Shown: positions 1 through 64,000 of the stretch, piece after piece
How positions within the stretch are numbered: position 1 is the stretch's first letter
How the letters are laid out: each line of letters begins with the position of its first letter
From: Acidimicrobiia bacterium
Lineage (GTDB): Bacteria > Actinomycetota > Acidimicrobiia > Acidimicrobiales > Poriferisodalaceae
Direction of reading: 5' to 3'
Assembly: GCA_022822525.1 (NCBI GenBank)
Contig: JAJEBN010000062.1
Coordinates: 62,001 to 126,000, forward strand
Length of the DNA: 64,000 nt
Program-made: the position numbers and the translations under genes
The notes under the pieces: model-generated
What the model saw: only the letters and a program-made list of their open reading frames with translations
Database searches by the model: none
Told to the model about the DNA's origin: nothing

Positions 1-2
1 AC

Positions 3-38
3 ACCGCCGAGGCGGTCGAGCCGTTCGAGCGGCGCTGA
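3..38 (+). CDS. Possible 3' end of a gene beginning before the window
   Basis: An open frame runs from the window edge to a TGA at 36-38 and would encode the tail TAEAVEPFERR. The codons are GC-rich in the third position, as in neighbouring genes. Nothing else can be said about its identity, and with only eleven codons it may be chance. It would converge on the cytochrome oxidase operon. The stretch 39-175 holds no gene or clear terminator that I can see. Confidence 0.25.
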   Translation, partial: TAEAVEPFERR

Positions 39-175
39 GCTGCCTCGTCCCAGCCACATCGGCGGCCTCAGTCGACGAGATGCGGTCCCTCGCCCGTGGG
101 TAGTCCAACCTCACTGACGCTCGCGCCGCGCGCTGCTGGCTTGCGCCGGACGGCGCGACAGCCGAAATTGTTCGG

Positions 176-553
176 TCAGCAGTTGGGGCTGGGGCTGAGG
201 TCGCAGCCGGCTGGGTCGGTCCAGAACACCATCGAGGTGCCCATCGCCGCGTAGACCGCGATGGCGAGCACCAGCCCTCCGACGAACATCCACGTGAACA
301 GCTTGTTGTCGAAGCGCAAGTGCATGAAGTAGGCGACGACGATCTCGAACTTGACGACCATCAGGATGAGCAGCAACGGGACCTCGAGCGGGCCCGGGGG
401 CGCGAAGTAGATCAGCACCTCGGCCGCCGTGAGCACGGCGAGCAGCAGGGCAACCTTGATGTAGCCGAAGTCGCTCAGGCCGTGATCATGGTCGTCGTGA
501 GCCTCGTCGGACTCGTGGACCTCTTCGGGTGCGGCCTCAGTGGCGGTGCTCAT
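176..553 (-). CDS. ctaF: Cytochrome c oxidase subunit IV family protein
   Basis: Small accessory subunit of the aa3/caa3-type terminal oxidase in the cytoplasmic membrane. The 125-residue product has an acidic, His-rich N-terminus (about residues 8-25), then three hydrophobic segments at roughly 33-52, 58-76 and 86-105. The central one carries the family pattern KFEIVVAYFMHLRFD, typical of prokaryotic COX4 proteins. The ATG is preceded by a GGGGGAAAG ribosome site. It is the last gene of the oxidase operon, 16 bp after ctaE. It has no catalytic role of its own; assembly or stability of subunit I is the usual inference. Confidence 0.85.
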   Translation of the reverse strand: MSTATEAAPEEVHESDEAHDDHDHGLSDFGYIKVALLLAVLTAAEVLIYFAPPGPLEVPLLLILMVVKFEIVVAYFMHLRFDNKLFTWMFVGGLVLAIAVYAAMGTSMVFWTDPAGCDLSPSPNC

Positions 554-569
554 CGCTTTCCCCCCACGC

Positions 570-1253
570 TCACGGGATCAGGTAGACGACCGCGAAGATC
601 ACGATCCAGACGATGTCGACGAAGTGCCAGTACAAGCCGATGATCTCGATGGTCTCGGCCCGCTCAGGACCGATGATCCCTCGATTCACCATCACCCACA
701 GCGTGACCAGCATGATGATGCCCAGCGACACGTGGACGCCGTGGAATCCGGTCAATGTGTAGAAGGCCGACGACGAGATGCTGACGGTGTACCCGAGGCC
801 TTCGCGGTAGAAGCTCGTGAACTCGTACACCTGCCCGGCGATGAACACCGCGCCAAGAGCGGCGGTGGTCAGCAGCCAGAGCTTGCACCGCTCCATCTCG
901 CGCCGAGTGATCGACGACACCGCCAGCACCATGGTGAGCGAGCTCATCAGCAGAACGAACGAGCTCACCGAGGTGAACGGGATGTCAAACAGCTCTGCCG
1001 CGGTGAGCGGTTCGGGGCCCGTCAGCGGCTTGCGGTTGCGCAGCAGCAGGTAGGTCGAGATCAGCGCCCCGAAGAGCAGGCAATCCGAACCCAGGAAGGT
1101 CCACATCGTCAGCTTCTCGTTGGACAAGCTTGTAGTGGGCGGGATGATCTCGTAGTCGTCCCACTCGGTGCGGGGGTAGGCGATCTGCGGTTCGTCGCCT
1201 TCGGCCGGTTCGACGGCGGCTGCCGTGCCAGCGGTCGTGGGGGTGTCAGTCAC
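570..1253 (-). CDS. ctaE: Cytochrome c oxidase subunit III
   Basis: Integral subunit III of the heme-copper oxidase. It binds no redox cofactor and supports proton uptake and stability of subunit I. The GTG at 1253 is chosen because a GGGGAGG ribosome site lies just upstream and the start overlaps the ctaD stop by 8 bp; the longer frame to 1400 would run far into ctaD and encodes low-complexity residues. The 227-residue product has an acidic N-tail, then the family landmarks EKLTMWTFLGSDCLLF, the FHGVHVSLG helix and the YWHFVDIVW C-terminal motif. Residues lost in the second COX3-like gene upstream are present here, so this is the functional copy. Confidence 0.93.
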   Translation of the reverse strand: MTDTPTTAGTAAAVEPAEGDEPQIAYPRTEWDDYEIIPPTTSLSNEKLTMWTFLGSDCLLFGALISTYLLLRNRKPLTGPEPLTAAELFDIPFTSVSSFVLLMSSLTMVLAVSSITRREMERCKLWLLTTAALGAVFIAGQVYEFTSFYREGLGYTVSISSSAFYTLTGFHGVHVSLGIIMLVTLWVMVNRGIIGPERAETIEIIGLYWHFVDIVWIVIFAVVYLIP

Positions 1254-3315
1254 CGGCGGCCTCCCCGTTCGCTGTGCTGGCGGCCAGCACGCCGTTGTGA
1301 TCATCGTGGCCGTCGGGGCCACCGCCATGATCATCGTCGTGGTCGCCATGCCCGCCGTGGCCGTGACCGTGGCCCGCGTCGGGATCGGTGGCTGGCTCAA
1401 GGGTCCAGCCGAACATGGAGCCGACCAGCAGCAGCAGCCCGATGCCGGCGATCCACAGGTTGTAGATGAGGCCGAAGCCGATCAGCGGCAAGCCCATCGC
1501 CAGCACGATCGGCCAATACGACGGCGACGGCAGGTGCGGATGCTGGTCGCCCTTCTGCGCGATGTCGTTTCCGTGGGCGATCCGGCGCAGCTTGCCGGTC
1601 TCGTCGGGCTGGTACTTCTTGTGCCAGAAGTCGTCCACCTCGGTCACGACCGGTACGTAGTCGAAGTTGTGCTCGGGCACCGGTGAGGGAATCGCCCACT
1701 CGAGCGTGCGCCCGTCCCAGGGATCTGCCTCAGCCTGCGGCTCGACGCCGCGGCGGTAGCGACCCCAGGTGCGGAAGATGTTGACAGCCAGGATCACCAT
1801 GGCGATCAGCATGAAGAAGTAGCCGATCGTGGCGATCTTGTTCCAGAATTCGAATCCGTCGAATTCCCCGTACACGCTGTGCCGCCGCGCCATCCCCTGC
1901 AAGCCCACGATGTGCATGGGCCCGAACGTGACGTTGAAGCCCAGCAGCATCAGCCAGAAGTGCCAGCGGCCGAGCCGGTCGTTCAGGTGGTAGCCGAACG
2001 CCTTCGGCCACCAGTAGTAGAGGCCGGCGAACATCCCCATCAGGGCGCCGCCCACGAGTACGTAGTGGAAGTGCGCCACGATGAAGTACGTGTCGGTCTG
2101 CTGGGTGTCGGCGGGCGCAATCGCGTGCATGACGCCGGACAGGCCGCCGATGGTGAACATTGCCACCAGCGACACCGAGAACATCATCGGCACCGTGAAG
2201 CGGACCTTGCCGGCCCACATCGTCGCGATCCAGTTCAGGATCTTCACGCCCGTGGGCACCGCAATGAACATGGTCGTCGCTGAGAACGCCGCCACCGAGA
2301 CCGGCCCCATGCCTGAGGTGAACATGTGGTGCGCCCACACGCCCCATCCCATGAAGCCGATCGCTGCACCCGACAGCACCACGATCGGGTAGCCGAACAG
2401 CGGCTTGCGGCTGAACACCGGCAGCGTCTCGGACACGATGCCGAACGCTGGCAGGATGAGGATGTACACCTCGGGGTGGCCGAATATCCAGAACAGGTGC
2501 TGCCACAGCAGCGGATCTGCGCCCGCGGCCACATCGAAGAAGTTCGATTCGAACGTGCGGTCGAAGGTCAGCAGCACCAGCGCCACCGTGATGACCGGCA
2601 AGGCGAACACCAGCAGGAACTGCACCACCAGGATCATCCAGGTGAACACCGGCATGCGCAGCAGGCTCATGCCCGGGCAGCGCATGTTGATGATGGTCAC
2701 CAGCAGGTTGATCGCGCCCAGCAGCGAGGCGATGCCGGCGATCTGCAGGCCCAGGGCGTAGAAGTCCATGCCGTGGCCCGGGCTGAAGGTCATGCCGGTA
2801 TTGGGTGCGTAGGCGAACCAGCCGCCGTCGGCGCCTCCGCCCAAGAACCAGCTCAGGTTCAAGAAGATGCCGCCGAAGAAGAAGATCCACAGGCCGAGCG
2901 CATTCATGCGCGGGAAAGCGACGTCCCTAGCGCCGATCTGCAGCGGTACGAGATAGTTCGCGAACGCGTTCGCCAGCGGCATGATCACCAGGAAGACCAT
3001 CGTGACGCCGTGCATGGTGAACAGCTGGTTGTAGAAGTCGGCGCTGATCACCTCGCCGTCGGGTGCCCACAGCTGCAGGCGCACCAGTCCGATCTCGAGG
3101 CCGCCGATCAGGAACCAGAACAGCGCGAGGGCGCCGTACATGATCCCGATCTTCTTGTGGTCCACCGTGAAGAGCCACTCGCGCCAGCCGGTCGCGTGCG
3201 TGGGCCGAGCGAAGACGCCGGTACGGGGGGTGTCGTCGTGATCGGAAGTGCCGTCAGCCACCTCGAGCTCGGTGCCCGGTGCTTCACGTTCCGGCTGATC
3301 GGTGATGATTGCCAT
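1246..3315 (-). CDS. ctaD: Cytochrome c oxidase subunit I (aa3/caa3 type), functional copy
   Basis: Catalytic core that reduces O2 to water and pumps protons. All metal ligands are visible: H102 and H417 for heme a, H280, H329 and H330 for CuB, H415 for heme a3, and the cross-linking Y284 in HPEVY. At 689 residues it is longer than the usual ~550-600. The extra part (about 560-689) holds a cytoplasmic linker, two more membrane segments starting at PSPSYWPIV, and a tail very rich in His, Asp and Gly (GHGHGHGGHGDHDDDH). The membrane part of the extension resembles part of the 263-residue protein encoded at 4511-5302. An AGGAG site precedes the ATG. It lies between ctaC and ctaE. The His-rich tail could bind Cu or Zn, but this is inference. 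Confidence 0.96.
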   Translation of the reverse strand: MAIITDQPEREAPGTELEVADGTSDHDDTPRTGVFARPTHATGWREWLFTVDHKKIGIMYGALALFWFLIGGLEIGLVRLQLWAPDGEVISADFYNQLFTMHGVTMVFLVIMPLANAFANYLVPLQIGARDVAFPRMNALGLWIFFFGGIFLNLSWFLGGGADGGWFAYAPNTGMTFSPGHGMDFYALGLQIAGIASLLGAINLLVTIINMRCPGMSLLRMPVFTWMILVVQFLLVFALPVITVALVLLTFDRTFESNFFDVAAGADPLLWQHLFWIFGHPEVYILILPAFGIVSETLPVFSRKPLFGYPIVVLSGAAIGFMGWGVWAHHMFTSGMGPVSVAAFSATTMFIAVPTGVKILNWIATMWAGKVRFTVPMMFSVSLVAMFTIGGLSGVMHAIAPADTQQTDTYFIVAHFHYVLVGGALMGMFAGLYYWWPKAFGYHLNDRLGRWHFWLMLLGFNVTFGPMHIVGLQGMARRHSVYGEFDGFEFWNKIATIGYFFMLIAMVILAVNIFRTWGRYRRGVEPQAEADPWDGRTLEWAIPSPVPEHNFDYVPVVTEVDDFWHKKYQPDETGKLRRIAHGNDIAQKGDQHPHLPSPSYWPIVLAMGLPLIGFGLIYNLWIAGIGLLLLVGSMFGWTLEPATDPDAGHGHGHGGHGDHDDDHGGGPDGHDDHNGVLAASTANGEAAGD

Positions 3316-3350
3316 CAGGTCGTTCTCCTAGGCCCGCGTGCCAGTGCTCA

Positions 3351-4511
3351 TCAGGGCAGCACCGGCGGGCTGCCGAGGGTCTTGAGGTACTCCATCAGGT
3401 TGTCGAGTTCCTGATCGGTCAGGACCTCTGAGAAGTCCAGCATGCCCTGCTGGTTGTCGGCACGAGCCGGCTTCATGTCCGCTGCGTTGCGCACCCACTC
3501 GCGCAGCTCCGCAACGTTGAGCCGGAGGCTTCCGTCGGGATTACGGAGGTACTCGCCGTCGGGCCCGATCTGATAGGTCTCATACAGCGCGCCGGCGAAG
3601 GCCGTGCGGCTCATCAGGTTGGTGAGATTCGGCGCGATGCCCGCGAGCAGGTTGGCATTGCCCCCCGCCGCGCTCTCGTAGGTGCCGTCGACGACGTGGC
3701 AGCTGATGCAGTGGGTCTCGAACAGTGCTGCGCCGGCCGCTTCGGGCGATTCGGGGGCAGGCGCCGCCTGTGCCGCCACCTGCCCGTCGAGTTGTTCTTG
3801 CACCCAGCGATCGAATTCTGCTGGCGTGAGCACGATGGTCCGCATCTGCATGTTGGCGTGGCTCAGCCCGCAGAACTCCACGCACTCGCCGTAGAAGATG
3901 CCCGGCTCGTCGGAGCTGATCCGCCACTGGTGAATCCGGCCGGGCACAGCGTCCTTCTTGCCGTTCAGCTGGGGAATCCAGAACGAGTGGATGACATCGT
4001 TGGAGTGGATCTCGAGGTTGACCTCTTCGCCGGTCGGGATGACCAAGTCGTTCGCCGTGACGATGTCGTAGCTGCCGTCTTCGTCAAGGTCGTAGCTGAA
4101 CTGCCACCACCATTGCTGACCCTCCACCTTGATCGTGCGCCCGTCGCCTTCGTCGGCCAGCGCGAACACCGTCGGGAGCGTGACGATCGTGAGGAACACC
4201 AGCATCGCTGTCGGGATGAGCGTCCAGGTCAGCTCCGCCTTGCGATTGCCATGGATCTGCGGCGGCAGGTCGTCGGGATCGTCGGTGGGCTTGGCCCGGA
4301 ACTTGACGATGATGGTGACAACAGCGGCAGCCACGAAGATGCCGACGCCGACTGCCATCCAGCCCGACAGGCGCATGAGCCCGTCGATGTCGCGGGCTTC
4401 CTGCCCGATCGGCTTGGTGGCATCGAGTCGACCAGTGGCGCAGCCCGCCAGCAGCAAGCCGGCCAGCGCCAGCAGGACCAAGCCCAAGCGTCGGAGAAAA
4501 CGTGCGCCCAT
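3351..4511 (-). CDS. ctaC: Cytochrome c oxidase subunit II fused to cytochrome c (caa3 type)
   Basis: Accepts electrons at CuA and passes them to subunit I. The N-terminus is a lipoprotein signal (LLLAGC), followed by two membrane helices and the cupredoxin domain with CVEFCGLSHANMQM supplying CuA Cys, His and Met ligands. After an Ala/Pro linker the C-terminal ~110 residues carry a CISCH heme-c motif and a distal Met (MKPA), which makes it a caa3-type subunit that can take electrons from a quinol:cytochrome c route without a soluble donor. The stop of the upstream gene overlaps the start (GTGATG), so either the ATG (4511) or the GTG (4514) could be used. 386 residues is normal for fused CtaC. 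Confidence 0.95.
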   Translation of the reverse strand: MGARFLRRLGLVLLALAGLLLAGCATGRLDATKPIGQEARDIDGLMRLSGWMAVGVGIFVAAAVVTIIVKFRAKPTDDPDDLPPQIHGNRKAELTWTLIPTAMLVFLTIVTLPTVFALADEGDGRTIKVEGQQWWWQFSYDLDEDGSYDIVTANDLVIPTGEEVNLEIHSNDVIHSFWIPQLNGKKDAVPGRIHQWRISSDEPGIFYGECVEFCGLSHANMQMRTIVLTPAEFDRWVQEQLDGQVAAQAAPAPESPEAAGAALFETHCISCHVVDGTYESAAGGNANLLAGIAPNLTNLMSRTAFAGALYETYQIGPDGEYLRNPDGSLRLNVAELREWVRNAADMKPARADNQQGMLDFSEVLTDQELDNLMEYLKTLGSPPVLP

Positions 4512-5302
4512 CACTCGTGGTCCCCTTCGGACTCGCTCATCTCGTCCGAGGTGTGAGCGCCCTCATCGGCGGCTTCGCCGTGATCGTCGGAAACCTCGGC
4601 GTGGCCATGCGGCGAGTGGAACTCCCGCTCGCCCCTCACGGCGGAGGCGATGCCTGCCACGATGAGCGCGACGCCGCCCAGCACCAGCATCGAAGCCACG
4701 ATCGACCGCCGGATCTGCGGCTTGGCATAGATCAGGAAGGCGAAGGCCAGGATGACCGACGCAACGACAATGGCCCACCAGCTCGCCGCGTTCTTGCTCA
4801 CCGTCAGGAATATCCGGGACGCCAGCACGACCGGAATGGCAATCGCCAGCGCGCCGTAGAGGGAGATCTCGAACGGCCGCATCAGGCGTGCCCGCTCGAC
4901 GGCGTTGGATTCAGCATCGGTCGACAGGTGCTCGGCCCAGGCACTCATGGTCCACTCGAACGCGGAGATCAGCAGCAGCGCCACCCCAGCGATGGTCAGC
5001 AGCGAATCGGTCACCAAGCCGACCATCAGCACGCCCATGCCGACGGCCGCCATGATCGGCCAGTAGGCCGGCGTGGGTCGGTACTCGGCCAAGTGCTCCC
5101 GGTCGAGCGAGTCGCCGTCGCCGACCGTCAGGGCCAGTGTGAACAGCAACGCGAACGCCCCCGCAGCGACACCCAGCACGATCGTGGCGTACATGACCAC
5201 ATGGCCCGTGCCGTCCATGCCCGTGAGGACGCCGACCACGACGGCGGCGGCCGCCGCCAGCGCGATGCGACCGGCGAAATACCTGCTGGCGATGCCGACC
5301 AT
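4511..5302 (-). CDS. Oxidase-operon membrane protein with actinobacterial subunit IV-like segment
   Basis: A 263-residue polytopic protein with about seven hydrophobic segments (roughly 10-30, 37-60, 80-100, 104-123, 150-168, 175-193 and 200-220) and an acidic His-containing tail (SPHGHAEVSDDHGEA). Its middle, PTPAYWPIMAAVGMGVL followed by a helix ending FEWTM, matches in pattern the C-terminal extension of CtaD (PSPSYWPIVLAMGLPLIG, ending FGWTL). That YWPI element is characteristic of actinobacterial oxidase subunit IV. It is translationally linked to ctaC (TGATG overlap) and lies 7 bp after the COX3-like gene. I infer a structural or assembly subunit of the oxidase. No catalytic residues are recognised. 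Confidence 0.6.
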   Translation of the reverse strand: MVGIASRYFAGRIALAAAAAVVVGVLTGMDGTGHVVMYATIVLGVAAGAFALLFTLALTVGDGDSLDREHLAEYRPTPAYWPIMAAVGMGVLMVGLVTDSLLTIAGVALLLISAFEWTMSAWAEHLSTDAESNAVERARLMRPFEISLYGALAIAIPVVLASRIFLTVSKNAASWWAIVVASVILAFAFLIYAKPQIRRSIVASMLVLGGVALIVAGIASAVRGEREFHSPHGHAEVSDDHGEAADEGAHTSDEMSESEGDHE

Positions 5303-5309
5303 CGATCCC

Positions 5310-5930
5310 CTACTTCACCACGTACACGACGTACCAGGTGGCGGCCCACGCAAGCACGGCGAAGTCCCAGAAGAAGACCGCAGAACCCAGCGGCGACGAG
5401 CGGTCTCGGCCGACGCTGCCTCCCAGCGATCTCAGTGTCATCAGGCCGAGATAGAACATCCCGACAATCAAGATGGCCAGCGAGAGTCCGGTCACCGCGA
5501 AGGCCAGGTTCTCCCACTCGCCGGCACCTAGCTCAACCTCCATGCGGTTGAGGCTGTACATCACCATGTTGAAGAACGCGAATCCCATCACCAGCGTGAT
5601 GGCCATGCCCACCCAGGTGTGGCCGCGTTCGCCGCGCTGGCTGGCCCAGTGAGCCCAGTGCGCCGTCACGACCGAGACCAGCAGCGTGATGAGGGCGTAG
5701 ACGAGCTGAGGGTTCGGCACTGATTGGCCGGCCAGCCAGTCATGTCCCGGATCATCGAGGATGTGGCGGCGGGCCATGTAGTGGCCGAGTGCGCCAGCGA
5801 CCGCCATGGACCCTGCGGCGATGGCGAAGCCCGTCCCGACGAGCTGGCTGCGCGGGCGCGGTGGCGGGCCGGGAACGACATAGCGCCCAGGCTGGGGCGT
5901 CTCGACAGCGCTCATCGTGGTCTCTGACAT
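5310..5930 (-). CDS. Second COX3-like protein lacking conserved subunit III residues
   Basis: A 206-residue membrane protein with five or more helices that aligns with subunit III by pattern. AVTGLSLAILIVGMFYLG occupies the place of TLTGFHGVHVSLGIIMLV, and FFWDFAVLAWAATWYVVYV the place of YWHFVDIVWIVIFAVVYL. The conserved His residues of the true subunit III are absent. The start overlaps the stop of the upstream COX1-like gene (TGATG), so the two are translated as a pair. The likely role is partner of the ligand-free COX1-like protein, or a scaffold of the oxidase. Homology to COX3 is fairly clear; the function is not known. Confidence 0.65.
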   Translation of the reverse strand: MSETTMSAVETPQPGRYVVPGPPPRPRSQLVGTGFAIAAGSMAVAGALGHYMARRHILDDPGHDWLAGQSVPNPQLVYALITLLVSVVTAHWAHWASQRGERGHTWVGMAITLVMGFAFFNMVMYSLNRMEVELGAGEWENLAFAVTGLSLAILIVGMFYLGLMTLRSLGGSVGRDRSSPLGSAVFFWDFAVLAWAATWYVVYVVK

Positions 5931-7681
5931 CAGGCCGGCACCTCAGAAGGCTCCCGCTCGGCGGGCACAACGCTGCCGTTGAGCTCGGCGTCGAGCAGGG
6001 GCGTGCCCGAACTCAACTGCGGCAGGGAAGCTGATTGGCCCAGCGCCGGGGGCGAGTCGAGCAGCCACTCGGGCGTCAGGCCGCCCCACGGGTCTGCATC
6101 GGCTTCGGCACCCTTGCCCATACCCACCGAGACCAGGAGATTCAACAGAACGAGCCCGACACCAACGAGCACGATGATGACACCGACGCCGCCCACCACC
6201 GAGAGGCCTTCGGCGGCGGAATGATCGATCAAGCCGTCATAGACAGTGGTCAGCAGCGGGTCGTTGTAGACGAACTGCGGCTGCTCGGTGAAAGCACCCG
6301 ACAGGGTCGGGCCGAGCCATGCCAGGACGGCGCCGCCGCCGATTGCGGCGAAGCTGGCCCAGCCGACGAATTCGGACAGCCGCCGTCCCCAGATCTTGGG
6401 TGCCCACCAATGCAGCGCCGCCAGCGCGCCCATCAGTCCGGCGCCGTAGATGAGCAGGCTCTGCTGACCCGTGACCCAGGTCGTGAAGCGCAGCGGAGCG
6501 TTCCCGTCGACGCCGCGGCCCGCGATGTTCAGCCAGTCCACTCCCGCGCCGATCAGCCCGACCAGAGCGGCAACAGCAATGAACTTCCCGGCGCCGAACG
6601 CAGCCAGCACTGCAGTGTTGGGACGCTTCCATGACACTGCGCCGGGATGAGGGCGCGGTCGATTGCGGCTCTGCCACACGGTGAATCCCAGCAGCGCCAG
6701 CAGGCCGGCCACTCCCGCCAGAGCACCTGCATAGAGGCCGACCAGGACGATGCCTTCGAGGCCGTCGACGATGTCGGCGCCCTCACCGGCGATGCCGAAG
6801 TTGGCCCAGGCCCCGAATCCGAAGAGGCCGACGAGGCCCATGGTGAAGTACAGCGCCAGCGGTTCGAAGACCCAGCGGCGTGCAGCGGCCAGCACGATCT
6901 CGGCTGCTACGCCCAGCACCGGCACCACGTAGATGAACAGCTGCGGCGTCCGATACATCCAGTCGATGCGTGGCCAGATGCCGTAGTTGCCGTCCAGGAA
7001 GTGGCGGCCGTAGCTGTGGTCGATGTAGAGCAGCACCAGCTGTCCCAGCACCACGCCGAGGCTGACCACCAGCATCGACGCCGTGACCAGCGCTGACCAC
7101 GCGAACGGCGGCGTGCGGTCCATGTACATGCCCGGCGCACGCATGGTGAGCGTGGTGACGGCGACGCAGATGGCACCGATGATCAGCGACATCACGAGTC
7201 CCGCCAGGGCGAGCATGTGCAGCCGGACCCCGGCATCCCAGCCCCCGGCGGGACCCCCATTGCCTATGTAGGCACCGACCAGCACGCCGAACGACACCAG
7301 CCAGCCCCAGAACGACAGTGCCGCTGCGCGCGCGAACGCAACGTTCGGTGCGCCCACCTGCAGCGGGACGATGTAGATCGCCACGCCCAGGAAGAACGGG
7401 ATGAGCATGCCGAACACCAGCGCATCGCGGGTGAACATGAACACCTGGGTGAAGGTCTCGAGATTGAGCACCGTGTGCCCGCTGTCGGAGGCAAGGTCGA
7501 AGCGCACCAGCGCATCGGTGACGGCGCCGGCGACAGCGAAGAGCAGCGAGAAGCCGATGAACAGCCGGCCGATGCGCTTGTGGTCGGCCGTGTTGAGCAG
7601 ACCGAACGCGGTCGGGTCTTCTGCCTGCGGAGCCACGGCAGACCCGGTCGAGTGCGCAGCTTCGGTGGTGGCGTCGGTCAT
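5930..7681 (-). CDS. COX1-like membrane protein without heme or copper ligands
   Basis: A 583-residue polytopic protein with the fold landmarks of subunit I (DHKRIG near 34, VPLQVGAPNVAF near 105, MRAPGMYM near 180, WWAPKIWG, and a DPWGGLTPEW tail). Comparison by eye with the functional CtaD at 1246-3315 shows every metal ligand replaced. The heme a His becomes T84 next to R85, HPEVY becomes TPQLF (T245, F249), the CuB HH pair becomes N294-F295, and HFH becomes Q-Q-S. It therefore cannot hold heme a, heme a3 or CuB in the normal way. It is the first gene of the oxidase operon, overlapping the COX3-like gene. The start is set at the ATG at 7681; a TTG at 7735 is possible, and neither has a strong ribosome site. 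Automated annotation would probably call it a cytochrome oxidase subunit I. Confidence 0.8.
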   Translation of the reverse strand: MTDATTEAAHSTGSAVAPQAEDPTAFGLLNTADHKRIGRLFIGFSLLFAVAGAVTDALVRFDLASDSGHTVLNLETFTQVFMFTRDALVFGMLIPFFLGVAIYIVPLQVGAPNVAFARAAALSFWGWLVSFGVLVGAYIGNGGPAGGWDAGVRLHMLALAGLVMSLIIGAICVAVTTLTMRAPGMYMDRTPPFAWSALVTASMLVVSLGVVLGQLVLLYIDHSYGRHFLDGNYGIWPRIDWMYRTPQLFIYVVPVLGVAAEIVLAAARRWVFEPLALYFTMGLVGLFGFGAWANFGIAGEGADIVDGLEGIVLVGLYAGALAGVAGLLALLGFTVWQSRNRPRPHPGAVSWKRPNTAVLAAFGAGKFIAVAALVGLIGAGVDWLNIAGRGVDGNAPLRFTTWVTGQQSLLIYGAGLMGALAALHWWAPKIWGRRLSEFVGWASFAAIGGGAVLAWLGPTLSGAFTEQPQFVYNDPLLTTVYDGLIDHSAAEGLSVVGGVGVIIVLVGVGLVLLNLLVSVGMGKGAEADADPWGGLTPEWLLDSPPALGQSASLPQLSSGTPLLDAELNGSVVPAEREPSEVPA

Positions 7682-7838
7682 GCGGCGAAGTGGTTCCCGA
7701 ACTCGGCTGGCAGCGCCGCTTTGAGGCGACGCCAACGGCGCACTCTAGCGACCCGCGAGCCCACGAACCAGATTGTCGACCAACCACGACGAAGCGGCAG
7801 GGGCGACGGGCAGGCGTCGGCAGGGAACCGCTGACGCA

Positions 7839-8723
7839 TCACCATCCGAGCCGGACGATCACATCGGCCGCCATCGCCGCGAACAGCAGACCCAAGTACG
7901 TAATGGACATGTGAAACAGGCGCATCGCGGCCCGGGGCGTCAGCGCACGCCACAGCGCCAGAACTCCCAGACCGAACGCAGCGCCGGTGATCAGCGCGAC
8001 TGTCCAGTACAGAACGCCCGCATCCGCGACCACCGCAAACCACAGCGACAGCGCGATCACGGCAACCGTGTGCACCGTCATCTGCATCAGCACTGATCGC
8101 TCGCTGGCGACCGACGGCAGCATCGGCACGTCGGCGTTGCTGTAGTCGTCGGCGTAGCGAACAGCCAACGCCCAGAAGTGGGGCGGCGTCCAGAAGAAGA
8201 CGATCCCGAAGGCAATCCACGCCTCGAGTGCCAGCGAACCGGTCACGGCCGCCCACCCGACGAGCACCGGCGCGGCGCCGGCAGCGCCGCCGATGACGAT
8301 GTTCTGCGCTGAGGTCCGCTTCAGCCACATGGTGTAGACGAACACGTAGAACAAGCAGGCGGACAGCGCCAGTGCTGCGGCCAGCAGGTTGGCACCCCAC
8401 CACAGGAGCGCGAATGCTGCGACTTCGAGCCCGATGCCGTAGGCAAGTGCCGTGGTCGGGCTCACCGCGCCAGTGACCAACGGACGGTGTGCTGTGCGCT
8501 CCATCGACGCGTCGATGTCGCGGTCGATGAACATGTTGAAGGTATTGGCGCCGGCGGCGGCCAGTGTGCCGCCCACGACGGTGAGCACGACGAGCGCGGC
8601 CGACGGCACGCCGCCCTCGGCCACGAACATGGGCGGCACCGTGGTGACCAGGAGCAGTTCGATGATGCGCGGCTTCGTGAGCGCGACCAGTCCCCGCAGC
8701 GTTGGGCGCAACGTCGCCGGCAT
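7839..8723 (-). CDS. ctaB: Protoheme IX farnesyltransferase (heme O synthase)
   Basis: UbiA-family membrane prenyltransferase that adds a farnesyl group to heme B, the first step of heme A synthesis for the adjacent oxidase. The 294-residue product begins MPATLRPTLRGLVALTKPR, as in other CtaB proteins, and has the prenyl-diphosphate/Mg motif NTFNMFIDRDIDASMERTAHRP in shortened form N-x(6)-DRDID-x(3)-RTAHRP around residue 65-85, plus a second Asp-rich loop (RYADDYSNAD). About nine hydrophobic helices are visible. The ATG at 8723 is preferred over an upstream frame to 9083 that encodes non-membrane, shadow-like sequence. It is divergent from ctaA with only 36 bp between starts. Confidence 0.94.
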   Translation of the reverse strand: MPATLRPTLRGLVALTKPRIIELLLVTTVPPMFVAEGGVPSAALVVLTVVGGTLAAAGANTFNMFIDRDIDASMERTAHRPLVTGAVSPTTALAYGIGLEVAAFALLWWGANLLAAALALSACLFYVFVYTMWLKRTSAQNIVIGGAAGAAPVLVGWAAVTGSLALEAWIAFGIVFFWTPPHFWALAVRYADDYSNADVPMLPSVASERSVLMQMTVHTVAVIALSLWFAVVADAGVLYWTVALITGAAFGLGVLALWRALTPRAAMRLFHMSITYLGLLFAAMAADVIVRLGW

Positions 8724-8759
8724 TGCTGTGAGGCTACGCGTGACCTCTAGCGTTTCAGC

Positions 8760-9797
8760 GTGAGTTTGCTGGGCTCGATGCGCCTGCGAGGGCGCAGGCC
8801 GGGTTCGTCGCCTTCGGGTCGCCGCAGGCTCGAGGTAACACCTGCGCGGTTCGCGCTGGTCGCTCGATGGGCGCTGTGGGCGCTGGTGGCCATCGTGATC
8901 ACGGGATCGCTCGTGAGGTTGACGGGCAGCGGTCTGGGGTGCAGCGATTGGCCGAACTGCGAGCCCGGCGAGTTCGTCCCGGCCGCCGACTTCCACGGTT
9001 GGGTGGAATTCGGCAATCGCATCGTGACGGGGTTGGTCTCCGCGGCAGTCATCCTGGCAGTGGGCGCATCGCTGTGGCGGCAACCGCGCCGGGTCGACTT
9101 GGTGTGGTGGTCAATGGTCCTCGTGGCTGGGGTGGCATTCCAGATCGGCCTCGGCGCCGTGACCGTGCTGACTCACCTGTCCCCGCCGATCGTGATGTCG
9201 CACTTTCTGGCTTCGCAAGTCCTGGTGTCGGCTGCGGTGGTGCTCCAGCACCGGGCCGAACGCGAACCGCCCCTCCACGCTGCCCGCGCGACACAGCTGC
9301 CGGCTGGCATTCGTATGCATGCAGGAACGTCAGGGGTGCTGACGGCAGCGGCCCTGTTCACGGGCACCGTGGTGACCGGGACCGGACCTCATGGCGGGGA
9401 CGAGCATGTCGAGCGATTGCAGTTTGCACTGCCGTCGGTGGCCCGCATCCACGGCATCACGGTGGCGGTCCTCGCTGGTATCACCCTGCTGCTCGGCGTT
9501 CGGGCACGGCGACTGGCTGGCGCCCATCGCGATGAGGCGTCCGGTGCCGTCGCGTCGGGGCTCGGGGCCCGGGTCCGCATCGTGATCGCGGTCATGGCCG
9601 TGCAGGCAGCGATCGGCTACGTGCAGTACTTCACCGAGCTGCCAGTGCTGCTCGTGGCGCTGCACGTCATCGGGGCCACACTGCTGACCATCACGATGAC
9701 ACGCCTCGTGCTGGCTGCTGGAGCCACCGTGGCCCCAGCCCAATCGCCTGATGCCGCCGAACCGGTTGGCATCGCGTCCCGCGGCTTCGCAGAATGA
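8760..9797 (+). CDS. ctaA: Heme A synthase (COX15/CtaA family)
   Basis: Membrane enzyme that oxidises the C8 methyl of heme O to a formyl group, giving heme A. The product of 345 residues has eight hydrophobic segments. Family motifs are [19 protein letters not shown] (with the extracellular Cys), an EFGNRIVTG helix with the conserved Glu and His-containing loops ([30 protein letters not shown]). The GTG at 8760 is the longest start; an ATG at 8778 would remove six residues, and the basic stretch up to residue 28 may not be conserved. The intergenic gap to ctaB is so short that promoters must overlap or the transcript may be leaderless. Confidence 0.93.
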
Positions 9798-9801
9798 TCC
9801 C

Positions 9802-10182
9802 GTGAGCCAGGTCGCTCCCACGTCATTGCCTGCGCCCGCCGGGTCGAAGCCGCAGACGCGCACGCCGGCGATGCCCGGTCTGCGGGCCCAAGTCGTGACC
9901 GAGACCGAGGTCGTTCGCGAGCCGGTCACCGAAGACGAACACGACACGGATTCCCCGTGGGTCGTGCTCGTGTGGAACGACCCGATCAACCTGATGAGCT
10001 ACGTCGTGTTTGTGTTCCAGAAGCTCTTCGGCTACAGCGAGGCCAAGGCCACTCAGCTCATGCTCGACGTGCATCACAAAGGCCGCGCAGCCGTCGCATG
10101 GGGAACGCGCGAGCAGGCCGAGCTCGATGTCTACCGCCTGCACGAGTACGGCCTGTGGGCCACGATGCAGAAGGACGACTGA
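9802..10182 (+). CDS. clpS: ATP-dependent Clp protease adaptor ClpS
   Basis: Delivers N-degron substrates to a ClpC/ClpA-type AAA+ unfoldase. The conserved domain covers the C-terminal ~80 residues: [19 protein letters not shown] binds the N-terminal residue of the substrate, followed by [19 protein letters not shown] and the C-terminal helix with WGTREQAE. The N-terminal ~45 residues are Pro/Thr-rich and probably disordered. The GTG at 9802 lies 4 bp after the ctaA stop and is preferred over a longer frame overlapping ctaA; an ATG at 9871 is an alternative. It is followed by the DUF2017 gene, a pairing also known from mycobacteria. Confidence 0.93.
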
Positions 10183-10241
10183 GCTGTGATCGAGTTCCCG
10201 CCGACAAACAGCAGCAACTTCGACGCAACGGCGGTGAGCCG

Positions 10242-10730
10242 GTGACGGGCACACGGTTCGGAGCGCGCGGCTCGCTGGTGAGCGTTCACCTCGCGGACTG
10301 GGAACGGCGGCTGCTCACTGAGCTGGTGAGCGAACTGCGCAGCAACCTGCTGCATCACACGCCGGCACGTGACGGAGGCGACGGCCTGGATCCATCGCTC
10401 CGGCGTCTGTTCCCCCCGGCCTACCTGAGCGATCCCGACCGCGACGCGGAGTACCAGCGTCTCATGCGGGACGACCTGCTCGCCGAGCGCCTCGAACATC
10501 TCGATCAGCTGGACGTCACGCTCGAAGCCGATCACCTCGACGATGCGCAGGTCGTGGCCTGGATGCAAGGTCTCAATGAGCTGCGACTGGTGCTCGGCAC
10601 ACAGCTCGACATCTCCGAGGAAGAGGGTCCGGCCGATCTCGATCCGCATGATCCCGCCCAGCGGCCGCGCCTGCGGTACCACTACCTCGGCGGCCTGCTG
10701 GCAGAGCTCATCGACGCCGCCACCGCGTAG
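10242..10730 (+). CDS. DUF2017 family protein
   Basis: A soluble, acidic protein of 162 residues, recognised as DUF2017 from its position after clpS and its pattern: WERRLLTELVSELR near the N-terminus, DPSLRRLFPPAYLSDPDRDAEYQRLMRDDL, then a C-terminal helix RYHYLGGLLAELIDAA. The function is unknown. The constant pairing with clpS in actinobacteria suggests a link to regulated proteolysis, but that is inference. The GTG at 10242 is chosen because upstream residues in this frame fall inside clpS and look like shadow sequence. Confidence 0.8.
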   Translation: MTGTRFGARGSLVSVHLADWERRLLTELVSELRSNLLHHTPARDGGDGLDPSLRRLFPPAYLSDPDRDAEYQRLMRDDLLAERLEHLDQLDVTLEADHLDDAQVVAWMQGLNELRLVLGTQLDISEEEGPADLDPHDPAQRPRLRYHYLGGLLAELIDAATA

Positions 10731-10743
10731 CCTGAGATTCCCT

Positions 10744-10816
10744 GCCCCCATCGTCTAGCGGCCTAGGACACCGGCCTTTCACGCCGGCGGCACGGGTTCG
10801 AATCCCGTTGGGGGTG
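10744..10816 (+). tRNA. tRNA-Glu (anticodon TTC)
   Basis: A full cloverleaf can be folded: acceptor GCCCCCA/TGGGGGT (the first pair is a G-T wobble), anticodon stem CCGGC/GCCGG with loop CTTTCAC and anticodon TTC at 10778-10780, and T-arm ACGGG/CCCGT with TTCGAAT. The discriminator is G, as expected for Glu. CCA is not encoded and would be added by the CCA-adding enzyme at 59389. Confidence 0.95.
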
Positions 10817-10823
10817 CGCCGGC

Positions 10824-12278
10824 TCAGGCCGAGGCGGAATCAGCCTCAGAAGTGCTGCCTTCCAGCGCAGAAGCCGGGTTCGCGGCGGGGGTGTCTCCCA
10901 GCAGCGGCAGGCGGAGCTCGACGGTGGCGCCGGGGCCGTCGGTGTCGATGACTGACGCTGAGCCGTTGTGGCTGCGAGCGACGTAGTCGACGATGGACAG
11001 CCCGAGTCCGGAACCGGGCTCCGAGCGCGCTTCGGGCGCCCGGTAGAACCGCTCGAAGACGGTCTCGCGCAGGGCCGCTGGGATGCCGGGTCCTCGGTCG
11101 CGCACCCGGACCTGCGCCTCCCGGTCGACTGCTGCAACGCTGATCTCGATGGCTTCGCCGGGTGGCGACCACTTCACTGCGTTGTCGACGAGGTTGCCGA
11201 TCGCTCGCTCGACCAACGCCGCATTCACGACCGTCTCGCATGGCTCCAACGCGGTCACAAAATCCGTCTCGGTCCTGCGGCGGTGCCGGTCCACCACCGA
11301 CGCCGCCAGCTCGGCCAGATCGACGCGCTCTTGCTCGCCCTGAGTTCGCTGGTCGGTCGCCAGCTCGACGAGCTCGTTCGCCAGCTCGGTGAGCTGGTCG
11401 AGCTCGAACTGCACATCGTCGAGCATCTGGCGGCGCTCATCGCTGTCGAGCGCAATGACTGCGTCTCCGCGGGCGTCGCCAGCATCCTCTGCCGGCGTCG
11501 CCACTTGCTCGCTGCGCGCGAGCAGCTCGATGTTGGTGCGGATGCTCGTGAGCGGTGTCCGCAGCTCGTGGCCTGCGTCGGTGACCAGTCGATGCTGCTG
11601 AGCGCGCGACAGCGCCAATGCCTCCAGCATCGCGTTGAAGCTGCGCGCCAACTCGCCCAGCTCGTCATCGCGTTCAAGTTCGATGGGCTGATCCAGGTCT
11701 TGGGTCTGCGCAACGTTCCGTGCCGCATCGGTGAGCCGCCGAACCGGCCGGATGGCGCGGCCCGCCACCAAGAAGCCCAGCAATCCGGCTCCAGCGACGC
11801 CGACGGCGGCCACAACAGCCAGTGCGTTGCGCAATCCCGCGACGTTCGCGTCCACTTCGTCGAGCGGGCTCGCGACCATCAGCGCAGCATTGGACGCTGC
11901 CTGCACGGTCAGCACTCGCAGGCGCACACCGTCCGCGGACACATCGCTTCGATGTCGGCGAGCGCGACCATTGGCCACGGCAACGTCGGCGGGCGCCACC
12001 GGCAGCACCTCGTCGGACGCGTACACCACGGCGCCGTTCGGGGCCACGATCTGCACAAGCACATCGCGAGGGACGAATCGTCCGAAGAACTGCACGCCCC
12101 GGCGTTCGGGCAGGCGTCCGCCACTCGCGACCAGCACGGCGACGCGATCGTCCAGCTTGCGGTCGAGTGCCGACCTGGCCTCGGCTCGGGCAATCCAGAG
12201 TGCGACCCCCGAGACCGCCAGCACGGCGACGGCAACCGAGGCCGCCACCAGCAGCCCAAGCCGGGTACGAATGCTCAT
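10824..12278 (-). CDS. Two-component sensor histidine kinase
   Basis: Membrane sensor kinase of 484 residues. It has an N-terminal helix (about 7-29), an extracytoplasmic domain of ~125 residues, a second helix (about 155-176), a HAMP linker (RAIRPVRRLTDAARNV), a HisKA dimerisation helix with the phospho-His in HELRTPLTSI, and an HATPase domain with N box GNLVDNAVKWSPPG, G1 RDRGPGIP and G2 GSGLGLSIV. The arrangement resembles MprB-type kinases of actinobacteria. The ATG overlaps the response-regulator stop (ATGA), so the two are translationally coupled. The signal sensed is unknown. Confidence 0.92.
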   Translation of the reverse strand: MSIRTRLGLLVAASVAVAVLAVSGVALWIARAEARSALDRKLDDRVAVLVASGGRLPERRGVQFFGRFVPRDVLVQIVAPNGAVVYASDEVLPVAPADVAVANGRARRHRSDVSADGVRLRVLTVQAASNAALMVASPLDEVDANVAGLRNALAVVAAVGVAGAGLLGFLVAGRAIRPVRRLTDAARNVAQTQDLDQPIELERDDELGELARSFNAMLEALALSRAQQHRLVTDAGHELRTPLTSIRTNIELLARSEQVATPAEDAGDARGDAVIALDSDERRQMLDDVQFELDQLTELANELVELATDQRTQGEQERVDLAELAASVVDRHRRRTETDFVTALEPCETVVNAALVERAIGNLVDNAVKWSPPGEAIEISVAAVDREAQVRVRDRGPGIPAALRETVFERFYRAPEARSEPGSGLGLSIVDYVARSHNGSASVIDTDGPGATVELRLPLLGDTPAANPASALEGSTSEADSASA

Positions 12279-12994
12279 GTGGGTCGCAGCACGTAGCCCA
12301 CGCCGCGCACGGTCCGGATCGGGCTGTGGCCGTCAGAGCCCGCTGTCGCCGCTGCGAGTTTGCGCCGCAGGTAACCGACGTAGACCTCCAAGGAATTCGA
12401 GGCCAGCGACGCGTCGTAACCCCACACCGTGTCGTAGATCTCGTCTCGGTGCAGAACACGACCCGGGTTGCGCAGGAACAGCTCCAACAGCCGGTGCTCG
12501 GTGTGGGTCAGCGTGACGGGCTCGCCAGCGCAGGTCACCTCGTAGCTGGCGGTGTCGAGCACGATGCCGGCACACGCGAGCTGTTCACCTTCGTCCGGCG
12601 AAGAGCCCCCGGCGCTGCGGCGCAGCAACGCCCGCAGTCGGGCCAGCAGCTCATCGAGCGCGAACGGCTTCGGCAGGTAGTCGTCAGCGCCGGCGTCGAG
12701 GCCTTCCACCCGGTCTGCTGTGGAGGCTCGGGCTGTCAGCATCAGAATCGGCAGAGCACTCCCGGCGGCGCGCAGGCGGCGGCACAGTTCGAACCCGCCC
12801 AGGTTGGGCATGGTGGCATCCAGCACCATCACGTCTGCCCGAACGGCGAGCGCCTCACCCTCGAGACCGTCGCTGCCTTCGAGCACGTCGTAGCCCTCAA
12901 GCTGCAGGGCTCGCCGAAGCGCGCTGCGGATGCGCTGATCGTCGTCGACGACAGCTACCGCGGGGCTGGCACCGCTGCGCCGATCAGCACCCAT
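12275..12994 (-). CDS. OmpR/PhoB-family response regulator
   Basis: Transcription factor partner of the downstream kinase. The receiver domain (about 12-125) has the acidic pocket VVDDDQ, phospho-acceptor D59 in VMVLDATMP and the conserved Lys in DYLPKPF. The C-terminal winged helix includes EHRLLELFLRNPGRVLHRDEI and a basic recognition region ending VRGVGYVLRPT. 239 residues is normal. Two direct repeats lie 23 bp upstream of the start and probably serve autoregulation. The MprA-like resemblance is only general. Confidence 0.93.
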   Translation of the reverse strand: MGADRRSGASPAVAVVDDDQRIRSALRRALQLEGYDVLEGSDGLEGEALAVRADVMVLDATMPNLGGFELCRRLRAAGSALPILMLTARASTADRVEGLDAGADDYLPKPFALDELLARLRALLRRSAGGSSPDEGEQLACAGIVLDTASYEVTCAGEPVTLTHTEHRLLELFLRNPGRVLHRDEIYDTVWGYDASLASNSLEVYVGYLRRKLAAATAGSDGHSPIRTVRGVGYVLRPT

Positions 12995-13016
12995 GACCCC
13001 ATTCTGGAATGCGGAT

Positions 13017-13034
13017 CATGAGAAACCCATGAGA
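13017..13034 (-). promoter_or_regulatory. Direct-repeat operator candidate upstream of the response regulator
   Basis: On the minus strand the sequence TCTCATG occurs twice, separated by GGTT, so the copies start 11 bp apart, one helical turn. Tandem 7-bp direct repeats at this spacing are typical binding sites for OmpR-family dimers. The site lies 23 bp before the ATG of the response regulator. Autoregulation is inferred. Confidence 0.5.
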
Positions 13035-13050
13035 GGCCAGGCCGCCCGGC

Positions 13051-13590
13051 TTACCCGGCGGCGGAACTGCGGCGGCGGAGGTGTGCGATGGTGAGCGCGG
13101 CGCAGGCGTCGCGCTCGATCTCGTAGCTCAGCGCTCGCACGGCGTCGGCGATGTCCCACCAGGCCACCTCGTCGACCTCGCCCGGGTCGCCCGCGAGCCG
13201 CTTGGGCACCTTGGTCGGGGCCATTGCGTAGAAGAGCACCAGCTTGGGCACCCCGCTGGCGATCAGGTAGCTGACTGGGTAGGGCGCGGACGTGATCGCG
13301 CAGCGCACGCCCGTTTCCTCGCGTACTTCCCGCAGCGCCGCTTCTTCCCAGGACTCGCCCCGGTTGAGATGGCCCTTCGGCAACGACCAGTCGTCGTACC
13401 GAGGCCGGTGCACCACCAGCACGGCACCGTCATGGCAGACGACTCCGCCCGCGGCTCGGTCAACCGGCGCATTCGAATAGCGGCCTCGCTCGACGTGGCG
13501 CCGGCGTGCCTTCATCGTGACCTGCGCGGTGGGCATCTTGGCCGCCTTCTTGCGGCTCTTCTTTGACGACTTCGCCCCGTCGGATGCCAC
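13051..13590 (-). CDS. NUDIX hydrolase
   Basis: Hydrolyses a nucleoside-diphosphate-linked substrate, which cannot be specified from sequence. The Nudix box is complete: GHLNRGESWEEAALREVREETG matches G-x5-E-x7-REUxEExGU (residues about 73-95). It is preceded by the strand GGVVCHDGAVLVVHR. The N-terminus is Lys-rich (SSKKSRKKAAK), perhaps disordered. The GTG at 13590 gives 179 residues, and an ATG at 13536 would drop the basic tail. It is a stand-alone gene, divergent from the LLM oxidoreductase. Confidence 0.88.
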   Translation of the reverse strand: MASDGAKSSKKSRKKAAKMPTAQVTMKARRRHVERGRYSNAPVDRAAGGVVCHDGAVLVVHRPRYDDWSLPKGHLNRGESWEEAALREVREETGVRCAITSAPYPVSYLIASGVPKLVLFYAMAPTKVPKRLAGDPGEVDEVAWWDIADAVRALSYEIERDACAALTIAHLRRRSSAAG

Positions 13591-13666
13591 GGTTCGTGTC
13601 TAGCGTGTCCGCGCTGGCCGCGATGGACGTGTCGCGGATCGGCCGGACCGACGACGGGGAACAGAC

Positions 13667-14752
13667 ATGGACTTGGGCATCTGCATCGCATCGCACATCG
13701 GCGATCTGGACTACGTCGAGCGCGCAGAGGACCTCGGCTACACCCATGCCTGGTTCGCAGACAGCCACATGCTGTGGTCGGACTGCTACGCGACGCTGGC
13801 ACTTGCCGCCGAGCGCACCAGCACCATCCAGCTCGGTACCGGCGTGTCGGTCTCGGGGACTCGGCCCGCACCGGTGACTGCCGCGTCGATCGCCACGATC
13901 AACGCGCTCGCACCCGGGCGGACGTTTCTCGGCATCGGCACCGGCAACACGGCGATGCGGATCATGGGACACAAACCCCAGCGCATCGCCGAGTTCGACG
14001 ACTACCTGGCGGCGTTGCGTCCACTGCTGCGTGGCGAGGAAGCCGTCCACCATTTCGGCGGCAGCGCGCAGCCGATCCGCCACATCATGCCGGACGCCGG
14101 CTTCGTCAACTTCGATGACGAGATTCCGCTGTACGTGTCAGGCTTCGGGCCACGGTCGCTCGGGCTGGCGGGTCGCTACGGCGATGGCGCGGTGCTGTCG
14201 GTTCCGCCCGACGGGTCGGCCACGGCGCGCGTCTGGGAGTACATCGAGGCGGGTGCCGCCGAGGCAGGGCGCTCGATCGACCGCGCCGATTACCTGATGT
14301 GCTCGCTCACCACGATCGTGATCCTGGACGACGGCGAGACGCTGGCCAGCCAGCGCGAGCGGGTCCATCACGAGGCGGGAGCCTTTGCGATGGCATCAAT
14401 GCACTATTCCTACGACCAGTACCGGCAGTTCGGAAGGTCGCCAGGCGCCAGGCTGGAGGCGGTCTGGGACGAGTACTGCGCCATGCTCGACGACACCGAT
14501 CCCGATCGCATCCACCAGCGAATCCACGCCGGCCACAACTGCTGGGTGCTGCCCGAAGAAGCCCGGTTCCTGACCGACGAACTCATCGACGCCACCTGCA
14601 TCGTGGGCACCGCCGACCAGGTCACCGAACGGATGGCGGACCTGGGCGAGCGGGGACTCGACCAGGTGATGATCCTGCCCAACTTCGACCCTCGCTACGA
14701 GGTGCTCGAGCGCGTCGGCCGCGAGATCATTCCCCGATTGGCGACCGACTGA
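13667..14752 (+). CDS. LLM-class flavin/F420-dependent oxidoreductase
   Basis: Luciferase-like (beta/alpha)8 barrel enzyme of 361 residues that uses FMN or F420. Visible landmarks are LGICIASHIGDLDYVERAEDLGY at the N-terminus (first ~25 residues), IQLGTGVSVSGTRPAPVTA with the non-prolyl cis-peptide region, LGIGTGNTA, and YVSGFGPRSLGLAGRYGDGAV. The overall pattern is closer to F420-dependent methylene-H4MPT-reductase-like members than to bacterial luciferase. A GGGGAA site precedes the ATG. The neighbours give no pathway, so the substrate is unknown. Confidence 0.85.
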   Translation: MDLGICIASHIGDLDYVERAEDLGYTHAWFADSHMLWSDCYATLALAAERTSTIQLGTGVSVSGTRPAPVTAASIATINALAPGRTFLGIGTGNTAMRIMGHKPQRIAEFDDYLAALRPLLRGEEAVHHFGGSAQPIRHIMPDAGFVNFDDEIPLYVSGFGPRSLGLAGRYGDGAVLSVPPDGSATARVWEYIEAGAAEAGRSIDRADYLMCSLTTIVILDDGETLASQRERVHHEAGAFAMASMHYSYDQYRQFGRSPGARLEAVWDEYCAMLDDTDPDRIHQRIHAGHNCWVLPEEARFLTDELIDATCIVGTADQVTERMADLGERGLDQVMILPNFDPRYEVLERVGREIIPRLATD

Positions 14753-14822
14753 GTGGGTCAGTACGAGACAGCTCGGTAGCCTTGTCCGCTGCTGTTGAGC
14801 CCATCCCGGGGAGCTGGCACCT

Positions 14823-15059
14823 ATGAGCAACATCTGCCAAGTCACCGGCCGCCGGCCGCATTCGGGCTTCAACGTGTCGCACTCGCATCGGCGAACGAAG
14901 CGCTGGTTCAAGCCGAACATCCAGCGCAAGCGGTTCTGGGTGCCCAACGAGGGGCGCTGGGTCACGCTGACCGTGAGCGCGAAGGGCATCAAGACGATCA
15001 ACAAGCGCGGCATCGAGTCGGTGGTGGCCGAGCTGCGCCGTCGTGGAGAGAAGGTCTGA
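14823..15059 (+). CDS. rpmB: 50S ribosomal protein L28, zinc-independent form
   Basis: A 78-residue large-subunit protein. Pattern [19 protein letters not shown] at the start and a [15 protein letters not shown] core match L28. Only one Cys is present, so no zinc ribbon can form (the C-minus type). In other actinobacteria C-minus L28 and L33 often form a second, Zur-controlled operon. No AT-rich palindrome resembling a Zur box is visible in the 70 bp upstream, where a GGGGAG ribosome site precedes the ATG. It is coupled to rpmG by a 1-bp overlap. Confidence 0.95.
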
Positions 15060-15223
15060 TGCCCAAGAGCGACAAGCGGCCGATCATCAAGCTGAAGTCC
15101 ACCGAGGGCACCGGCTACACGTACACGACTCGCAAGAACAAGACGAACACCCGCGACCGGATCGAGCTGCGCAAGTACGACCCGGTGCTGCGGCGGCACG
15201 TCATCTTCCGGGAAGAGCGCTGA
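15059..15223 (+). CDS. rpmG: 50S ribosomal protein L33, zinc-independent form
   Basis: A 54-residue product with [17 protein letters not shown] and [18 protein letters not shown], the standard L33 pattern. It contains no Cys and so is the zinc-free type. The ATG at 15059 shares one base with the rpmB stop (TGATG). Confidence 0.95.
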
Positions 15224-15312
15224 GCGGCGCCAGGACTTGCTGACGGCGCTCATCGCACGACGATGCGCCGATTGATTGCGCGCACCGTCAACCGGGGCGC
15301 CGAGCCGCCGAA

Positions 15313-16581
15313 GTGACTCGCGCCCGACTCACTCGCCTCAGCCTGGGGGCGGCCCGCCGCCTCGCCATCGGCGCCCAGGGGCTCGCCTCGCCGCTGCCGC
15401 CCGGCCGGCTGGACGTCCGGCATCTGCGGCGGGCCATGGGCCACATGGGCCTGCTGCAGATCGACGCCGTCAACGCGCTGGCACGCTCGCACCTGCTGGT
15501 GCTGCGAGCCCGGATGGGCGGCACGCACGATGCCCTGCTGGGATTGCTCGAGCGATCTGCGTACGCCCGCCGAGCGGACGAGCGGGAGCTGACCGAGTAC
15601 TGGGGCCATGAGGCGTCATTCGTGCGTGTGGCCGACTGGCCGCTGTTCGGCTGGCGGATGCGGCGGGGAGCCGCCGGCGACATGTGGAGCGGGTACGCCC
15701 GCTTCGGGCAGGCCAACCAGCCCAAGATCAGTGCGGCACTCGACTGGCTCGACGCCAACGGGCCTGCATCGGCCGGCGAAGTGGATGCCGCGATGGACTG
15801 GGGACCCGGCGTGCGCGGGCCCTGGGGAACACGCAGCAACGGGAAGCTGGCGCTGGCGTGGTTGTTCTGGGCTGGTCGGGTCGGCGTGGCCGACCGCGCC
15901 GGCTTCGTGCGCCGCTATGACGTGATCGAACGGGTGCTGCCGAGCGAGGTGGTCGAAGCGGCTGTGGACGAGCCCGACGCGCACCGAGCGCTGCTGACCG
16001 ACGCCGCCCGGTGCCTCGGAGTCGCCACCGCCGATGATCTCATCGACTACCACCGCCTGCCGAAGCGCATCGCCCCCGCCCGTATCGCGGAGCTCGTCGA
16101 GAGCGACCAGCTCACCGAGGTTGCGGTGGAGGATTGGGATCGGCCGGGGTATGTCCCCGCCGGCCAGCGCTCGGCCCGACGGCGGTCTCGATCGGTGCTG
16201 CTCAGCCCGTTCGACCCGCTGGTCTGGTACCGCCCACGCGCAGAGCGGCTCTTCGGTTTCCACTACCGCATCGAGATCTACACGCCCAAGGCCAAGCGGC
16301 AGTACGGCTACTTCGTGCTGCCGTTCCTGCACGACGATGCGCTGGTGGCGCGCCTCGATGTGCGCTTCGACCGGGAGCGAGACATGCTGGAAGTACCGGC
16401 TTCGTGGGCGGAGCCGGGGTCGTGGCCTAGCAGTGCATCGGCTTCCGCAGACACTCTCGCGGCGTTGGCATCCGAACTGCAAGCGCTGTCAGCGTGGTGC
16501 GGCGGCGAGGGAGTGTCGGTGCAGTCGCGCGGCGATCTCGCCGACCGGCTGCGCACCGCGGTCAGCGGCGCTGATTGCTGA
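15313..16581 (+). CDS. YcaQ/AlkZ-like winged-helix DNA glycosylase
   Basis: Family of DNA glycosylases that unhook interstrand crosslinks or remove bulky alkylation. The 422-residue protein has the family start LGAARRLAIGAQGL, the catalytic QxD motif as QID at 49-51 (GLLQIDAVN), HEASFVRVADWPLF, and LSPFDPLVWYRPRAERLFGF in the C-terminal half. The QxD form matches the YcaQ rather than the AlkZ (QxQ) subgroup. The GTG start lies 90 bp after rpmG. It is a single gene, and the repair substrate is inferred from the family only. Confidence 0.85.
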   Translation: MTRARLTRLSLGAARRLAIGAQGLASPLPPGRLDVRHLRRAMGHMGLLQIDAVNALARSHLLVLRARMGGTHDALLGLLERSAYARRADERELTEYWGHEASFVRVADWPLFGWRMRRGAAGDMWSGYARFGQANQPKISAALDWLDANGPASAGEVDAAMDWGPGVRGPWGTRSNGKLALAWLFWAGRVGVADRAGFVRRYDVIERVLPSEVVEAAVDEPDAHRALLTDAARCLGVATADDLIDYHRLPKRIAPARIAELVESDQLTEVAVEDWDRPGYVPAGQRSARRRSRSVLLSPFDPLVWYRPRAERLFGFHYRIEIYTPKAKRQYGYFVLPFLHDDALVARLDVRFDRERDMLEVPASWAEPGSWPSSASASADTLAALASELQALSAWCGGEGVSVQSRGDLADRLRTAVSGADC

Positions 16582-16644
16582 CAATGATGGCTCGGTCTGT
16601 CAAGGCACCCGGCTCATGTTGTCGGACCGATGGCACCTTCCGGT

Positions 16645-17361
16645 TCAGCAGGCGTACTCGGCAGGTCCCATGCCATTGGCTTGCCACGGCCGTAGCTCGT
16701 GAATGCCGCCTGCACGCAGATCGGCATCGGAGCCCGTGCCGCCGCTGACCGAGACGCGGTCACCGTCAGTCATCGGGCCTTCCTCGAATACCCACAGCAG
16801 CCGGGTGTGAGGGTCGTAGCGAGTCCCGGCGCGCGGAAGCTGGACCAGCCAGCGCTCAAGATCGCCATGCCCGGTTCGACTCAAAGTTCGAATCCGCCCC
16901 AGATCGATGCGATCCCCCATGTCGGGCTGAATCGCCAAGACATACACGTAGGGATCCTCAATGATCAGATAGCCACAGAGTTCGGCCATGTGCCCCCCCT
17001 CATCTGGGTCGTATTCCCACATGCCTTCGAATGCCGCGGGCGGCACCTCGTCAACGCTCGGCGCAATTGTCACCCGATCCGCAGTCGATGTCGGTGTCGG
17101 TTCGCTACGGCTACCCACGACGCGAGATTCGATTGGACGACCACCTGCTACGTACGCACATTCGGCCCCGCCCGGCGTCGGACACCGTATCGCCCGTGCT
17201 TCGCTGTCAATCGCTCCAGTGTGGTCACGGACGGACGTTGCGGCAATGCCCGCGGTGGAAGCAACGGTCTGTCGAACCTCGTCGACGCCGCCCACGTTGT
17301 CCGTGCATGCTGAAAGCACCCACGCAGCAAGAGCGAGCACGAGCACTCGGCGGGACGTCAT
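16645..17361 (-). CDS. Predicted secreted lipoprotein of unknown function
   Basis: The start is placed at the ATG at 17361 because it gives a clean lipoprotein signal, MTSRRVLVLALAAWVLSAC, with lipobox LSAC. The mature part of about 220 residues is soluble, with four further Cys and a region EGMWEYDPDEGGHMAELCGYLIIEDPYVYVL that looks like a beta-rich domain. I recognise no family. It is convergent with the glycosylase gene and shares strand with the protease 21 bp upstream, so the two may be co-transcribed. Confidence 0.65.
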   Translation of the reverse strand: MTSRRVLVLALAAWVLSACTDNVGGVDEVRQTVASTAGIAATSVRDHTGAIDSEARAIRCPTPGGAECAYVAGGRPIESRVVGSRSEPTPTSTADRVTIAPSVDEVPPAAFEGMWEYDPDEGGHMAELCGYLIIEDPYVYVLAIQPDMGDRIDLGRIRTLSRTGHGDLERWLVQLPRAGTRYDPHTRLLWVFEEGPMTDGDRVSVSGGTGSDADLRAGGIHELRPWQANGMGPAEYAC

Positions 17362-17381
17362 TCGAAATGCAGGATTCGGCT

Positions 17382-18860
17382 TCAGTCGATTGTGACGTTG
17401 TGCGCAATGAGTACGTCGACATCCAAGAACTCTTCGACGTAACCGATTGCCGAGAACCACAGCGTCTTGCCGGTCGCAGTGCAGTTACTCGCGTCTGTGC
17501 CGCCCTTGAGGATGCCGTAGGCAGTCGCGCCGCGGTACCACGGTCCTCCGCTGTCGCCTTTGCAGCCCTTCAGGTCGTCGCCGTACACCCGCACGAAGCG
17601 AGCGGCGCATCGAACCGATGCACCGAATTCTGAGTCAAGACAGGCATCGCTATTGGTCGGTCGGAAGTAGATGTTGATCACCGTGCCGCATGTACTGCCA
17701 GTGTTCTTGCCGGTATGGCAAACAAAATCACCGAGCATTCCCGACCACGATTCGGCCGCCCGCACTACGCGGGTCTTGGGCGGTGAACTCTGGTTGTAGA
17801 CGAACTGTGACTTGAGCTGATGGCCAGACCCGTTTGGGACACGATGAAACTGGGCATCTGCGGTCGTCCCCTTGTAACCCGTCACCCACGGCAGGCTCAC
17901 GCCATGCATGCGCTGCGAACTGGAGCAGTGTCCTGCTGTGATGATGCCGTACGTGCCGGTACCGCGCTGTCTCGCCGCGAAACCGGACGTGCAAGTGCTC
18001 ATGGCACGTCCACCATCGAACATCGCCAAATCGGAATGATCGCGCCCGTCGACAATGGCGTATGGGACACCGATGCGTCCTTGGTAGGCAGCGGTCATCT
18101 GTGCCACGAGGGCGGCCAGCTCGGCGTCGGTCGCAGTCGTCGGGCCAGCAGGGGCATCGATATTGCCCACGGGGCCGGTACCGCCAACTGGGCCTTGTAG
18201 CTCCGAGGGTTCGATCGGTCGCACTAGTGCAGGGTCGATACCGATGTGAAGCGAGTTGCTATCCATGTCCGGGGCCGTGAAGGTCACGGCGGCGGAATAG
18301 TCCGCGACCAATGTCTGATCGTCAACGCGCCCAACAGGGCCGAGGCTGCTGCCGTTGCCGAAGCGATCTTGCGCATCAAGGAGTTCGGCCAAGGAGTGCT
18401 CGGCACCAGTGCGAATCGCGATGTCGTCATGGAGGGTCGCAATAGCAGCGGATGCTGGCTTGGGAGGCTCATCGCCGGCGAGCCATACCCAGCCAGCGAA
18501 CGTGCCAGCATGTTCAATGCCCCAGCCCGCCACCCGCTCAGACTCAAGTTCGCGGATCGAAGCCAGTATCTCTTGGAGCGGCTGGATGCGATCGAGACGC
18601 GACGCCGCCTCGGCCTCAGTCACGCCGTACTCGGCGGCGTAAGCAGCAATAGCGGGATCAACGGCCGACGCAGCATCCGTTGTAGTGCCGACACCTGCGT
18701 CTGGCACCTGTGTGTCGTCGATGACCGTATCGGAACCCTGTGCAGCAGCGCTTGCAGTGCTCGTCAGCAACGCCGCCAATAGGACTAACGAGACGACTGT
18801 TCGACATCGCCATCGACAGTTCGGTCTCGGCTGAGGTACGGGGGCGTTGGTGATGGTCAT
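17382..18860 (-). CDS. Secreted trypsin-fold serine protease with N-terminal pro-region
   Basis: An exported S1-family (streptogrisin/alpha-lytic-like) endoprotease of 492 residues. A Sec signal occupies about 20-40 (VVSLVLLAALLTSTASAAA) after a basic N-tail. A pro-region of ~230 residues with Glu/Ala-rich helices follows, then the catalytic domain. The triad candidates are H311 in TAGHC, D335 in TTADAQF and S437 in GCKGDSGGPWY. Cys290/Cys312 and other pairs suggest disulfides. The ATG at 18860 is fixed by a strong AGGAGGTGACC ribosome site just upstream. Its target is unknown, perhaps nutrient protein degradation. Confidence 0.88.
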   Translation of the reverse strand: MTITNAPVPQPRPNCRWRCRTVVSLVLLAALLTSTASAAAQGSDTVIDDTQVPDAGVGTTTDAASAVDPAIAAYAAEYGVTEAEAASRLDRIQPLQEILASIRELESERVAGWGIEHAGTFAGWVWLAGDEPPKPASAAIATLHDDIAIRTGAEHSLAELLDAQDRFGNGSSLGPVGRVDDQTLVADYSAAVTFTAPDMDSNSLHIGIDPALVRPIEPSELQGPVGGTGPVGNIDAPAGPTTATDAELAALVAQMTAAYQGRIGVPYAIVDGRDHSDLAMFDGGRAMSTCTSGFAARQRGTGTYGIITAGHCSSSQRMHGVSLPWVTGYKGTTADAQFHRVPNGSGHQLKSQFVYNQSSPPKTRVVRAAESWSGMLGDFVCHTGKNTGSTCGTVINIYFRPTNSDACLDSEFGASVRCAARFVRVYGDDLKGCKGDSGGPWYRGATAYGILKGGTDASNCTATGKTLWFSAIGYVEEFLDVDVLIAHNVTID

Positions 18861-18982
18861 GAGGTCACCTCCTGAACGTTCATTAAGTACTGCTGCCGAA
18901 GCTACACCCCACTTTGAGGGCACTTGACCATCACCGTGTCAAGCCGAGCTCGTTGTGCGGTCGCTCACGCAACCGCAGGCAT

Positions 18983-19909
18983 TCAATCCGCGCCGAGCAG
19001 CGCTGCCAGACGTCGAAGGGTGGCAACCACCTCTTCCGCACGCGCTGCGCTTCCGCCCGCGAGCACATCAGCGGCTTCGGCGCTCAAGAGCGACCAAACG
19101 GTCTCCGGATCGCTGTCCTCGGTGTGCTTTCGCAAGAACGCTGTCCAGTCGCGAGCAGGAATGCCGGCCAAGGGCTGACGGATCGCGGCATCGATCCAGT
19201 CGTCCATGATCCCGATGCGAGCAATTCTGCCGAAGTTGTGGCCGCTGTCAGAGACCGGTTCGTCGACCGTGCGGTCCCGGCCGCTATACGGCTCAACGCC
19301 GGTGGGAACGCGGATTGCCGTGTCGCTGCGAGCATCGCGGACGTTCTGCCACCAGTAGTTGCGATACTCAGCGGCATAGCGGGCCGACCATACGCCGGGT
19401 GCGAGCACGCGCGGCTTGCCCGACACCACATTTGACAAGCACCAAGGCACCACGACGAGCAGATCCCACTGACTGCAAGCCATCGGCGTGACCGTGTACC
19501 GAAAGCTCGGTACCGCCTCCTTCGCAAGCAAGTACCAGCCTTTCAGCTCGATTCCCATCGCCACATCGTCGACTCCCTGCGCGCTGCGACTGCGCAGGAG
19601 GACATCCGGAAACGTCTGCGCCTGCCTCACAAATTCATGCAGGGGCCACTCGCCATCGGGATCCCAGACATCGCGCATCCGGTTCAGCGCTTCCACCACC
19701 TGCACTTCGATCGTCGCTCCGAGAACGGTGTTCAAGGCGAATAGATCGGTCGCATCGAGACCTTCCATGACGGTCGGCGACTGGAAGTGAATCGGCAACG
19801 CGGTGAGAGCGTCTCGAACCCGGTTGGAGAGTGACGTGATCCGATGGCTGGGATCCGGCTCGGGCGAGGTTGGCTCGTCCGCGCCCGCGGCGCGAGCTTC
19901 GTTGGGCAT
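18983..19909 (-). CDS. Type II restriction endonuclease (PD-(D/E)XK fold)
   Basis: Probable DNA endonuclease partner of the adjacent methyltransferase. The 308-residue protein has an active-site pattern FPDVLL (P101-D102) followed after 18 residues by GIELKGWYLLAKE (E121-L-K123), the PD-x(n)-(D/E)xK arrangement. The ATG at 19909 overlaps the methyltransferase stop by one base (TGATG), so restriction is translated after modification. The recognition sequence cannot be read from the protein. The reading frame looks intact. Confidence 0.75.
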   Translation of the reverse strand: MPNEARAAGADEPTSPEPDPSHRITSLSNRVRDALTALPIHFQSPTVMEGLDATDLFALNTVLGATIEVQVVEALNRMRDVWDPDGEWPLHEFVRQAQTFPDVLLRSRSAQGVDDVAMGIELKGWYLLAKEAVPSFRYTVTPMACSQWDLLVVVPWCLSNVVSGKPRVLAPGVWSARYAAEYRNYWWQNVRDARSDTAIRVPTGVEPYSGRDRTVDEPVSDSGHNFGRIARIGIMDDWIDAAIRQPLAGIPARDWTAFLRKHTEDSDPETVWSLLSAEAADVLAGGSAARAEEVVATLRRLAALLGAD

Positions 19910-21015
19910 CAGACGTTCTTGCGCGGAGCAGCCGATGCGCCCAAGAGCCGCTGCTCGGCGACATCGGCAAAGCGGTCCACGCACTCAGCTGCGAATGCAT
20001 GCCGCCCACACGCAATTGCTGCGGCGGCGGCACTGCACAACCCGCCGAACGGCTCCCAGACCACATCGCCTGGACGGGTGGCCGCTGTGATGATGCGCTC
20101 CATGAACTCGACCGGCTTCTGGTTGAGGTGGACAGACGCATGGCGGCCCGGGTTGTGAACACGCGGTGCGGAACGGATGCCATTGCCCTTGTAGCGCTCA
20201 TCGCTGTGCAGCGCGGGTCGGGGCCACACGTTCGTCAAGCCGTGGGCGTGAGTCCAAGCGTGGCGCAGCCGCGACCACTCTGACGCAGTGAGGGGCGTAG
20301 TGCCATCCACGGAGTAGTAGGGGGCACCCTTGGGGTCACCATGGCGGTTCGCGTAGGCGACTAGCCGCTCCAGCATCTCGGGCGGCGGGAAGTACCAAAG
20401 CCAATCCTGGGTCAGGTACTTTCGAGTTGCTGCATTGGCGACTCCACACGCCTCGTTTGCGCGGTACAGCGGCAAGCCAGCCCGCAGCCATTCATGGCGC
20501 AGCCACTGCTTGGCGGGCATGACGCCCTCTGCTGTCTCGAATTCCAGACGTCTCCGGTAGAAAACGCAGACTTCAGTAGTCACCGGGAACTGGCGGATCG
20601 TGTCGCCGTTGACGTTGCCAGCGATGTGACTGAGCCCCTTGTCCCAGACGATGCTCTGGACGTAATCCCAGCCAGCGTCCGCCAGCAGAGGATGCACACT
20701 GGCCCAGCCGATCTCCGTATTCCAGAACCACAGCGTCGTAGCCGGGTGGGCGAACTTCGTCCAGTTCTCGATATGCGGGGCATACCAGTTCGGCAATTCC
20801 GACGGAGTGCGCGGATCGCCTGGAAACCCACCGACACCGTACGCGCCGTCGGACATGATCAGCGAGGCCTGGGGCCATTCCACGTAGACGTCAAGAACGT
20901 CGCCGCGGTGCAGTGACCAATGCGGCTGCGATTCATCAAACCTAGCGGAAGCGCGCGTTCGCTCGGACACCACACGACCAGAATAGGCAGGGGGTGTCAC
21001 CGAATCACTGCTCAT
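19909..21015 (-). CDS. Site-specific DNA methyltransferase (N4/N6 amino type)
   Basis: S-adenosylmethionine-dependent DNA methyltransferase protecting the host from the adjacent endonuclease. Motif order is IV first and I last (beta-class). The catalytic motif, normally (D/S/N)PP(Y/F), appears here as SDGAY (about 55-59), followed by GVGGFPGDP, and the AdoMet motif as VVWEPFGG near residue 330. The region HLNQKPVEFM is also typical of this family. Starts at 21015 (ATG) or 21042 (ATG) are possible, and neither has a strong ribosome site. Located directly inside of tRNA-Asp and tRNA-Phe. Confidence 0.85.
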   Translation of the reverse strand: MSSDSVTPPAYSGRVVSERTRASARFDESQPHWSLHRGDVLDVYVEWPQASLIMSDGAYGVGGFPGDPRTPSELPNWYAPHIENWTKFAHPATTLWFWNTEIGWASVHPLLADAGWDYVQSIVWDKGLSHIAGNVNGDTIRQFPVTTEVCVFYRRRLEFETAEGVMPAKQWLRHEWLRAGLPLYRANEACGVANAATRKYLTQDWLWYFPPPEMLERLVAYANRHGDPKGAPYYSVDGTTPLTASEWSRLRHAWTHAHGLTNVWPRPALHSDERYKGNGIRSAPRVHNPGRHASVHLNQKPVEFMERIITAATRPGDVVWEPFGGLCSAAAAAIACGRHAFAAECVDRFADVAEQRLLGASAAPRKNV

Positions 21016-21172
21016 CGCCAACTGTCGTCGATGATCGCACATCGGGCACCCGATGGCTGAACGAGCACTCCGAAACGGGCGCTGATTGCTGATCGAGGTG
21101 GCTATCGTTGCTGCGCTTGCATCGGCAGAGATCCCGGTTTCGACGTCGGCGCAAGCACACAGCAATACAACT

Positions 21173-21247
21173 GGTCCCGTGGTGAAGTCTGGAGTTCACG
21201 CTGGCCTGTCAAGCCAGAGGTCGCGGGTTCAAATCCCGTCGGGACCG
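21173..21247 (+). tRNA. tRNA-Asp (anticodon GTC)
   Basis: Acceptor GGTCCCG/CGGGACC, anticodon stem CTGGC/GCCAG with loop CTGTCAA (anticodon GTC), and T-arm GCGGG/CCCGT with loop TTCAAAT. Discriminator G and no encoded CCA. It lies one base before tRNA-Phe and 157 bp from the methyltransferase start, so the two tRNAs probably form one transcript. Confidence 0.94.
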
Positions 21248-21248
21248 C

Positions 21249-21321
21249 GGTCGGGTAGCTCAGTTGGCAGAGCGCGCGCCTGAAAAGCGTGAGGTCACCG
21301 GATCGACGCCGGTCCCGACCA
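21249..21321 (+). tRNA. tRNA-Phe (anticodon GAA)
   Basis: Acceptor GGTCGGG/CCCGACC, D-arm GCTC/GAGC, anticodon stem CGCGC/GCGTG with loop CTGAAAA (anticodon GAA), T-stem ACCGG/CCGGT. The T-loop reads ATCGACG rather than the usual TTCGA form, so position 54 is A. Discriminator A and no CCA. Its last base is immediately followed by the TAG of the convergent malic enzyme gene. Confidence 0.92.
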
Positions 21322-22740
21322 CTAGGAAGAGCGCGTGACTTGGTCGTCGCGGGCTGCTTTGGCTACTGCTTTGGCTACTGCTGGGACTACTGAGCGGTCG
21401 AAGGCTGTGGGGATTACTAGGTCGGGGCTCAGGTCGTCGCTGGAGACTCCGGCGGCGATGGCCTCGGCGGCGGCGATCTTCATGTTCTCGGTGATGTCGG
21501 TGGCGCCCGCGTCGAAGGCTCCCCGGAAGATGCCGGGGAACGCCAGCACGTTGTTGATCTGGTTGGGGTAGTCGCTGCGGCCGGTGGCGACCACCGCCGC
21601 GATGTCGCCGATGTCGTCGGGCAGGATCTCGGGGTCGGGGTTCGCCATGGCGAAAACGATGGGTCGCTCGGCCATCGTTTCCACGTCGTCGCGGGTGATG
21701 AGCCCAGGACCGCTCAGTCCGAAGAACACGTCGGCACCCGCCATGGCATCGGAGACGGAACCGGCGACACGCTCGGTGTTGGTGTTGGCCGCCAGCCATT
21801 CCTTGGCGTGGTTCAGCTCGGAGCGACCCGGGTGAATGGTGCCCTTGCGGTCACAGGCGATCACGTCGCCGATGCCGGCACCCAACAGGATCTTGGCGGT
21901 CGCAACCCCGGCCGCGCCGGCCCCCAGGATGACGCAGCGCAGGTTCGCCAGCTCCTTGCCTACGAACCGCGCTGAGTTCTCGAGTGCAGCCAAAGCGACC
22001 ACTGCGGTGCCGTGCTGGTCGTCGTGGAACACGGGGATGTCGAGCGCTGCGCGCAGCGCCTCTTCGACCTCGAACGCCCCGGGCGCCGCAATGTCCTCCA
22101 GGTTGATGCCGCCGAACGTGGGCGCCAGCCGGATGACCGTCTCCACGATCTCGTCGGGCTCGTTGACGTCGAGGCAGATCGGGAACGCGTCCACGCCGGC
22201 GAATTCCTTGAAGAGCAGCGCCTTGCCCTCCATGACCGGCATCGCGGCCGCCGGGCCGATGTCACCGAGACCGAGCACCGCCGTGCCGTCGCTGACGATC
22301 GCGACCGTGTTGCCCTTGATCGTCAGGTCGTGGACCCGCTCGGGCTCATCGGCGATCGCCCGGCAGACACGAGCCACGCCGGGCGTATAGGCCATGGAGA
22401 GGTCATCGGCATTGCGCAGCGGGATGCGGCTGACCGTGGAGAGCTTGCCGCCGTCATGCATTTCAAAGGTGCGGTCGAGTGCCGAGATGACCTTGATGCC
22501 CTCGAGTCCGTCGACCGCCGCGCAGATGCGCGCGACATGCTCTTCGCTCGACGCGTCCACCACGATGTGCTGGCGCAGCGAGCCTTGTGTGATCGTGAAG
22601 CCGTCGAGACTCTGGATGTTGCCGCCCACATCGCCGATGGCGGTGCACAGCCGGCCGAGCGTGCCCGGCTGGTGGGCCAGCTCGACTTCGAGCGTGGCGG
22701 AATAGGCGGCGGTGGGTCGCGACCCCGCGGTGGCAGTCAT
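21322..22740 (-). CDS. NAD(P)-dependent malic enzyme with N-terminal ACT domain
   Basis: Oxidative decarboxylation of malate to pyruvate and CO2. The 472-residue product has an ACT regulatory domain at about 12-85 (TLEVELAHQPGTLGRLCTAIGDVGGNI), then the malic enzyme core SMAYTPGVARVC, Lys in DLTIKGNTVAIVSDGTAVLGLGD, metal-binding EDI and HDDQHGTAVV, and the dinucleotide fold VILGAGAAGVATAK. The ATG at 22740 follows an AGGAG site. The cofactor preference cannot be decided. ACT domains imply amino-acid or small-ligand control. The stop abuts tRNA-Phe. Confidence 0.93.
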   Translation of the reverse strand: MTATAGSRPTAAYSATLEVELAHQPGTLGRLCTAIGDVGGNIQSLDGFTITQGSLRQHIVVDASSEEHVARICAAVDGLEGIKVISALDRTFEMHDGGKLSTVSRIPLRNADDLSMAYTPGVARVCRAIADEPERVHDLTIKGNTVAIVSDGTAVLGLGDIGPAAAMPVMEGKALLFKEFAGVDAFPICLDVNEPDEIVETVIRLAPTFGGINLEDIAAPGAFEVEEALRAALDIPVFHDDQHGTAVVALAALENSARFVGKELANLRCVILGAGAAGVATAKILLGAGIGDVIACDRKGTIHPGRSELNHAKEWLAANTNTERVAGSVSDAMAGADVFFGLSGPGLITRDDVETMAERPIVFAMANPDPEILPDDIGDIAAVVATGRSDYPNQINNVLAFPGIFRGAFDAGATDITENMKIAAAEAIAAGVSSDDLSPDLVIPTAFDRSVVPAVAKAVAKAARDDQVTRSS

Positions 22741-22892
22741 CGGTGCTCCTGCGTGTTCGGGCACCGGCAGGGTATTGGCCTGACCTTCGATCTCGATGAT
22801 GCAGCAGGAGTCGGCGGCCGCGCCGAAGCGATCTCGTTGCCGCAGTGTCGCTCAAGCCCAAATCCGAGCGACTGCTAGCATTCGTCGAGTGT

Positions 22893-22924
22893 GAATGGGC
22901 TGCCCGGCGAATGGGCTGCCCGGC
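22893..22924. repeat. Two tandem 16-bp repeats before the peptide gene
   Basis: GAATGGGCTGCCCGGC occurs twice head to tail, ending 15 bp before the ATG of the peptide precursor gene. The repeats lie in its probable 5' leader, and each contains the partly self-complementary GGGCTGCCC, which could form a small hairpin. It may affect translation; this is inference. Confidence 0.8.
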
Positions 22925-22939
22925 GAAGAAAGAGCAGCC

Positions 22940-23119
22940 ATGTCTGATATCGATGAGCAGCATGACCCAGAGGCGATCATTGCGACTGAGGGCGACGAGT
23001 TGACCGAAGCCGAGCTGGAACAGGTCCAAGGCGCAACCGGCGGCCAACAAGTCAACCCCGGGGCCGGGGCCGCCGCGTCGGGCTCGGCCAAGGCCGCAAT
23101 CGCCGCAGGGCAAATTTAA
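22940..23119 (+). CDS. Double-glycine-leader peptide precursor 1 (bacteriocin/RiPP-like)
   Basis: A 59-residue product starting at the ATG after GAAGAAAGAGCAGCC. Residues 1-35 are an acidic leader ending GDELTEAELEQVQGATGG, the classic pattern (helical L-x3-EL-x2-V with terminal GG) cleaved by C39 peptidases. The predicted core is QQVNPGAGAAASGSAKAAIAAGQI written in two parts: QQVNPGAGAAAS and GSAKAAIAAGQI. It is Ala/Gly-rich, without Cys, and resembles a class II bacteriocin helix. It converges on the NHLM-type transporters. No database comparison was possible; identity as an exported peptide rests on the leader plus context. Confidence 0.7.
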   Translation: MSDIDEQHDPEAIIATEGDELTEAELEQVQGATGGQQVNPGAGAAASGSAKAAIAAGQI

Positions 23120-23224
23120 ACCCACTCACCCGGCGTCGGCGTCGGCAGCTCATGCCGGAGACCGACAGGACAACATCGGCCGAATGGCAGATCGACCTGA
23201 TCCGAAGGGATGCTGCGCCCGCGG

Positions 23225-26215
23225 CTAGGCGAGCTGGCGCTCCACGAGCTGCCGGAACACCCCGTCGGCGCCGTACAGCTCGTCGAAGCTACCGACCTGC
23301 ACGACGCGCCCCGCCTGCATCACATAGATCCGGTCGGCTTGGCGGATCGTGGACAGCCGGTGCGCGATCACGATGCGGGTGGCGGCAAGGCGCTCAATGC
23401 CGGCCATCACCTGCGCTTGGCTGCGCGAGTCGAGCCAGCTCGTGGCCTCGTCGAGCCACACCACGCGTGGGTTTCGTGCCAGCGCCGCAGCTATACGGAC
23501 TCGCTGGGCCTGCCCGCCTGAGAATGTCGAGCCTTCGGTGACAACGGTGTGCATCTGCATCGGCATCTCGGCGATCTCGTCGGCTACGTCGGCGCGACGC
23601 GCCGCGTGCCACGCGTCATCGACAGTCAAGTCGTCGCCCATCCCGATGATGTTGTCGAGGAGGCTGCCCGGTTGCAGAGCGGCGTCTTGGGTGACCACGC
23701 CGAGTTGCCGCCGCAGCACATGACGATCGAGGAACGCGATGTCGCGGCCGTCGTAGTACACGCTGCCCGAGGTCGGGTCTTCGAGACCGAGCCCCAGCCG
23801 CATCAGCGTGCTCTTGCCGGCACCGGAGTCGCCCACGATCGCGATGAACTCGCCCGGGCGGGCGCTGATCGACACGTCGGTGATGATCTCGGTGTCAGGG
23901 TCGTGGCGAAAGCTGACGTGGTCGAAGCTGACCTCACCCCCGATCTCGAATCCGACGCGGCCGATGCCGGACGGCTCCGGGCGTTCCCGCAGCACCGGGC
24001 GGACCTGCTCATACGCGGGCACTGCCGCTGCCACCGCCTCGAACGAACGGGCCAAGTTGGCCGCGGCTGCGTAAAAGGTCATGGCGACTGCGTAGACGAC
24101 GAGGAAATCGCTGACCTGCAGCTGATCCTCCCCGCGCCACACGGCGACCCCGCACAGGGCCGCACCGATCAGCGCAGGCGTCGCCGCGCCCAGCGACATC
24201 AGGTGCTCGTTGAGGCGTGCAACCGCAATGGTCGCAAGCTGCTGATCGCGATAGTGGCCCGCCCATCGGGCGAAGGCGGACGGCTCGGCGCCGGCACTGC
24301 GCAGCTTGCTGATCCCGCTGATCGACTGCAGCAGCTCGCTGGTGGCGCGACGCTCAGCTGCGAACCTGCGCCGCTGCGGGCCGAACTGCCACAGCCCGAC
24401 CAGCGCGCCGACGGCCACGCTCAGCGCACCCAGCGCGAGGCTGACCAGCGCGAGCGTCAGGTCGTAGGCGAAGGGGATCGCAAGCGTGGGCGCCAGGAAC
24501 GCCACCGCCAGCAGCGAGTTCGCCACCACACCCGACACTTGATCGCGCATCCATTGGAAGCTCGCCATGCGCGAGGCGAGATCGCCGGTAGTGAACCTCC
24601 GAAGAAAATTCGGCGGAAGCGACAGCACACGATCCCAGGCTGCGGCGCTGACGCGTGCCGCAGCGCGCCCTTCGATGCGCATCAGCGAGGTCCCGAGCAG
24701 AATCTGCAGTACCACGCCCACCGCGGCGAAGCCGGCGAGCGCGATCATCACCTGAACCAGCATGTCGCCGGCCGCGCTCACGAGCACCCAGTCGGTGAGC
24801 ACACCGACTGCCACCGCCGGCGCCTGCATGAGCACAGCCGCGACAAGCCCGACCGCAACGAAGCGCACCAGATCTCCCGCGAGCCCTTGACGGGCGACGC
24901 GGGCAAGGTCGCGTGCGCTCGCTGGCTTCTCAGGCGGAAACGTCGGGTAGCACAGCCAACCCGTCTCCGCGAGTTCGGCGGCGCGCTCGGCGCTGAGGCG
25001 ACGTGAGGTTCCGTCGACAGGATCGACCACGCGATAGCGGCCGGTCCAATGCGGCAGCAGCGCGACCGGCTGGCCATCTGCTGCGCGGCGGCCCAGCATC
25101 GCGCCGCTGTCGCCAAGCCACCAGCGGTCCTCGGAGCTGAGCCGCACCTCGCGCGCTCGCACGCCCGATGCGCGCACGACGTCGGTCAAACTGGGCTCAG
25201 CGTCGCCCGAGTCGCCATGACGGAGCGGCGCCCGGAAGTCGATGCCTTGGCGCTTGCCGATCAGCGCCAGCGCCGACATCAGCATCGAGGCGCCGTGCGC
25301 GTCCTGCGTGGGGTGGCGTTCATGGATCCGGCTGAGGCCGACCGCAGCCGACTCGGCGTCGCGGCGGCGCAGCGCCTCGCGTGCGGTCTGCTCATTGACC
25401 GCATCGGCGCGCGCCAGCATCCGGTTGAGCTGCTCCGCGCTCAGCGCAAGCCGATGAAAGTCGTCGAGCGCTTCGAGGAGCCGGCCGTCGGCTGCGAGGC
25501 CCGCCGAGGTGGAGATGCGCAGCGTGCCGTGCGGGGGCGCGGTGAGCCAGGTGTCGGAGGTCAACGGCACAGCGGCGGTGGACTGCGAGAGCGTCTCGGT
25601 GCCCAGATAGGCGACATCGACGGCATCGGACGCGGCCCACGCAACGGTGCCAGGCCGCGCCGACACGATCGTGGCGACGGCTGAGGCGGGCAGGCTCTCT
25701 GAGGCAGCGGGGTCGACAACGGCATCGGGGCGCGGGTGCGGCTCAATCGGTTGAGCAATGGCGTGCGAGACCGAGGCGATCCAAGCGTCAGCCTGAGCGG
25801 CGAGCTCGTCGGCCAGTGCGGGATCGGCCAGATCCGAGCGCAGCAGCCTCGCCAGACGCGTGCCGGGCAGGCCCTTGCCGACGGCCGTCAACGACATGTC
25901 GCTCGCCGCTAACCCGAACACCAGCTGACCCGCCTCGACGCGTGCCAAGTGCCTCGCGCCCGAGACGGCCTCTCCGTCATCGACCTCGAACAGGAACACG
26001 TCGACCGCGCCGCTAACCACGAGGCAGACCTGCGACGGGTCGTCGAGCGTGATGGGCATGTTGGCCGCACTCGTCACGTCCTCGCTCTTGACCAGCGCGA
26101 CCTGCGCGATAAGCGACGTGCGGCTCATCTGCGCCAGCGCGGCCTCCGCAGGCTGAGCATCGTGCGGGCCTCCGTCATCGCCCCGCGCTGCCGATGCCGC
26201 CCGCCGCGTGCTCAT
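23225..26215 (-). CDS. NHLM-type peptide export ABC transporter with N-terminal cyclic-nucleotide-like domain
   Basis: A 996-residue half-transporter. The first ~130 residues resemble a cNMP-binding/cupin-like fold (LDDPSQVCLVVSGAVDVFLFEV). A long linker follows to about 450, then six membrane helices (about 470-750) and an ATPase domain with Walker A VGDSGAGKST, signature STFSGGQAQRVRI, Walker B VVWLDEATSW and H-loop IVIAHRLSTI. It has no C39 peptidase. This architecture is that of the second ABC protein of NHLM bacteriocin systems. The ATG overlaps the stop of the upstream transporter (ATGA). Probably a partner of that protein in a heterodimer. Confidence 0.85.
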   Translation of the reverse strand: MSTRRAASAARGDDGGPHDAQPAEAALAQMSRTSLIAQVALVKSEDVTSAANMPITLDDPSQVCLVVSGAVDVFLFEVDDGEAVSGARHLARVEAGQLVFGLAASDMSLTAVGKGLPGTRLARLLRSDLADPALADELAAQADAWIASVSHAIAQPIEPHPRPDAVVDPAASESLPASAVATIVSARPGTVAWAASDAVDVAYLGTETLSQSTAAVPLTSDTWLTAPPHGTLRISTSAGLAADGRLLEALDDFHRLALSAEQLNRMLARADAVNEQTAREALRRRDAESAAVGLSRIHERHPTQDAHGASMLMSALALIGKRQGIDFRAPLRHGDSGDAEPSLTDVVRASGVRAREVRLSSEDRWWLGDSGAMLGRRAADGQPVALLPHWTGRYRVVDPVDGTSRRLSAERAAELAETGWLCYPTFPPEKPASARDLARVARQGLAGDLVRFVAVGLVAAVLMQAPAVAVGVLTDWVLVSAAGDMLVQVMIALAGFAAVGVVLQILLGTSLMRIEGRAAARVSAAAWDRVLSLPPNFLRRFTTGDLASRMASFQWMRDQVSGVVANSLLAVAFLAPTLAIPFAYDLTLALVSLALGALSVAVGALVGLWQFGPQRRRFAAERRATSELLQSISGISKLRSAGAEPSAFARWAGHYRDQQLATIAVARLNEHLMSLGAATPALIGAALCGVAVWRGEDQLQVSDFLVVYAVAMTFYAAAANLARSFEAVAAAVPAYEQVRPVLRERPEPSGIGRVGFEIGGEVSFDHVSFRHDPDTEIITDVSISARPGEFIAIVGDSGAGKSTLMRLGLGLEDPTSGSVYYDGRDIAFLDRHVLRRQLGVVTQDAALQPGSLLDNIIGMGDDLTVDDAWHAARRADVADEIAEMPMQMHTVVTEGSTFSGGQAQRVRIAAALARNPRVVWLDEATSWLDSRSQAQVMAGIERLAATRIVIAHRLSTIRQADRIYVMQAGRVVQVGSFDELYGADGVFRQLVERQLA

Positions 26216-28413
26216 TGCGAACGCACCAGCTGGCTATAGAGGCCGTCGGCGTCGGCGAGCAGCGTGTCGTGGCTGCCCCGCTGCACCTCCCGGCCGCCGT
26301 CCATGACGATGATCTGGTCGCAGTCGCGGATCGTGCTGAGGCGGTGCGCGACAATGAGGCACGAGCAGCCGCGGCGGCGCAGCGCGTCGTCGATGCGCCG
26401 TTCGGTCTCGGCGTCGAGCGTGCTGGTGGCCTCGTCGAGCAGCAGCACCGAGGGGCGAGTGACAAGAGCACGCGCTATCTCGAGCCGCTGACGCTGGCCG
26501 CCGCTGAAGTTGGCGCCCCCCTCCCGGACATGGGCCTCGTAACCGCCGCGTCGGCGCATGATGTCGTCGTGGATCATGGCGTCGCGCGCTGCGGCCACCA
26601 TGTCCGCCTCAGAAGCGGCGGCATTCCACATGGTGATGTTGTCGCGCACGCTGCCGTCGAACAGCGCTATCTGCTGATCGACCGTGGCCACCGATCCGAC
26701 GAAGACCGGGCGCGGGATCTCACGCGCCGACACACCGTCGAAGAGGACCTCACCCGACCACGGCTCGAACTCGCCGCTGACCAAGCGCAGCAGCGTCGAC
26801 TTCCCCGAGCCGGTCGGCCCTACCACCGCGACGCGCTGGCCGGGCTCGATCGCGAGGCTGAGCCCGTCGATGAGCGGTTCAGTCCGACCCCGGTAGCCGA
26901 AGCGAAGCTCACTCACCTCCACCCGGCCCGCCAGCCGCAGGCGGCCATTCAGCGTCATCACGCGGCCGGGCTGCGACCCGTCGCCGGCACCGCCTGCCGC
27001 GTCGCCGGCAACCGCGGGGTCCGGCTCGGCGGCGGAGATGTCGCGCACCCGCTGCACATCGGCGCCGAGCAGCTCGAACGTGTCCGCGTACAGTACGAAA
27101 CGCCCGATGGGAGCGAGGAAGCTGCCGGCCAGGACGTACACGGCGATCAGCTCGCCGATGCTGAGATCCCCTTCGATGACCCGCCAGCCGCCGAGCCCCA
27201 GCACCGCCAGCGTGCCGCACGCGAGGAACAGCCCCGGCAACGCCGCGTTCACATACGCCAGCTCGACCACCCGCTGACGAGCCGAGAGCTCACGCGCTTG
27301 GTGGCCGCTCCAGCGGACGAAGAAGTCGTTCTCGGCCGCGGTGGCGCGCAGCATGTCGGCCTGGCGCAGCCCGGTGGTCTCGATGCCGAACAGCAGGGCC
27401 TGCTCGCGCCGCAGCAGCCGCTGGTGATCCGCGCGGCGCAGGCTCACCAAGCGCGCGATGGCGACGTTGACCAGCGCCACAGCCAGCACACTCGCGGCAA
27501 TGAGCGGGTCGTAGGCCACAAGCAGGGCCCATAACGCGACACTGGTCACCAGTTCCACCGCGAGACCCACGAGATGCCTACCGGCGCCGTCGGCGATCTC
27601 GTCCACCAATCCGACTCGGGTGGTGAGATCGCCCGCGAAGCGGTGAGCGAAGTACTGCTTGGGCAGGCGCAGCAGATGCTGCAGCAGTCGCTGGGAACGC
27701 ACCACGGCCACGCCGATGGCGATCCGGCGCAGCATGCGCTGCTGCAGCCAGGTCAGCAGGTAGACCGCAGCGCCCGCCAACGCCATGGCAGCAACCACGA
27801 AGCCGCCCCAGCGGGGCGCCTCGCCGCCCAAGACGCTGTCGACGAAGACGCCGAGCAGCACGGGCAGCGCGAGGGCCGGGATTGCCAGCAGCAGCCCGGC
27901 CAGCGCCACGTATGCGAGCGCGCCGCGTGTGCCGGCAAGCCACGGCCACAGTGCGCGCCACGCACTGGGACGCTCCCCGACTGGCCGAAATGACGCCGTC
28001 GGCGCCGCGGTGAGCACCACGCCCGCGTATGCACGCTCCACAGTCGAACGGCTCACGCGGCGACGGCCGTTGGCCGGATCGTTCAGGTGGTACCGGTCGC
28101 CGACGATGCCTTCGAGCACCAAGAAGTGGTTGAACTCCCAGTACAGGATGGCCGGCAGGTCTGTCTCAGCGAGCGAGTCGACCTCCTTGCGCCAGCCGCG
28201 GACCTCCATGCCGTGCTTGTTGCCGGCGCGCACGATCCCTGCGGCACTGGCGCCGTCACGGCCGACGCCGCAGTCGTCTCGCAATTCCTCCAAGGGAACC
28301 CAGCGGCCGAAATGGGCCATGACGGCTGCCAGCGACGCTGCTCCGCATTCGGCCGCCTCGAGCTGGGGAATCAGCGGCGTGCGAATGCTGCGTCGTCGCA
28401 GCAGCGTCGGCAC
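26212..28413 (-). CDS. Peptidase-containing ABC transporter (C39, PCAT/NHLM type)
   Basis: Cleaves double-glycine leaders and exports the peptide. The 733-residue protein starts with a C39 peptidase: catalytic Cys in QLEAAECGAASLAAVMAHFG, His in FNHFLVLEG and Asp in LNDPANG. Six membrane helices (about 160-440) and an ATPase follow, with Walker A VGPTGSGKST, signature NFSGGQRQRLE, Walker B VLLLDEATS and H-loop VAHRLSTI. All catalytic residues are intact. Starts with GTG at 28413, 6 bp after the HlyD-like gene. Substrates are presumably the GG-leader peptides nearby. Confidence 0.9.
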   Translation of the reverse strand: MPTLLRRRSIRTPLIPQLEAAECGAASLAAVMAHFGRWVPLEELRDDCGVGRDGASAAGIVRAGNKHGMEVRGWRKEVDSLAETDLPAILYWEFNHFLVLEGIVGDRYHLNDPANGRRRVSRSTVERAYAGVVLTAAPTASFRPVGERPSAWRALWPWLAGTRGALAYVALAGLLLAIPALALPVLLGVFVDSVLGGEAPRWGGFVVAAMALAGAAVYLLTWLQQRMLRRIAIGVAVVRSQRLLQHLLRLPKQYFAHRFAGDLTTRVGLVDEIADGAGRHLVGLAVELVTSVALWALLVAYDPLIAASVLAVALVNVAIARLVSLRRADHQRLLRREQALLFGIETTGLRQADMLRATAAENDFFVRWSGHQARELSARQRVVELAYVNAALPGLFLACGTLAVLGLGGWRVIEGDLSIGELIAVYVLAGSFLAPIGRFVLYADTFELLGADVQRVRDISAAEPDPAVAGDAAGGAGDGSQPGRVMTLNGRLRLAGRVEVSELRFGYRGRTEPLIDGLSLAIEPGQRVAVVGPTGSGKSTLLRLVSGEFEPWSGEVLFDGVSAREIPRPVFVGSVATVDQQIALFDGSVRDNITMWNAAASEADMVAAARDAMIHDDIMRRRGGYEAHVREGGANFSGGQRQRLEIARALVTRPSVLLLDEATSTLDAETERRIDDALRRRGCSCLIVAHRLSTIRDCDQIIVMDGGREVQRGSHDTLLADADGLYSQLVRSQ

Positions 28414-28419
28414 TGGCGC

Positions 28420-28992
28420 CTACCGGAGGCCGGCCGTGGCGATGAAGCGAATAGGCGACCGGTGCTCAGTCACGATGCGCACACGACAGGTGCTGCCCGA
28501 CAGCGCCGCTGTGGAGACGTCATCGGTCAGTTCCAGCCAGACACGGTGTGTGGCGGCAGGGTCCCACAGCGCGGTGTCGAGCAGAAATTCGCTTCTTTGC
28601 GAGTCGCCGAGCATGACTTCCCGAACGACTGCGTCCAAGGCGCCATCGGTGCCAACCGGTGTTACACGCGCCCCCATGCCGGCCGTGACATCACGCGCTT
28701 GACGAGGGTTGAGGAGCGCGAGAACTGCCAGTTGCGAGTTCGCAGGCACAGCAACGTCTGCGCCTAACGCTTCACCGACGTTGTCACGCCCCACGAGCAG
28801 GCAGTCGGCTGAGTGGCCCCGCTCAATCGTCCCGAAGACCGTCCAAGCCAGCACGCCGAGCAGCGCCGCGGCCAGCAGCGCCAGGAACAGCCACTCGTGC
28901 GGTGCTGTGATGCGCAGCAGCCCGTCGACAGGCTCCGCTCGCCCTCGGCGAGCGAGGGCTTCCTCGCGAAAAAGCTGTCTGCGTCGTGCCAT
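28420..28992 (-). CDS. Short HlyD-like secretion protein of NHLM type
   Basis: A 190-residue membrane-anchored accessory protein. N-terminal FREEALARRGRAEPVDGLLRI precedes a single helix (about 33-55, LFLALLAAALLGVLAWTVFG), the arrangement of NHLM-system secretion proteins. The extracytoplasmic part is unusually short. It lacks the coiled-coil hairpin of ordinary HlyD proteins and retains beta-barrel-like segments (GMGARVTPVG, RVRIVTEHRSPIRF). In a monoderm no outer-membrane bridge is needed, which may explain the shortening (inference). A GTG at 29001 is an alternative start. Confidence 0.7.
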   Translation of the reverse strand: MARRRQLFREEALARRGRAEPVDGLLRITAPHEWLFLALLAAALLGVLAWTVFGTIERGHSADCLLVGRDNVGEALGADVAVPANSQLAVLALLNPRQARDVTAGMGARVTPVGTDGALDAVVREVMLGDSQRSEFLLDTALWDPAATHRVWLELTDDVSTAALSGSTCRVRIVTEHRSPIRFIATAGLR

Positions 28993-29106
28993 CGGGCTCA
29001 CACACTAGGACGCACGCGTATCGGCGAACCCCTGCTGTGGCGCGGACGCTTCCCGCGTTAGCTGACCGTGTTCATACGAGGGGCCAACGCCAGATGGAAC
29101 GTCGCC

Positions 29107-29289
29107 CTACTTATTGGAGCCTGAGTAGTTGTTATGGGTCGTGTGAGTGCCGTAGGGGGATGACGAGCCGCTCGACCCAGACCCTTTGCCGCCGCTCACA
29201 TGCTGCAGCTCCTCAGAGGTGAGCTCGCGCTCGTCGAGGTCCGCTTCAACCGGGGGGGGGGAGGCCTTTTCGACCCTTGCATCAGACAT
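29107..29289 (-). CDS. Double-glycine-leader peptide precursor 2 (Ser/Gly/His/Tyr-rich core)
   Basis: A 60-residue product starting at an ATG with an AGGTTTCTGA leader and GGAGG site. Leader residues 1-34 include ADLDERELTSEELQHVSGG with the GG cleavage signal. The core is KGSGSSGSSSPYG followed by THTTHNNYSGSNK: polar, flexible, with no Cys and no hydrophobic stretch, which is unlike pore-forming bacteriocins. Codons 10-13 are encoded by a run of ten C (in frame here). It lies 105 bp upstream of the HlyD-like gene on the same strand, so it may head the export operon. A diverged second copy lies directly upstream. Confidence 0.75.
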   Translation of the reverse strand: MSDARVEKASPPPVEADLDERELTSEELQHVSGGKGSGSSGSSSPYGTHTTHNNYSGSNK

Positions 29290-29421
29290 TCAGAAACCTC
29301 CAGGGGCCGACTCGGAACGCCCAGTATGTCAGAGCAGCAGCCACAACGCGAAACTCGCCCAAGCAGCGCGGCATGTCTGCAGAAACCAGGGCCGACGCCG
29401 ACACGCCCGGGGGTAAGACTT

Positions 29422-29578
29422 CTAGATGTGATAGTAGGGCGAGTGTGCGTTGTTATACGCAGTCGTCTTGTTGCCACCGCCGCTCACGTCTTGGAGCTCT
29501 TCGGAAGTCAGCTCGCGCTCGTCGACATCCGCTTCAACGGGGGGGGGGGGAGGCCTTTTCGACCCTTGCATCAGACAT
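29422..29578 (-). pseudogene. Peptide precursor 3, out of frame at a 12-C tract (possible phase-variable gene)
   Basis: Starts with the same ATG, ribosome site and first ten codons as precursor 2. The run of twelve C at 29539-29550 (plus-strand G) shifts the frame, so translation ends after MSDARVEKASPPPR. With eleven C the frame would continue as VEADVDERELTSEELQDVSGG and then GNKTTAYNNAHSPYYHI to the TAG at 29422-29424, giving a normal GG-leader peptide with a Tyr/Asn/His-rich core. The downstream codons are intact, which argues against old decay. Either a slipped OFF state, a sequencing error in the homopolymer, or a recent mutation. Confidence 0.75.
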
Positions 29579-29611
29579 TCAGAAACCTCCTGAGGCTGAC
29601 TCGGAACGCCC

Positions 29612-29641
29612 AGTATGTCACAGCCATCGCAGCAGCCACAA
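29612..29641 (-). promoter_or_regulatory. Promoter candidate of peptide precursor 3
   Basis: Minus-strand hexamers TTGTGG (29636-29641) and CATACT (29612-29617) are separated by 18 bp, about 34 bp before the ATG. In the other copy the same hexamers are only 12 bp apart (29323-29346), too close for a standard sigma-70 promoter. Confidence 0.4.
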
Positions 29642-29682
29642 CACTGGATACGTCCGGCTGCTCATTCGAACAGAGCGGTGCT

Positions 29683-30738
29683 TCAGCGAGGATCAGGGTC
29701 GATGAGGTGGGCATTGCCCGCGCCCGGGCGGGTCTCACCGATCACCCAAGCCTCGTGGCCGGCGCCTTGCGCAATCCCCAGCGCCGCATCGAGCTCCGAC
29801 GGGGGCACCGCAACCACCATGCCGATGCCGAGGTTGAAGACGCGTTCCATCTCTTCGGGCGCGATTGGGCCAGCATCCGCGATGCGGTCGAAAATCCTGG
29901 GCACCGGCCAGGAGCCGCGCCGCAGCACGGCATCGACGCTGGGGCCGAGCATGCGGGCCACATTGGCAACCAGTCCCCCGCCCGTGATGTGCGCTGCACC
30001 CGCGGCACCGCATTCGTCGAAGAGCGCGAGCACCGCAGGGGCGTAGATGACCGACGGTCGCAGCATCTCGTCACCCAACGAGTGGTCGGCACCCGGCCAG
30101 GCCGGCGAGCCGAGCACGGCCGGATCGGGCGTCTCACCGAGCAGGACACGGCGGGCCAGGCTGTAGCCGTTGCATCGAAGCCCGCCTGACCCCAGTCCTA
30201 CGAGGGTTGCGTCGCCGGTGGTGATGGGGCCTCGCAACCGTGCGCGTTCGGCCACCCCCACGGCAAAACCGGCGATGTCATAGTCGCCGGGAGCGAGCGC
30301 ATCGGGGTGCTCGGCCAGCTCGCCTCCGACCAATGCGCAGCCGGCACTGCGGCAGCCGGCTGCCAAACCCGTCACGATCGATTCGACGACGTCGGGGTCG
30401 AGGCGTCCTGCAGTGATCTGATCGTGGAACAGCAGCGGCTGTGCGCCGAGCGTGACGATGTCGTCGACGCACATGGCCACCACGTCGATGCCGATCGTGT
30501 CCCACCGGCCGAGCACTGCGGCAATGAGGGGCTTCGTGCCCGCGCCGTCATTCGCGCTCACCAGCACTGGGTCGGTGAAGCCCTCCGGCAGGGCCGTGAC
30601 CGCCCCGAATGCTCCGATGTCACTCAACACCTCGGGCCGGAACGTGCTGCGGGCGTGGGGCACCAGACGCCGCACTGCTTCATCGCCCGCGTCGATGCTC
30701 ACTCCCGCCGCTTCATAGGTCAACGGTTCGGGAGTCAC
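29683..30738 (-). CDS. purM: Phosphoribosylformylglycinamidine cyclo-ligase
   Basis: Fifth step of purine synthesis: ATP-dependent closure of FGAM to AIR. The 351-residue product starts at the GTG at 30738, which overlaps the purF stop (GTGA), and begins LTYEAAGVSIDAGDEAVRR, the usual PurM N-terminus. Further landmarks are NDGAGTKPLIA, GIDVVAMCVDDI, GGELAEHPD and AHITGGGLVAN. Last gene of the purL-purF-purM operon. The peptide-precursor duplication begins 41 bp beyond its stop on the same strand, so read-through into that locus is possible. Confidence 0.95.
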   Translation of the reverse strand: MTPEPLTYEAAGVSIDAGDEAVRRLVPHARSTFRPEVLSDIGAFGAVTALPEGFTDPVLVSANDGAGTKPLIAAVLGRWDTIGIDVVAMCVDDIVTLGAQPLLFHDQITAGRLDPDVVESIVTGLAAGCRSAGCALVGGELAEHPDALAPGDYDIAGFAVGVAERARLRGPITTGDATLVGLGSGGLRCNGYSLARRVLLGETPDPAVLGSPAWPGADHSLGDEMLRPSVIYAPAVLALFDECGAAGAAHITGGGLVANVARMLGPSVDAVLRRGSWPVPRIFDRIADAGPIAPEEMERVFNLGIGMVVAVPPSELDAALGIAQGAGHEAWVIGETRPGAGNAHLIDPDPR

Positions 30739-32387
30739 CCTGCCACGGGCTCGGCGACAGCGGCTGGCTGCACGCTGCCCGTCGCGATCATCGACCGATT
30801 CGGCTCGTCGCCGACGCTGCCGAAGACTTCGGCGCGTGCGCCCGCTCCGATCTCCAGCGGATACTCGCCGGTCAGGCATGCATGACAGAACCCGCCGTCA
30901 GGCACGCCGGTGGCTTCGACGAGCTGATCGAGGCTCAGGTAGGCCAGCGAATCGACACCCAGGTACGCCTCGATCTCGGCCAAGTCACGATTCGCAGCCA
31001 GCAGCTCGTCCGAGGTGCCGGTGTCCATGCCGTAGAAGCACGGCCAGCGGTACGGAGGCGAGGAGATGCGCAGGTGCACCTCAGCGGCGCCGGCGCCGCG
31101 CAGCATGTCCACAATCGACCGGGTGGTGGTGCCACGCACAATCGAATCGTCGACCACCACGAGCCTGCGACCGTCGATGTTGGAGCTGATCGGGTTCAGC
31201 TTGGTCCGCACACCCAGAGAACGGACGTGCTGGTTCGGAGCGATGAACGTGCGACCGATGTAGCGGTTCTTGACCAGACCGTCGCCGTAGGCGATGCCGC
31301 TGGCGCGTGCGTAGCCCTGTGCTGCAGGAATGCCCGATTCGGGAACCGGCATGACCAGGTCGGCATCGACCGGCGCGTTGGTTGCCAAGTGGGCGCCCAT
31401 GCGTTGGCGAGCAGCATGTACGTTCTGGCCGGCCAGTGCGGTGTCAGGGCGGGAGAAGTACACGAACTCGAAGATGCACAGATGCGCCGGCGCACCGCGA
31501 CCGGTTTCGGGCCGGTCCGCGAACGGCCACAGCGAGCGGCACCCGTCTGCGTCGATGATGACCATCTCGCCCGGCTGCACCTCGCGTTCGAATGTGGCGC
31601 CGACGACCTCCAGCGCAGGGTTCTCCGATGCCAGCACCCAGCCGCCCACCCGCGGGCTGGCACCGGACTGATCGCCGCTGGGTTGACCCATACCGGGAAG
31701 GCCGGTGCTGGGCTGGCTGCGCTGTGGCTCGTCGGCCGCCGGCCCATCGACCTCGAGACGGCCGAGACACAGCGGCCAGATGCCATGCGGATCCCGGACC
31801 CCGATGACGCGATCGCGGTCGGCAACCACAAACGTGAAGCCCCCACGCAGGCTGGGCAGTACTTCTGCCAGCGCCTCGGTGACCGCCTCGCGTGGACGGG
31901 CGCGAGTGACCTGCGGCGTGGCCGTGATGCGCTGGGCGACCAATTCGGCGACGAGGTCGCTGTCGCTCGTGATGACGCCGTCGAGCATCCCCGACGCGGC
32001 CGCGAGCTCGGCCGTATTGGTCAGGTTTCCGTTGTGCCCCAGGGCGAACTCGGTTCCCTCCAGCCCCCGGTAGAAGGGCTGCGCGGCGCGCCACGAGCTC
32101 GAGCCCGTGGTGGAGTAGCGCGTGTGGCCGATCGCCAGGTCGCCCTCGAGCCCAGCCAGCACGCGGTCGTCGAAGGCGCTGGCCACTAGCCCCATGTCCT
32201 TCACCACGGTGATGTGGGTGCGGTCCGACACCGCGATCCCTGCGGATTCCTGGCCGCGGTGCTGCAGGGCGTACAGCCCCAGATAGCACAGGTGGGCAAC
32301 CGGACCGCCGGGCAGATAGACGCCGACGACACCGCACGCCTCGCGCGGTTTGACCGGCTCGACGCCGCCCGTTCGGTCGGGTGTCAC
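30735..32387 (-). CDS. purF: Amidophosphoribosyltransferase
   Basis: First committed step: PRPP plus glutamine to phosphoribosylamine. The GTG at 32387 overlaps the purL stop (GTGA). A short propeptide ends at REA before the catalytic Cys in CGVVGVY, as in Bacillus-type PurF. The glutaminase part has GHTRYSTTG and GHNGNLTN, and the phosphoribosyltransferase part has the PRPP loop VVVDDSIVRGTTTRSIV. Unusual is a ~45-residue Pro/Gln/Ser-rich insertion after the LCLGRLEVDG segment (about residues 212-255), within the glutaminase domain. 550 residues overall. Confidence 0.95.
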   Translation of the reverse strand: MTPDRTGGVEPVKPREACGVVGVYLPGGPVAHLCYLGLYALQHRGQESAGIAVSDRTHITVVKDMGLVASAFDDRVLAGLEGDLAIGHTRYSTTGSSSWRAAQPFYRGLEGTEFALGHNGNLTNTAELAAASGMLDGVITSDSDLVAELVAQRITATPQVTRARPREAVTEALAEVLPSLRGGFTFVVADRDRVIGVRDPHGIWPLCLGRLEVDGPAADEPQRSQPSTGLPGMGQPSGDQSGASPRVGGWVLASENPALEVVGATFEREVQPGEMVIIDADGCRSLWPFADRPETGRGAPAHLCIFEFVYFSRPDTALAGQNVHAARQRMGAHLATNAPVDADLVMPVPESGIPAAQGYARASGIAYGDGLVKNRYIGRTFIAPNQHVRSLGVRTKLNPISSNIDGRRLVVVDDSIVRGTTTRSIVDMLRGAGAAEVHLRISSPPYRWPCFYGMDTGTSDELLAANRDLAEIEAYLGVDSLAYLSLDQLVEATGVPDGGFCHACLTGEYPLEIGAGARAEVFGSVGDEPNRSMIATGSVQPAAVAEPVAG

Positions 32388-34705
32388 GCCGCTGCCCCGT
32401 CGATCGGCGCCGCGAAGGACTCGCCCAACGCCCCGGCCCAGCGCGAGACGGCTTCGGAGAGAGCCACATCGACATCCCACTCGCGGTGTGCTTCACGGCC
32501 GATCTGGATCTGAGTTCCCCCGAAGCGCCCCAATCGGCGGCAGCTCACACCCGACGCTGCGGCTTCGGCCACGAGGCGCTGGACATCGGAGGGCCTGACG
32601 GCTGCCAGAGCGCGGCCCGCAGGCTCGGCGAACATGGCGCGGACAGCGGGTGCGGGCGATCCGAGCGACGGGACACGAGCCTGCACTCCCACGTCCCCAC
32701 GGCAGCACATCTCGGCGACGGCCAGGGCGATGCCGCCGTCGGAGACATCGTGCGCATGTCCGATGAGCCCGGCTCGAACGGCACGCGCCACGAAGCGGGC
32801 CGTCGCGACGGTGGCCGCCAGGTCGACCGTCGGCAGCGCGCCGTCCCGGCGGTTCCGGCGTTCCCAAGCCCACCGGCTCCCGCCCAGCGGGACGAACTGC
32901 TCGCCGGAGACGTCTGCGGCCGCGCCGTCCGCGGAGGGCCCCGGCGACAGCAGCAGGATCTCCGCGTCCGCCGGCAGCCGCTCGAGCGTCGGCCGCCGGT
33001 CCAGCGCCGGATGCACCCCGATCATGCAGACCACGGGCGTCGGGCAGATGTTGTCGCCGCTGGTCTCGTTGTAGAGGCTGACGTTGCCGCCCACGACAGG
33101 CACGCCCAGCGCATCGCAGGCCTCGACCATCCCGTCGATGGACTCGGACAGCTGCCACATCACCTCGGGATGCGTCGGGTTGCCGAAGTTGAGACAGTTC
33201 ACCAGCGCCAGCGGGTCAGCTCCGACGCACGCCAGGTTCATCGCCGATTCCATCACGACCATTGCGGTGCCCCAGCGAGGATCCGCATCGCACCAACGGT
33301 GATTGCCGTCGGTCGTGACCGCGAGACCGCGGCCGGTCGGCCGACCCGAACGCGGATCTCGCAACCGCAGCAGGGTGCCGTCGTGTCCTGGTCCCACCAC
33401 CGTGTTGAGAAACAGCTGATGGTCGTACTGGCGGTACACCCACCTCGGATCGATCAGCATCGCCAGCAGATCGCGGGTGCAGTCGGCCCCGCGTTCGTCG
33501 ACGCCCGCCGCCGGGTCGGCGCTGCGGCGCGCAACCATGTCGCCGGGAATCCGCATGGGGCGGTCATAGACGGGGGCGTCGTCATGGAGTGTCGAAGCGG
33601 GAATCTCGGCCAGCACCTCGCCATCGGTGCCGGCTCGCACCCGGAGCATCCCGTCGCCGGTCACGCGCCCGACCACCGCGGCGGCCACCTCCCACCGTCG
33701 GCAGACTTCCAGCACCCCGCCGACATTGGCCGGCGAGACGATCGCGAGCATCCGTTCTTGAGATTCCGAGGTCATGATCTCGAACGGCGCCATGCCTCGT
33801 TGACGCAGCGGCACCGCAGTCACGTCGACGTCCATGCCGGTGCCGCCTCGTGACGCCGTCTCGCTGGCCGCACAAGTCAGACCTGCCCCACCCAGATCCT
33901 GGATGCCGCTGACCAGACCGGCATCCAGCATCTCCAGGCATGCCTCAATAAGCCGCTTTTCCTCGAACGGGTCGCCGACCTGCACGCTGGGCCGCTTGTC
34001 GGCATCGTCTGCTGTTTCGTCAAAGCCTGCCGAAGCCAGCACGCTGACGCCGCCGATGCCGTCCCGGCCGGTGCTGGCACCCATCAGAACGGCCAGGCTC
34101 CCTACGTCGGAGGCGCGGCCCAAGACAAGTCGTTCTGTGGGCATGATGCCGACCGCGGCCACATTCACCAGCGGGTTGTCCCGGTACGACTCGCAGGAGA
34201 CGAACTCGCCAGTAATCGTGGGAACCCCGACGCTGTTGCCATAGCCGGAGATCCCGCTGACGATTCCCTGGGCAATCCAGTTGCTGCGCGGCTCGTCCAG
34301 CGGTCCCACACGCAGCGGATCGGCGAGCGCGATGGGCCTCGCTCCCATGGTGAAGATGTCTCGCAGGATGCCGCCGACTCCGGTCGCCGCACCTTGATAT
34401 GGCTCGATGGCCGAAGGATGGTTGTGGCTCTCGATGCGCACGGCAACGGCAATGCCATCGCCGACGTCTACGACACCTGCATTCTCACCTGGGCCGACGA
34501 GCACCCACGGGGCTTCAGTAGGCAAGCGAGCGAGATGACGGCGCGACGACTTGTACGAACAATGCTCAGACCACATCACGGCATACATGGCGAGTTCAAG
34601 ATGGTTCGGTGGACGGTCCAAGAGTTCGCAAATGCGGTCGTATTCGGCATCAGTCAGGCCAAGTGCCACATGAATACTGGTCGATTCGGAAGCCACGACA
34701 GTCAC
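32384..34705 (-). CDS. purL: Phosphoribosylformylglycinamidine synthase subunit II
   Basis: ATP-dependent amidation of FGAR to FGAM, working with PurQ (glutaminase) and PurS. At 773 residues it is the small bacterial form that needs PurQS. Landmarks are MWSEHCSYKSSRRHL near 45, RIESHNHPSAIEPYQGAATG near 95, DLGGAGLTCAASE and GGNVSLYNET in the second half, and HDVSDGGIALA near the C-terminus. A GTG start at 34705 is used. It is divergent from a small unknown gene at 34756, which separates it from purQSCBE. Confidence 0.96.
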   Translation of the reverse strand: MTVVASESTSIHVALGLTDAEYDRICELLDRPPNHLELAMYAVMWSEHCSYKSSRRHLARLPTEAPWVLVGPGENAGVVDVGDGIAVAVRIESHNHPSAIEPYQGAATGVGGILRDIFTMGARPIALADPLRVGPLDEPRSNWIAQGIVSGISGYGNSVGVPTITGEFVSCESYRDNPLVNVAAVGIMPTERLVLGRASDVGSLAVLMGASTGRDGIGGVSVLASAGFDETADDADKRPSVQVGDPFEEKRLIEACLEMLDAGLVSGIQDLGGAGLTCAASETASRGGTGMDVDVTAVPLRQRGMAPFEIMTSESQERMLAIVSPANVGGVLEVCRRWEVAAAVVGRVTGDGMLRVRAGTDGEVLAEIPASTLHDDAPVYDRPMRIPGDMVARRSADPAAGVDERGADCTRDLLAMLIDPRWVYRQYDHQLFLNTVVGPGHDGTLLRLRDPRSGRPTGRGLAVTTDGNHRWCDADPRWGTAMVVMESAMNLACVGADPLALVNCLNFGNPTHPEVMWQLSESIDGMVEACDALGVPVVGGNVSLYNETSGDNICPTPVVCMIGVHPALDRRPTLERLPADAEILLLSPGPSADGAAADVSGEQFVPLGGSRWAWERRNRRDGALPTVDLAATVATARFVARAVRAGLIGHAHDVSDGGIALAVAEMCCRGDVGVQARVPSLGSPAPAVRAMFAEPAGRALAAVRPSDVQRLVAEAAASGVSCRRLGRFGGTQIQIGREAHREWDVDVALSEAVSRWAGALGESFAAPIDGAAA

Positions 34706-34755
34706 GTCAACTCAAGTTCATTGGATATTGGAAGATGTCGTGCTATACAGACGCC

Positions 34756-35157
34756 ATGAGCGAACGAACCATGTCTGATGAGCACAAAGCGGCTATTGCC
34801 GCGGGACGCATCGAGGCCGCCGCAGTGCGGGATTATCTCGAAGCTCTGGAAACCAACCGGCCGAAGCCGGGTCGCCGCCCGACGGCTGAGTCGTTGAATG
34901 CGAAGAAAGCCGCAGTAGACGCACAGATCGCCGATGCCAAGCCGATTCAGCGTTTGAACTTGATGCAAGAACGGCGCGACATCGACGCGGCCATCGAAGC
35001 GTTGCAAGTGGAGCCCGACATGGCTTCGGTCGAAGAGGGATTTGTTGCTCATGCCGCCAACTACGGGCGGCGCAAGGGAATCCAGTACGCCACGTGGCGC
35101 GAATTCGGCGTCCCGACCGACATGTTGACCCGTGCGGGCATCACGCGGGGCGGCTGA
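34756..35157 (+). CDS. Conserved actinobacterial protein of unknown function
   Basis: A 133-residue soluble, charged protein lying between purL and purQ on the opposite strand. The start MSERTMSDEHKAAIAAGR is preferred because upstream residues in the frame overlap purL. The sequence AAIAAGRIEAAAVRDYLEALE and RPKPGRRPT, then a long helix with QERRDIDAAIEAL and a C-terminal KGIQYATWREFGVP, resembles a common uncharacterised actinobacterial family. The C-terminal part could contact DNA (small, basic, helix-turn-helix-like), but this is speculative. Confidence 0.7.
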   Translation: MSERTMSDEHKAAIAAGRIEAAAVRDYLEALETNRPKPGRRPTAESLNAKKAAVDAQIADAKPIQRLNLMQERRDIDAAIEALQVEPDMASVEEGFVAHAANYGRRKGIQYATWREFGVPTDMLTRAGITRGG

Positions 35158-35217
35158 CAGCTCGCAGACTCCGCCCGCTCGGCTGCCGGTCTGAGCACAC
35201 GTCGACATTGCAGATCT

Positions 35218-35916
35218 TCAGACTGCTTGGCTCTCGGCCAAACAACGACTCTCAGCAGCAGCGTGCAGCAACGCATCCAGCAATCTGATCCCGTCAGTCG
35301 AACCCAGGAGTTCCGCTGTCGCACGCTCCGGGTGCGGCATGAGGCCGACGACATTGCGAGTTTCGTTGCAGATGCCGGCAATGTCGTCCAGTGATCCATT
35401 CGGATTGTCGACATAACGCAGCACGATCTGGTCGTTGTCGCGCAGACGTTGCAACGTCGGCTCATCACAGACGTAATTGCCTTCGAAGTGATTGATCGGA
35501 ATGCTGAGTTCTTCCGCGCGCGCCAACCCGTGGGAGAGAACATGATCGGCTGCCGCCATCACGACGCGCTGTGACTGGCACACAAATGAGAGCCCGGCAT
35601 TGGGACGCAATGCCCCAGGCAGCAGACCGGCTTCGGTCAATACCTGGAATCCGTTGCAGATGCCGACGACTGGACGGCCGGCGTTCGCAAAGGCCGTCAC
35701 TGCGCCCATGACGGGCGAGAACCGGGCGATTGCCCCGGTCCGCAAGTAGTCACCATGTGCGAAACCGCCCGGAATGACTACCGCGTCGATGCCAGGCAGC
35801 GATACCTGGTCATTGCTCAATAGCTCGGTGTTCGCGCCCAGGTCCCTCAGAGCGTCGAGCGTGTCGAATTCGCAGTTGGTGCCTGGAAATCGGACGACGC
35901 CGATGGTGACGCTCAC
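35218..35916 (-). CDS. purQ: Phosphoribosylformylglycinamidine synthase subunit I (glutaminase)
   Basis: Supplies ammonia from glutamine to PurL. Class I glutamine amidotransferase of 232 residues: [11 protein letters not shown] at the start, the nucleophile Cys in [14 protein letters not shown], and the His-x-Glu pair in MPHPERA. The GTG at 35916 overlaps the purS stop (GTGA). Length and motifs are normal. Confidence 0.96.
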
Positions 35917-36188
35917 CAGCTGGACTCGGGCGCCACGGCTGCGCGCAACTCGATCCGGGCATCCTCGATCACCGGATTCGCGAGCAGGCGTTCGCACATC
36001 TGCTCGGTGACGGTCCGCGCATCAGCCTCATCGGCTGCGGCGACTTCCAGACGGATGGCCTTGCCGATCCTGACCCCGGTGACTCCTGAGAATCCCAGCG
36101 CCCGCAACGCTCGTTCAACGGTCGTTCCGGCTGGGTCGGCGATTTCGGACCTCGGTGACACCTCGACCAGGACATCCCAGCGCTTCAT
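35913..36188 (-). CDS. purS: Phosphoribosylformylglycinamidine synthase subunit PurS
   Basis: Small bridging subunit of the PurLQS complex. The 91-residue protein has a ferredoxin-like pattern: DVLVEVSPRSEIADPAGTTVERAL, then FSGVTGVRIGKAIRLEV and CERLLANPVIEDARIEL, the usual PurS C-terminal end. The ATG overlaps the purC stop (ATGA). Confidence 0.95.
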   Translation of the reverse strand: MKRWDVLVEVSPRSEIADPAGTTVERALRALGFSGVTGVRIGKAIRLEVAAADEADARTVTEQMCERLLANPVIEDARIELRAAVAPESSW

Positions 36189-37090
36189 GAAGCGATCGCT
36201 TCGGGGGGCACTGCCGACCGTGACACCCAGTCGGAAAATGACTCGCCGGTCAATGTCTCATAGGCCTCGATGTACCGGTCGCGAGTGCTGGCGATCACTT
36301 CGTCGGGCAGCGGCGGCGGCGGCGGCTCCTTGTTCCATCCGGTCGCCTCGGTCGCATCGCGCACCGGCTGCTTGTCGAGCGAGGGAGGAGAGGAACCGGG
36401 GTGCCACTGAGCCTTGGGCCAGAAGCGTGATGAATCGGGCGTCAGCCATTCATCGGCAACCACCAGCGAGCCGTCCACGAATCCGAGCTCGAATTTCGTG
36501 TCAGCGATGATGATGCCCCGTTCGAACGCGTGCGCCGCGGCTGCGCTGTACATGTCGACGCTGAGCTGGCGTGCGGCAGCCGCCGTCTCGGCTCCGACGA
36601 TGTCCGCAGCAGCATCGAATGAGATGTTGACATCGTGGCCATCGGTGGCCTTGGTCGACGGCGTGAACACAGGCTCAGCGAGCTGCTGCGACTCGGCCAG
36701 GCCGGCCGGCATCGGTTCGTCGTGCATCGTTCCGCTGCGCTGGTACTCCTTCCACGCCGATCCCGTGATGTAGCCCCGCACGATGCACTCGATGGGCAGC
36801 ATCTCCGCACGGCGCACCAGCAGCGCCCGACCGGCCCATTCGGACCGGCGTGCCGCGGCGGGGAAATCGGCCGGGTTCGCAGAGACCACGTGCGTCGGTG
36901 CGATGTCGCCCAGCCAGTCTGACCACCACGCCGTCATGGCGGTCAGTACACGACCCTTGTCGGGCACCGGCTCGTTGAACACGACATCGAAGGCCGAGAT
37001 GCGGTCGCTCGCGACCATCAGGAGATGCTTGTCGTCGACGCGGTACATCTCGCGCACCTTGCCGCGGTGGACGAGCTCGAGTTCGCTCAC
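36185..37090 (-). CDS. purC: Phosphoribosylaminoimidazole-succinocarboxamide synthase
   Basis: Joins CAIR and aspartate to form SAICAR. The 301-residue product starts at the GTG at 37090, preceded by a GGGAG site, and opens with LVHRGKVREMYRV. Further SAICAR synthase signatures are SDRISAFDVVFNEPVPDKG, ECIVRGYITGSAWKEY, DTKFELGF and LTPDSSRFWPK. It is followed without gap by purS. Longer than the ~240-residue form, of the eukaryote-like/actinobacterial ~300-residue type. Confidence 0.95.
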   Translation of the reverse strand: MSELELVHRGKVREMYRVDDKHLLMVASDRISAFDVVFNEPVPDKGRVLTAMTAWWSDWLGDIAPTHVVSANPADFPAAARRSEWAGRALLVRRAEMLPIECIVRGYITGSAWKEYQRSGTMHDEPMPAGLAESQQLAEPVFTPSTKATDGHDVNISFDAAADIVGAETAAAARQLSVDMYSAAAAHAFERGIIIADTKFELGFVDGSLVVADEWLTPDSSRFWPKAQWHPGSSPPSLDKQPVRDATEATGWNKEPPPPPLPDEVIASTRDRYIEAYETLTGESFSDWVSRSAVPPEAIAS

Positions 37091-37139
37091 GTTGCTCCCT
37101 TCGGATCTGCGCCATCCGGCGTGACGCCTGTTGCTGGGT

Positions 37140-38570
37140 TCACAGCACCTCTCCCGGTTCGTAGTCGACGGCAGAGCCGTAGCGACCGGCAACCTTGCCC
37201 GCAGCGTCCACGAAGTCGTCGACTTGGTCGCCGGCGCGGCCACTGAACGACGCCGGGTCCGCGAGCGCGGCTGCGATGTCGGAGGCGCTCAGTTTCAGCT
37301 CGGGATCAGCGACAATGCGATCCGCCAGGTCGTTGCGGTGCACCTCGCTCTCACGGAGCGCCAGCACCGCGGCCGTTGCATGGGCACCGATCCGCTCGTG
37401 TGCCTGTTCACGGCCCGCGCCGGCTGCGACAGCTGCGGCGAGCAGCCGCGTCGTGGCGAGGAACGGCAGGTACGCAGCAAGCTCGGCTTCGATGCGGGGC
37501 ACGAACACCGCAAAGCCGTCCAGAACGCTGAATGCGGTTTCCATTGCACCGTCGAGCGCGAAGAAGGCGTCGGGAAGAACGATGCGGCGCACCACCGAAC
37601 AGCTGACGTCACCCTCGTCCCATTGGTCGCCTGCGAGCTGTGAGGCCATCGTCAGGTGTCCCCGCAGGATGGTCACGAGCCCGTTGATGCGTTCGCACGA
37701 GCGGGTGTTCATCTTGTGCGGCATGGCCGACGAGCCGACCTGTCCGGCGGCGAAGCCCTCGCTCACCAATTCCTGGCCGGCTCCCAGGCGCACGCTGAGC
37801 GCCAAGTTGCCGAGCGGGGCAGCCGCGCCGACGAGCAGTGCCACGACCTCGAGGTCGAGTGATCGGGGATACACCTGACCGGCTGAGCCCAGCACGCGCT
37901 CGAAGCCCAGCTCGTGGGCGATGCGACGCTCGAGGCGTTCTGTGGCGGCCCGATCGCCGCCCAGCAGCTCGAGCATGTCCTGCTGGGTGCCGACCGGCCC
38001 GCGGATGCCGCGCAGCGGGTACCGAGCGATGAGTTCCTCGATGCGCTCGAGCGACATCAGCGCCTCGGTGCCGATGGATGCCCATCGCTTGCCGAGCGTC
38101 GTCGCCTGTGCGGGCACGTTGTGCGTGCGAGCGGTCATCACGAGGTCGCGGTGGGCGCTCGCCAGCGCGGCGATGCGCACGATGAGCGCCGCCATGCGCT
38201 CAGCCACCAGTCCCAGAGAGGCTCGGACCTGCCACTGCTCCACGTTCTCGGTGAGGTCGCGCGACGTCATGGCGCGATGAATCTGCTGGTAGCCGGCGAG
38301 GGCGCAGAACTCCTCGATACGGGCCTTCACGTCATGGCGCGTGATCCGTTCGCGCTCCGTGATCGACTCGAGGTCGACGTCGCAGAGCTTCTCGCGGTAA
38401 GCCTCCAGCGCGCCCTCGGGCACGTCGACGCCCGCGTCCCGCTGAGCCTCGAGCACTGCGATCCACAGACGACGTTCCAGGATCACCTTGTGGCGAGCCG
38501 ACCACAGCTCGGCCATCTCCCCGGACGCATAGCGCGCGGCCAGAACGTTGGGAACGTCGGGCGGATTCAC
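37140..38570 (-). CDS. purB: Adenylosuccinate lyase
   Basis: Catalyses two fumarate eliminations: SAICAR to AICAR, and adenylosuccinate to AMP. The 476-residue protein belongs to the fumarase/aspartase fold: TSRDLTENVEQ, ARTHNVPAQATTLGKRW with the catalytic His, and the signature GSSAMPHKMN with the active-site Ser. The GTG start at 38570 lies 7 bp after the purE stop. Between the purB stop and the purC start there are 49 bp with no visible signal. Confidence 0.95.
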   Translation of the reverse strand: MNPPDVPNVLAARYASGEMAELWSARHKVILERRLWIAVLEAQRDAGVDVPEGALEAYREKLCDVDLESITERERITRHDVKARIEEFCALAGYQQIHRAMTSRDLTENVEQWQVRASLGLVAERMAALIVRIAALASAHRDLVMTARTHNVPAQATTLGKRWASIGTEALMSLERIEELIARYPLRGIRGPVGTQQDMLELLGGDRAATERLERRIAHELGFERVLGSAGQVYPRSLDLEVVALLVGAAAPLGNLALSVRLGAGQELVSEGFAAGQVGSSAMPHKMNTRSCERINGLVTILRGHLTMASQLAGDQWDEGDVSCSVVRRIVLPDAFFALDGAMETAFSVLDGFAVFVPRIEAELAAYLPFLATTRLLAAAVAAGAGREQAHERIGAHATAAVLALRESEVHRNDLADRIVADPELKLSASDIAAALADPASFSGRAGDQVDDFVDAAGKVAGRYGSAVDYEPGEVL

Positions 38571-38577
38571 GAGGGTC

Positions 38578-39024
38578 TCACCGGGCGCCGCCGGCACGAA
38601 ACTCGGCCAGCTTGGCGGCCAGCCCTTCGTCGGTGACAGCCAACATCTCCACTGCGAGCACCGCCGCGTTGGCGGCGCCATTCACCGCGACGGTCGCGAC
38701 GGGAATGCCCTTGGGCATCTGCACGGTTGACAGCAGCGCGTCGAGGCCGTCGGCCAGCCCGCCGCTGAGCGGGACGCCGATCACCGGCAGGGTCGTATGA
38801 GCGGCCACGACCCCGGCCAGATGCGCCGCCATGCCGGCACCGCAGATGACTGCCGCAAATCCCGCTTCTCGCGCTGCGGTGGCGAACGACGCCACCGCAG
38901 CGGGTGTGCGGTGGGCGCTCATCACCTCGGTCACGTGCTCGATGCCGAAGCGGTCGAGCATCTCAGCGGCCGCCTCCATCTTCGACGCATCGTTCGGCGA
39001 GCCCATCAAGATCGCGATCTTCAT
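38578..39024 (-). CDS. purE: N5-carboxyaminoimidazole ribonucleotide mutase
   Basis: Converts N5-CAIR to CAIR. The 148-residue protein has the class I PurE patterns LMGSPNDASKM, VMSAHRTP with the catalytic His, and ICGAGMAAHLAGVVAAHT. The ATG at 39024 has a GGAG site. The partner purK is not in this window. Start of the purE-B-C-S-Q transcription unit; 157 bp separates it from purD, with no obvious riboswitch or attenuator. Confidence 0.95.
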   Translation of the reverse strand: MKIAILMGSPNDASKMEAAAEMLDRFGIEHVTEVMSAHRTPAAVASFATAAREAGFAAVICGAGMAAHLAGVVAAHTTLPVIGVPLSGGLADGLDALLSTVQMPKGIPVATVAVNGAANAAVLAVEMLAVTDEGLAAKLAEFRAGGAR

Positions 39025-39181
39025 CGATGTTCGCTCCTGCTGTCGTTGAGGCGGAATCCCGCACACTGCGTGCCGGCAGGCACAAATGCGAGGCGGCCCA
39101 AGTCTCGCCGCCCGGAGTGGGCAGGGGGGAGATTTCCGGAGCCGCGCACGTGGCATCTCTGCACGTCCATCGCAGCAGTAT

Positions 39182-40450
39182 TCATGGGCGTCGATCAACC
39201 AGCGGCGGCACGGCCGCGGCGATGTCGGTGCGGTAGGTCATGCCCGGCCAGCCGATGCGGCGAACTGCTTCGTAGGCCCGGTCGCGCGCTGTCGCCACGT
39301 CGGGGCCGCGACCGCACACGTTCAGCACGCGGCCCCCGGCAGTCACGAGCGATCCTGGCGGCGCCGACGCGTCGTCAGGGAGACCGACGCCGGCGCAGAA
39401 GACCGTCACACCCGTCATCGCCCGCGCGTGATCGAGGCCCGTGATGAGATCGCCCGCTCGCGGGTCGTTCGGGTATCCCTCGGCGGCGCAGACGACACAC
39501 ACCATGGCGTCGTCGGACACATCGATGCGCTCGGCTGCTTCACCCGCTGCCGCGCCGGCCAGCAGCTCGGCAAGGTCGCCCTGAACACGCGGCAGCGTGA
39601 CCTGAGCTTCGGGATCGCCGAAGCGGACGTTGAATTCCAGCAGTCGCGGACCAGTGGGCGTCAGCATGAATCCCGCGTACAGCACGCCGCGGTAGTCGAC
39701 ACCCCGGCGGTTCAACTCGGCCAATGTCGGACCGAAGGCCAGCGAGGCCAGCTCCGCGCAGGCCCGGGAGTCGACGTCGGCCAGCGGGGAAACGCAGCCC
39801 ATCCCGCCGGTGTTGGGTCCGATGTCGCCGTCGCCGACGCGCTTGTAGTCGCGCACCGCCGTTGGCAGCAGCACGGCCCTGCGGCCATCGCAGACCGCGA
39901 ACAGCGAGACCTCCGGGCCCGTCAATCCCTCCTCGATCACGATCCGGCGGCCGGCATCGCCGAAGGCCGTGCCCCCGAGCTTGGCGTCGACATCGGCATG
40001 CGCCTCAGCCAGATCGTCGGTGACCAGCACGCCCTTGCCCGCAGCCAGACCGCTGGTCTTGATCACGTACGGCGGGGCCAGCGTCTCGAGGTACGCGTGA
40101 GCCTGCCGGCGACTCGCGGGATCGCTGTCGAAGGCCTGGTATGCGGCCGTGGGAATGCCCGCGGCGCTCACCACTTCTTTCATCCATGCCTTGGAGCCCT
40201 CCAGCGCGGCGCCATCGGCACCCGGGCCGAATACGAGCCGACCCTCAGCGCGCAGCCGGTCCGCCAAGCCGTCTGCCAAGGGTCCTTCCGGCCCGATCAC
40301 GAACAGGTCGGCATCGATCTGGCTGGGCGGAGTCGCCACGCTGCCCTCAATGCCGGGATTCCCCGGCGTCACCACGACCTCCGCGGTGCGTCGCAGTGTC
40401 TCGGCGAACGCGTGCTCCCGCCCGCCCTGGCCGACCACGCACACTCTCAC
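39182..40450 (-). CDS. purD: Phosphoribosylamine-glycine ligase
   Basis: Second step of the pathway: ATP-dependent addition of glycine to phosphoribosylamine. An ATP-grasp enzyme of 422 residues with GQGGREHAFAETL, GPEGPLADGLAD, the ATP-binding IKTSGLAAGKGV, NTGGMGCVSP and the metal-binding LEFNVRFGDPEAQ. The GTG start lies 48 bp after the purA stop. The last gene before the 157-bp gap to purE. Confidence 0.96.
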   Translation of the reverse strand: MRVCVVGQGGREHAFAETLRRTAEVVVTPGNPGIEGSVATPPSQIDADLFVIGPEGPLADGLADRLRAEGRLVFGPGADGAALEGSKAWMKEVVSAAGIPTAAYQAFDSDPASRRQAHAYLETLAPPYVIKTSGLAAGKGVLVTDDLAEAHADVDAKLGGTAFGDAGRRIVIEEGLTGPEVSLFAVCDGRRAVLLPTAVRDYKRVGDGDIGPNTGGMGCVSPLADVDSRACAELASLAFGPTLAELNRRGVDYRGVLYAGFMLTPTGPRLLEFNVRFGDPEAQVTLPRVQGDLAELLAGAAAGEAAERIDVSDDAMVCVVCAAEGYPNDPRAGDLITGLDHARAMTGVTVFCAGVGLPDDASAPPGSLVTAGGRVLNVCGRGPDVATARDRAYEAVRRIGWPGMTYRTDIAAAVPPLVDRRP

Positions 40451-40498
40451 CGGTGTCCCCCGCTCAGTCTGCGCCGCGTCGAAGTTCGACTACGCAGC

Positions 40499-41782
<1,284 letters not shown>

Positions 41783-41913
41783 CTACCTCTGGCCTCGAGC
41801 CCGGTGGCTCCGGCGGATACAGGCCGGCTCCGTCGTCGCCGGTTCGTTCACCGGGCCAGTCTACGGTCGCGCACCGTCGAACTAGCGGGGTTTCCGGTAC
41901 CCGCGACGGCCCT

Positions 41914-44538
41914 TCAGGAGGCTTCCGGCAGCGACAGATCGCCCTCGTGGGGCTCGGGTGGGGCAACCGGTTCGACGCCAGCCGTGCTGAGGATGATCGA
42001 GCCGTCCGCTGCGTCCACGACTACCGCGTCGCCGTCGGCAAACGTGCCGTCCAGCAGCCCTGCCGCGAGCGGATCGGTCAGCTCACGCTGGATGAGCCGT
42101 CGCAGGGGCCGTGCGCCGTACGCGGGGTCGTACCCGCGGTTGGCCAGCAGCTCGGTCGCGGCCGCGCTCACCTCGAGCGTCATGTCGCGGTCGGCGAGGC
42201 GCCGGCTCAGGATCTCGAGCTGCAGCTCGGCAATCGCTGCCACATCGGCCCGGCTCAGCGAGTCGAACTGCAGGATCTCGTCGACGCGATTGATGAATTC
42301 GGGGGTGAAGAACTCCGCAGGTTCCACCGCCAGATTCGAGGTCATGATCAGCACGACATGGGAGAAGTCGACGGTGCGACCTTGGCCGTCGGTGAGCCGG
42401 CCGTCGTCGAGCACCGCCAGCAGCACGTTGAAGACATCGGCGTGAGCCTTCTCGATCTCGTCCAGCAGGACCACCGAATAGGGCCGGCGCCGCACGGCCT
42501 CGGTCAGCTGGCCGCCGTCGTCGTGACCGATGTAGCCAGGGGGCGCGCCGATCAAGCGGCTGACCGAGTGCCGTTCGAGATACTCGGACATGTCGATGCG
42601 GACCATCGCTCGCTCGTCGTCGAAGAGTGCTTCCGCCAGCGCCCGGGCCAGCTCGGTCTTGCCGACACCGGTCGGGCCCAGGAACAGGAAGCTGCCGATG
42701 GGCCGATCCGGCTCGCTCAGCCCGGCCCGGCTGCGCCGGATCGCGTTCGCAACCGACGTGACGGCGTGGTGCTGCCCGACGACACGGCCGCTGAGCGTCT
42801 CCTCCAGGTGGACGAGCTTGTGCGCCTCGCCTTCGAGCAGCCTGCTGGTGGCGATCCCCGTCCAGCGAGACACCACTTCGGCGATGTCATTCGCGTCGAC
42901 CTCTTCGCGCAGGATGCGCTGGCGGGACTGCAGCCGGCCCAGCTCGGCCGCGGCTTCATCCAGGCGCCGGTTCACCTCGGGCAGCCGGCCGAATCGGATT
43001 TCCGCTGCTCGCTCGAGGTCGGTTTCTCGTTCGACCGCAGCCGCCAGTGACTCGGCCTCGGACTTCAGCGATCGAATCTGGTCGATGGCCGTCTTCTCGG
43101 CCTGCCAGTGCGCCTTGAGCGCCGCGGCGCGCTCGCGCTCGGAGGCCAGTTCCTCGGCGATGGCTGCGCGACGCTCGTCACCTCGCCGCTGACCCGGCAC
43201 GGAGTCGGAGCCTGAACCGGCGGAGCTCTGCTCGCTGCTCAGCGCCAGGTCTTCGATCTCGAGCTGGCGGATCCGGCGTTCGCAGACATCGATGTCGAGG
43301 GGGACCGAGTCGATCTCGATCCGCAAACGGCTCGCTGCCTCATCCATGAGGTCGATGGCCTTGTCGGGCAGAAACCGCTCGCGCAGGTAGCGGTCGGACA
43401 GGGTGACCGCGGCGACCAGCGCTGCATCGGTGATGCGCACACCGTGGTGCACCTCATAGCGCTCCTTGAGGCCCCGCAGGATGGCGACCGCGTCGGTGAC
43501 CGATGGCTCGCCGACGTACACCGGCGCGAATCGTCGCTCCAGCGCGGCGTCGTCCTCGATGTGCTTGCGGTACTCATCGAGCGTCGTCGCGCCGACGAGT
43601 CGCAACTGGCCGCGCGCCAGCATCGGCTTGAGCATGTTCGCGGCGTCCAGCGAGCTGTCGCCGCCCGCACCTGCCCCCACCAGGGTGTGCACCTCGTCCA
43701 GGAATGTGATGATCTCGCCGTCGGATTCGACGATCTCGTCCAGCACTGCCTCAAGTCGTTCCTCGAACTCGCCCCGGTACTTCGCCCCCGCCACCATCGA
43801 GGCCAGGTCGAGGGCGACGACTCGCTTGTCGCGCAGGCCTTCAGGCACGTCGCCCTCAGCGATGCGGCGGGCGAGCCCTTCGACGATCGCTGTCTTGCCG
43901 ACGCCCGGCTCGCCGATCAGCACCGGGTTGTTCTTGGTCCGCCGTGACAGCACCTGGATGACCCGTCGGATCTCGTCGTCACGGCCGATGACGGGATCGA
44001 GCTTGTCGTCACGCGCATCGGCGGTGAGGTCACGCCCGAATCGTTCCAGCGCCTCGAAGGAGTTCTCCGGGGTGGGCGAGGTGACCCGCGACGTGCCGCG
44101 CAGTTCACGGACCTGTGTCGCCAGGACGTCACGCTCGACGTCCAGATCGGTCGCCAGTGCCAGCAAGAGATGCTCAGTGGAGAGGTAGTCGTCGCCCATC
44201 TCGGCGCGCTCGGCATCTGCGGCCTGCAGGGTCTCGGCCAGCTCGCGTCCGAGGCCAGGCGGCCCCTGGGGCTGTGTGCTGAACGAACGCGGCAGGCGCG
44301 CGAGTTCTCCGGTTGCACGTGACCTCACGGCGGCAGGTTCGACGCCGGCTCGGGTCAGCGCCGGCAGCACCAGGCCTTCTGGCTGGGACACCAGCGCCGC
44401 CAGCAAGTGCGCTCGGGTGACTTCCGGGTGCCCCTGGCTCTGTGCTGCGGACACAGCAGCGGCAAGCGCCTCTGAGCACTTATGAGTGAGGGGGCTGGAC
44501 GGAAGCGGGGTGTTGCGAGGATCAGCATTGCCATTCAT
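41914..44538 (-). CDS. clpB: ATP-dependent disaggregase ClpB
   Basis: Hexameric Hsp100 chaperone that threads aggregated proteins together with DnaK. The 874-residue product has the N-domain ([10 protein letters not shown]), the first AAA+ ring with [14 protein letters not shown] and [12 protein letters not shown], a coiled-coil middle domain (about 400-530), the second ring with [14 protein letters not shown] and a GYIGHDDGG pore loop, and the C-terminal D2 small domain. No ClpP-binding IGF loop is evident. A GTG at 44544 is an alternative start two codons upstream. A HAIR-like operator overlaps the promoter. Confidence 0.96.
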
Positions 44539-44559
44539 GGCCACCAGTGTATCAGATTA

Positions 44560-44580
44560 GTTGATGGTTATACACTCAAC
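44560..44580 (-). promoter_or_regulatory. HAIR-type HspR operator candidate before clpB
   Basis: Inverted repeat of form GTTGATG-N7-ACTCAAC. It matches the 7-7-7 geometry and 10 of 14 half-site positions of the HspR consensus CTTGAGT-N7-ACTCAAG, with a perfect GTTGA/TCAAC pair 11 bp apart. It starts 22 bp upstream of the ATG and covers a TTGAGT -35-like hexamer. hspR itself is the next gene upstream. Confidence 0.7.
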
Positions 44581-44639
44581 TTTACTGATGATGACCTCAG
44601 CAATCCGGCGTGTGCAGGCACCGGGGCGGCCGCGGGATG

Positions 44640-45059
44640 TCACGTCGAGGCTGCCGGTCCCGCGCCCCTCCGGGGAACAAGATCGGTCGTCTGCACGGGC
44701 ACGAGATCTCGGCGGTACTGCCGGCGCGTCTCGGCGACCAGCTCCGCCGCCGCATCCCGGGTCTCGGCCAGCTCCCGCTCCAGGATCGCAACACGTTCTT
44801 CCAATGCCAGCACCCGCTTCACGCCCGCCAGGTTCAGCCCCTCGTTGGTCAGCTCGCTGATCCGGTTCAACAGGGCAATGTCGCGGTCGCTGTAGCGGCG
44901 GCTGCCCCCCGACGTGCGGGCCGGTGCCACCAGTCCCTTGCGCTCGTAGATGCGCAGCGTCTGGGCATGCACTCCCGCGAGCTCGGCCGCAACCGAGATG
45001 ACATACAGCGCGCGGTTGCGCTCTGTGGCGGACGGCTTGCGGCTTGGTTGATCGCTCAT
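44640..45059 (-). CDS. hspR: Heat-shock repressor HspR (MerR family)
   Basis: DNA-binding repressor of chaperone genes, stabilised by DnaK. The 139-residue protein has the MerR helix-turn-helix VISVAAELAGVHAQTLRIYERKGLV (first ~45 residues after a short tail), SGGSRRYSDRDI in the wing, LTNEGLNLAGVKRVLALEE, and a C-terminal coiled coil. It has no Cys cluster or effector domain. It is the last gene of dnaK-grpE-dnaJ-hspR, the standard actinobacterial order, giving feedback through HAIR sites at dnaK and clpB. Confidence 0.94.
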   Translation of the reverse strand: MSDQPSRKPSATERNRALYVISVAAELAGVHAQTLRIYERKGLVAPARTSGGSRRYSDRDIALLNRISELTNEGLNLAGVKRVLALEERVAILERELAETRDAAAELVAETRRQYRRDLVPVQTTDLVPRRGAGPAAST

Positions 45060-45080
45060 GGTGGTGTTCCCGCTGGTTGG

Positions 45081-46112
45081 CTACGGCTGCGTCGCTCCTG
45101 TGGCATCGGCACCCGCCCCGTCGGCAACGTGACGGGGCGCTGGTCCGTCGTCGGCGAGGGTGGCCGGCTCCGGCTCCGCATCCAGCCGTCGGCGGCTCGT
45201 GCCGGTGTCGAAGTCGGTGACATCGCGCAGTGCTCCGATCGCGTCGCGTTCTGCGACCGACAGCTTCGTCGGCACGGCGATCTCCACAGTCACCAGCAAG
45301 TCGCCCGCGCCGCGTCGCGTCTTGACGCCGCGGCCGCGCACGCGGAACGTCTTCCCTGAGGGCGTCCCTGCAGGGATGCGCAGCGTGACCGAGTTGCCTT
45401 CGAAGTCGAGCACCCGCACGTCGGCCCCGAAGACCGCTTCGGGAAAGGTGACGGGAACTCGAAGGGTCAGGTTGCGTCCGTCACGGCCGAAGTCTGCGTC
45501 GGAGGCCACATCGACGATCACGAACAGATCCCCGTTCGGACCGCCGCCTGAACCGGGCGATCCCTTCCCAGCCAGCCGGATGCGAGCGCCGTCGTCCACA
45601 CCGGCGGGAATGCGCACCTTCACCGTGCGCATTCCTCCCCCGGACGGGTCCGGTACGGCGACTTCGGTCACCGCGCCCTCGACGGCATCGCGGAAGGAGA
45701 TGTTCATGCGTGTCTGCAGGTCCTGTCCGCGCATGGCCATCGGTTCGCCGCGGCCCGGACGCCCCCGCCCGTCTCCGAACAAGCTCCCGAAAAGACCGCC
45801 CAGATCGCCGAGGTCCTCGACGCGGATGCTGAACCCGCCGGGACCCGACGCGAAGCCTCCCACCTGGGGGCCGAATCCGGCCGGGCCCAGGCGACGTGCT
45901 TCGTCGTATGCGGCTCGCTTGGACGAGTCCCCGACGACGTCGTACGCCGCAGAGATCTGCTTGAAGCGCTCATCGTCGCCGGCGCTCGAGTCGGGGTGGT
46001 GCTTGCGCGCAAGCTTGCGGTAGGCCTTGGTGATCTCCTTGTCCGACGCATCCGCGGAGACGCCCAAGACCGCGTAGTAGTCGTTCTCGAACCACTCACG
46101 TCGCGGGTCCAT
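45081..46112 (-). CDS. dnaJ: DnaJ-type co-chaperone without zinc finger
   Basis: Stimulates DnaK ATPase and delivers substrates. The 343-residue protein has an N-terminal J domain with the HPD motif in ARKHHPDSS, a Gly/Phe-rich stretch (GGFASGPGGF, LGGLFGSLFGDG) and two C-terminal beta domains (RIPAGVDDGARIRLAGKG, RIPAGTPSGKTFRVRGRG). No CxxCxGxG repeats and in fact no Cys are present, so it is CbpA-like rather than the type I DnaJ usually found in this operon. The ATG at 46112 lies 9 bp after grpE; an upstream TTG is unlikely. Confidence 0.92.
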   Translation of the reverse strand: MDPRREWFENDYYAVLGVSADASDKEITKAYRKLARKHHPDSSAGDDERFKQISAAYDVVGDSSKRAAYDEARRLGPAGFGPQVGGFASGPGGFSIRVEDLGDLGGLFGSLFGDGRGRPGRGEPMAMRGQDLQTRMNISFRDAVEGAVTEVAVPDPSGGGMRTVKVRIPAGVDDGARIRLAGKGSPGSGGGPNGDLFVIVDVASDADFGRDGRNLTLRVPVTFPEAVFGADVRVLDFEGNSVTLRIPAGTPSGKTFRVRGRGVKTRRGAGDLLVTVEIAVPTKLSVAERDAIGALRDVTDFDTGTSRRRLDAEPEPATLADDGPAPRHVADGAGADATGATQP

Positions 46113-46121
46113 CTTCAACCC

Positions 46122-46807
46122 CTACGCCGTTCGCACCTGGACCATTGCCGCGCGCAGCACCCGACCCTCGAAGCGGAACCCGCTGCGCAGCTCTGCGGTC
46201 ACTACTTGGTGTGGATCGGCGGCGCCGCCAGCGGCGCCGTCGGCTGGCGCGTCATCGGCCGGCACGTCTGCGGATCCTTCGACGCTCTCACCGTCTGCTG
46301 AATCCGCCGGCGGCGGCGCGGGCTCCACCGTCACCGCTTCGTGCTGCGTCGGGTCAAAGGGCTCCCCGACCGCGTCGATGCGCTCGAGGCCTGCTTTGCT
46401 GAGCGCGACCATGAGCGCCTGACCCACGGCAGCCACCTCGCTGTGGCCTTGGGCCGAAGCAGCATCGCAGCCGTCGAGCACTGGCAGCAGTGACTCGACC
46501 AAGCGGCTCACGCCGGCAGCAATCTGCTGGCGGCGATCCGATTCGATCCGGCGGCGGAAGTTCTGGAACTCCGCTCGCTGGCGCTGCAGCTGGTCGAGAT
46601 ACTCGTCGCGCTCGGCTGTCAGCGCAGCGATCTGCGCTCGGTCTGCCGCGCGCTCGGACTGTTCTTCCAGATCCGCCGGACTCTCGCCGACAGCCTCTGC
46701 GGCTGCGGCTGCTGCACCGGCTGGGACGTCGTCGTCAGTCGGAGCGGGCTCGGCGGGGTCGAGCGTGCTGTCGGTGGCCTCCGCAGATCCCTCGGACGCT
46801 GGTGCGG

Positions 46808-46811
<4 letters not shown>
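46122..46811 (-). CDS. grpE: Nucleotide exchange factor GrpE
   Basis: Releases ADP from DnaK. The 229-residue protein has an acidic, Ala-rich N-tail, a coiled coil (about 52-105, [22 protein letters not shown]), and a beta-domain with [12 protein letters not shown] and [14 protein letters not shown] ~40-residue Ala/Asp/Gly-rich insertion (about 168-205) interrupts the C-terminal domain between [16 protein letters not shown] and the [12 protein letters not shown] strand, longer than in typical GrpE. The GTG overlaps the dnaK stop (GTGA). Confidence 0.93.
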
Positions 46812-48625
<1,814 letters not shown>

Positions 48626-48687
48626 GGTTGTGCCTTTCTTGTTCACCGCGCCCGTCCGGGCCGGCGTGGGGGATGTGCGTCATTGCA

Positions 48688-48717
48688 AGCATATAACTTA
48701 AGTGTTGAATTAGCAAC
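48688..48717 (-). promoter_or_regulatory. dnaK promoter overlapped by a degenerate HAIR site
   Basis: On the minus strand TTGCTA (rc of 48711-48716) and TATGCT (rc of 48688-48693) lie 17 bp apart, about 62 bp before the dnaK ATG. A 7-7-7 element, GTTGCTA-N7-ACTTAAG at 48697-48717, spans the -35 and spacer; its right half matches HAIR in 6 of 7 positions, its left half in only 3. Confidence 0.5.
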
Positions 48718-48815
48718 TTTTCTAAGTCAATACTCAGACCGCCAGCGTATGGCCATGTCGGCAACGTCGCAACGGATCGTCGGCGGGCTCCGAGCGGGGG
48801 CTACCGTGCACGCCC

Positions 48816-49538
48816 ATGGCGTCGGTCTCTCACACGCACACGCTCGTGCTGCTGCGCCACGGACAGAGCGAGTGGAACCTCGAGAATCGCTTCACCGGAT
48901 GGTGGGACATCGGGCTGACCGACGAAGGGCAGGCCGAAGCGTGTGCAGCGGCGGCTGCGCTGCTGGACGCGGGCATCACGCCCGACGTTGTGCACACCTC
49001 GCTGTTGCGGCGCGCCATCCAGACGGCCAACACAACGCTCGACGAGATGGGGCTGGGCTGGCTGCCGGTGCGGCGGCACTGGCGCCTCAACGAGCGTCAC
49101 TACGGGGCCTTGACGGGTCTGAACAAGACAGAGATGGCCGAGCAGCACGGTGCCGAGCAGGTTCATTTGTGGCGTCGCAGCTATGACGTGCCTCCCCCGC
49201 CGATGCCCTCAGGGCATCCCTTCGACGTATCGAGCGATCCTCGTTATGGCGGCTTGGGAGCGAGCGCGGTGCCGCGCGGCGAGTGCCTGGCCGACGTTGT
49301 GCGGCGCATGCTGCCGTACTGGCACGACGGAATCACCGAGGATCTGCGAGCCGGCGCGACGGTGCTGGTGGCTGCTCACGGCAACAGCTTGAGGGCCTTG
49401 GTCAAGCACCTTGACGGGATCGGCGACGCCGAGATTGCCGGACTCAACATCCCGACCGGTGTGCCGCTGGTGTACGAACTCGACGCTGACCTGGCAATCG
49501 CCACGCACTGCGCAGTGGAGGACCGCTACCTCCGCTGA
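48816..49538 (+). CDS. gpmA: 2,3-bisphosphoglycerate-dependent phosphoglycerate mutase
   Basis: Interconverts 2- and 3-phosphoglycerate in glycolysis. The 240-residue histidine phosphatase has the phospho-His in [12 protein letters not shown] (H15), [29 protein letters not shown] with the catalytic Glu, and [16 protein letters not shown] with the second His. Divergent from the dnaK operon; its own promoter must lie within 48718-48815. Confidence 0.95.
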
Positions 49539-49616
49539 CCTCGGAGGGCACCGGCGAACGAGCGGAGAGGGCGGCCGTGAACCCTGCGGCGTTGCGACCT
49601 GCTGGATCGCCCCAAC

Positions 49617-49636
49617 TGAGGGCGCAGCTGCCCTCA
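49617..49636. terminator. Hairpin between convergent gpmA and glnB
   Basis: TGAGGGC and GCCCTCA pair as a 7-bp stem around a GCAGCT loop, in the 114-bp gap between two converging genes. No T-run follows on either side, so Rho-independent function is uncertain. Confidence 0.4.
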
Positions 49637-49652
49637 CCGCGGTCGTACCGGG

Positions 49653-50006
49653 CTACAGGGCGTCGATGCCGCGCTCGCCGGTTCGGATCCGCACGACGCT
49701 GTTGACCGAGGTGACCCACACCTTGCCGTCGCCGATGCGCTCAGTGCGCGTGGACTCCACGATCGCATCGGTGACCCGTTCGGCCAGCTCAGCCGCGACC
49801 AGCACTTCGATGCGGACCTTGGGAATGAAGTCGACGTGGTATTCGGTACCCCGGTACGTCTCGGTATGGCCGCCCTGGCGGCCGAAGCCCCGAACTTCCG
49901 ACGCTGTCAGTCCCGTGATGTCGAGATCGCGGAGTGCTTCGAGGACCATCTCGAGACGGTGTGGCTTGATGACCGCGGTCACCATCGCCACAGACTCCTC
50001 AACCAT
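49653..50006 (-). CDS. glnB: Nitrogen regulatory protein P-II
   Basis: Trimeric sensor of 2-oxoglutarate, ATP/ADP and nitrogen state. The 117-residue protein has VTAVIKPHRLEMVLEAL, the T-loop GFGRQGGHTETYRGTEYHVDFIPK with the modifiable Tyr, and the C-terminal GDGKVWVTSVNSVVRIRTGERG. An extra six residues precede the usual start; GGGAGG supports the ATG at 50006. No amtB, glnA or glnD is adjacent, which is unusual for actinobacterial PII. Confidence 0.93.
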   Translation of the reverse strand: MVEESVAMVTAVIKPHRLEMVLEALRDLDITGLTASEVRGFGRQGGHTETYRGTEYHVDFIPKVRIEVLVAAELAERVTDAIVESTRTERIGDGKVWVTSVNSVVRIRTGERGIDAL

Positions 50007-50266
50007 TGCGCCCTCCCGACTGCGCCGAACTGATCACAATTCCCAATAGTTCGGCGACCTCAAGCGTCGCACGCGCCGCAGCCGATTGCACGCAACCTCG
50101 ACGACAGCGCGCACGTGCAGTCAATTCTCAGCACGAGCAGGACATCAAAGTTGCGCTTCGTCACCCCGTTCCGGCGCCTTTGATGGCAATCACTGCAACA
50201 AGAGCGGTAACCTCTGGCCCGTCTTGGGGGCCGGACGCAACCGGCCACACGCACAAGGAGCGGGAT

Positions 50267-50698
50267 ATGTCTGTGGCGAACCGTGTGGAGAGCCTGCGCG
50301 AGATCGATTTGTTCTCCGACTGCAGCAAGAAGGAACTCCAGCACATCGCACGTGCCGCCGAGCAGGTCAACTTCACAGCCGGCGACAACGTCGTCGAAGA
50401 GGGCAGCGGCGGTACGGGCGCCAGCTACGCCTACGTGATTGTCAGCGGCACCGCAGTGGTGCGCCGCAACGGCCGCAAGGTTGCAGAACTCCGCCCGAGC
50501 GACACGGTCGGGGAGATGGCGCTGTTCGACGACGGGCCGCGTACCGCGTCGGTCGTGGCCGCCACGGACATGGAGACCATCATGCTGTCGCGCCGCGCGC
50601 TGAAGGGCATCATCGACAGCACGCCGTCAGTGGCGCACAAGCTGCTCTCGGAGCTCGCGGGCCGCCTGCGCAAGGCAAACCGCAAGCTGTACGGCTGA
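50267..50698 (+). CDS. Cyclic nucleotide-binding domain protein
   Basis: A 143-residue single-domain protein. Pattern LREIDLFSDCSKKELQHIA, then VVEEGSGGTGASYAYVIVSGTAVVRR, and the phosphate-binding cassette ELRPSDTVGEMALFDDGPRTASVVA match cNMP-binding domains. No DNA-binding helix-turn-helix or kinase follows. The ATG is fixed by an AAGGAG site. It probably reports cAMP or a similar ligand to a partner that cannot be identified here. A 260-bp gap upstream, shared with divergent glnB, holds no gene. Confidence 0.85.
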   Translation: MSVANRVESLREIDLFSDCSKKELQHIARAAEQVNFTAGDNVVEEGSGGTGASYAYVIVSGTAVVRRNGRKVAELRPSDTVGEMALFDDGPRTASVVAATDMETIMLSRRALKGIIDSTPSVAHKLLSELAGRLRKANRKLYG

Positions 50699-50724
50699 GC
50701 CAACGCATCGCCTGAGACTTCGTT

Positions 50725-50741
50725 GCAGCGCAGTCCGCTGC
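50725..50741 (+). terminator. GC hairpin after the cyclic nucleotide-binding gene
   Basis: GCAGCG and CGCTGC pair around CAGTC, 27 bp after the stop codon. There is no U-tract, so this is only a weak terminator candidate. Confidence 0.3.
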
Positions 50742-50808
50742 GCGGTGCCCGCACGCGGACGCGCCGGGACACCGGGTCGCAACGGGGACGTCAAGTAACT
50801 TCACCAGC

Positions 50809-52986
50809 GTGAACAAGCCACCACTGCGTCCGCACCACTTGGTGCTGGGCATCGGCGTTGCCTTCGCCGCAGTCACCGCCGCCTCAGGAATCGCTGCATC
50901 CGTACTGCACTTCGAGGAAGACACCGAGGCGGCCCACCGCGAGGTCTTCGGCAACATTCCGGGCGGGGTCAAGTTCGCCTTCTACGCGCTGACGTGCGCG
51001 CTGATTCTGTACGGCGCGTGGAACTTCGCCCAGCGCACGCTCAACTGGCAGCGCGGCGCTCCCGACCGGCGCTCGACGACGACCCGCAACGCCCATCGCC
51101 GGTTGGCGGATTACCGCGGCGGTGTGCTCATGCAGACACTGCTGCGCGATCCTGCTGCGGGCGTCATGCACGCACTGCTCTACTACGGGTTTCTGGTGCT
51201 GCTGGCGGTCACCACGACGCTGGAGATCAACCACCAGCTGCCCACGGCGGCCAAGTTCCTCGTCGGTCCTACCTACCAAGGCTTCAGCTTCGTGGGCGAT
51301 CTCGCCGGCGTGATCTTCCTCGCCGGCGCGGTGTGGGCGATCGTGCGGCGATATGTCGCCCGCCCGTACCGCATCAGGATCAAGTCACGACCCGAGCACA
51401 TGGTGATCCTGATCGTGCTGGCCGCGCTGGGAGCCACCGGCTTCGTCGCCGAAGCCATGCGGATCGTCATCGACGGTCGGCCCGCCTATGAGCAGTGGTC
51501 GTTCGTCGGCTACCCGCTGTCAGCTGCGTTCGATGGGCTCACCAGCATCAGGGGGTGGCACCAGGCGTTGTGGATCGCTCACGTCGGCTGCTTCTTCGCA
51601 TTCTTGGTGATGCTGCCCATCACCATGCTGCGGCACATGTTCACGTCGCCGCTCAACATGTACTTGCGCGACCGGGAACGACCCAAGGGCGCGATGCGCA
51701 TGGTTCCCGACCTGATGGAAGCCGAGGACATCGAGACGATCGGCGTGTCGGAAGTGAACGAGTTCACCTGGAAGCAGCTGCTCGACACCGACGCCTGCAC
51801 GATGTGCGGACGCTGCACTGCGGTGTGCCCAGCTCACGCCACGGGCAAGCCGCTCGATCCTCGCGAGATCGTGCTCAAGACCGGCGAGATCATGGCGGCG
51901 ACGGGTCCTCACGGCAAGGTGACGCCGCCGATCGGCACCGATGCCGAGATCACCGTGTCGGCCGACTCGGTGTTCGAGCGGATCACCCACGACGAACTCT
52001 GGGCGTGCACGACCTGCAGGGCGTGCGACGAGAACTGCCCAGTGAACATCGAGATCCTGGACAAGATCCTCGACATGCGGCGGTACCTGACGCTGATGGA
52101 GAGCGAATTCCCTGCAGAGCTGGGAGGCGCCTTCCGGGGCATGGAGAACAACGCCAACCCGTGGAACCTCAACAACGGCGAGCGGGCCGACTGGGCCGAC
52201 GGCCTCGACGTCGAGGTCGTCGAGGCCGACGACCCGTTCGATCACGAGTACCTGTACTGGGTGGGCTGCGCCGGGTCGTTCGACGACAAGAACCGCCGGG
52301 TCTCGGTGGCCACGACGAAGCTGCTGCAGCGTGCAGGAGTCGACTTCGCCATCCTGGGCCCGGGCGAGAACTGCACTGGCGACAGCGCTCGGCGCTCGGG
52401 CAATGAGTACCTGTTCCAGATGCTTGCCGCGGAGAACATCGCCGCGCTCAACGGCATGGGTGTGCGCAAGATCATCACCCAGTGCCCGCACTGCTTCAAC
52501 ACGCTGCGCAACGAGTACCCGCAGTACGGCGGCAACTGGGAGGTCATCCACCATGCCCAGTTCCTGGAGCAGCTCGTGGCCGATGGCCGCCTGGATCTGT
52601 CGAATGCGCGGCTGGACGAGCGGGTCGTGTACCACGACTCGTGCTACTTGGGCCGCCACAACGACGTGTACCTGGCGCCCCGCAATGTCATCGGCAGCCT
52701 GGGCGGCGTGGAGATCGTGGAAGCCCCCCGCAACGGCACCAAGGGCATGTGCTGCGGGGCGGGCGGCGCACGCATGTGGATGGAGGAGACCATCGGCACC
52801 AAGGTGAACGACGAGCGCTCGCGTGAACTGCTCGACACCGGCGCCGACCGCATCGCCACCGCGTGCCCGTTCTGCTACATCATGATCGACGACGGCGTGA
52901 AGGGCCACGGTGTCGAGGACGACGAGGTCAAGGTCGCCGACATTTCCATCCACCTCATCGACGCCCTCGAAGCCGCCGACGGCTGA
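50809..52986 (+). CDS. Membrane heterodisulfide reductase-like Fe-S protein (EtfD-like)
   Basis: A 725-residue fusion that likely passes electrons to the menaquinone pool. The N-terminal ~300 residues form a NarI/HdrE-like cytochrome b domain with about six helices (first at 9-30). Two 4Fe-4S clusters follow in CTMCGRCTAVCPA and CTTCRACDENCPV, and the C-terminal half has two CCG-type domains (CPHCFNTLRNEYP, HDSCYLGRHNDVY, GMCCGAGGARMWME, CPFCYIMIDDG). In mycobacteria this architecture is EtfD, which oxidises electron-transfer flavoprotein during fatty-acid oxidation. No etfAB is adjacent, so the donor is inferred. Confidence 0.85.
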   Translation: MNKPPLRPHHLVLGIGVAFAAVTAASGIAASVLHFEEDTEAAHREVFGNIPGGVKFAFYALTCALILYGAWNFAQRTLNWQRGAPDRRSTTTRNAHRRLADYRGGVLMQTLLRDPAAGVMHALLYYGFLVLLAVTTTLEINHQLPTAAKFLVGPTYQGFSFVGDLAGVIFLAGAVWAIVRRYVARPYRIRIKSRPEHMVILIVLAALGATGFVAEAMRIVIDGRPAYEQWSFVGYPLSAAFDGLTSIRGWHQALWIAHVGCFFAFLVMLPITMLRHMFTSPLNMYLRDRERPKGAMRMVPDLMEAEDIETIGVSEVNEFTWKQLLDTDACTMCGRCTAVCPAHATGKPLDPREIVLKTGEIMAATGPHGKVTPPIGTDAEITVSADSVFERITHDELWACTTCRACDENCPVNIEILDKILDMRRYLTLMESEFPAELGGAFRGMENNANPWNLNNGERADWADGLDVEVVEADDPFDHEYLYWVGCAGSFDDKNRRVSVATTKLLQRAGVDFAILGPGENCTGDSARRSGNEYLFQMLAAENIAALNGMGVRKIITQCPHCFNTLRNEYPQYGGNWEVIHHAQFLEQLVADGRLDLSNARLDERVVYHDSCYLGRHNDVYLAPRNVIGSLGGVEIVEAPRNGTKGMCCGAGGARMWMEETIGTKVNDERSRELLDTGADRIATACPFCYIMIDDGVKGHGVEDDEVKVADISIHLIDALEAADG

Positions 52987-53022
52987 GCCACGTCATCGCG
53001 ACAGCAACGCTCCAGCGGCTGA

Positions 53023-53604
53023 CTACAGCAGGCGGCGGGAGCGGAAGTTCTCGTGGTAGCGGCTTGGTGTGGGGCCGCGCTGGCCCCGGTACTTGGAGCC
53101 CAGCAGCTCGGCGCCGTAGGGGTGCTCGGCGGGCGTGGTCATCTCCATGAAGCTGATCTGGCAGATCTTCATGCTCGGGTACAGGGTGATCGGCAGGTTG
53201 GCCACGTTCGACAACTCGAGCGTCAAGTAGCCGTCCCAACCCGGATCCACGAAGCCGGCTGTCGTATGAATGAGCAGGCCGAGACGGCCCAGCGACGACT
53301 TGCCCTCGATGCGCCCGACGAGATCGTCGGGTACGGCCACGCGCTCGAGCGTGGAGCCCAGCGCAAACTCGCCGGGGTGCAGGATGAACGCATCGCCCGC
53401 AGCAACCTCCACCTCTTCGGTCAGGTCGGTCTGGTCTTCGACGACGTCGATGACCTGCCGGGTGTGGTTGCGGAACACCCGAAAGGTGGCGTCGAGCCGC
53501 AGGTCCACCGATGAAGGCTGCACTGCTGCATCGCCCAAGGGCTCGATGACAATTCGGCCCTTGTCGAGGGCCTCACGGATGCTCCGATCCGACAGGATCA
53601 CCAC
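53023..53604 (-). CDS. dcd: dCTP deaminase (probably dUMP-forming)
   Basis: Converts dCTP to dUTP, and in the bifunctional type on to dUMP, feeding thymidylate synthesis. The 193-residue protein has QPSSVDLRLD, the core GRIEGKSSLGRLGLLIHTTAGFVDPGWDG (in parts) with the catalytic Glu region FALGSTLE, and GSKYRGQRGPTPSR at the C-terminus, very close in pattern to the mycobacterial bifunctional enzyme. GTG start with a GAGGAGG site. Divergent from tRNA-Gly with 29 bp between them. Confidence 0.93.
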   Translation of the reverse strand: MVILSDRSIREALDKGRIVIEPLGDAAVQPSSVDLRLDATFRVFRNHTRQVIDVVEDQTDLTEEVEVAAGDAFILHPGEFALGSTLERVAVPDDLVGRIEGKSSLGRLGLLIHTTAGFVDPGWDGYLTLELSNVANLPITLYPSMKICQISFMEMTTPAEHPYGAELLGSKYRGQRGPTPSRYHENFRSRRLL

Positions 53605-53633
53605 ACACCTCCTCTAGGCTCTGGCCTTCTCCC

Positions 53634-53704
53634 GCGGGTGTAGTTCAATGGCAGAACTTCAGCTTCCCAAGCTGATAACGGGGGTTCGATTCCCCTCACC
53701 CGCT
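53634..53704 (+). tRNA. tRNA-Gly (anticodon CCC)
   Basis: Acceptor GCGGGTG/CACCCGC, D-arm GTTC/GAAC, anticodon stem TCAGC/GCTGA with loop TTCCCAA, anticodon CCC at 53666-53668, and T-loop TTCGATT. Discriminator T, no encoded CCA. Confidence 0.94.
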
Positions 53705-53708
53705 CATC

Positions 53709-53975
53709 TCACCCTGCCACGAGCGTCGCGAGCGCCCAGATGGAGGCCACGAGGCCGACGAGGGCAAGCGGCACGGCACGCCACAGCGGTGCCCGCACCA
53801 TCTCGCCGCGGTCGCCCGCAGGCCGCGGTCGCGCCATGGCTGCCACGTTGCCGACGAGCAGCGCGGCGCCCAGCGCCAGCACCAAGTACGGGATGAGATC
53901 ATCGCCGAGGAACATCGTGCCGTCGCTGTCGGCGGCCAGCATCCCTGCAGTGCGCGCGAAGACGACCTCGGCCAT
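53709..53975 (-). CDS. Small membrane protein of unknown function
   Basis: An 88-residue protein with two hydrophobic helices (about 27-48, LIPYLVLALGAALLVGNVAAM, and 68-87, VPLALVGLVASIWALATLV) and a basic loop between. Starts 2 bp after dnaB on the same strand, so it is probably co-transcribed with it. No family recognised. Confidence 0.6.
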   Translation of the reverse strand: MAEVVFARTAGMLAADSDGTMFLGDDLIPYLVLALGAALLVGNVAAMARPRPAGDRGEMVRAPLWRAVPLALVGLVASIWALATLVAG

Positions 53976-53977
53976 GG

Positions 53978-55339
53978 CTACTCGTGCGCCATGTCGGCGA
54001 ACAGCGTGTACTGCGGCATGAAAGCCACACGCGCCGTGCCAGTGGGACCATTGCGGTGTTTGGAGACGATGATCTCGGCCATGCCGCGGTCGGTGGTGTC
54101 CTCGTCGTAGACCTCGTCGCGGTAGATGAACATCACCACATCGGCGTCCTGCTCGATGGAACCCGACTCGCGCAGGTCCGAGAGCATGGGCCGCTTGTCG
54201 CCGCGGGACTCCAGGTTGCGGCTCAGCTGCGACAGCGCCACGATCGGCGTCTCAAGCTCACGAGCGAGGATCTTCAAGCCGCGAGAGATCTCGGCGATTT
54301 CCACCTGACGGTTCTCGGCGGTAACGCGGCCGCTCATGAGCTGCAGGTAGTCCACGACGATGAGGCCCAGGCCGCCCAAGCGACTGCGCAAGCGCCGGGC
54401 CTTGGCTCGGATCTCGGCGACGGTCACATTGGGGTTGTCATCGATCCACATCTGTGCGTCGCCGAGTCGGCCCACGCTGCGAGTGATGCGGTTCCACTCC
54501 TCGGCTCGCAGCTGACCGGTGCGCACTCGGGTGGCATCGACCCGCGCGTCGGACGCCAGCAGGCGACCCGTCAGCTCGGCGTGGTTCATCTCGAGGCAGA
54601 ACAGCAGGACAGGCTCCTGCAATTCCAGTGCCACGTTGGAGGCCATCGTCAAGGCGAACGCCGTCTTGCCCATGGCGGGTCTCCCGCCGACCACCACCAG
54701 CGAGGACGGCTGGATCCCCGACAGGATGCGATCGAGCGACGAGAAGCCGGTCGCCAAGCCCGAGAACGCATCGCCGCGCTCGTACAGCTCTTCGAGCCGG
54801 TCGAGACTCTGGTCGAGCAGGTCATGCAGCGACTCGGTGGAATCGACGATGCGGCGCTCAGCCACGCTGAACACCAGCGACTCGGCCTGGTCGATTGCAG
54901 CGGCGGTGTCCGCCGGACGGTCGTAGGCCAGCTCTGAGATCTCAGCGGATACTGCGATCAGCCGCCGCAGCAAGGCGTTGTCCTCGACGATGCGCGCGTA
55001 CCGGTCGACGTGCGCCAGTGTCGGCGTGGCCGCTTCGAGCGCCAGCAGGCGTTCGGCTCCCCCGGCTGTGGCCAGATTGCCCGTGCGCTCGAGCTGGTCG
55101 GCGACCGTCAGGCAGTCGACAGGCTCTGATGAGATGTACAGGGTCTCGATCGCATCGAAGACCAGGCCGTTGGCCGGCACGTAGAAGTGCCCCGCATCGA
55201 GCCGCTCGACGGCGGCGCCGATGGCATCGCTCGAGAGCAGCATCGCCCCGAGCACCGACTCCTCTGCGTCGATGTTCTGTGGCGGCAATCGCCCGCCGGC
55301 TCGGCGCGCGATATCCGTCGGCAGCTCGGCGAGACTCAT
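53978..55339 (-). CDS. dnaB: Replicative DNA helicase DnaB
   Basis: Hexameric 5'-3' helicase of the replication fork. The 453-residue protein has the N-terminal primase-binding domain (PPQNIDAEESVLGAML), a linker helix, and the RecA-like domain with Walker A GGRPAMGKTAFALTMA, Walker B LGLIVVDYLQLM and SQLSRNLESRGDKRPMLSDLRESG. No intein is present, unlike several mycobacterial dnaB genes. A 205-bp region with DnaA-box-like repeats separates it from rplI. Confidence 0.96.
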   Translation of the reverse strand: MSLAELPTDIARRAGGRLPPQNIDAEESVLGAMLLSSDAIGAAVERLDAGHFYVPANGLVFDAIETLYISSEPVDCLTVADQLERTGNLATAGGAERLLALEAATPTLAHVDRYARIVEDNALLRRLIAVSAEISELAYDRPADTAAAIDQAESLVFSVAERRIVDSTESLHDLLDQSLDRLEELYERGDAFSGLATGFSSLDRILSGIQPSSLVVVGGRPAMGKTAFALTMASNVALELQEPVLLFCLEMNHAELTGRLLASDARVDATRVRTGQLRAEEWNRITRSVGRLGDAQMWIDDNPNVTVAEIRAKARRLRSRLGGLGLIVVDYLQLMSGRVTAENRQVEIAEISRGLKILARELETPIVALSQLSRNLESRGDKRPMLSDLRESGSIEQDADVVMFIYRDEVYDEDTTDRGMAEIIVSKHRNGPTGTARVAFMPQYTLFADMAHE

Positions 55340-55417
55340 CGTCGCCTACCTTGCCTCGCGCGCCCTGCGAGATACCTGAGGAATGCGCGGGGATTTGCCG
55401 TGGAAATCGCGGCCTTC

Positions 55418-55449
55418 GCGTGTGGATAACTCTCTCGCTGTCCACACGC
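55418..55449. promoter_or_regulatory. DnaA-box-like inverted repeat upstream of dnaB
   Basis: GCGTGTGGA and TCCACACGC form a perfect 9-bp inverted repeat 14 bp apart. The left arm continues as TGTGGATAA (55421-55429), the exact complement of the DnaA box TTATCCACA. The right arm is a weaker box. It lies about 80 bp before the dnaB start, so DnaA control of dnaB is possible; this is inference. Confidence 0.6.
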
Positions 55450-55466
55450 CTCAACGCTCGATGGGA

Positions 55467-55483
55467 TCACACTCCGAGTGTGA
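55467..55483. promoter_or_regulatory. Short perfect palindrome between rplI and dnaB
   Basis: TCACACT-CCG-AGTGTGA is a 7-bp hairpin or operator, followed at 55491-55499 by GTGTGACAC with the same core. Without a T-run it is more likely a protein-binding site than a terminator. Confidence 0.5.
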
Positions 55484-55544
55484 ACGAGGGGTGTGACACA
55501 TCAGCCGCCGCGACCAAGTCCACGCCAGTGCTCATGACACCGAA

Positions 55545-55994
55545 CTAGCTCAGCGCGACGACCTCGACGTTGAACGAGAACGCCACCTCAGGGTGCAGCT
55601 GCGCAGCGACCTCATGAGAGCCGATGGTACGGATCGGCACGGGCAGCGCCAGCTTCCGCCGATCGACGTCCACGCCGGTCCGCGCCGTGACGGCGGCGGC
55701 GATCTCGCTGGTGGTGACCGAGCCGTACAGGTGCGTGCCCGATCCCGCCCGAGCGGCAATCGTCACACCCTCGGCCACCAGCTGCCTTGCCACGTTCTCG
55801 GCCGTCTCGCGCTCGCGCAGGTCTCGCGCCGCCCGCGCCCGGGCCATTGCCGCGGCTTGGGTGACGGTGCCCTCGGTGGCGCGCAGGGCCAGGCCGCGAG
55901 GAATCAGGTGATTGCGAGCGAACCCGTCGGCGACATCGACCACCGAGCCTGCGGTGCCCACGCCGTCCACGTCGCTGCGCAGCACGATCTTCAT
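55545..55994 (-). CDS. rplI: 50S ribosomal protein L9
   Basis: A 149-residue protein at the base of the L1 stalk. N-domain MKIVLRSDVDGVGTAGSVVDVADGFARN (in part) with the basic loop HLIPRGLALRATEGT, a long connecting helix (about 45-75), and a C-domain ending HPEVAFSFNVEVVAL. The ATG overlaps the rpsR stop (ATGA). It is the end of the rpsF-ssb-rpsR-rplI unit. Confidence 0.96.
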   Translation of the reverse strand: MKIVLRSDVDGVGTAGSVVDVADGFARNHLIPRGLALRATEGTVTQAAAMARARAARDLRERETAENVARQLVAEGVTIAARAGSGTHLYGSVTTSEIAAAVTARTGVDVDRRKLALPVPIRTIGSHEVAAQLHPEVAFSFNVEVVALS

Positions 55995-56437
55995 GCCTGC
56001 TCCCCTGCAACCGCAGCAGGAGCTCGTTCGGTCGCGTCGTGACGCTGCTCGTCGAAGGGGTCTCCGAGACTGGCCTGCTCGTCGTCCGCAAGTGCCTCGC
56101 CGCGTTCTGGGGCCGGCCGACGGTCGTCACCGGGACGCGGCCCCCGCCGCTTGTCGCCGCGGCGCTGGGTCATCGGTCGGCGTGCGTACTCCAGCAGGGC
56201 CATCTCGCGAGCAGTCTTGATTGCCCGCGCGACCTCGCGCTGCTGGTGACGGTTGTTCCCCGAGACCCGTTGCGCCCGGATCTTGGCTCGCTCGGAGACG
56301 AACGACCGCAGCAACTCCACATCCTTGTAGTCGACGTAGGTGACCTTGGCCGTGGTCAGCGGGCTGACCTTGCGGCGGCGAGGACGGTTGCGCAGATCCT
56401 TCGTCCGCGCTCGACCGGTTCGCTTGCGTGGTGGCAT
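55991..56437 (-). CDS. rpsR: 30S ribosomal protein S18 with long C-terminal extension
   Basis: The S18 core is in residues 20-85 (TYVDYKDVELLRSFVSERAKIR, GNNRHQQREVARAIKTAREMALL). It contains no Cys and so is the zinc-free type, although it sits in the main rpsF locus. A ~60-residue tail follows, Arg/Pro/Asp-rich (RRGDKRRGPRPGDDRRPAPERG), taking the protein to 148 residues versus 75-90 usually. The tail is out of place for the ribosome core and probably solvent exposed. The ATG overlaps the ssb stop by one base. Confidence 0.93.
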   Translation of the reverse strand: MPPRKRTGRARTKDLRNRPRRRKVSPLTTAKVTYVDYKDVELLRSFVSERAKIRAQRVSGNNRHQQREVARAIKTAREMALLEYARRPMTQRRGDKRRGPRPGDDRRPAPERGEALADDEQASLGDPFDEQRHDATERAPAAVAGEQA

Positions 56438-56904
56438 CAGAAAGGTTCCTCCTCAGGAGCGTGCTGTGCTGGGGCGTCTCCGCCGTCCCAGTTGGAGCTG
56501 GCCTGGCGCCGGTCACGGGCGCCAGCGCCCTCGGCTCCAGGTCCCCGTGGGGTCCGTGTGATCTCGGCGGTCGCCCAGCGCAGCGACGGTGCGATCTCGT
56601 CGGCGACGATCTCGACGGTGTTGCGCTGTTCGCCCTCTTGGGTCTCCCAGCTCCGCTGATCGAGCCTGCCGGTGACGACCACGCGGTTGCCTTTCGCCAG
56701 CGACTCGCTGACATTCTCGGCCAGCTCGGCCCAGCAGACCACGTTGAAGAAGCTGGCTTGCTCCTCCCACTCGTTGGTCTGGCGGTTCATCCATCGCCGG
56801 TTCACGGCGATGCCCAGCAGTGCCCGAGCACGACCGGTCTGGGTGAATCGAAGTTCGGGATCGCGGGTCAGATTTCCCACGACAGTGATGGTGTTGTCAG
56901 CCAT
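56437..56904 (-). CDS. ssb: Single-stranded DNA-binding protein
   Basis: Protects ssDNA and recruits repair proteins. The 155-residue protein has the OB fold (ITVVGNLTRDPELRFTQTGRA, FFNVVCWAELAENV, VVVTGRLDQRSWE) and a disordered tail ending EEEPF, the acidic tip that binds partners. It lacks a long Gly-rich linker. It follows rpsF by 11 bp. Confidence 0.95.
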   Translation of the reverse strand: MADNTITVVGNLTRDPELRFTQTGRARALLGIAVNRRWMNRQTNEWEEQASFFNVVCWAELAENVSESLAKGNRVVVTGRLDQRSWETQEGEQRNTVEIVADEIAPSLRWATAEITRTPRGPGAEGAGARDRRQASSNWDGGDAPAQHAPEEEPF

Positions 56905-56915
56905 GACGCCTCCGC

Positions 56916-57251
56916 TTACTGGCTGTTTGCCGACTTCCCATCAAGCAGCCCGCGCCGTTGCGCTTCGTCGTCAGGGAGTCGGATGAGCTTGTGGCGGACG
57001 ATGCCGTCCGCGATTCGCAGGTATCGCTCTACCGGGTCCATCGCGCCGGGCTCGGCCCGCAGCTCGATCACCGAGTAGTAGCCGCGTGTCTTGTGGTTGA
57101 TCTCGTACGCGAAGTCTCGCAGACCCCAGAAATCGAACGAGGCGACCTCGCCGATCTCGGTGATCCGGCCCTGGATCTCGTCCATGGCCGTGCGGGCTTC
57201 GGAATTCTCCAGGTCACCGTCACAGATGACCATCAGCTCATACGCGCGCAA
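56916..57251 (-). CDS. rpsF: 30S ribosomal protein S6
   Basis: The start is a TTG at 57251: the conserved N-terminus of S6 is MRAYELMV, and here that reads from TTG CGC GCG TAT GAG. An AGGAGG lies 10 bp upstream. The 111-residue product has the ferredoxin-like S6 pattern (DFWGLRDFAYEINHKTRGYYSVIEL, ERYLRIADGIVRHKLIRL). It pairs with S18 on the ribosome. The 289 bp upstream to the PBP-like gene holds no gene; a leader controlling the operon may lie there, but I could not identify one. Confidence 0.93.
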   Translation of the reverse strand: MRAYELMVICDGDLENSEARTAMDEIQGRITEIGEVASFDFWGLRDFAYEINHKTRGYYSVIELRAEPGAMDPVERYLRIADGIVRHKLIRLPDDEAQRRGLLDGKSANSQ

Positions 57252-57540
57252 TTGGGGGCGTCCTCCTGTGGACCCGCCGCAGCGGGGCCCCATGCGGGGC
57301 AGGGATGGGTTGCTGCACCAGCCTGCGGGCCCGGCCCCAATGAGCAGACCCCATACAGACGCCGCCGGCAAGTGCCATTGGCGCCTGAGGCGCAACGGGC
57401 ACGCAAGCGCCCGTGGTGCTCCCGCAACGCTAGGCCCAGCCGCCGCGGATCGCACGCGAATTTCGGGTACGACCGGTGCCGCCACGACAGGGTCGGACGC
57501 AGTGAGGACGTCAGCGAGGCCCTCGCCGGCGGGCACAGGA

Positions 57541-59265
57541 TCATCTCGGCGCGTACTGCAACGGCTCCAGCACGCCAAGGAACAGCTCCCGAGCGGTCGT
57601 CGCGGCAGCGGGCGCTTGCGGGGCCTTGAGTTTGACGCGCACCGCCGCCGTGTAGTGCGACGTCCAGCCGGCAAACCACGCATCACCCGTTCGAGGAGCA
57701 GTTCCAGCCCGGCCCCAAGCGGTCACGCCCGTTGACAGCGTGTGCTCGCCCATGTCGGCCCGCATTCGAGTGACGGCGTCGGCATCCAGCACCGGCCGGG
57801 GTGTCATGCGCCAACGGTCGACGTCACGGTCTCGGGTTGTCCGTGACGGCCCGGCAGCGGCATCCAGCACGATGCGTGAGGGCCGCTCGACACCGCCGGT
57901 CGCAATGACGCCGAACGCTGATGCCACCTCGGTGATGTCGCCGCCGTCCCGGCCGTCGCCGGCTCGGGCATCTCGCCCGATCAGCGACTCGAGGATGCCG
58001 GGGTCCGACCCGCCGAGATCCCCGAAGGGTCGGCCTTCCAATCCCGGCACACGCTGGCCCCCGCTGACGGCTGCAGTGTCAATGCTCAGTAGTACGCGCA
58101 CATCGCCGCTGCGGTCCAGCACGATCACCTCCACCTCGGCTGCGTCACCGAGTTGACGCCGCGCGGTCTCGAATGCGTCCCGCTGGGCCGCCAGGTCGAT
58201 GCTCGTGGTGACGTGCAGGCCGCCGGTGACGACGCGGTGCACTCCATAGCGCTCGACGAGCTGCAGGTATGCGCTCGCTGCCGCAGTCGCGAGGCCTGCA
58301 TCAGCAACCAGCAATCTGATGAAACCGCCCGACGCTGCGTCGGGCGCGGCCGTGCGGGCCGATCCCGAGACGACGCCCACCTCTGCGGCCGGCCGGATGC
58401 CTGCGGTGACCGGCACCGCCCGCCCGATGGCCAGCTCGTCGGAGGTGAGCACTCCGTTGTCGAACATGGCCACCAGCACTCGGTCGCGGCGCAGCCGCGC
58501 CGCGCGGTTCGGGTCGTCTGCATCCTCCGGCTGCGCGTCGATGCCCCAGGGCGCATCGATGAGCGACGCGAGGTAGGCCGCCTGGGGCACCGTGAGATCC
58601 GAGGCCGGGATCCCGTACCACGCACCGGCGGCAGCGTGCACGCCGTACGCACCGCGACCCAGGTAGACGACGTTGGCGTAGCGCTCGAGAATCTCCGGTC
58701 GGCTCAGCTGGCGGGCAAGCCGCAGCTCCGCGAGCAGCAGCCGGGCTTCGGTGATCACGCTCCCGTCGGAGACGTGGACTGTGTCGAGGTACCGGCGCAT
58801 GATCCCGTCAGCGGTGTCCCCGGACTCAGCGTCGGTCCCCAGCCGTCGCACCGAATTGCCGTACGAGGAGGCATCGACGCCGTCGCCGTCGAGAAAGGCC
58901 GGATCGGCGACCGCAACGATGGCGTCAATGAGTGCAGGCGCCACATCCTCGAGACCCAGCGAAGCGTGCGAGACCGGCGGACCGATTTCGGCGAGCGCTG
59001 CGCCGTGACGGTCATACAGCACGCTGGGCGCCACCTCGACGTGGGCCGGGGGAGCGGGCAACGTGTCGAGTGTTCGACTCAGCACGCCGACAGCGATCAG
59101 TACTGCTGCCAGCAGCCACAGCAGGAGCCGGGCCCCGCGGCGGCCGGTCCGGCTTGCCGGGGGTCGGGTGCGCGACTGGCCGGGCCGATGGGCCGCCGCG
59201 CCGGGCGTGCCGGAGGCCGCTGGCTCGCCCAAGGCGGGTGTGCCGTCAGATGATGGACGGTCCAT
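57541..59265 (-). CDS. Degenerate class A PBP-like protein (ponA locus)
   Basis: A 574-residue protein with a cytoplasmic basic tail, one helix (about 47-64) and a GT51/transpeptidase-like exterior. Family traces are clear: AIVAVADPAFLDGDGVD, EILERYANVVYLGRGAYGV, EVASAFGVIATGGVERP and AWFAGWTSHYTAAV. The catalytic residues are missing. The GT51 Glu of the ED motif is A120, no GGSTITQQ motif is found, SxxK and SxN are absent because that part is shortened, and KTG is replaced by RAG. Lies upstream of rpsF like ponA of other actinobacteria. Likely a structural or regulatory pseudoenzyme. Confidence 0.8.
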   Translation of the reverse strand: MDRPSSDGTPALGEPAASGTPGAAAHRPGQSRTRPPASRTGRRGARLLLWLLAAVLIAVGVLSRTLDTLPAPPAHVEVAPSVLYDRHGAALAEIGPPVSHASLGLEDVAPALIDAIVAVADPAFLDGDGVDASSYGNSVRRLGTDAESGDTADGIMRRYLDTVHVSDGSVITEARLLLAELRLARQLSRPEILERYANVVYLGRGAYGVHAAAGAWYGIPASDLTVPQAAYLASLIDAPWGIDAQPEDADDPNRAARLRRDRVLVAMFDNGVLTSDELAIGRAVPVTAGIRPAAEVGVVSGSARTAAPDAASGGFIRLLVADAGLATAAASAYLQLVERYGVHRVVTGGLHVTTSIDLAAQRDAFETARRQLGDAAEVEVIVLDRSGDVRVLLSIDTAAVSGGQRVPGLEGRPFGDLGGSDPGILESLIGRDARAGDGRDGGDITEVASAFGVIATGGVERPSRIVLDAAAGPSRTTRDRDVDRWRMTPRPVLDADAVTRMRADMGEHTLSTGVTAWGRAGTAPRTGDAWFAGWTSHYTAAVRVKLKAPQAPAAATTARELFLGVLEPLQYAPR

Positions 59266-59388
59266 GTCGCTCGCGTCGCGCAGAGTACAACGAATCGATC
59301 GGCGCTCATTTGTACCCTCGGAGCAGTGGGATCGAACCCGACGGGAGTGAGCCCAGCGGGATCGAACCCCCGGAGAACGCCGCATCCG

Positions 59389-60681
59389 GTGACGACCCTC
59401 AGCGATGAAGATCAGCGCCAACTCGATGAGCGGGTCGGGGCGCTCGCAGAGACGTTCGCCGACGCGGGGCATCGCTTCTTTCTCGTCGGCGGGCTCGTGC
59501 GTGATGCACTGCTGGGCCGCGGGCTGACCGGTGACATCGACATCACCACCGACGCCGTCCCGGACCGGATCGCTCAGCTCCTCGCCGGCTGGGCCGACAC
59601 CATGTGGGACCAGGGAAAGAGCTTCGGCACCATAGGTGCGCGCCGGGGCAGCACGACGGTGGAAATCACCACCCATCGTGCGGAGTCCTACGACAGCGAA
59701 TCGCGCAAGCCCAGCGTTCGCTTCGCGGACGACATCGCCACCGACTTGAGTCGGCGAGACTTCACCGTCAATGCCATGGCGGTCGAGCTGCCGGAATGGA
59801 CGCTCATCGACCCATACGGCGGCACGGAAGATCTGGCGAACGGTGTGCTTCGTACGCCTTCCGAGCCAGCAGGACTGTTCTCTGACGACCCGTTGCGGAT
59901 GCTGCGGGCAGCGAGGTTCTGCTCACAGCTCAGCCTGTCTGCCGAACCTGAGCTCGTGGCTGCGGTACGCAGCGTGCGGCCTCGGCTGGCGATCGTGTCG
60001 CGCGAGCGCATCGCGACAGAGCTCACCAAACTCCTCGAATTGCCCAGCGTCGCGGCGGGTGTCGCCTTTCTCGTCACGACGGGTCTGCTCGGCGACCTTG
60101 TGCCTCCATGGCGCACCGGGGTGGCCGAAGTGCCCGCTGCAGCGATGGACAGCGTCGGCGACTGGGTCGGCCGCGTCCCCGCACGCTGGGCAATGCTGCT
60201 GGGACCCGTCTGCGACGACGACGCCCAAGCCGCCCGCTGCCTGTCCGCGCTGCGCATCCGGGGGACGACGATCAGGACAACCCGCGCCATCCTGCGAGCC
60301 GCCCATGCGGTCGAGGCCGCGAGCGCCGACGCAGGGCCACCAGAGGTCGCTGATGCCCTGAGATGGCGACCCGCGGTCCGCCGTCTGGTCGCCGATCACG
60401 ATGCGAACCTCGATGCCGCCCTCGTTGCTCTGCGTGCGTGGGACCGCCCTGCGGCCGCGCCGCTCAGCGCGTGGCTGGCGGACGTGAGGGCCGCAGAAGG
60501 CGAAGCTCTCGGTCGCCTTCCCGTCGACGGCCACCGTGTCATGGAGGTGCTCGGGAGATCCGGTTCGGTGGTCGGCGAAGCCCTGGCATGGCTGCGCGAG
60601 CGGCAGATCGAGCTCGGTCCGCTGAGCGCCGCGCGCGCCGGCGAGCTGCTCGCAGAATGGGATCGCCGCCGAAACGGCTGA
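59389..60681 (+). CDS. CCA-adding tRNA nucleotidyltransferase
   Basis: Adds or repairs the 3' CCA end of tRNAs, needed here because none of the four tRNAs encodes CCA. The 430-residue enzyme has the class II motif VGGLVRDALLGRG, catalytic GDIDITTD, FGTIGARRG, the RRDFTVNAMAVEL template strand, and DDPLRMLRAARFCSQL. A GTG start at 59389 is used; a frame reaching 59326 contains two repeats of SNP-rich sequence and has a poor ribosome site. No HD domain is visible at the C-terminus. Confidence 0.9.
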   Translation: MTTLSDEDQRQLDERVGALAETFADAGHRFFLVGGLVRDALLGRGLTGDIDITTDAVPDRIAQLLAGWADTMWDQGKSFGTIGARRGSTTVEITTHRAESYDSESRKPSVRFADDIATDLSRRDFTVNAMAVELPEWTLIDPYGGTEDLANGVLRTPSEPAGLFSDDPLRMLRAARFCSQLSLSAEPELVAAVRSVRPRLAIVSRERIATELTKLLELPSVAAGVAFLVTTGLLGDLVPPWRTGVAEVPAAAMDSVGDWVGRVPARWAMLLGPVCDDDAQAARCLSALRIRGTTIRTTRAILRAAHAVEAASADAGPPEVADALRWRPAVRRLVADHDANLDAALVALRAWDRPAAAPLSAWLADVRAAEGEALGRLPVDGHRVMEVLGRSGSVVGEALAWLRERQIELGPLSAARAGELLAEWDRRRNG

Positions 60682-60720
60682 CCCAGCAGAGCGCGATCAG
60701 GCCCGGAACACGCAACTAAC

Positions 60721-61125
60721 GTGAGCCGCGTGGCGCTCCAGCCCTACACCGCTCCCGAGCCGACACCGCCGGTGCCGGGCTCCGTCGACTACCGGCTCAA
60801 GCGGCGGCGGCTGCTCGCTGACGTGGAAGCCGGCGTGGTCTCGCGTGCTGAGGCGTGCGATGCGCATCCCGAACTTCTGCGGGCCGCCCGCAACGCCGCT
60901 CCGCCGCTGGGCCGCACATGCCCGCTGTGCCCCGACGGCGATCTCCGCATCGTCGGCTACGTCTTCGGCCCCAGGATGGGCAGCGGCGGCAAGTGCGTCC
61001 TGTCGGATGCAGAACTCCAGCGGGTCGCACGGCGCCGCGGGAATTTCGTGGCGTACGAGCTCGAGGTGTGTCCCGACTGCGGATGGAACCACCTCATCCG
61101 GCGCTATCCCGTGGGCGCCGGTTGA
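60721..61125 (+). CDS. DUF5318 family protein
   Basis: A 134-residue actinobacterial protein: VDYRLKRRRLLADVEAGVVSRAEACDAHPELLRAAR followed by a zinc-ribbon-like Cys pair CPLC and CPDCGWNHLIR at the C-terminus. Function unknown. In mycobacteria a DUF5318 gene lies next to ponA1, which fits the nearby PBP-like gene. Starts with GTG at 60721 or 60730. Confidence 0.78.
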   Translation: MSRVALQPYTAPEPTPPVPGSVDYRLKRRRLLADVEAGVVSRAEACDAHPELLRAARNAAPPLGRTCPLCPDGDLRIVGYVFGPRMGSGGKCVLSDAELQRVARRRGNFVAYELEVCPDCGWNHLIRRYPVGAG

Positions 61126-61274
61126 TCTCGATCCGGCGGCGACCCCCACAGAGCACCGCCAGCGGGGCCGGGTTGGCGCCGAAGTGGCAGCTCAAGGACT
61201 TTCTGGCATCCTTCTAGCTGTCTGGCGCGGGTCTCCATCGGCTCCCGCAGCAGTCGGCAGCGGAGCAGGTGACG

Positions 61275-61757
61275 ATGAAGTTTGAGCTTGGCGACCGCGT
61301 GATCTACCCCCATCACGGTGCAGCGGAGATCACAGCGCGCGAAGAGCGGGACGAATTCGGCGAGCCTCGCGAGTACTTGGTGCTCAGGACAGCGCACGGC
61401 GATCTGACAGTGAAGGTCCCCGCCGACATGGTCGACGAGGTGGGCATGAGACCGCCGATCGATACCGATGACGTCGAAGATCTCTTCGAGCTGCTTGCCA
61501 AGAAAGATGTACGCGAGCCGGCCAATTGGAGCCGTCGCTTCAAGAATCACCAAGAGAAGCTGAAGTCCGGCGACATCTACCAGGTCGCCGAGGTGGTGAG
61601 GAATCTCGCGCTGCGCGAGAACGCCAAGGGTCTGTCGGCGGGCGAGAAGTCGATGCTCGAGAAGTCCCGCCAGATTCTCGTCTCTGAGCTGTCCATCAGC
61701 ATGGACGTCACCGAGGACGAGGCCCGCCAACAGGTGGAACTGCGGCTCGCCGGCTGA
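61275..61757 (+). CDS. carD: CarD-family transcriptional regulator
   Basis: RNA polymerase-binding factor that stabilises open complexes at rRNA and other promoters. The 160-residue protein has the RID-like N-domain (MKFELGDRVIYPHHGAAEI) and the helical DNA-binding C-domain (DIYQVAEVVRNLALRENAKGLSAGEKSMLEKSRQILVSEL, in blocks), including the conserved Trp in PANWSRR. The ATG at 61275 follows a GGAG at suitable spacing; a GTG two codons earlier is less likely. Single gene. Confidence 0.95.
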   Translation: MKFELGDRVIYPHHGAAEITAREERDEFGEPREYLVLRTAHGDLTVKVPADMVDEVGMRPPIDTDDVEDLFELLAKKDVREPANWSRRFKNHQEKLKSGDIYQVAEVVRNLALRENAKGLSAGEKSMLEKSRQILVSELSISMDVTEDEARQQVELRLAG

Positions 61758-61780
61758 GCGAGCAGCGACTGGGCGCCGAC

Positions 61781-63586
61781 ATGCGCCGACGGCCCGAATT
61801 GCGCCGACGGCAGGGCGCTGCGGCGGCAGCCGCCGGCATCGGCGTCTCGCGCCTGTCCGGCTTGGCACGTACTGCGCTGGTCACCAACGTCCTCGGCATC
61901 GGCACCATCGGCGACGCCTTCGCGGCAGCCATGCGGATCCCGAACTTTCTGCAGAACCTCCTCGGCGAGGGCGCGCTGTCAGGAGCGTTCGTGCCTGCGT
62001 ACAGCTCGCTCAGCGAGCGTGACGAGCGCGCTGCGGGGCGGCTCGCCGGCGCGGTGGCCACATTCCTGCTCGCGGTCACCGCCGCGGCAGCGCTGATCAG
62101 CATCTTCGCGGCACGCCCGCTCGTTCGGCTCATTGCCTGGGGATTCGTGGGAGAGCGCTTCGAGCTCACCGTCACCCTCGTGCGCATCACCGTGTGCGGC
62201 ACGGCCCTGGCAGTGCTCAGCGCGTGGTGCCTGGGAGTGCTGAACAGCCACCGGCAGTTCTTTCTTTCTTATGTGGCGCCGGTGGTGTGGAACGCCACAC
62301 AGATCGCCGTGCTGGTCGGTGTCATCGCGTGGGGAGTCGCCGGCACCAGCCGGGCGACAGCACTGGCCTGGGGCGTCACCGCGGGAGCCGCAGGGCAGGT
62401 GTTGGTTCAGCTGCGGGGCGTCTGGCGCGCCGATCCGCGAATCACGCTGAACTTCGGTTGGCGAGAGCGAGAAGCAGCCGGTGTCATCAAGCGCTTCGGT
62501 CCCGCAGTTGCCGGCCGCGGCGTGCTGCAGATCTCCGCGTTCTTGGATCTCGCGCTCGCGTCCCTGCTCAGCGTGGGGGCTGCAGCGGCGATGGCTGCCG
62601 CACAAACGCTGTACCTGCTGCCGCTGAGCCTGATCGGCACCAGCATCGCCGCAGCGGAGCTGACTGAGCTGAGCCGGGTCCGTGACACCTCGGTCATCGC
62701 GGAACGAACATCGCAGCGGCTGTGTGCCACGGTCTTCGGGATCTCGGGGGTCGCGGCGATCTATCTCGCTGCAGGCTCGCCGCTGAGCGACACGATCTTC
62801 AACCTGGCCGGCCTGCGTAGGGCCATCGACGACGACGACCTCGTGCTCATCGCGCTCGTGCTGGCGGCGTACTCGCTCGGCCTGGTGCCGTTGGTGGCGT
62901 CACGACTGTGCCAGAACGTCCTGTTTGCTGCTCGGGACACGCGGACTGCTGCGGTGATCGCCGCGATCCGCCTGGGGGTGTCCCTGGTCATCGGCGCGGC
63001 CCTGATGCTGCCGCTGGATCGCGTCCTGGTCATCGACGGCGCCCTGACGGGATTCGGCGACATCGACCTGTTCTCGCGCGAGGCCACCTGGTCGCTGCTC
63101 GACGCGAAGATCCGCTCCGACCCGGCGCTGCCGGCCCGGCTCGGTGCTGTCGGGCTCGCGTTGGGCGCCGCCGCCGGGGCGTGGGTGGAGCTCGGACTGC
63201 TGCGCAGAGCGGTGCTGGCGCGCCGGCCGACACGAGGCACGCTGCCACGGAGGGCCGACTGGCCCGTCCAGCGGCTGTTCGGCGGGGCGGCGGCGCGTCA
63301 CCTGGTTCCGTCCGCCGTCGCGCTCGCTGCGGGAATCCCGGCATCACTGGCGCTGGACGTCCTGCCGGCCGTGCTGCGTTTTGCGGTTGTGGCAGCGCTC
63401 ATGGCGGCAGTGCACATCGCCTGCGGGCTATCGCTCAAGCTGCCCGCCGCCCGGGCACTGATCTCGCACCTGCCTCGTCTCGTGCTGAACTGGCGTCGCC
63501 GCCCCGAGGGCAATTCCGGCGATGGCACAACCAGCGACGGGGCGCAGCCGTCCGCCGGCAACGAACAAGGAGGCTCCCAGCCATGA
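61781..63586 (+). CDS. murJ: Lipid II flippase MurJ (MviN family)
   Basis: Moves the peptidoglycan precursor across the membrane. The 601-residue protein has 14 hydrophobic helices. Family patterns are ISRLSGLARTALVTNVLG, IPNFLQNLLGEGALSGAFVP, ITLNFGWREREA and a basic cytoplasmic C-tail of ~60 residues. In mycobacteria murJ also lies near pcnA, as here. The degV-like gene begins inside its stop codon (ATGA). Confidence 0.94.
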   Translation: MRRRPELRRRQGAAAAAAGIGVSRLSGLARTALVTNVLGIGTIGDAFAAAMRIPNFLQNLLGEGALSGAFVPAYSSLSERDERAAGRLAGAVATFLLAVTAAAALISIFAARPLVRLIAWGFVGERFELTVTLVRITVCGTALAVLSAWCLGVLNSHRQFFLSYVAPVVWNATQIAVLVGVIAWGVAGTSRATALAWGVTAGAAGQVLVQLRGVWRADPRITLNFGWREREAAGVIKRFGPAVAGRGVLQISAFLDLALASLLSVGAAAAMAAAQTLYLLPLSLIGTSIAAAELTELSRVRDTSVIAERTSQRLCATVFGISGVAAIYLAAGSPLSDTIFNLAGLRRAIDDDDLVLIALVLAAYSLGLVPLVASRLCQNVLFAARDTRTAAVIAAIRLGVSLVIGAALMLPLDRVLVIDGALTGFGDIDLFSREATWSLLDAKIRSDPALPARLGAVGLALGAAAGAWVELGLLRRAVLARRPTRGTLPRRADWPVQRLFGGAAARHLVPSAVALAAGIPASLALDVLPAVLRFAVVAALMAAVHIACGLSLKLPAARALISHLPRLVLNWRRRPEGNSGDGTTSDGAQPSAGNEQGGSQP

Positions 63587-64000
63587 CATCCCCATCACCG
63601 GTGCACATCATCACCGACAGCTCCTGCGATCTCAGCGACGCTGCCGTCGCCGAGCTCGGCGTCACGATCGTCCCCCTGGAGATTCGCTTCGGCACCGAGA
63701 CGTTTGTCGATCGAGTCGAGTTGAGCACGGCCGACTTCTGGGAGCGCTGCCGATCCGATCCCGAATTGCCCTCCACGGCTGCCCCCGCGCCCGGCGCGTT
63801 CGCGCAGGCGTACCAGCGTGCAGCCGACGCGGGCGCTGCTGAGGTGGTTGTCATCACGCTGAGCGGCGATCTCTCGGCCACCATCGAGGCCGCCCAGCAG
63901 GCGGCCGGCGCGCACACCGAACTCGAGTGCCATGTCGTCGACAGCCGCTCCGTGAGCGCCGGCCTCGGTCTCGTCGTCATCGCTGCTGCCGAACTCGCCG
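63583..64000 (+). CDS. DegV family protein, 5' part
   Basis: Runs off the window. The ATG overlaps the murJ stop and follows AAGGAGG. The 139 visible residues show the DegV pattern: HIITDSSCDLSDAAVAEL, PSTAAPAPGAF in the lipid-binding loop, VITLSGDLSATIEAA, and the VVDSRSVSAGLGLVV motif. DegV proteins bind fatty acids and supply them to fatty-acid kinase for phospholipid synthesis. The C-terminal domain is not in the window. Confidence 0.9.
   Translation, partial: MTSPSPVHIITDSSCDLSDAAVAELGVTIVPLEIRFGTETFVDRVELSTADFWERCRSDPELPSTAAPAPGAFAQAYQRAADAGAAEVVVITLSGDLSATIEAAQQAAGAHTELECHVVDSRSVSAGLGLVVIAAAELA

Follow-up and report, generated by a model that had tools for sequence, protein, structure and literature searches.

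A ligand-free homologue of cytochrome oxidase subunit I and its companion subunits are encoded upstream of a caa3 oxidase in one bacterial order

The usual definition of a haem-copper oxidase relies on six invariant histidines. Their A-type subunit I (CtaD, PF00115/TIGR02891) shares with the protein described here, I*, the 12-helix fold, the cytoplasmic motifs and the presence of subunits III and IV in the operon. Compared with CtaD, I* lacks the haem, CuB and tyrosine residues, the D and K channels and a subunit II of its own. Its companion IV* resembles, in the N-terminal part, the actinobacterial COX subunit IV (PF12270; 8hcr_H, 6hwh_S and 7q21_F), but has three extra helices and, in basal members, also a cupredoxin domain. 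The second half of basal IV* matches a stand-alone membrane cupredoxin of other actinobacterial caa3 operons, which, unlike basal IV*, is not fused to subunit IV and, where its surroundings were read, lacks a neighbouring I*. A cofactor-free subunit beside a haem-bearing one is found in cytochrome bd, where CydB completes a pseudo-symmetric pair, according to PMC9846854. CydB, however, belongs to an unrelated superfamily, whereas the present case would involve a whole set of I, III and IV in a putative pairing. Sequences without the six histidines were discarded when the data sets of PMC3084760 were built, as that paper states, and pseudo-oxidase families could thus be missed by design. Searches of open-licence papers yielded no account of a COX1 without ligands or of the present cluster.

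The window, which is the whole stretch of 64,000 nucleotides that was analysed, contains I*, III* and IV* directly upstream of the genes for a caa3 oxidase (Table 1). The preliminary description had reported an intact COX1 homologue 2.6 kb from CtaD. This is borne out on the minus strand, where the reading frame opens with ATG at position 7681; plus-strand translation of the same interval is interrupted by stops. All genes of the cluster are intact. The stop of I* overlaps the start of III* by 1 nt, III* and IV* are 7 bp apart, and the stop of IV* overlaps the start of ctaC, which makes co-translation of the pseudo-set and the genuine oxidase probable. Upstream of I*, across a gap of 157 bp, lies a ctaB-like gene whose product is presumably haem O synthase. 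Divergent from it is an ORF at 8760-9797 (+), presumably haem A synthase-like, so that genes of haem A synthesis flank the cluster. The search of the window's genome returned only two COX1 matches and one COX2 match, the latter being ctaC beside ctaD; it yielded no second COX2 for the module, and sharing of ctaC with CtaD is possible. A single cytochrome b match (PF13631; G000:C48:34124-34489) precedes the window by about 28 kb in the same genome, which also has one NrfD match at another place (G000:C79:20358-20654).

Table 1. Genes of the oxidase cluster and its upstream neighbour, in window positions.
Feature	Position	Strand	Description
I*	5930..7681	-	583 aa; COX1 fold, with all six His ligands and the Tyr replaced
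III*	5310..5930	-	degenerate cytochrome oxidase subunit III, 206 aa; PF00510 E 9e-8
IV*	4511..5302	-	263 aa, seven predicted helices; subunit IV-like N-terminal part
ctaC	3351..4514	-	subunit II with C-terminal cytochrome c domain
ctaD	1246..3315	-	catalytic subunit I, all ligands; C-terminal subunit IV-like domain
ctaE	570..1280	-	subunit III; true start between 1280 and about 1253
ctaF	176..553	-	subunit IV, COX4_pro type; PF03626
ctaB-like UbiA protein	7839..8747	-	PF01040 E 1.7e-61

I* belongs to the COX1 family by sequence and by predicted fold. Pfam PF00115 (COX1) matches it with an E value of 5.9e-42, and 41 distinct PDB sequences match at E<=0.001 in phmmer. The AlphaFold2 model, built with 21 homologues, has a mean pLDDT of 82 and a pTM of 0.88, and its best PDB matches in Foldseek are COX1 chains, among them E. 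coli bo3 as the best (TM-score by query 0.77, E 1.5e-19) and mycobacterial 6adq_F (TM-score by target 0.81). I* shares 26.5% identity with the CtaD of the window over 543 aa. CtaD keeps all ligands. In I*, the haem a ligands of TM2 and TM10 are replaced by Thr and Ser, the CuB ligand of TM6 by Thr and the CuB His-His pair by Asn-Phe; the haem a3 His has become Gln and the active-site Tyr Phe. Two independent alignments, MAFFT with CtaD and phmmer with mycobacterial COX1, give the same replacements and so uphold the preliminary claim that all six histidines and the tyrosine differ from functional CtaD. At the channel and active-site positions, D is changed to N, N to I, K to L and Glu286 to Gln; the ligand roles and residue numbers (Glu286, Lys362) follow the labels of known structures. 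Misalignment of the ligands is ruled out because the two alignment methods and the predicted fold agree. The NCBIfam equivalog CtaD_CoxA scores I* at 189 bits against a cut-off of 671, with the real CtaD just below the cut-off at 669.9, and I* reaches no NCBIfam cut-off; judging from its sequence, misannotation as a terminal oxidase is plausible.

The preliminary description was right about a ligand-free pseudo-oxidase, but it treated I* as a single protein and missed III* and IV*; the unit is I*-III*-IV*. III* passes the PF00510 cut-off (32.7 bits against 23.8), and profile comparison of its family with the CtaE family gives a probability of 99.8. The window IV* has no Pfam family over the cut-off and no PF12270 match, and only 4 of 24 IV* members match PF12270, weakly, at E<=0.1 (best 4.6e-4). 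Its AlphaFold2 model contains seven helices (pLDDT 77, pTM 0.49). The N-terminal part can be superimposed on the mycobacterial and corynebacterial subunit IV over 70 residues with VIA-align Z scores of 7.7-8.2, although a Z near 8 is reached by unrelated rows too, and Foldseek returns nothing at E<=0.001 (best 8hcr_H, E 0.016). The assignment to subunit IV therefore leans chiefly on the profile match between the middle of IV* and the subunit IV-like domain at the C-terminus of CtaD (44 columns, probability 96.9). Profile comparison of the C-terminal half with CtaF gives a probability of 7%; in the window this half consists of three helices followed by a short His/acid-rich tail at the place where basal relatives have the cupredoxin. 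With III* as a COX3 protein and IV* subunit IV-like in its N-terminal part, I*-III*-IV* corresponds to an oxidase without subunit II. In 21 loci, mostly of family f7 (e.g. L087, L089, L091 and L102), IV* carries a conserved extension of about 140 aa that has no copper ligands and is perhaps a decayed cupredoxin; three that were tested have no convincing Pfam match, and hhalign against the cupredoxin gives a probability of 7% (reversed control 0.1%). In some basal lineages a thioredoxin-like (CxxC) gene, recognised by eye, lies between IV* and ctaC (L047:7537-8229, L048:5555-6301 and L066:7025-7795).

The module is under purifying selection and is not decaying in the window's genus. Over 45 pairs from 10 genus loci, the median dN/dS values of the module are 0.121 (I*), 0.093 (III*) and 0.109 (IV*), compared with 0.105 for CtaD, 0.123 for CtaE and 0.198 for CtaC. 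Each of the genus loci L133-L141 contains the full set of seven genes. A pseudogene is ruled out by the whole module in these loci and the dN/dS of 0.12. The proposal of selection rather than decay is supported; the checks that could have overturned the preliminary reading were run, and careful alignment recovered no ligand histidine while neither high dN/dS nor frameshifts appeared. I* branches are several-fold longer than those of CtaD, which indicates faster evolution and is easier to reconcile with contacts at the periphery than with a tight, symmetric interface. Several positions specific to crown I*, the clade that includes the window, are conserved at 0.8 or more. For the branch-length tree and the crown conservation, 24 near-identical family loci were left out; the conservation analysis omitted L120 as well.

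Relatives of I* are widespread in one order. I* is matched in 60 of 61 searched genomes, many of these matches being CtaD. The loci read contain 98 I* rows, one per genome and from 25 family codes of a single order, against 86 CtaD rows; the I* count takes ORFs over 430 aa and leaves out shorter ones. The relatives that bear names are MAGs with the label Acidimicrobiia, Acidimicrobiales or Candidatus Microthrix, from which the order is probably Acidimicrobiales. The recurrent gene order is I*-III*-IV*-C-D-E-F. The module is strictly linked to one CtaD subtype: I* lies upstream in 71 of 74 loci of this partner subtype, defined by a score threshold of 985 that was chosen after the scores were seen, and in the other three the contig ends after 1.2-2.9 kb of upstream sequence. 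Among other CtaDs, I* is found beside 1 of 17, namely L119, a truncated member of the partner subtype. Forty genomes of the order were picked as weak or negative for III*; two lack any CtaD match, in 37 the identity of the best CtaD does not exceed 48%, and the sole close CtaD (65%) belongs to G230, which has the module. The CtaDs L128-L130, from another order, fall in the tree beside the CtaDs that accompany I*, and their upstream stretches (L142-L144) contain no I*.

Comparison of these rows revealed that the cofactor sites were lost stepwise. All six histidines are kept in 86/86 CtaD rows. In I*, the CuB histidines are absent from 94 of 98 rows, a single one is present in four and all three in none; in 75 rows all six ligands are missing. 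Of the haem histidines, that of TM2 is present in 21 rows, that of TM10 in 8 and that of a3 in 7, with both haem a histidines in 8 rows and all three haem histidines in 5. The CuB histidine of TM6 is Arg in L047, L048, L052, L053 and L066. L109 and L118 have a single His at this position, the other two CuB histidines being absent. In an IQ-TREE analysis of 56 rows, picked by hand from 184 and with the ligand columns removed, I* forms one clade (100/100). G230 (L120) branches first, followed by a clade of L066, L053, L052, L047 and L048, then L049, and then the crown (99/94). Where I* branches relative to CtaD sequences is weakly supported (88/29), and long branches may mislead; duplication and transfer are both compatible with the tree. 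The tree order and the pattern of histidines suggest that CuB was probably lost on the I* stem, before the haem sites. The ligand loss noted at first thus holds for the window I*, but basal relatives keep haem ligands and a copper cupredoxin.

This cupredoxin forms the C-terminal domain of basal IV* in L047, L048, L049, L052, L053 and L120, where it matches PF13473 with E values of 1.7e-11 to 9.1e-5; five of the six pass the cut-off and L053 falls below it (the L120 IV* was tested as L145, the same gene). The domain has type-1 copper ligands in the pattern His..Cys-x-x-His..Met. In G230, which branches earliest, the fusion of IV* to the plastocyanin-like cupredoxin is encoded at L145:10051-11025 (-), and a Caa3_CtaG gene lies just upstream of I* on the opposite strand. 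The IV* of L060 also has the copper ligand pattern, its I* being off the contig. The copper pattern is present with 5/5 I* that have all three haem histidines, with 1/3 that have only the haem a pair (L120, not L038 or L066) and with 0/87 that lack the pair (Fisher p 3e-8, kinship ignored); the tally covers 95 of 98 loci, a readable IV* tail missing in L025, L027 and L040. L066, a member of the basal clade, lacks both the a3 histidine, through loss, and the cupredoxin, which makes two apparent joint losses of both features, one in L066 and one on the crown stem. In two further I* the a3 histidine is present, but the haem a pair and the cupredoxin are missing. Crown IV*, including that of the window, has no cupredoxin. 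The stand-alone protein, with three helices and a cupredoxin, comes from other lineages of the phylum; in the nine best-matching other genomes (L232-L240) its identity to the second half of basal IV* is 33-38%. It follows ctaC-D-E(-F) in 10 of 12 stretches (L241-L249 and L252; L250 and L251 lie near contig starts), and directly follows Caa3_CtaG in both loci tested by Pfam (L242 and L244). Tandem pairs of cupredoxin domains occur in some of these proteins (L241-L249, L252). The role of the cupredoxin may be to donate electrons or to deliver copper.

The surfaces of crown I* are retained unequally. Among 202 positions that are at least 95% invariant in the partner CtaDs, the 47 in cytoplasmic loops are retained at a mean of 0.60 in 67 crown I*, compared with 0.17 for the 36 in periplasmic loops and 0.27 for the 119 in helices. 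The difference between the two loop classes has a permutation p of 5e-5, with the N and P sides assigned by hand from the COX1 topology. The periplasmic TM3-TM4 loop is shortened from 25 residues to a median of 11. Such a bias is expected if the docking face for subunit II is gone and the fold and the subunit IV face stay. The pattern fits a loss of subunit II docking, electron entry and proton uptake with conservation of the fold and the cytoplasmic face.

A functional reading has to accommodate the observed fold, ligand loss, selection, module make-up and stepwise loss in relatives. We propose, with about even confidence, that I*-III*-IV* is a redox-dead structural partner of the caa3 oxidase, bound to the enzyme or to an assembly intermediate. 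It would represent a full oxidase membrane module (I, III and IV) that lacks subunit II, CuB and both haems as well as the residues of the D and K channels. Produced alongside the catalytic CtaC-D-E-F, the module would stay attached to these subunits, or to their assembly intermediate, as a cofactor-free partner, like CydB beside CydA. From the gene linkage, physical association with CtaC-D-E-F is most likely, and the early suggestion of a pseudo-oxidase tied to the real caa3 oxidase gains support. Candidate purposes are one half of a pseudo-symmetric dimer, a docking or supercomplex platform, or a stabiliser of nascent CtaD.

It is possible, as a tentative extension, that the module began as a new membrane redox complex and that the crown, having lost all cofactors, now supplies an obligate dummy half to a caa3 oxidase that is a heterodimer. 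In the basal module, the cupredoxin fused to IV* would then replace the CuA subunit and feed a subunit I with both haems and no CuB; in four of these basal members Arg replaces the TM6 CuB histidine. Such a complex could be a CuB-less peroxidase, an NO/O2 handler or a sensor.

Rather doubtful, though serious, is a dedicated assembly platform, in which a decoy oxidase would hold assembly factors or nascent CtaD during insertion of haem a and CuB and then leave. Linkage and co-inheritance with the CtaD subtype fit an assembly factor equally well, and the basal IV* cupredoxin, with its stand-alone relatives in caa3 operons, directly after CtaG at the two loci tested, also speaks for this reading. 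However, crown members, including the window, have no cupredoxin, and CtaG, tentatively taken to be the CuB assembly factor, is present in 37/37 genomes tested, with and without the module. Its presence in all 37 rules out the module as a replacement for CtaG.

A non-redox transporter or channel for an ion, small molecule or lipid, built on the COX1 fold with the Gln/Asn-rich former active site as binding site, is unlikely. The former ligand sites are indeed often refilled by polar amides (of 98 rows, Q in 48 and N in 31 at CuB2, Q in 61 at the Glu286 position and Q in 52 at the a3 position), but amides are also a neutral filling for a buried polar hole, and both proton-uptake channels are dismantled, the D-channel Asp and the K-channel Lys being absent from 98/98 I* rows. 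The loss of these two residues also leaves the proton channel suggested in the preliminary description unsupported, and a proton or quinol role of the module is disfavoured.

It is quite improbable that basal members are still redox enzymes or sensors, with electrons passing from the cupredoxin to haem a and a CuB-less haem a3, and that the window I* is a slowly decaying, functionless remnant. The coincidence of haem histidines and cupredoxin and the long I* branches agree with this reading; the CtaD-like dN/dS in the window's genus, the complete gene set of L133-L141 and the conserved crown-specific positions speak against it. That I* binds haem through a shifted ligand set is barely credible: the TM2 histidine is kept in 21/98 rows and both haem a histidines in 8, but the histidines invariant in the window's family (H34, H155 and H222) are off the ligand positions and, as we read the predicted helices, close to a helix end in every case.

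We regard the module as a pseudoenzyme derived from a respiratory complex and, to our knowledge, as the first known case in which a whole haem-copper oxidase module has turned into one. It is order-wide, selected and whole, and its cofactor loss is graded across living lineages, which provides a natural experiment on the non-catalytic roles of subunits I, III and IV in assembly, dimerisation and supercomplexes. It also calls for caution in the annotation of terminal oxidases in metagenomes.

What the first reader, a model, noticed from the sequence alone, without database searches (positions are those of the whole stretch)
22940..29642. NHLM-type peptide export locus with three GG-leader peptides and no modifying enzyme
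Seen: three short genes have acidic leaders ending in a GG motif, around two large ABC proteins (one with an intact C39 protease, one with a cNMP-like N-domain) and a short HlyD-like protein. The predicted cores differ completely: an Ala/Gly-rich helix-like peptide, a Ser/Gly/His/Thr/Asn-rich peptide and a Tyr/Asn/His-rich peptide. None has Cys, and no cyclase, dehydratase, radical-SAM or other tailoring gene lies nearby. Known: NHLM systems usually export modified peptides. Inference: unmodified or externally modified secreted peptides, perhaps signalling or metal-binding rather than lanthipeptides.
Basis: partly seen in the sequence, partly recalled or inferred. Interest (0 to 1): 0.85.

Follow-up and report, generated by a model that had tools for sequence, protein, structure and literature searches.

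The report
Peptide exporter with slippery peptide genes
An uncultured actinobacterium carries a machine that cuts and exports small, apparently unmodified peptides, and two of the peptide genes contain long runs of C that differ in length between related species in a way that would switch them on, weaken them or turn them off at random.

Summary
One strand encodes a C39-peptidase ABC transporter (TIGR03796, above cut-off), a partner ABC with a cNMP-type N-domain (TIGR03797, below cut-off) and a short adaptor recognisable only at its N-terminus. Three short acidic-leader peptides flank them. Relatives conserve all of this; no tailoring gene was recognised nearby. The precursors lack NHLP/Nif11 domains. 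pepA's conserved cleavage site is GA, not GG.

The pepB and pepC leaders contain C10 and C12 tracts. The pepC tract is 12, 10 and 13 nt in three species, while the sequence after it is nearly unchanged. Two start codons 7 nt apart give three states: n=11 uses ATG1, n=12 uses ATG2, and n=10 or 13 has no in-frame start. A congener has an independent G9 run in another such leader. G000 holds 18 C/G tracts of 10 nt or more. Across four species, tracts tend to lie before signal peptides, and two lie in Type ISP restriction-modification genes. Tracts of 12+ occur in 11/11 genomes of the genus but 2/28 of the rest of the family.

Best reading: an exporter of apparently unmodified GG peptides whose precursors switch by slipped-strand phase variation. 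Switching within a population and peptide function are untested.

The parts
22940..23119 (+). pepA precursor, 59 aa: MSDIDEQHDPEAIIATEGDELTEAELEQVQGA | TGGQQVNPGAGAAASGSAKAAIAAGQI; convergent to the ABC2 gene
   Evidence: ORF; orthologues in G001, G002, G009 and a homologue convergent to ABC2 in L069, all ending LEQ(V/I)QGA; pN/pS about 0.3-0.8 in pairwise comparisons
23225..26215 (-). ABC2: permease/ATPase, 996 aa, with an N-terminal domain of cyclic-nucleotide-binding fold
   Evidence: TIGR03797 best family, residues 311-995, 670.6 bits, below cut-off 709.4; structure model and PDB match to CNB domains; intact ATPase motifs
26212..28413 (-). ABC1: peptidase/permease/ATPase, 733 aa, N-terminal C39 peptidase that should cut the double-glycine leaders
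   Evidence: TIGR03796 855.2 bits, above cut-off 853.3; Peptidase_C39 9e-31; C23, H96, D112; full-length match to PCAT1 4ry2 and ComA 8hf4
28420..29001 (-). short HlyD-like adaptor, 193 aa, one N-terminal membrane segment
   Evidence: TIGR03794 only over residues 24-61, 26.8 bits, cut-off 156.2; relatives fall mostly into lengths near 183-193 and near 295-303 aa
29107..29289 (-). pepB precursor, 60 aa: MSDARVEKASPPPVEADLDERELTSEELQHVSGG | KGSGSSGSSSPYGTHTTHNNYSGSNK
   Evidence: orthologues in G001, G002, G009 and, without the transporter next to it, in G006; pN/pS 0.2-0.4 against G000
29252..29261 (-). C10 tract (C on the coding strand) in the pepB leader; C7 in the other species
   Evidence: frame from the first ATG is open at n=10
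29422..29571 (-). pepC precursor, 49 aa from the second ATG: MQGSKRPPPPPVEADVDERELTSEELQDVSGG | GNKTTAYNNAHSPYYHI; the first ATG lies 7 nt upstream at 29576-29578 and is out of frame in this assembly
   Evidence: in G001 and G009 the same reading frame has no start codon at all
29539..29550 (-). C12 tract in the pepC leader; 10 in G001, 13 in G009
   Evidence: frame consequence computed
29262..29327 (-). upstream/leader repeat of pepB (promoter region, GGAGG, ATG TCTG ATG), near-identical to the pepC copy
   Evidence: sequence; G002 has lost pepC and carries pepC's upstream region joined to pepB
29551..29616 (-). upstream/leader repeat of pepC
   Evidence: as above

Best explanation
This is a cleave-and-export locus for small, apparently unmodified double-glycine peptides, with phase-variable precursors. 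ABC1 (C39 peptidase) pairs with ABC2 to cut after GG (pepB, pepC) or GA (pepA) and export 17-27-residue Cys-free peptides, with a short adaptor. The C tracts in the pepB and pepC leaders lose or gain bases by slipped-strand mispairing during replication. For pepC, n=11 puts the first ATG in frame, n=12 the second ATG 7 nt on (14 nt from the GGAGG, so probably weaker), and n=10 or 13 gives no product: strong, weak and off. A clonal population would thus be a mixture of cells exporting different peptide sets. By analogy with the EbfG peptides of Synechococcus (biofilm) and the Nap peptides of gonococcus, the exported peptides most likely act between kin or at the cell surface. Shown here: genes, leaders, conservation, tract length differences, frame consequences, genus-wide tracts. 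Inferred: transporter pairing, cleavage, switching within a population, and role.
For: C39 exporter above family cut-off with intact catalytic residues. Leaders match the L-12/L-7/V-4/G-2/G-1 pattern and are conserved in relatives. pepC tract 12/10/13 with near-identical sequence after it (pN 0-0.012). In 180 kb of NHLM-locus sequence from seven genomes (G000's whole 64-kb window included), all four C/G runs of 10 or more lie in pepB or pepC leaders, and an unrelated GG leader in G003 holds a G9 run. G000 has 18 such tracts, with a flat length spread up to 17. 14 of 44 tracts from four species lie just upstream of a signal-peptide-like sequence vs 5.5% of random positions (binomial p 5.5e-8, not corrected for orthology). 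Tracts at the same place in different species differ in length: 12/11, 12/13, 15/18, 10/12/15, 13/15, 13/14. Tract genes include Calx-beta exported proteins and Type ISP specificity domains. C12+ tracts in 11/11 genus genomes, 2/28 other family genomes. Precedent: napR poly-G removes a GG leader in gonococcus (PMC11798529).
Against: No read-level data: all tract lengths come from single assemblies of metagenome bins, and a homopolymer of 10-13 can be off by one. Differences are between species, not shown within one population. The orthologous L055/L171/L188 tracts are all 12. pepC comparisons rest on few substitutions. The family comparison is partly confounded by G+C (0.52-0.67 in the sampled genomes with readable sequence). 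No expression or peptide data.
Confidence: 0.68

Rival explanations
1. The exporter and peptides are real, but the tracts are neutral or assembly noise: pepC is decaying and the frame differences are homopolymer errors or degeneration.
For: Assemblies are metagenome bins; pepC is lost in G002; two of three pepC alleles are out of frame.
Against: The tract itself is present in three species with downstream sequence kept nearly unchanged. Tract position is conserved at several unrelated loci while length varies, and tracts concentrate at exported proteins and R-M genes, which noise would not do.
Confidence: 0.2
2. The tracts act through transcriptional or translational slippage, so every cell makes some in-frame peptide whatever the genomic length.
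For: Long homopolymers are known to cause polymerase slippage, as reported for Buchnera poly(A) tracts (PMC2831843). It would explain conservation of pepC's core in out-of-frame alleles.
Against: Does not by itself explain length differences at many loci; not tested for poly-C here.
Confidence: 0.1
3. The peptides are modified after all, by an enzyme encoded elsewhere in the genome, as in dispersed RiPP systems.
For: Haft et al. report NHLP precursors far from their modifying enzymes (PMC2887384); the pepB core is rich in Ser/Thr. The genome was not searched for tailoring enzymes.
Against: The precursors lack the NHLP and Nif11 leader domains, mature peptides contain no Cys, and no recognised tailoring gene accompanies the operon at two different genomic sites.
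Confidence: 0.2

Closest known systems
NHLM/NHLP export cassette (TIGR03794, TIGR03796, TIGR03797; Haft et al. 2010, PMC2887384)
   Same: C39-peptidase ABC, second ABC lacking an active peptidase, adaptor, short cores behind a GG leader
   Different: precursors lack NHLP or Nif11 leader domains; no tailoring gene recognised; ABC2 and the adaptor score below the family cut-offs; adaptor only 193 aa
EbfG1-4 / PteB of Synechococcus elongatus (PMC4997328, PMC9981879)
   Same: several paralogous GG-leader peptides exported and cleaved by a C39 ABC protein; high expression in only part of the population
   Different: EbfG heterogeneity was seen with an expression reporter, no homopolymer tract is described in the passages read; no sequence comparison of cores made here
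Neisseria gonorrhoeae nap island (PMC11798529)
   Same: bacteriocin-like peptides with GG leaders whose genes carry homopolymer tracts of varying length; in napR the poly-G tract decides whether the GG leader is present
   Different: a pathogen of people and another phylum; tracts are poly-G and poly-T; here two overlapping start codons would give three states; no relationship of the peptides was tested
Haemophilus influenzae lic genes (own knowledge, not tested)
   Same: repeat tract after alternative start codons giving graded expression
   Different: tetranucleotide repeats in lipopolysaccharide genes

Membership tests
NHLM-type export cassette | C39 peptidase ABC, TIGR03796 | tested here: met
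   855.2 bits, cut-off 853.3
NHLM-type export cassette | second ABC, TIGR03797 | tested here: not met
   670.6 bits vs cut-off 709.4, though best family and full length; relatives G006 and G056 pass
NHLM-type export cassette | HlyD-like protein, TIGR03794 | tested here: not met
   26.8 bits vs 156.2, residues 24-61 only
NHLP / Nif11 precursor families | nitrile-hydratase-like or Nif11 leader domain | tested here: not met
   no TIGR03793 or TIGR03798 match for the three peptides; the best NHLP-clan match is NF038399 on pepA, 14.3 vs 40
class II double-glycine bacteriocin leader (TIGR01847) | leader motif above cut-off | tested here: not met
   pepB 15.2 bits vs 15.7; pattern matches by eye
simple-sequence contingency locus (phase variation) | long tract inside the reading frame near its 5' end | tested here: met
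   C10 in pepB, C12 in pepC
simple-sequence contingency locus (phase variation) | tract length differs between relatives out of multiples of three, changing the frame | tested here: met
   12/10/13 in G000/G001/G009
simple-sequence contingency locus (phase variation) | reversible switching within one population | not testable with these tools
   no reads available
modified RiPP cluster | tailoring enzyme with the precursor | tested here: inconclusive
   none recognised among the neighbouring ORFs, but not every neighbour was scanned and the rest of the genome was not searched

The most novel reading that the evidence does not exclude
A whole genus of uncultured Acidimicrobiia, probably sponge-associated, runs a repertoire of poly-C/G contingency loci that covers exported adhesin-like proteins, a restriction-modification system and a three-state switch on secreted double-glycine peptides, so that each population is a standing mixture of secretion types.
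Probability: 0.55. Interest if true: 0.75.

Novelty: new variant of a known kind. Interest (0 to 1): 0.62.

Why it matters
Phase variation by homopolymer slippage is best known from host-adapted pathogens of people and animals; in the held library, searches pairing it with sponge symbionts or Acidimicrobiia listed no relevant paper. A symbiont-like actinobacterial genus using it would suggest that life with an animal host or its phages favours the same switch outside pathogens. The tracts also make the question directly testable from existing metagenome reads, without culture. For peptide export it shows an NHLM-type transporter pair serving short-leader, apparently unmodified peptides.

Tried and rejected
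Considered NHLP/Nif11 RiPP: rejected as membership because no precursor matches those families. Considered pepA cleavage at GG: rejected because the GG position moves between species while GA stays. Considered that poly-C runs are simply expected in a 67% G+C genome: G000 has fewer runs of 10+ than independent bases would give by my own estimate (about 86 against 18), but the length spread is flat to 17 instead of falling about threefold per base, and positions are not random. Considered the short adaptor as something peculiar to this locus: rejected, adaptors near 190 aa also occur in relatives from other phyla. Searches for papers on phase variation in sponge symbionts, Acidimicrobiia or combined with GG leaders gave only the Neisseria precedent.

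Full report
The observation. Translation and family searches confirm the six genes. ABC1 is a C39-peptidase exporter above the TIGR03796 cut-off with C23, H96 and D112 in place, and matches PCAT1 and ComA over its whole length. ABC2 has TIGR03797 as its best family but below cut-off; its 310-residue N-terminal extension folds, in a model of mean pLDDT 84 (residues 1-445 modelled), like cyclic-nucleotide-binding domains. The adaptor is 193 aa and matches TIGR03794 only in its first 60 residues.

Conservation. Of the ten other genomes of the genus, six have the ABC2 gene, against one of fifty more distant ones. In G001, G002 and G009 the operon sits at the same place, between a malic-enzyme gene and purM (purM, purF, purL and the malic enzyme are named from their sequence, not from a family scan). 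pepA, pepB and, except in G002, pepC are there. In G006 pepB remains between purM and the malic-enzyme gene without the transporter, which lies on another contig with its own peptide. In L069 an operon with 83% identical ABC1 lies beside what look like glycolate oxidase genes and still has a pepA homologue convergent to ABC2. So pepA travels with the operon and the peptides are real genes. pepB is under purifying selection (pN/pS 0.2-0.4 against G000), pepA less so.

Leaders. pepB and pepC end LTSEELQ(H/D)VSGG. None of the three matches the NHLP or Nif11 families. Canonical NHLP-type leaders do occur beside related transporters (L071, L072, L073 and L138; the first two are other Acidimicrobiia bins), so the switch to short leaders belongs to this group of species.

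The tracts. The window has only two C/G runs longer than 7, both inside leaders: C10 in pepB and C12 in pepC. The pepC tract is 10 in G001 and 13 in G009. Below it the sequence is almost unchanged (0-1 nonsynonymous, 1-2 synonymous differences per pair). Two ATGs 7 nt apart precede it. Computed products: n=11 full precursor from ATG1; n=12 from ATG2; n=10 and 13 only short aborted products, and a scan of the public records shows no start codon in the pepC frame of G001 and G009. G000's pepB has the pepC-type leader start and a C10 run, whereas the other species have C7 there, which suggests exchange between the two copies. In 180 kb of NHLM-locus sequence from seven genomes (G000's whole window included), all four runs of 10 or more are in pepB or pepC. 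G003 has G9 in a different GG leader.

Genome-wide. G000 holds 18 C/G tracts of 10 or more, lengths 10 to 17. I fetched these and tracts of three congeners. With a simple signal-peptide test, 14 of 44 tracts lie within 60 codons upstream of one, against 5.5% of random window positions; orthologues are not independent, so the p-value of 5.5e-8 is too small. Clear cases are L055, L056, L065 and L066, and L061 by eye; L055 and L061 carry Calx-beta domains, the latter below cut-off. L062 and L063 carry tracts in Type ISP specificity domains. Orthologous tracts keep their place and differ in length at several loci. Runs of 12 or more are found in all 11 genomes of the genus and in 2 of 28 others of the family, some of them in one case at a contig end; part of this may be base composition.

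Interpretation. The simplest account is phase variation of exported proteins, with the GG peptides among its targets. The gonococcal nap island is a direct precedent for tracts in GG-leader genes, and EbfG/PteB for apparently unmodified GG peptides exported by a C39 ABC protein and needed for biofilm. What the peptides do here is not known; kin-directed or matrix roles are an inference from those cases.

Limits. Bins, not isolates; single assemblies; no reads, RNA or peptides. The sponge origin rests on a few record titles and on my recollection of the bin names. Not every neighbouring ORF was scanned for tailoring domains and the rest of the genome was not searched for them.

Noticed in passing
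L055 1191, L056 1176 and 1230, L061 1263, L065 1234, L066 291 (G000): C/G tracts of 11-17 just upstream of signal peptides of predicted exported proteins, some with Calx-beta domains; frames are open in some and shut in others.
   Followed up: partly
L062 1240-1253 and L063 1204-1213 (contig C71 of G000): C tracts in the Type ISP specificity domain of a restriction-modification gene; the orthologous tract of L063 is 12 in G001 and 15 in G002.
   Followed up: partly
G003 contig C22 119003-119231; G002 contig C99 19-198: Clusters of many C runs within about 200 bases; unexplained, possibly repetitive arrays or assembly ends.
   Followed up: no
L168 8271-8447 (G006): pepB kept as an orphan at the old site after the transporter operon is absent from there; presumably served by the other operon on contig C27.
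   Followed up: yes
window 18983-21165: DNA methyltransferase (N6_N4_Mtase) and an adjacent unknown ORF, perhaps its restriction partner, next to tRNA-Asp/tRNA-Phe.
   Followed up: no
window 17382-18923: Trypsin-like protease with an N-terminal signal-like stretch.
   Followed up: no
L067-L134: ABC1 relatives at 45-56% identity occur in bins of many phyla (Gemmatimonadota, Nitrospirota, Gammaproteobacteria and others), several from sponges by title; suggests exchange within that habitat.
   Followed up: no
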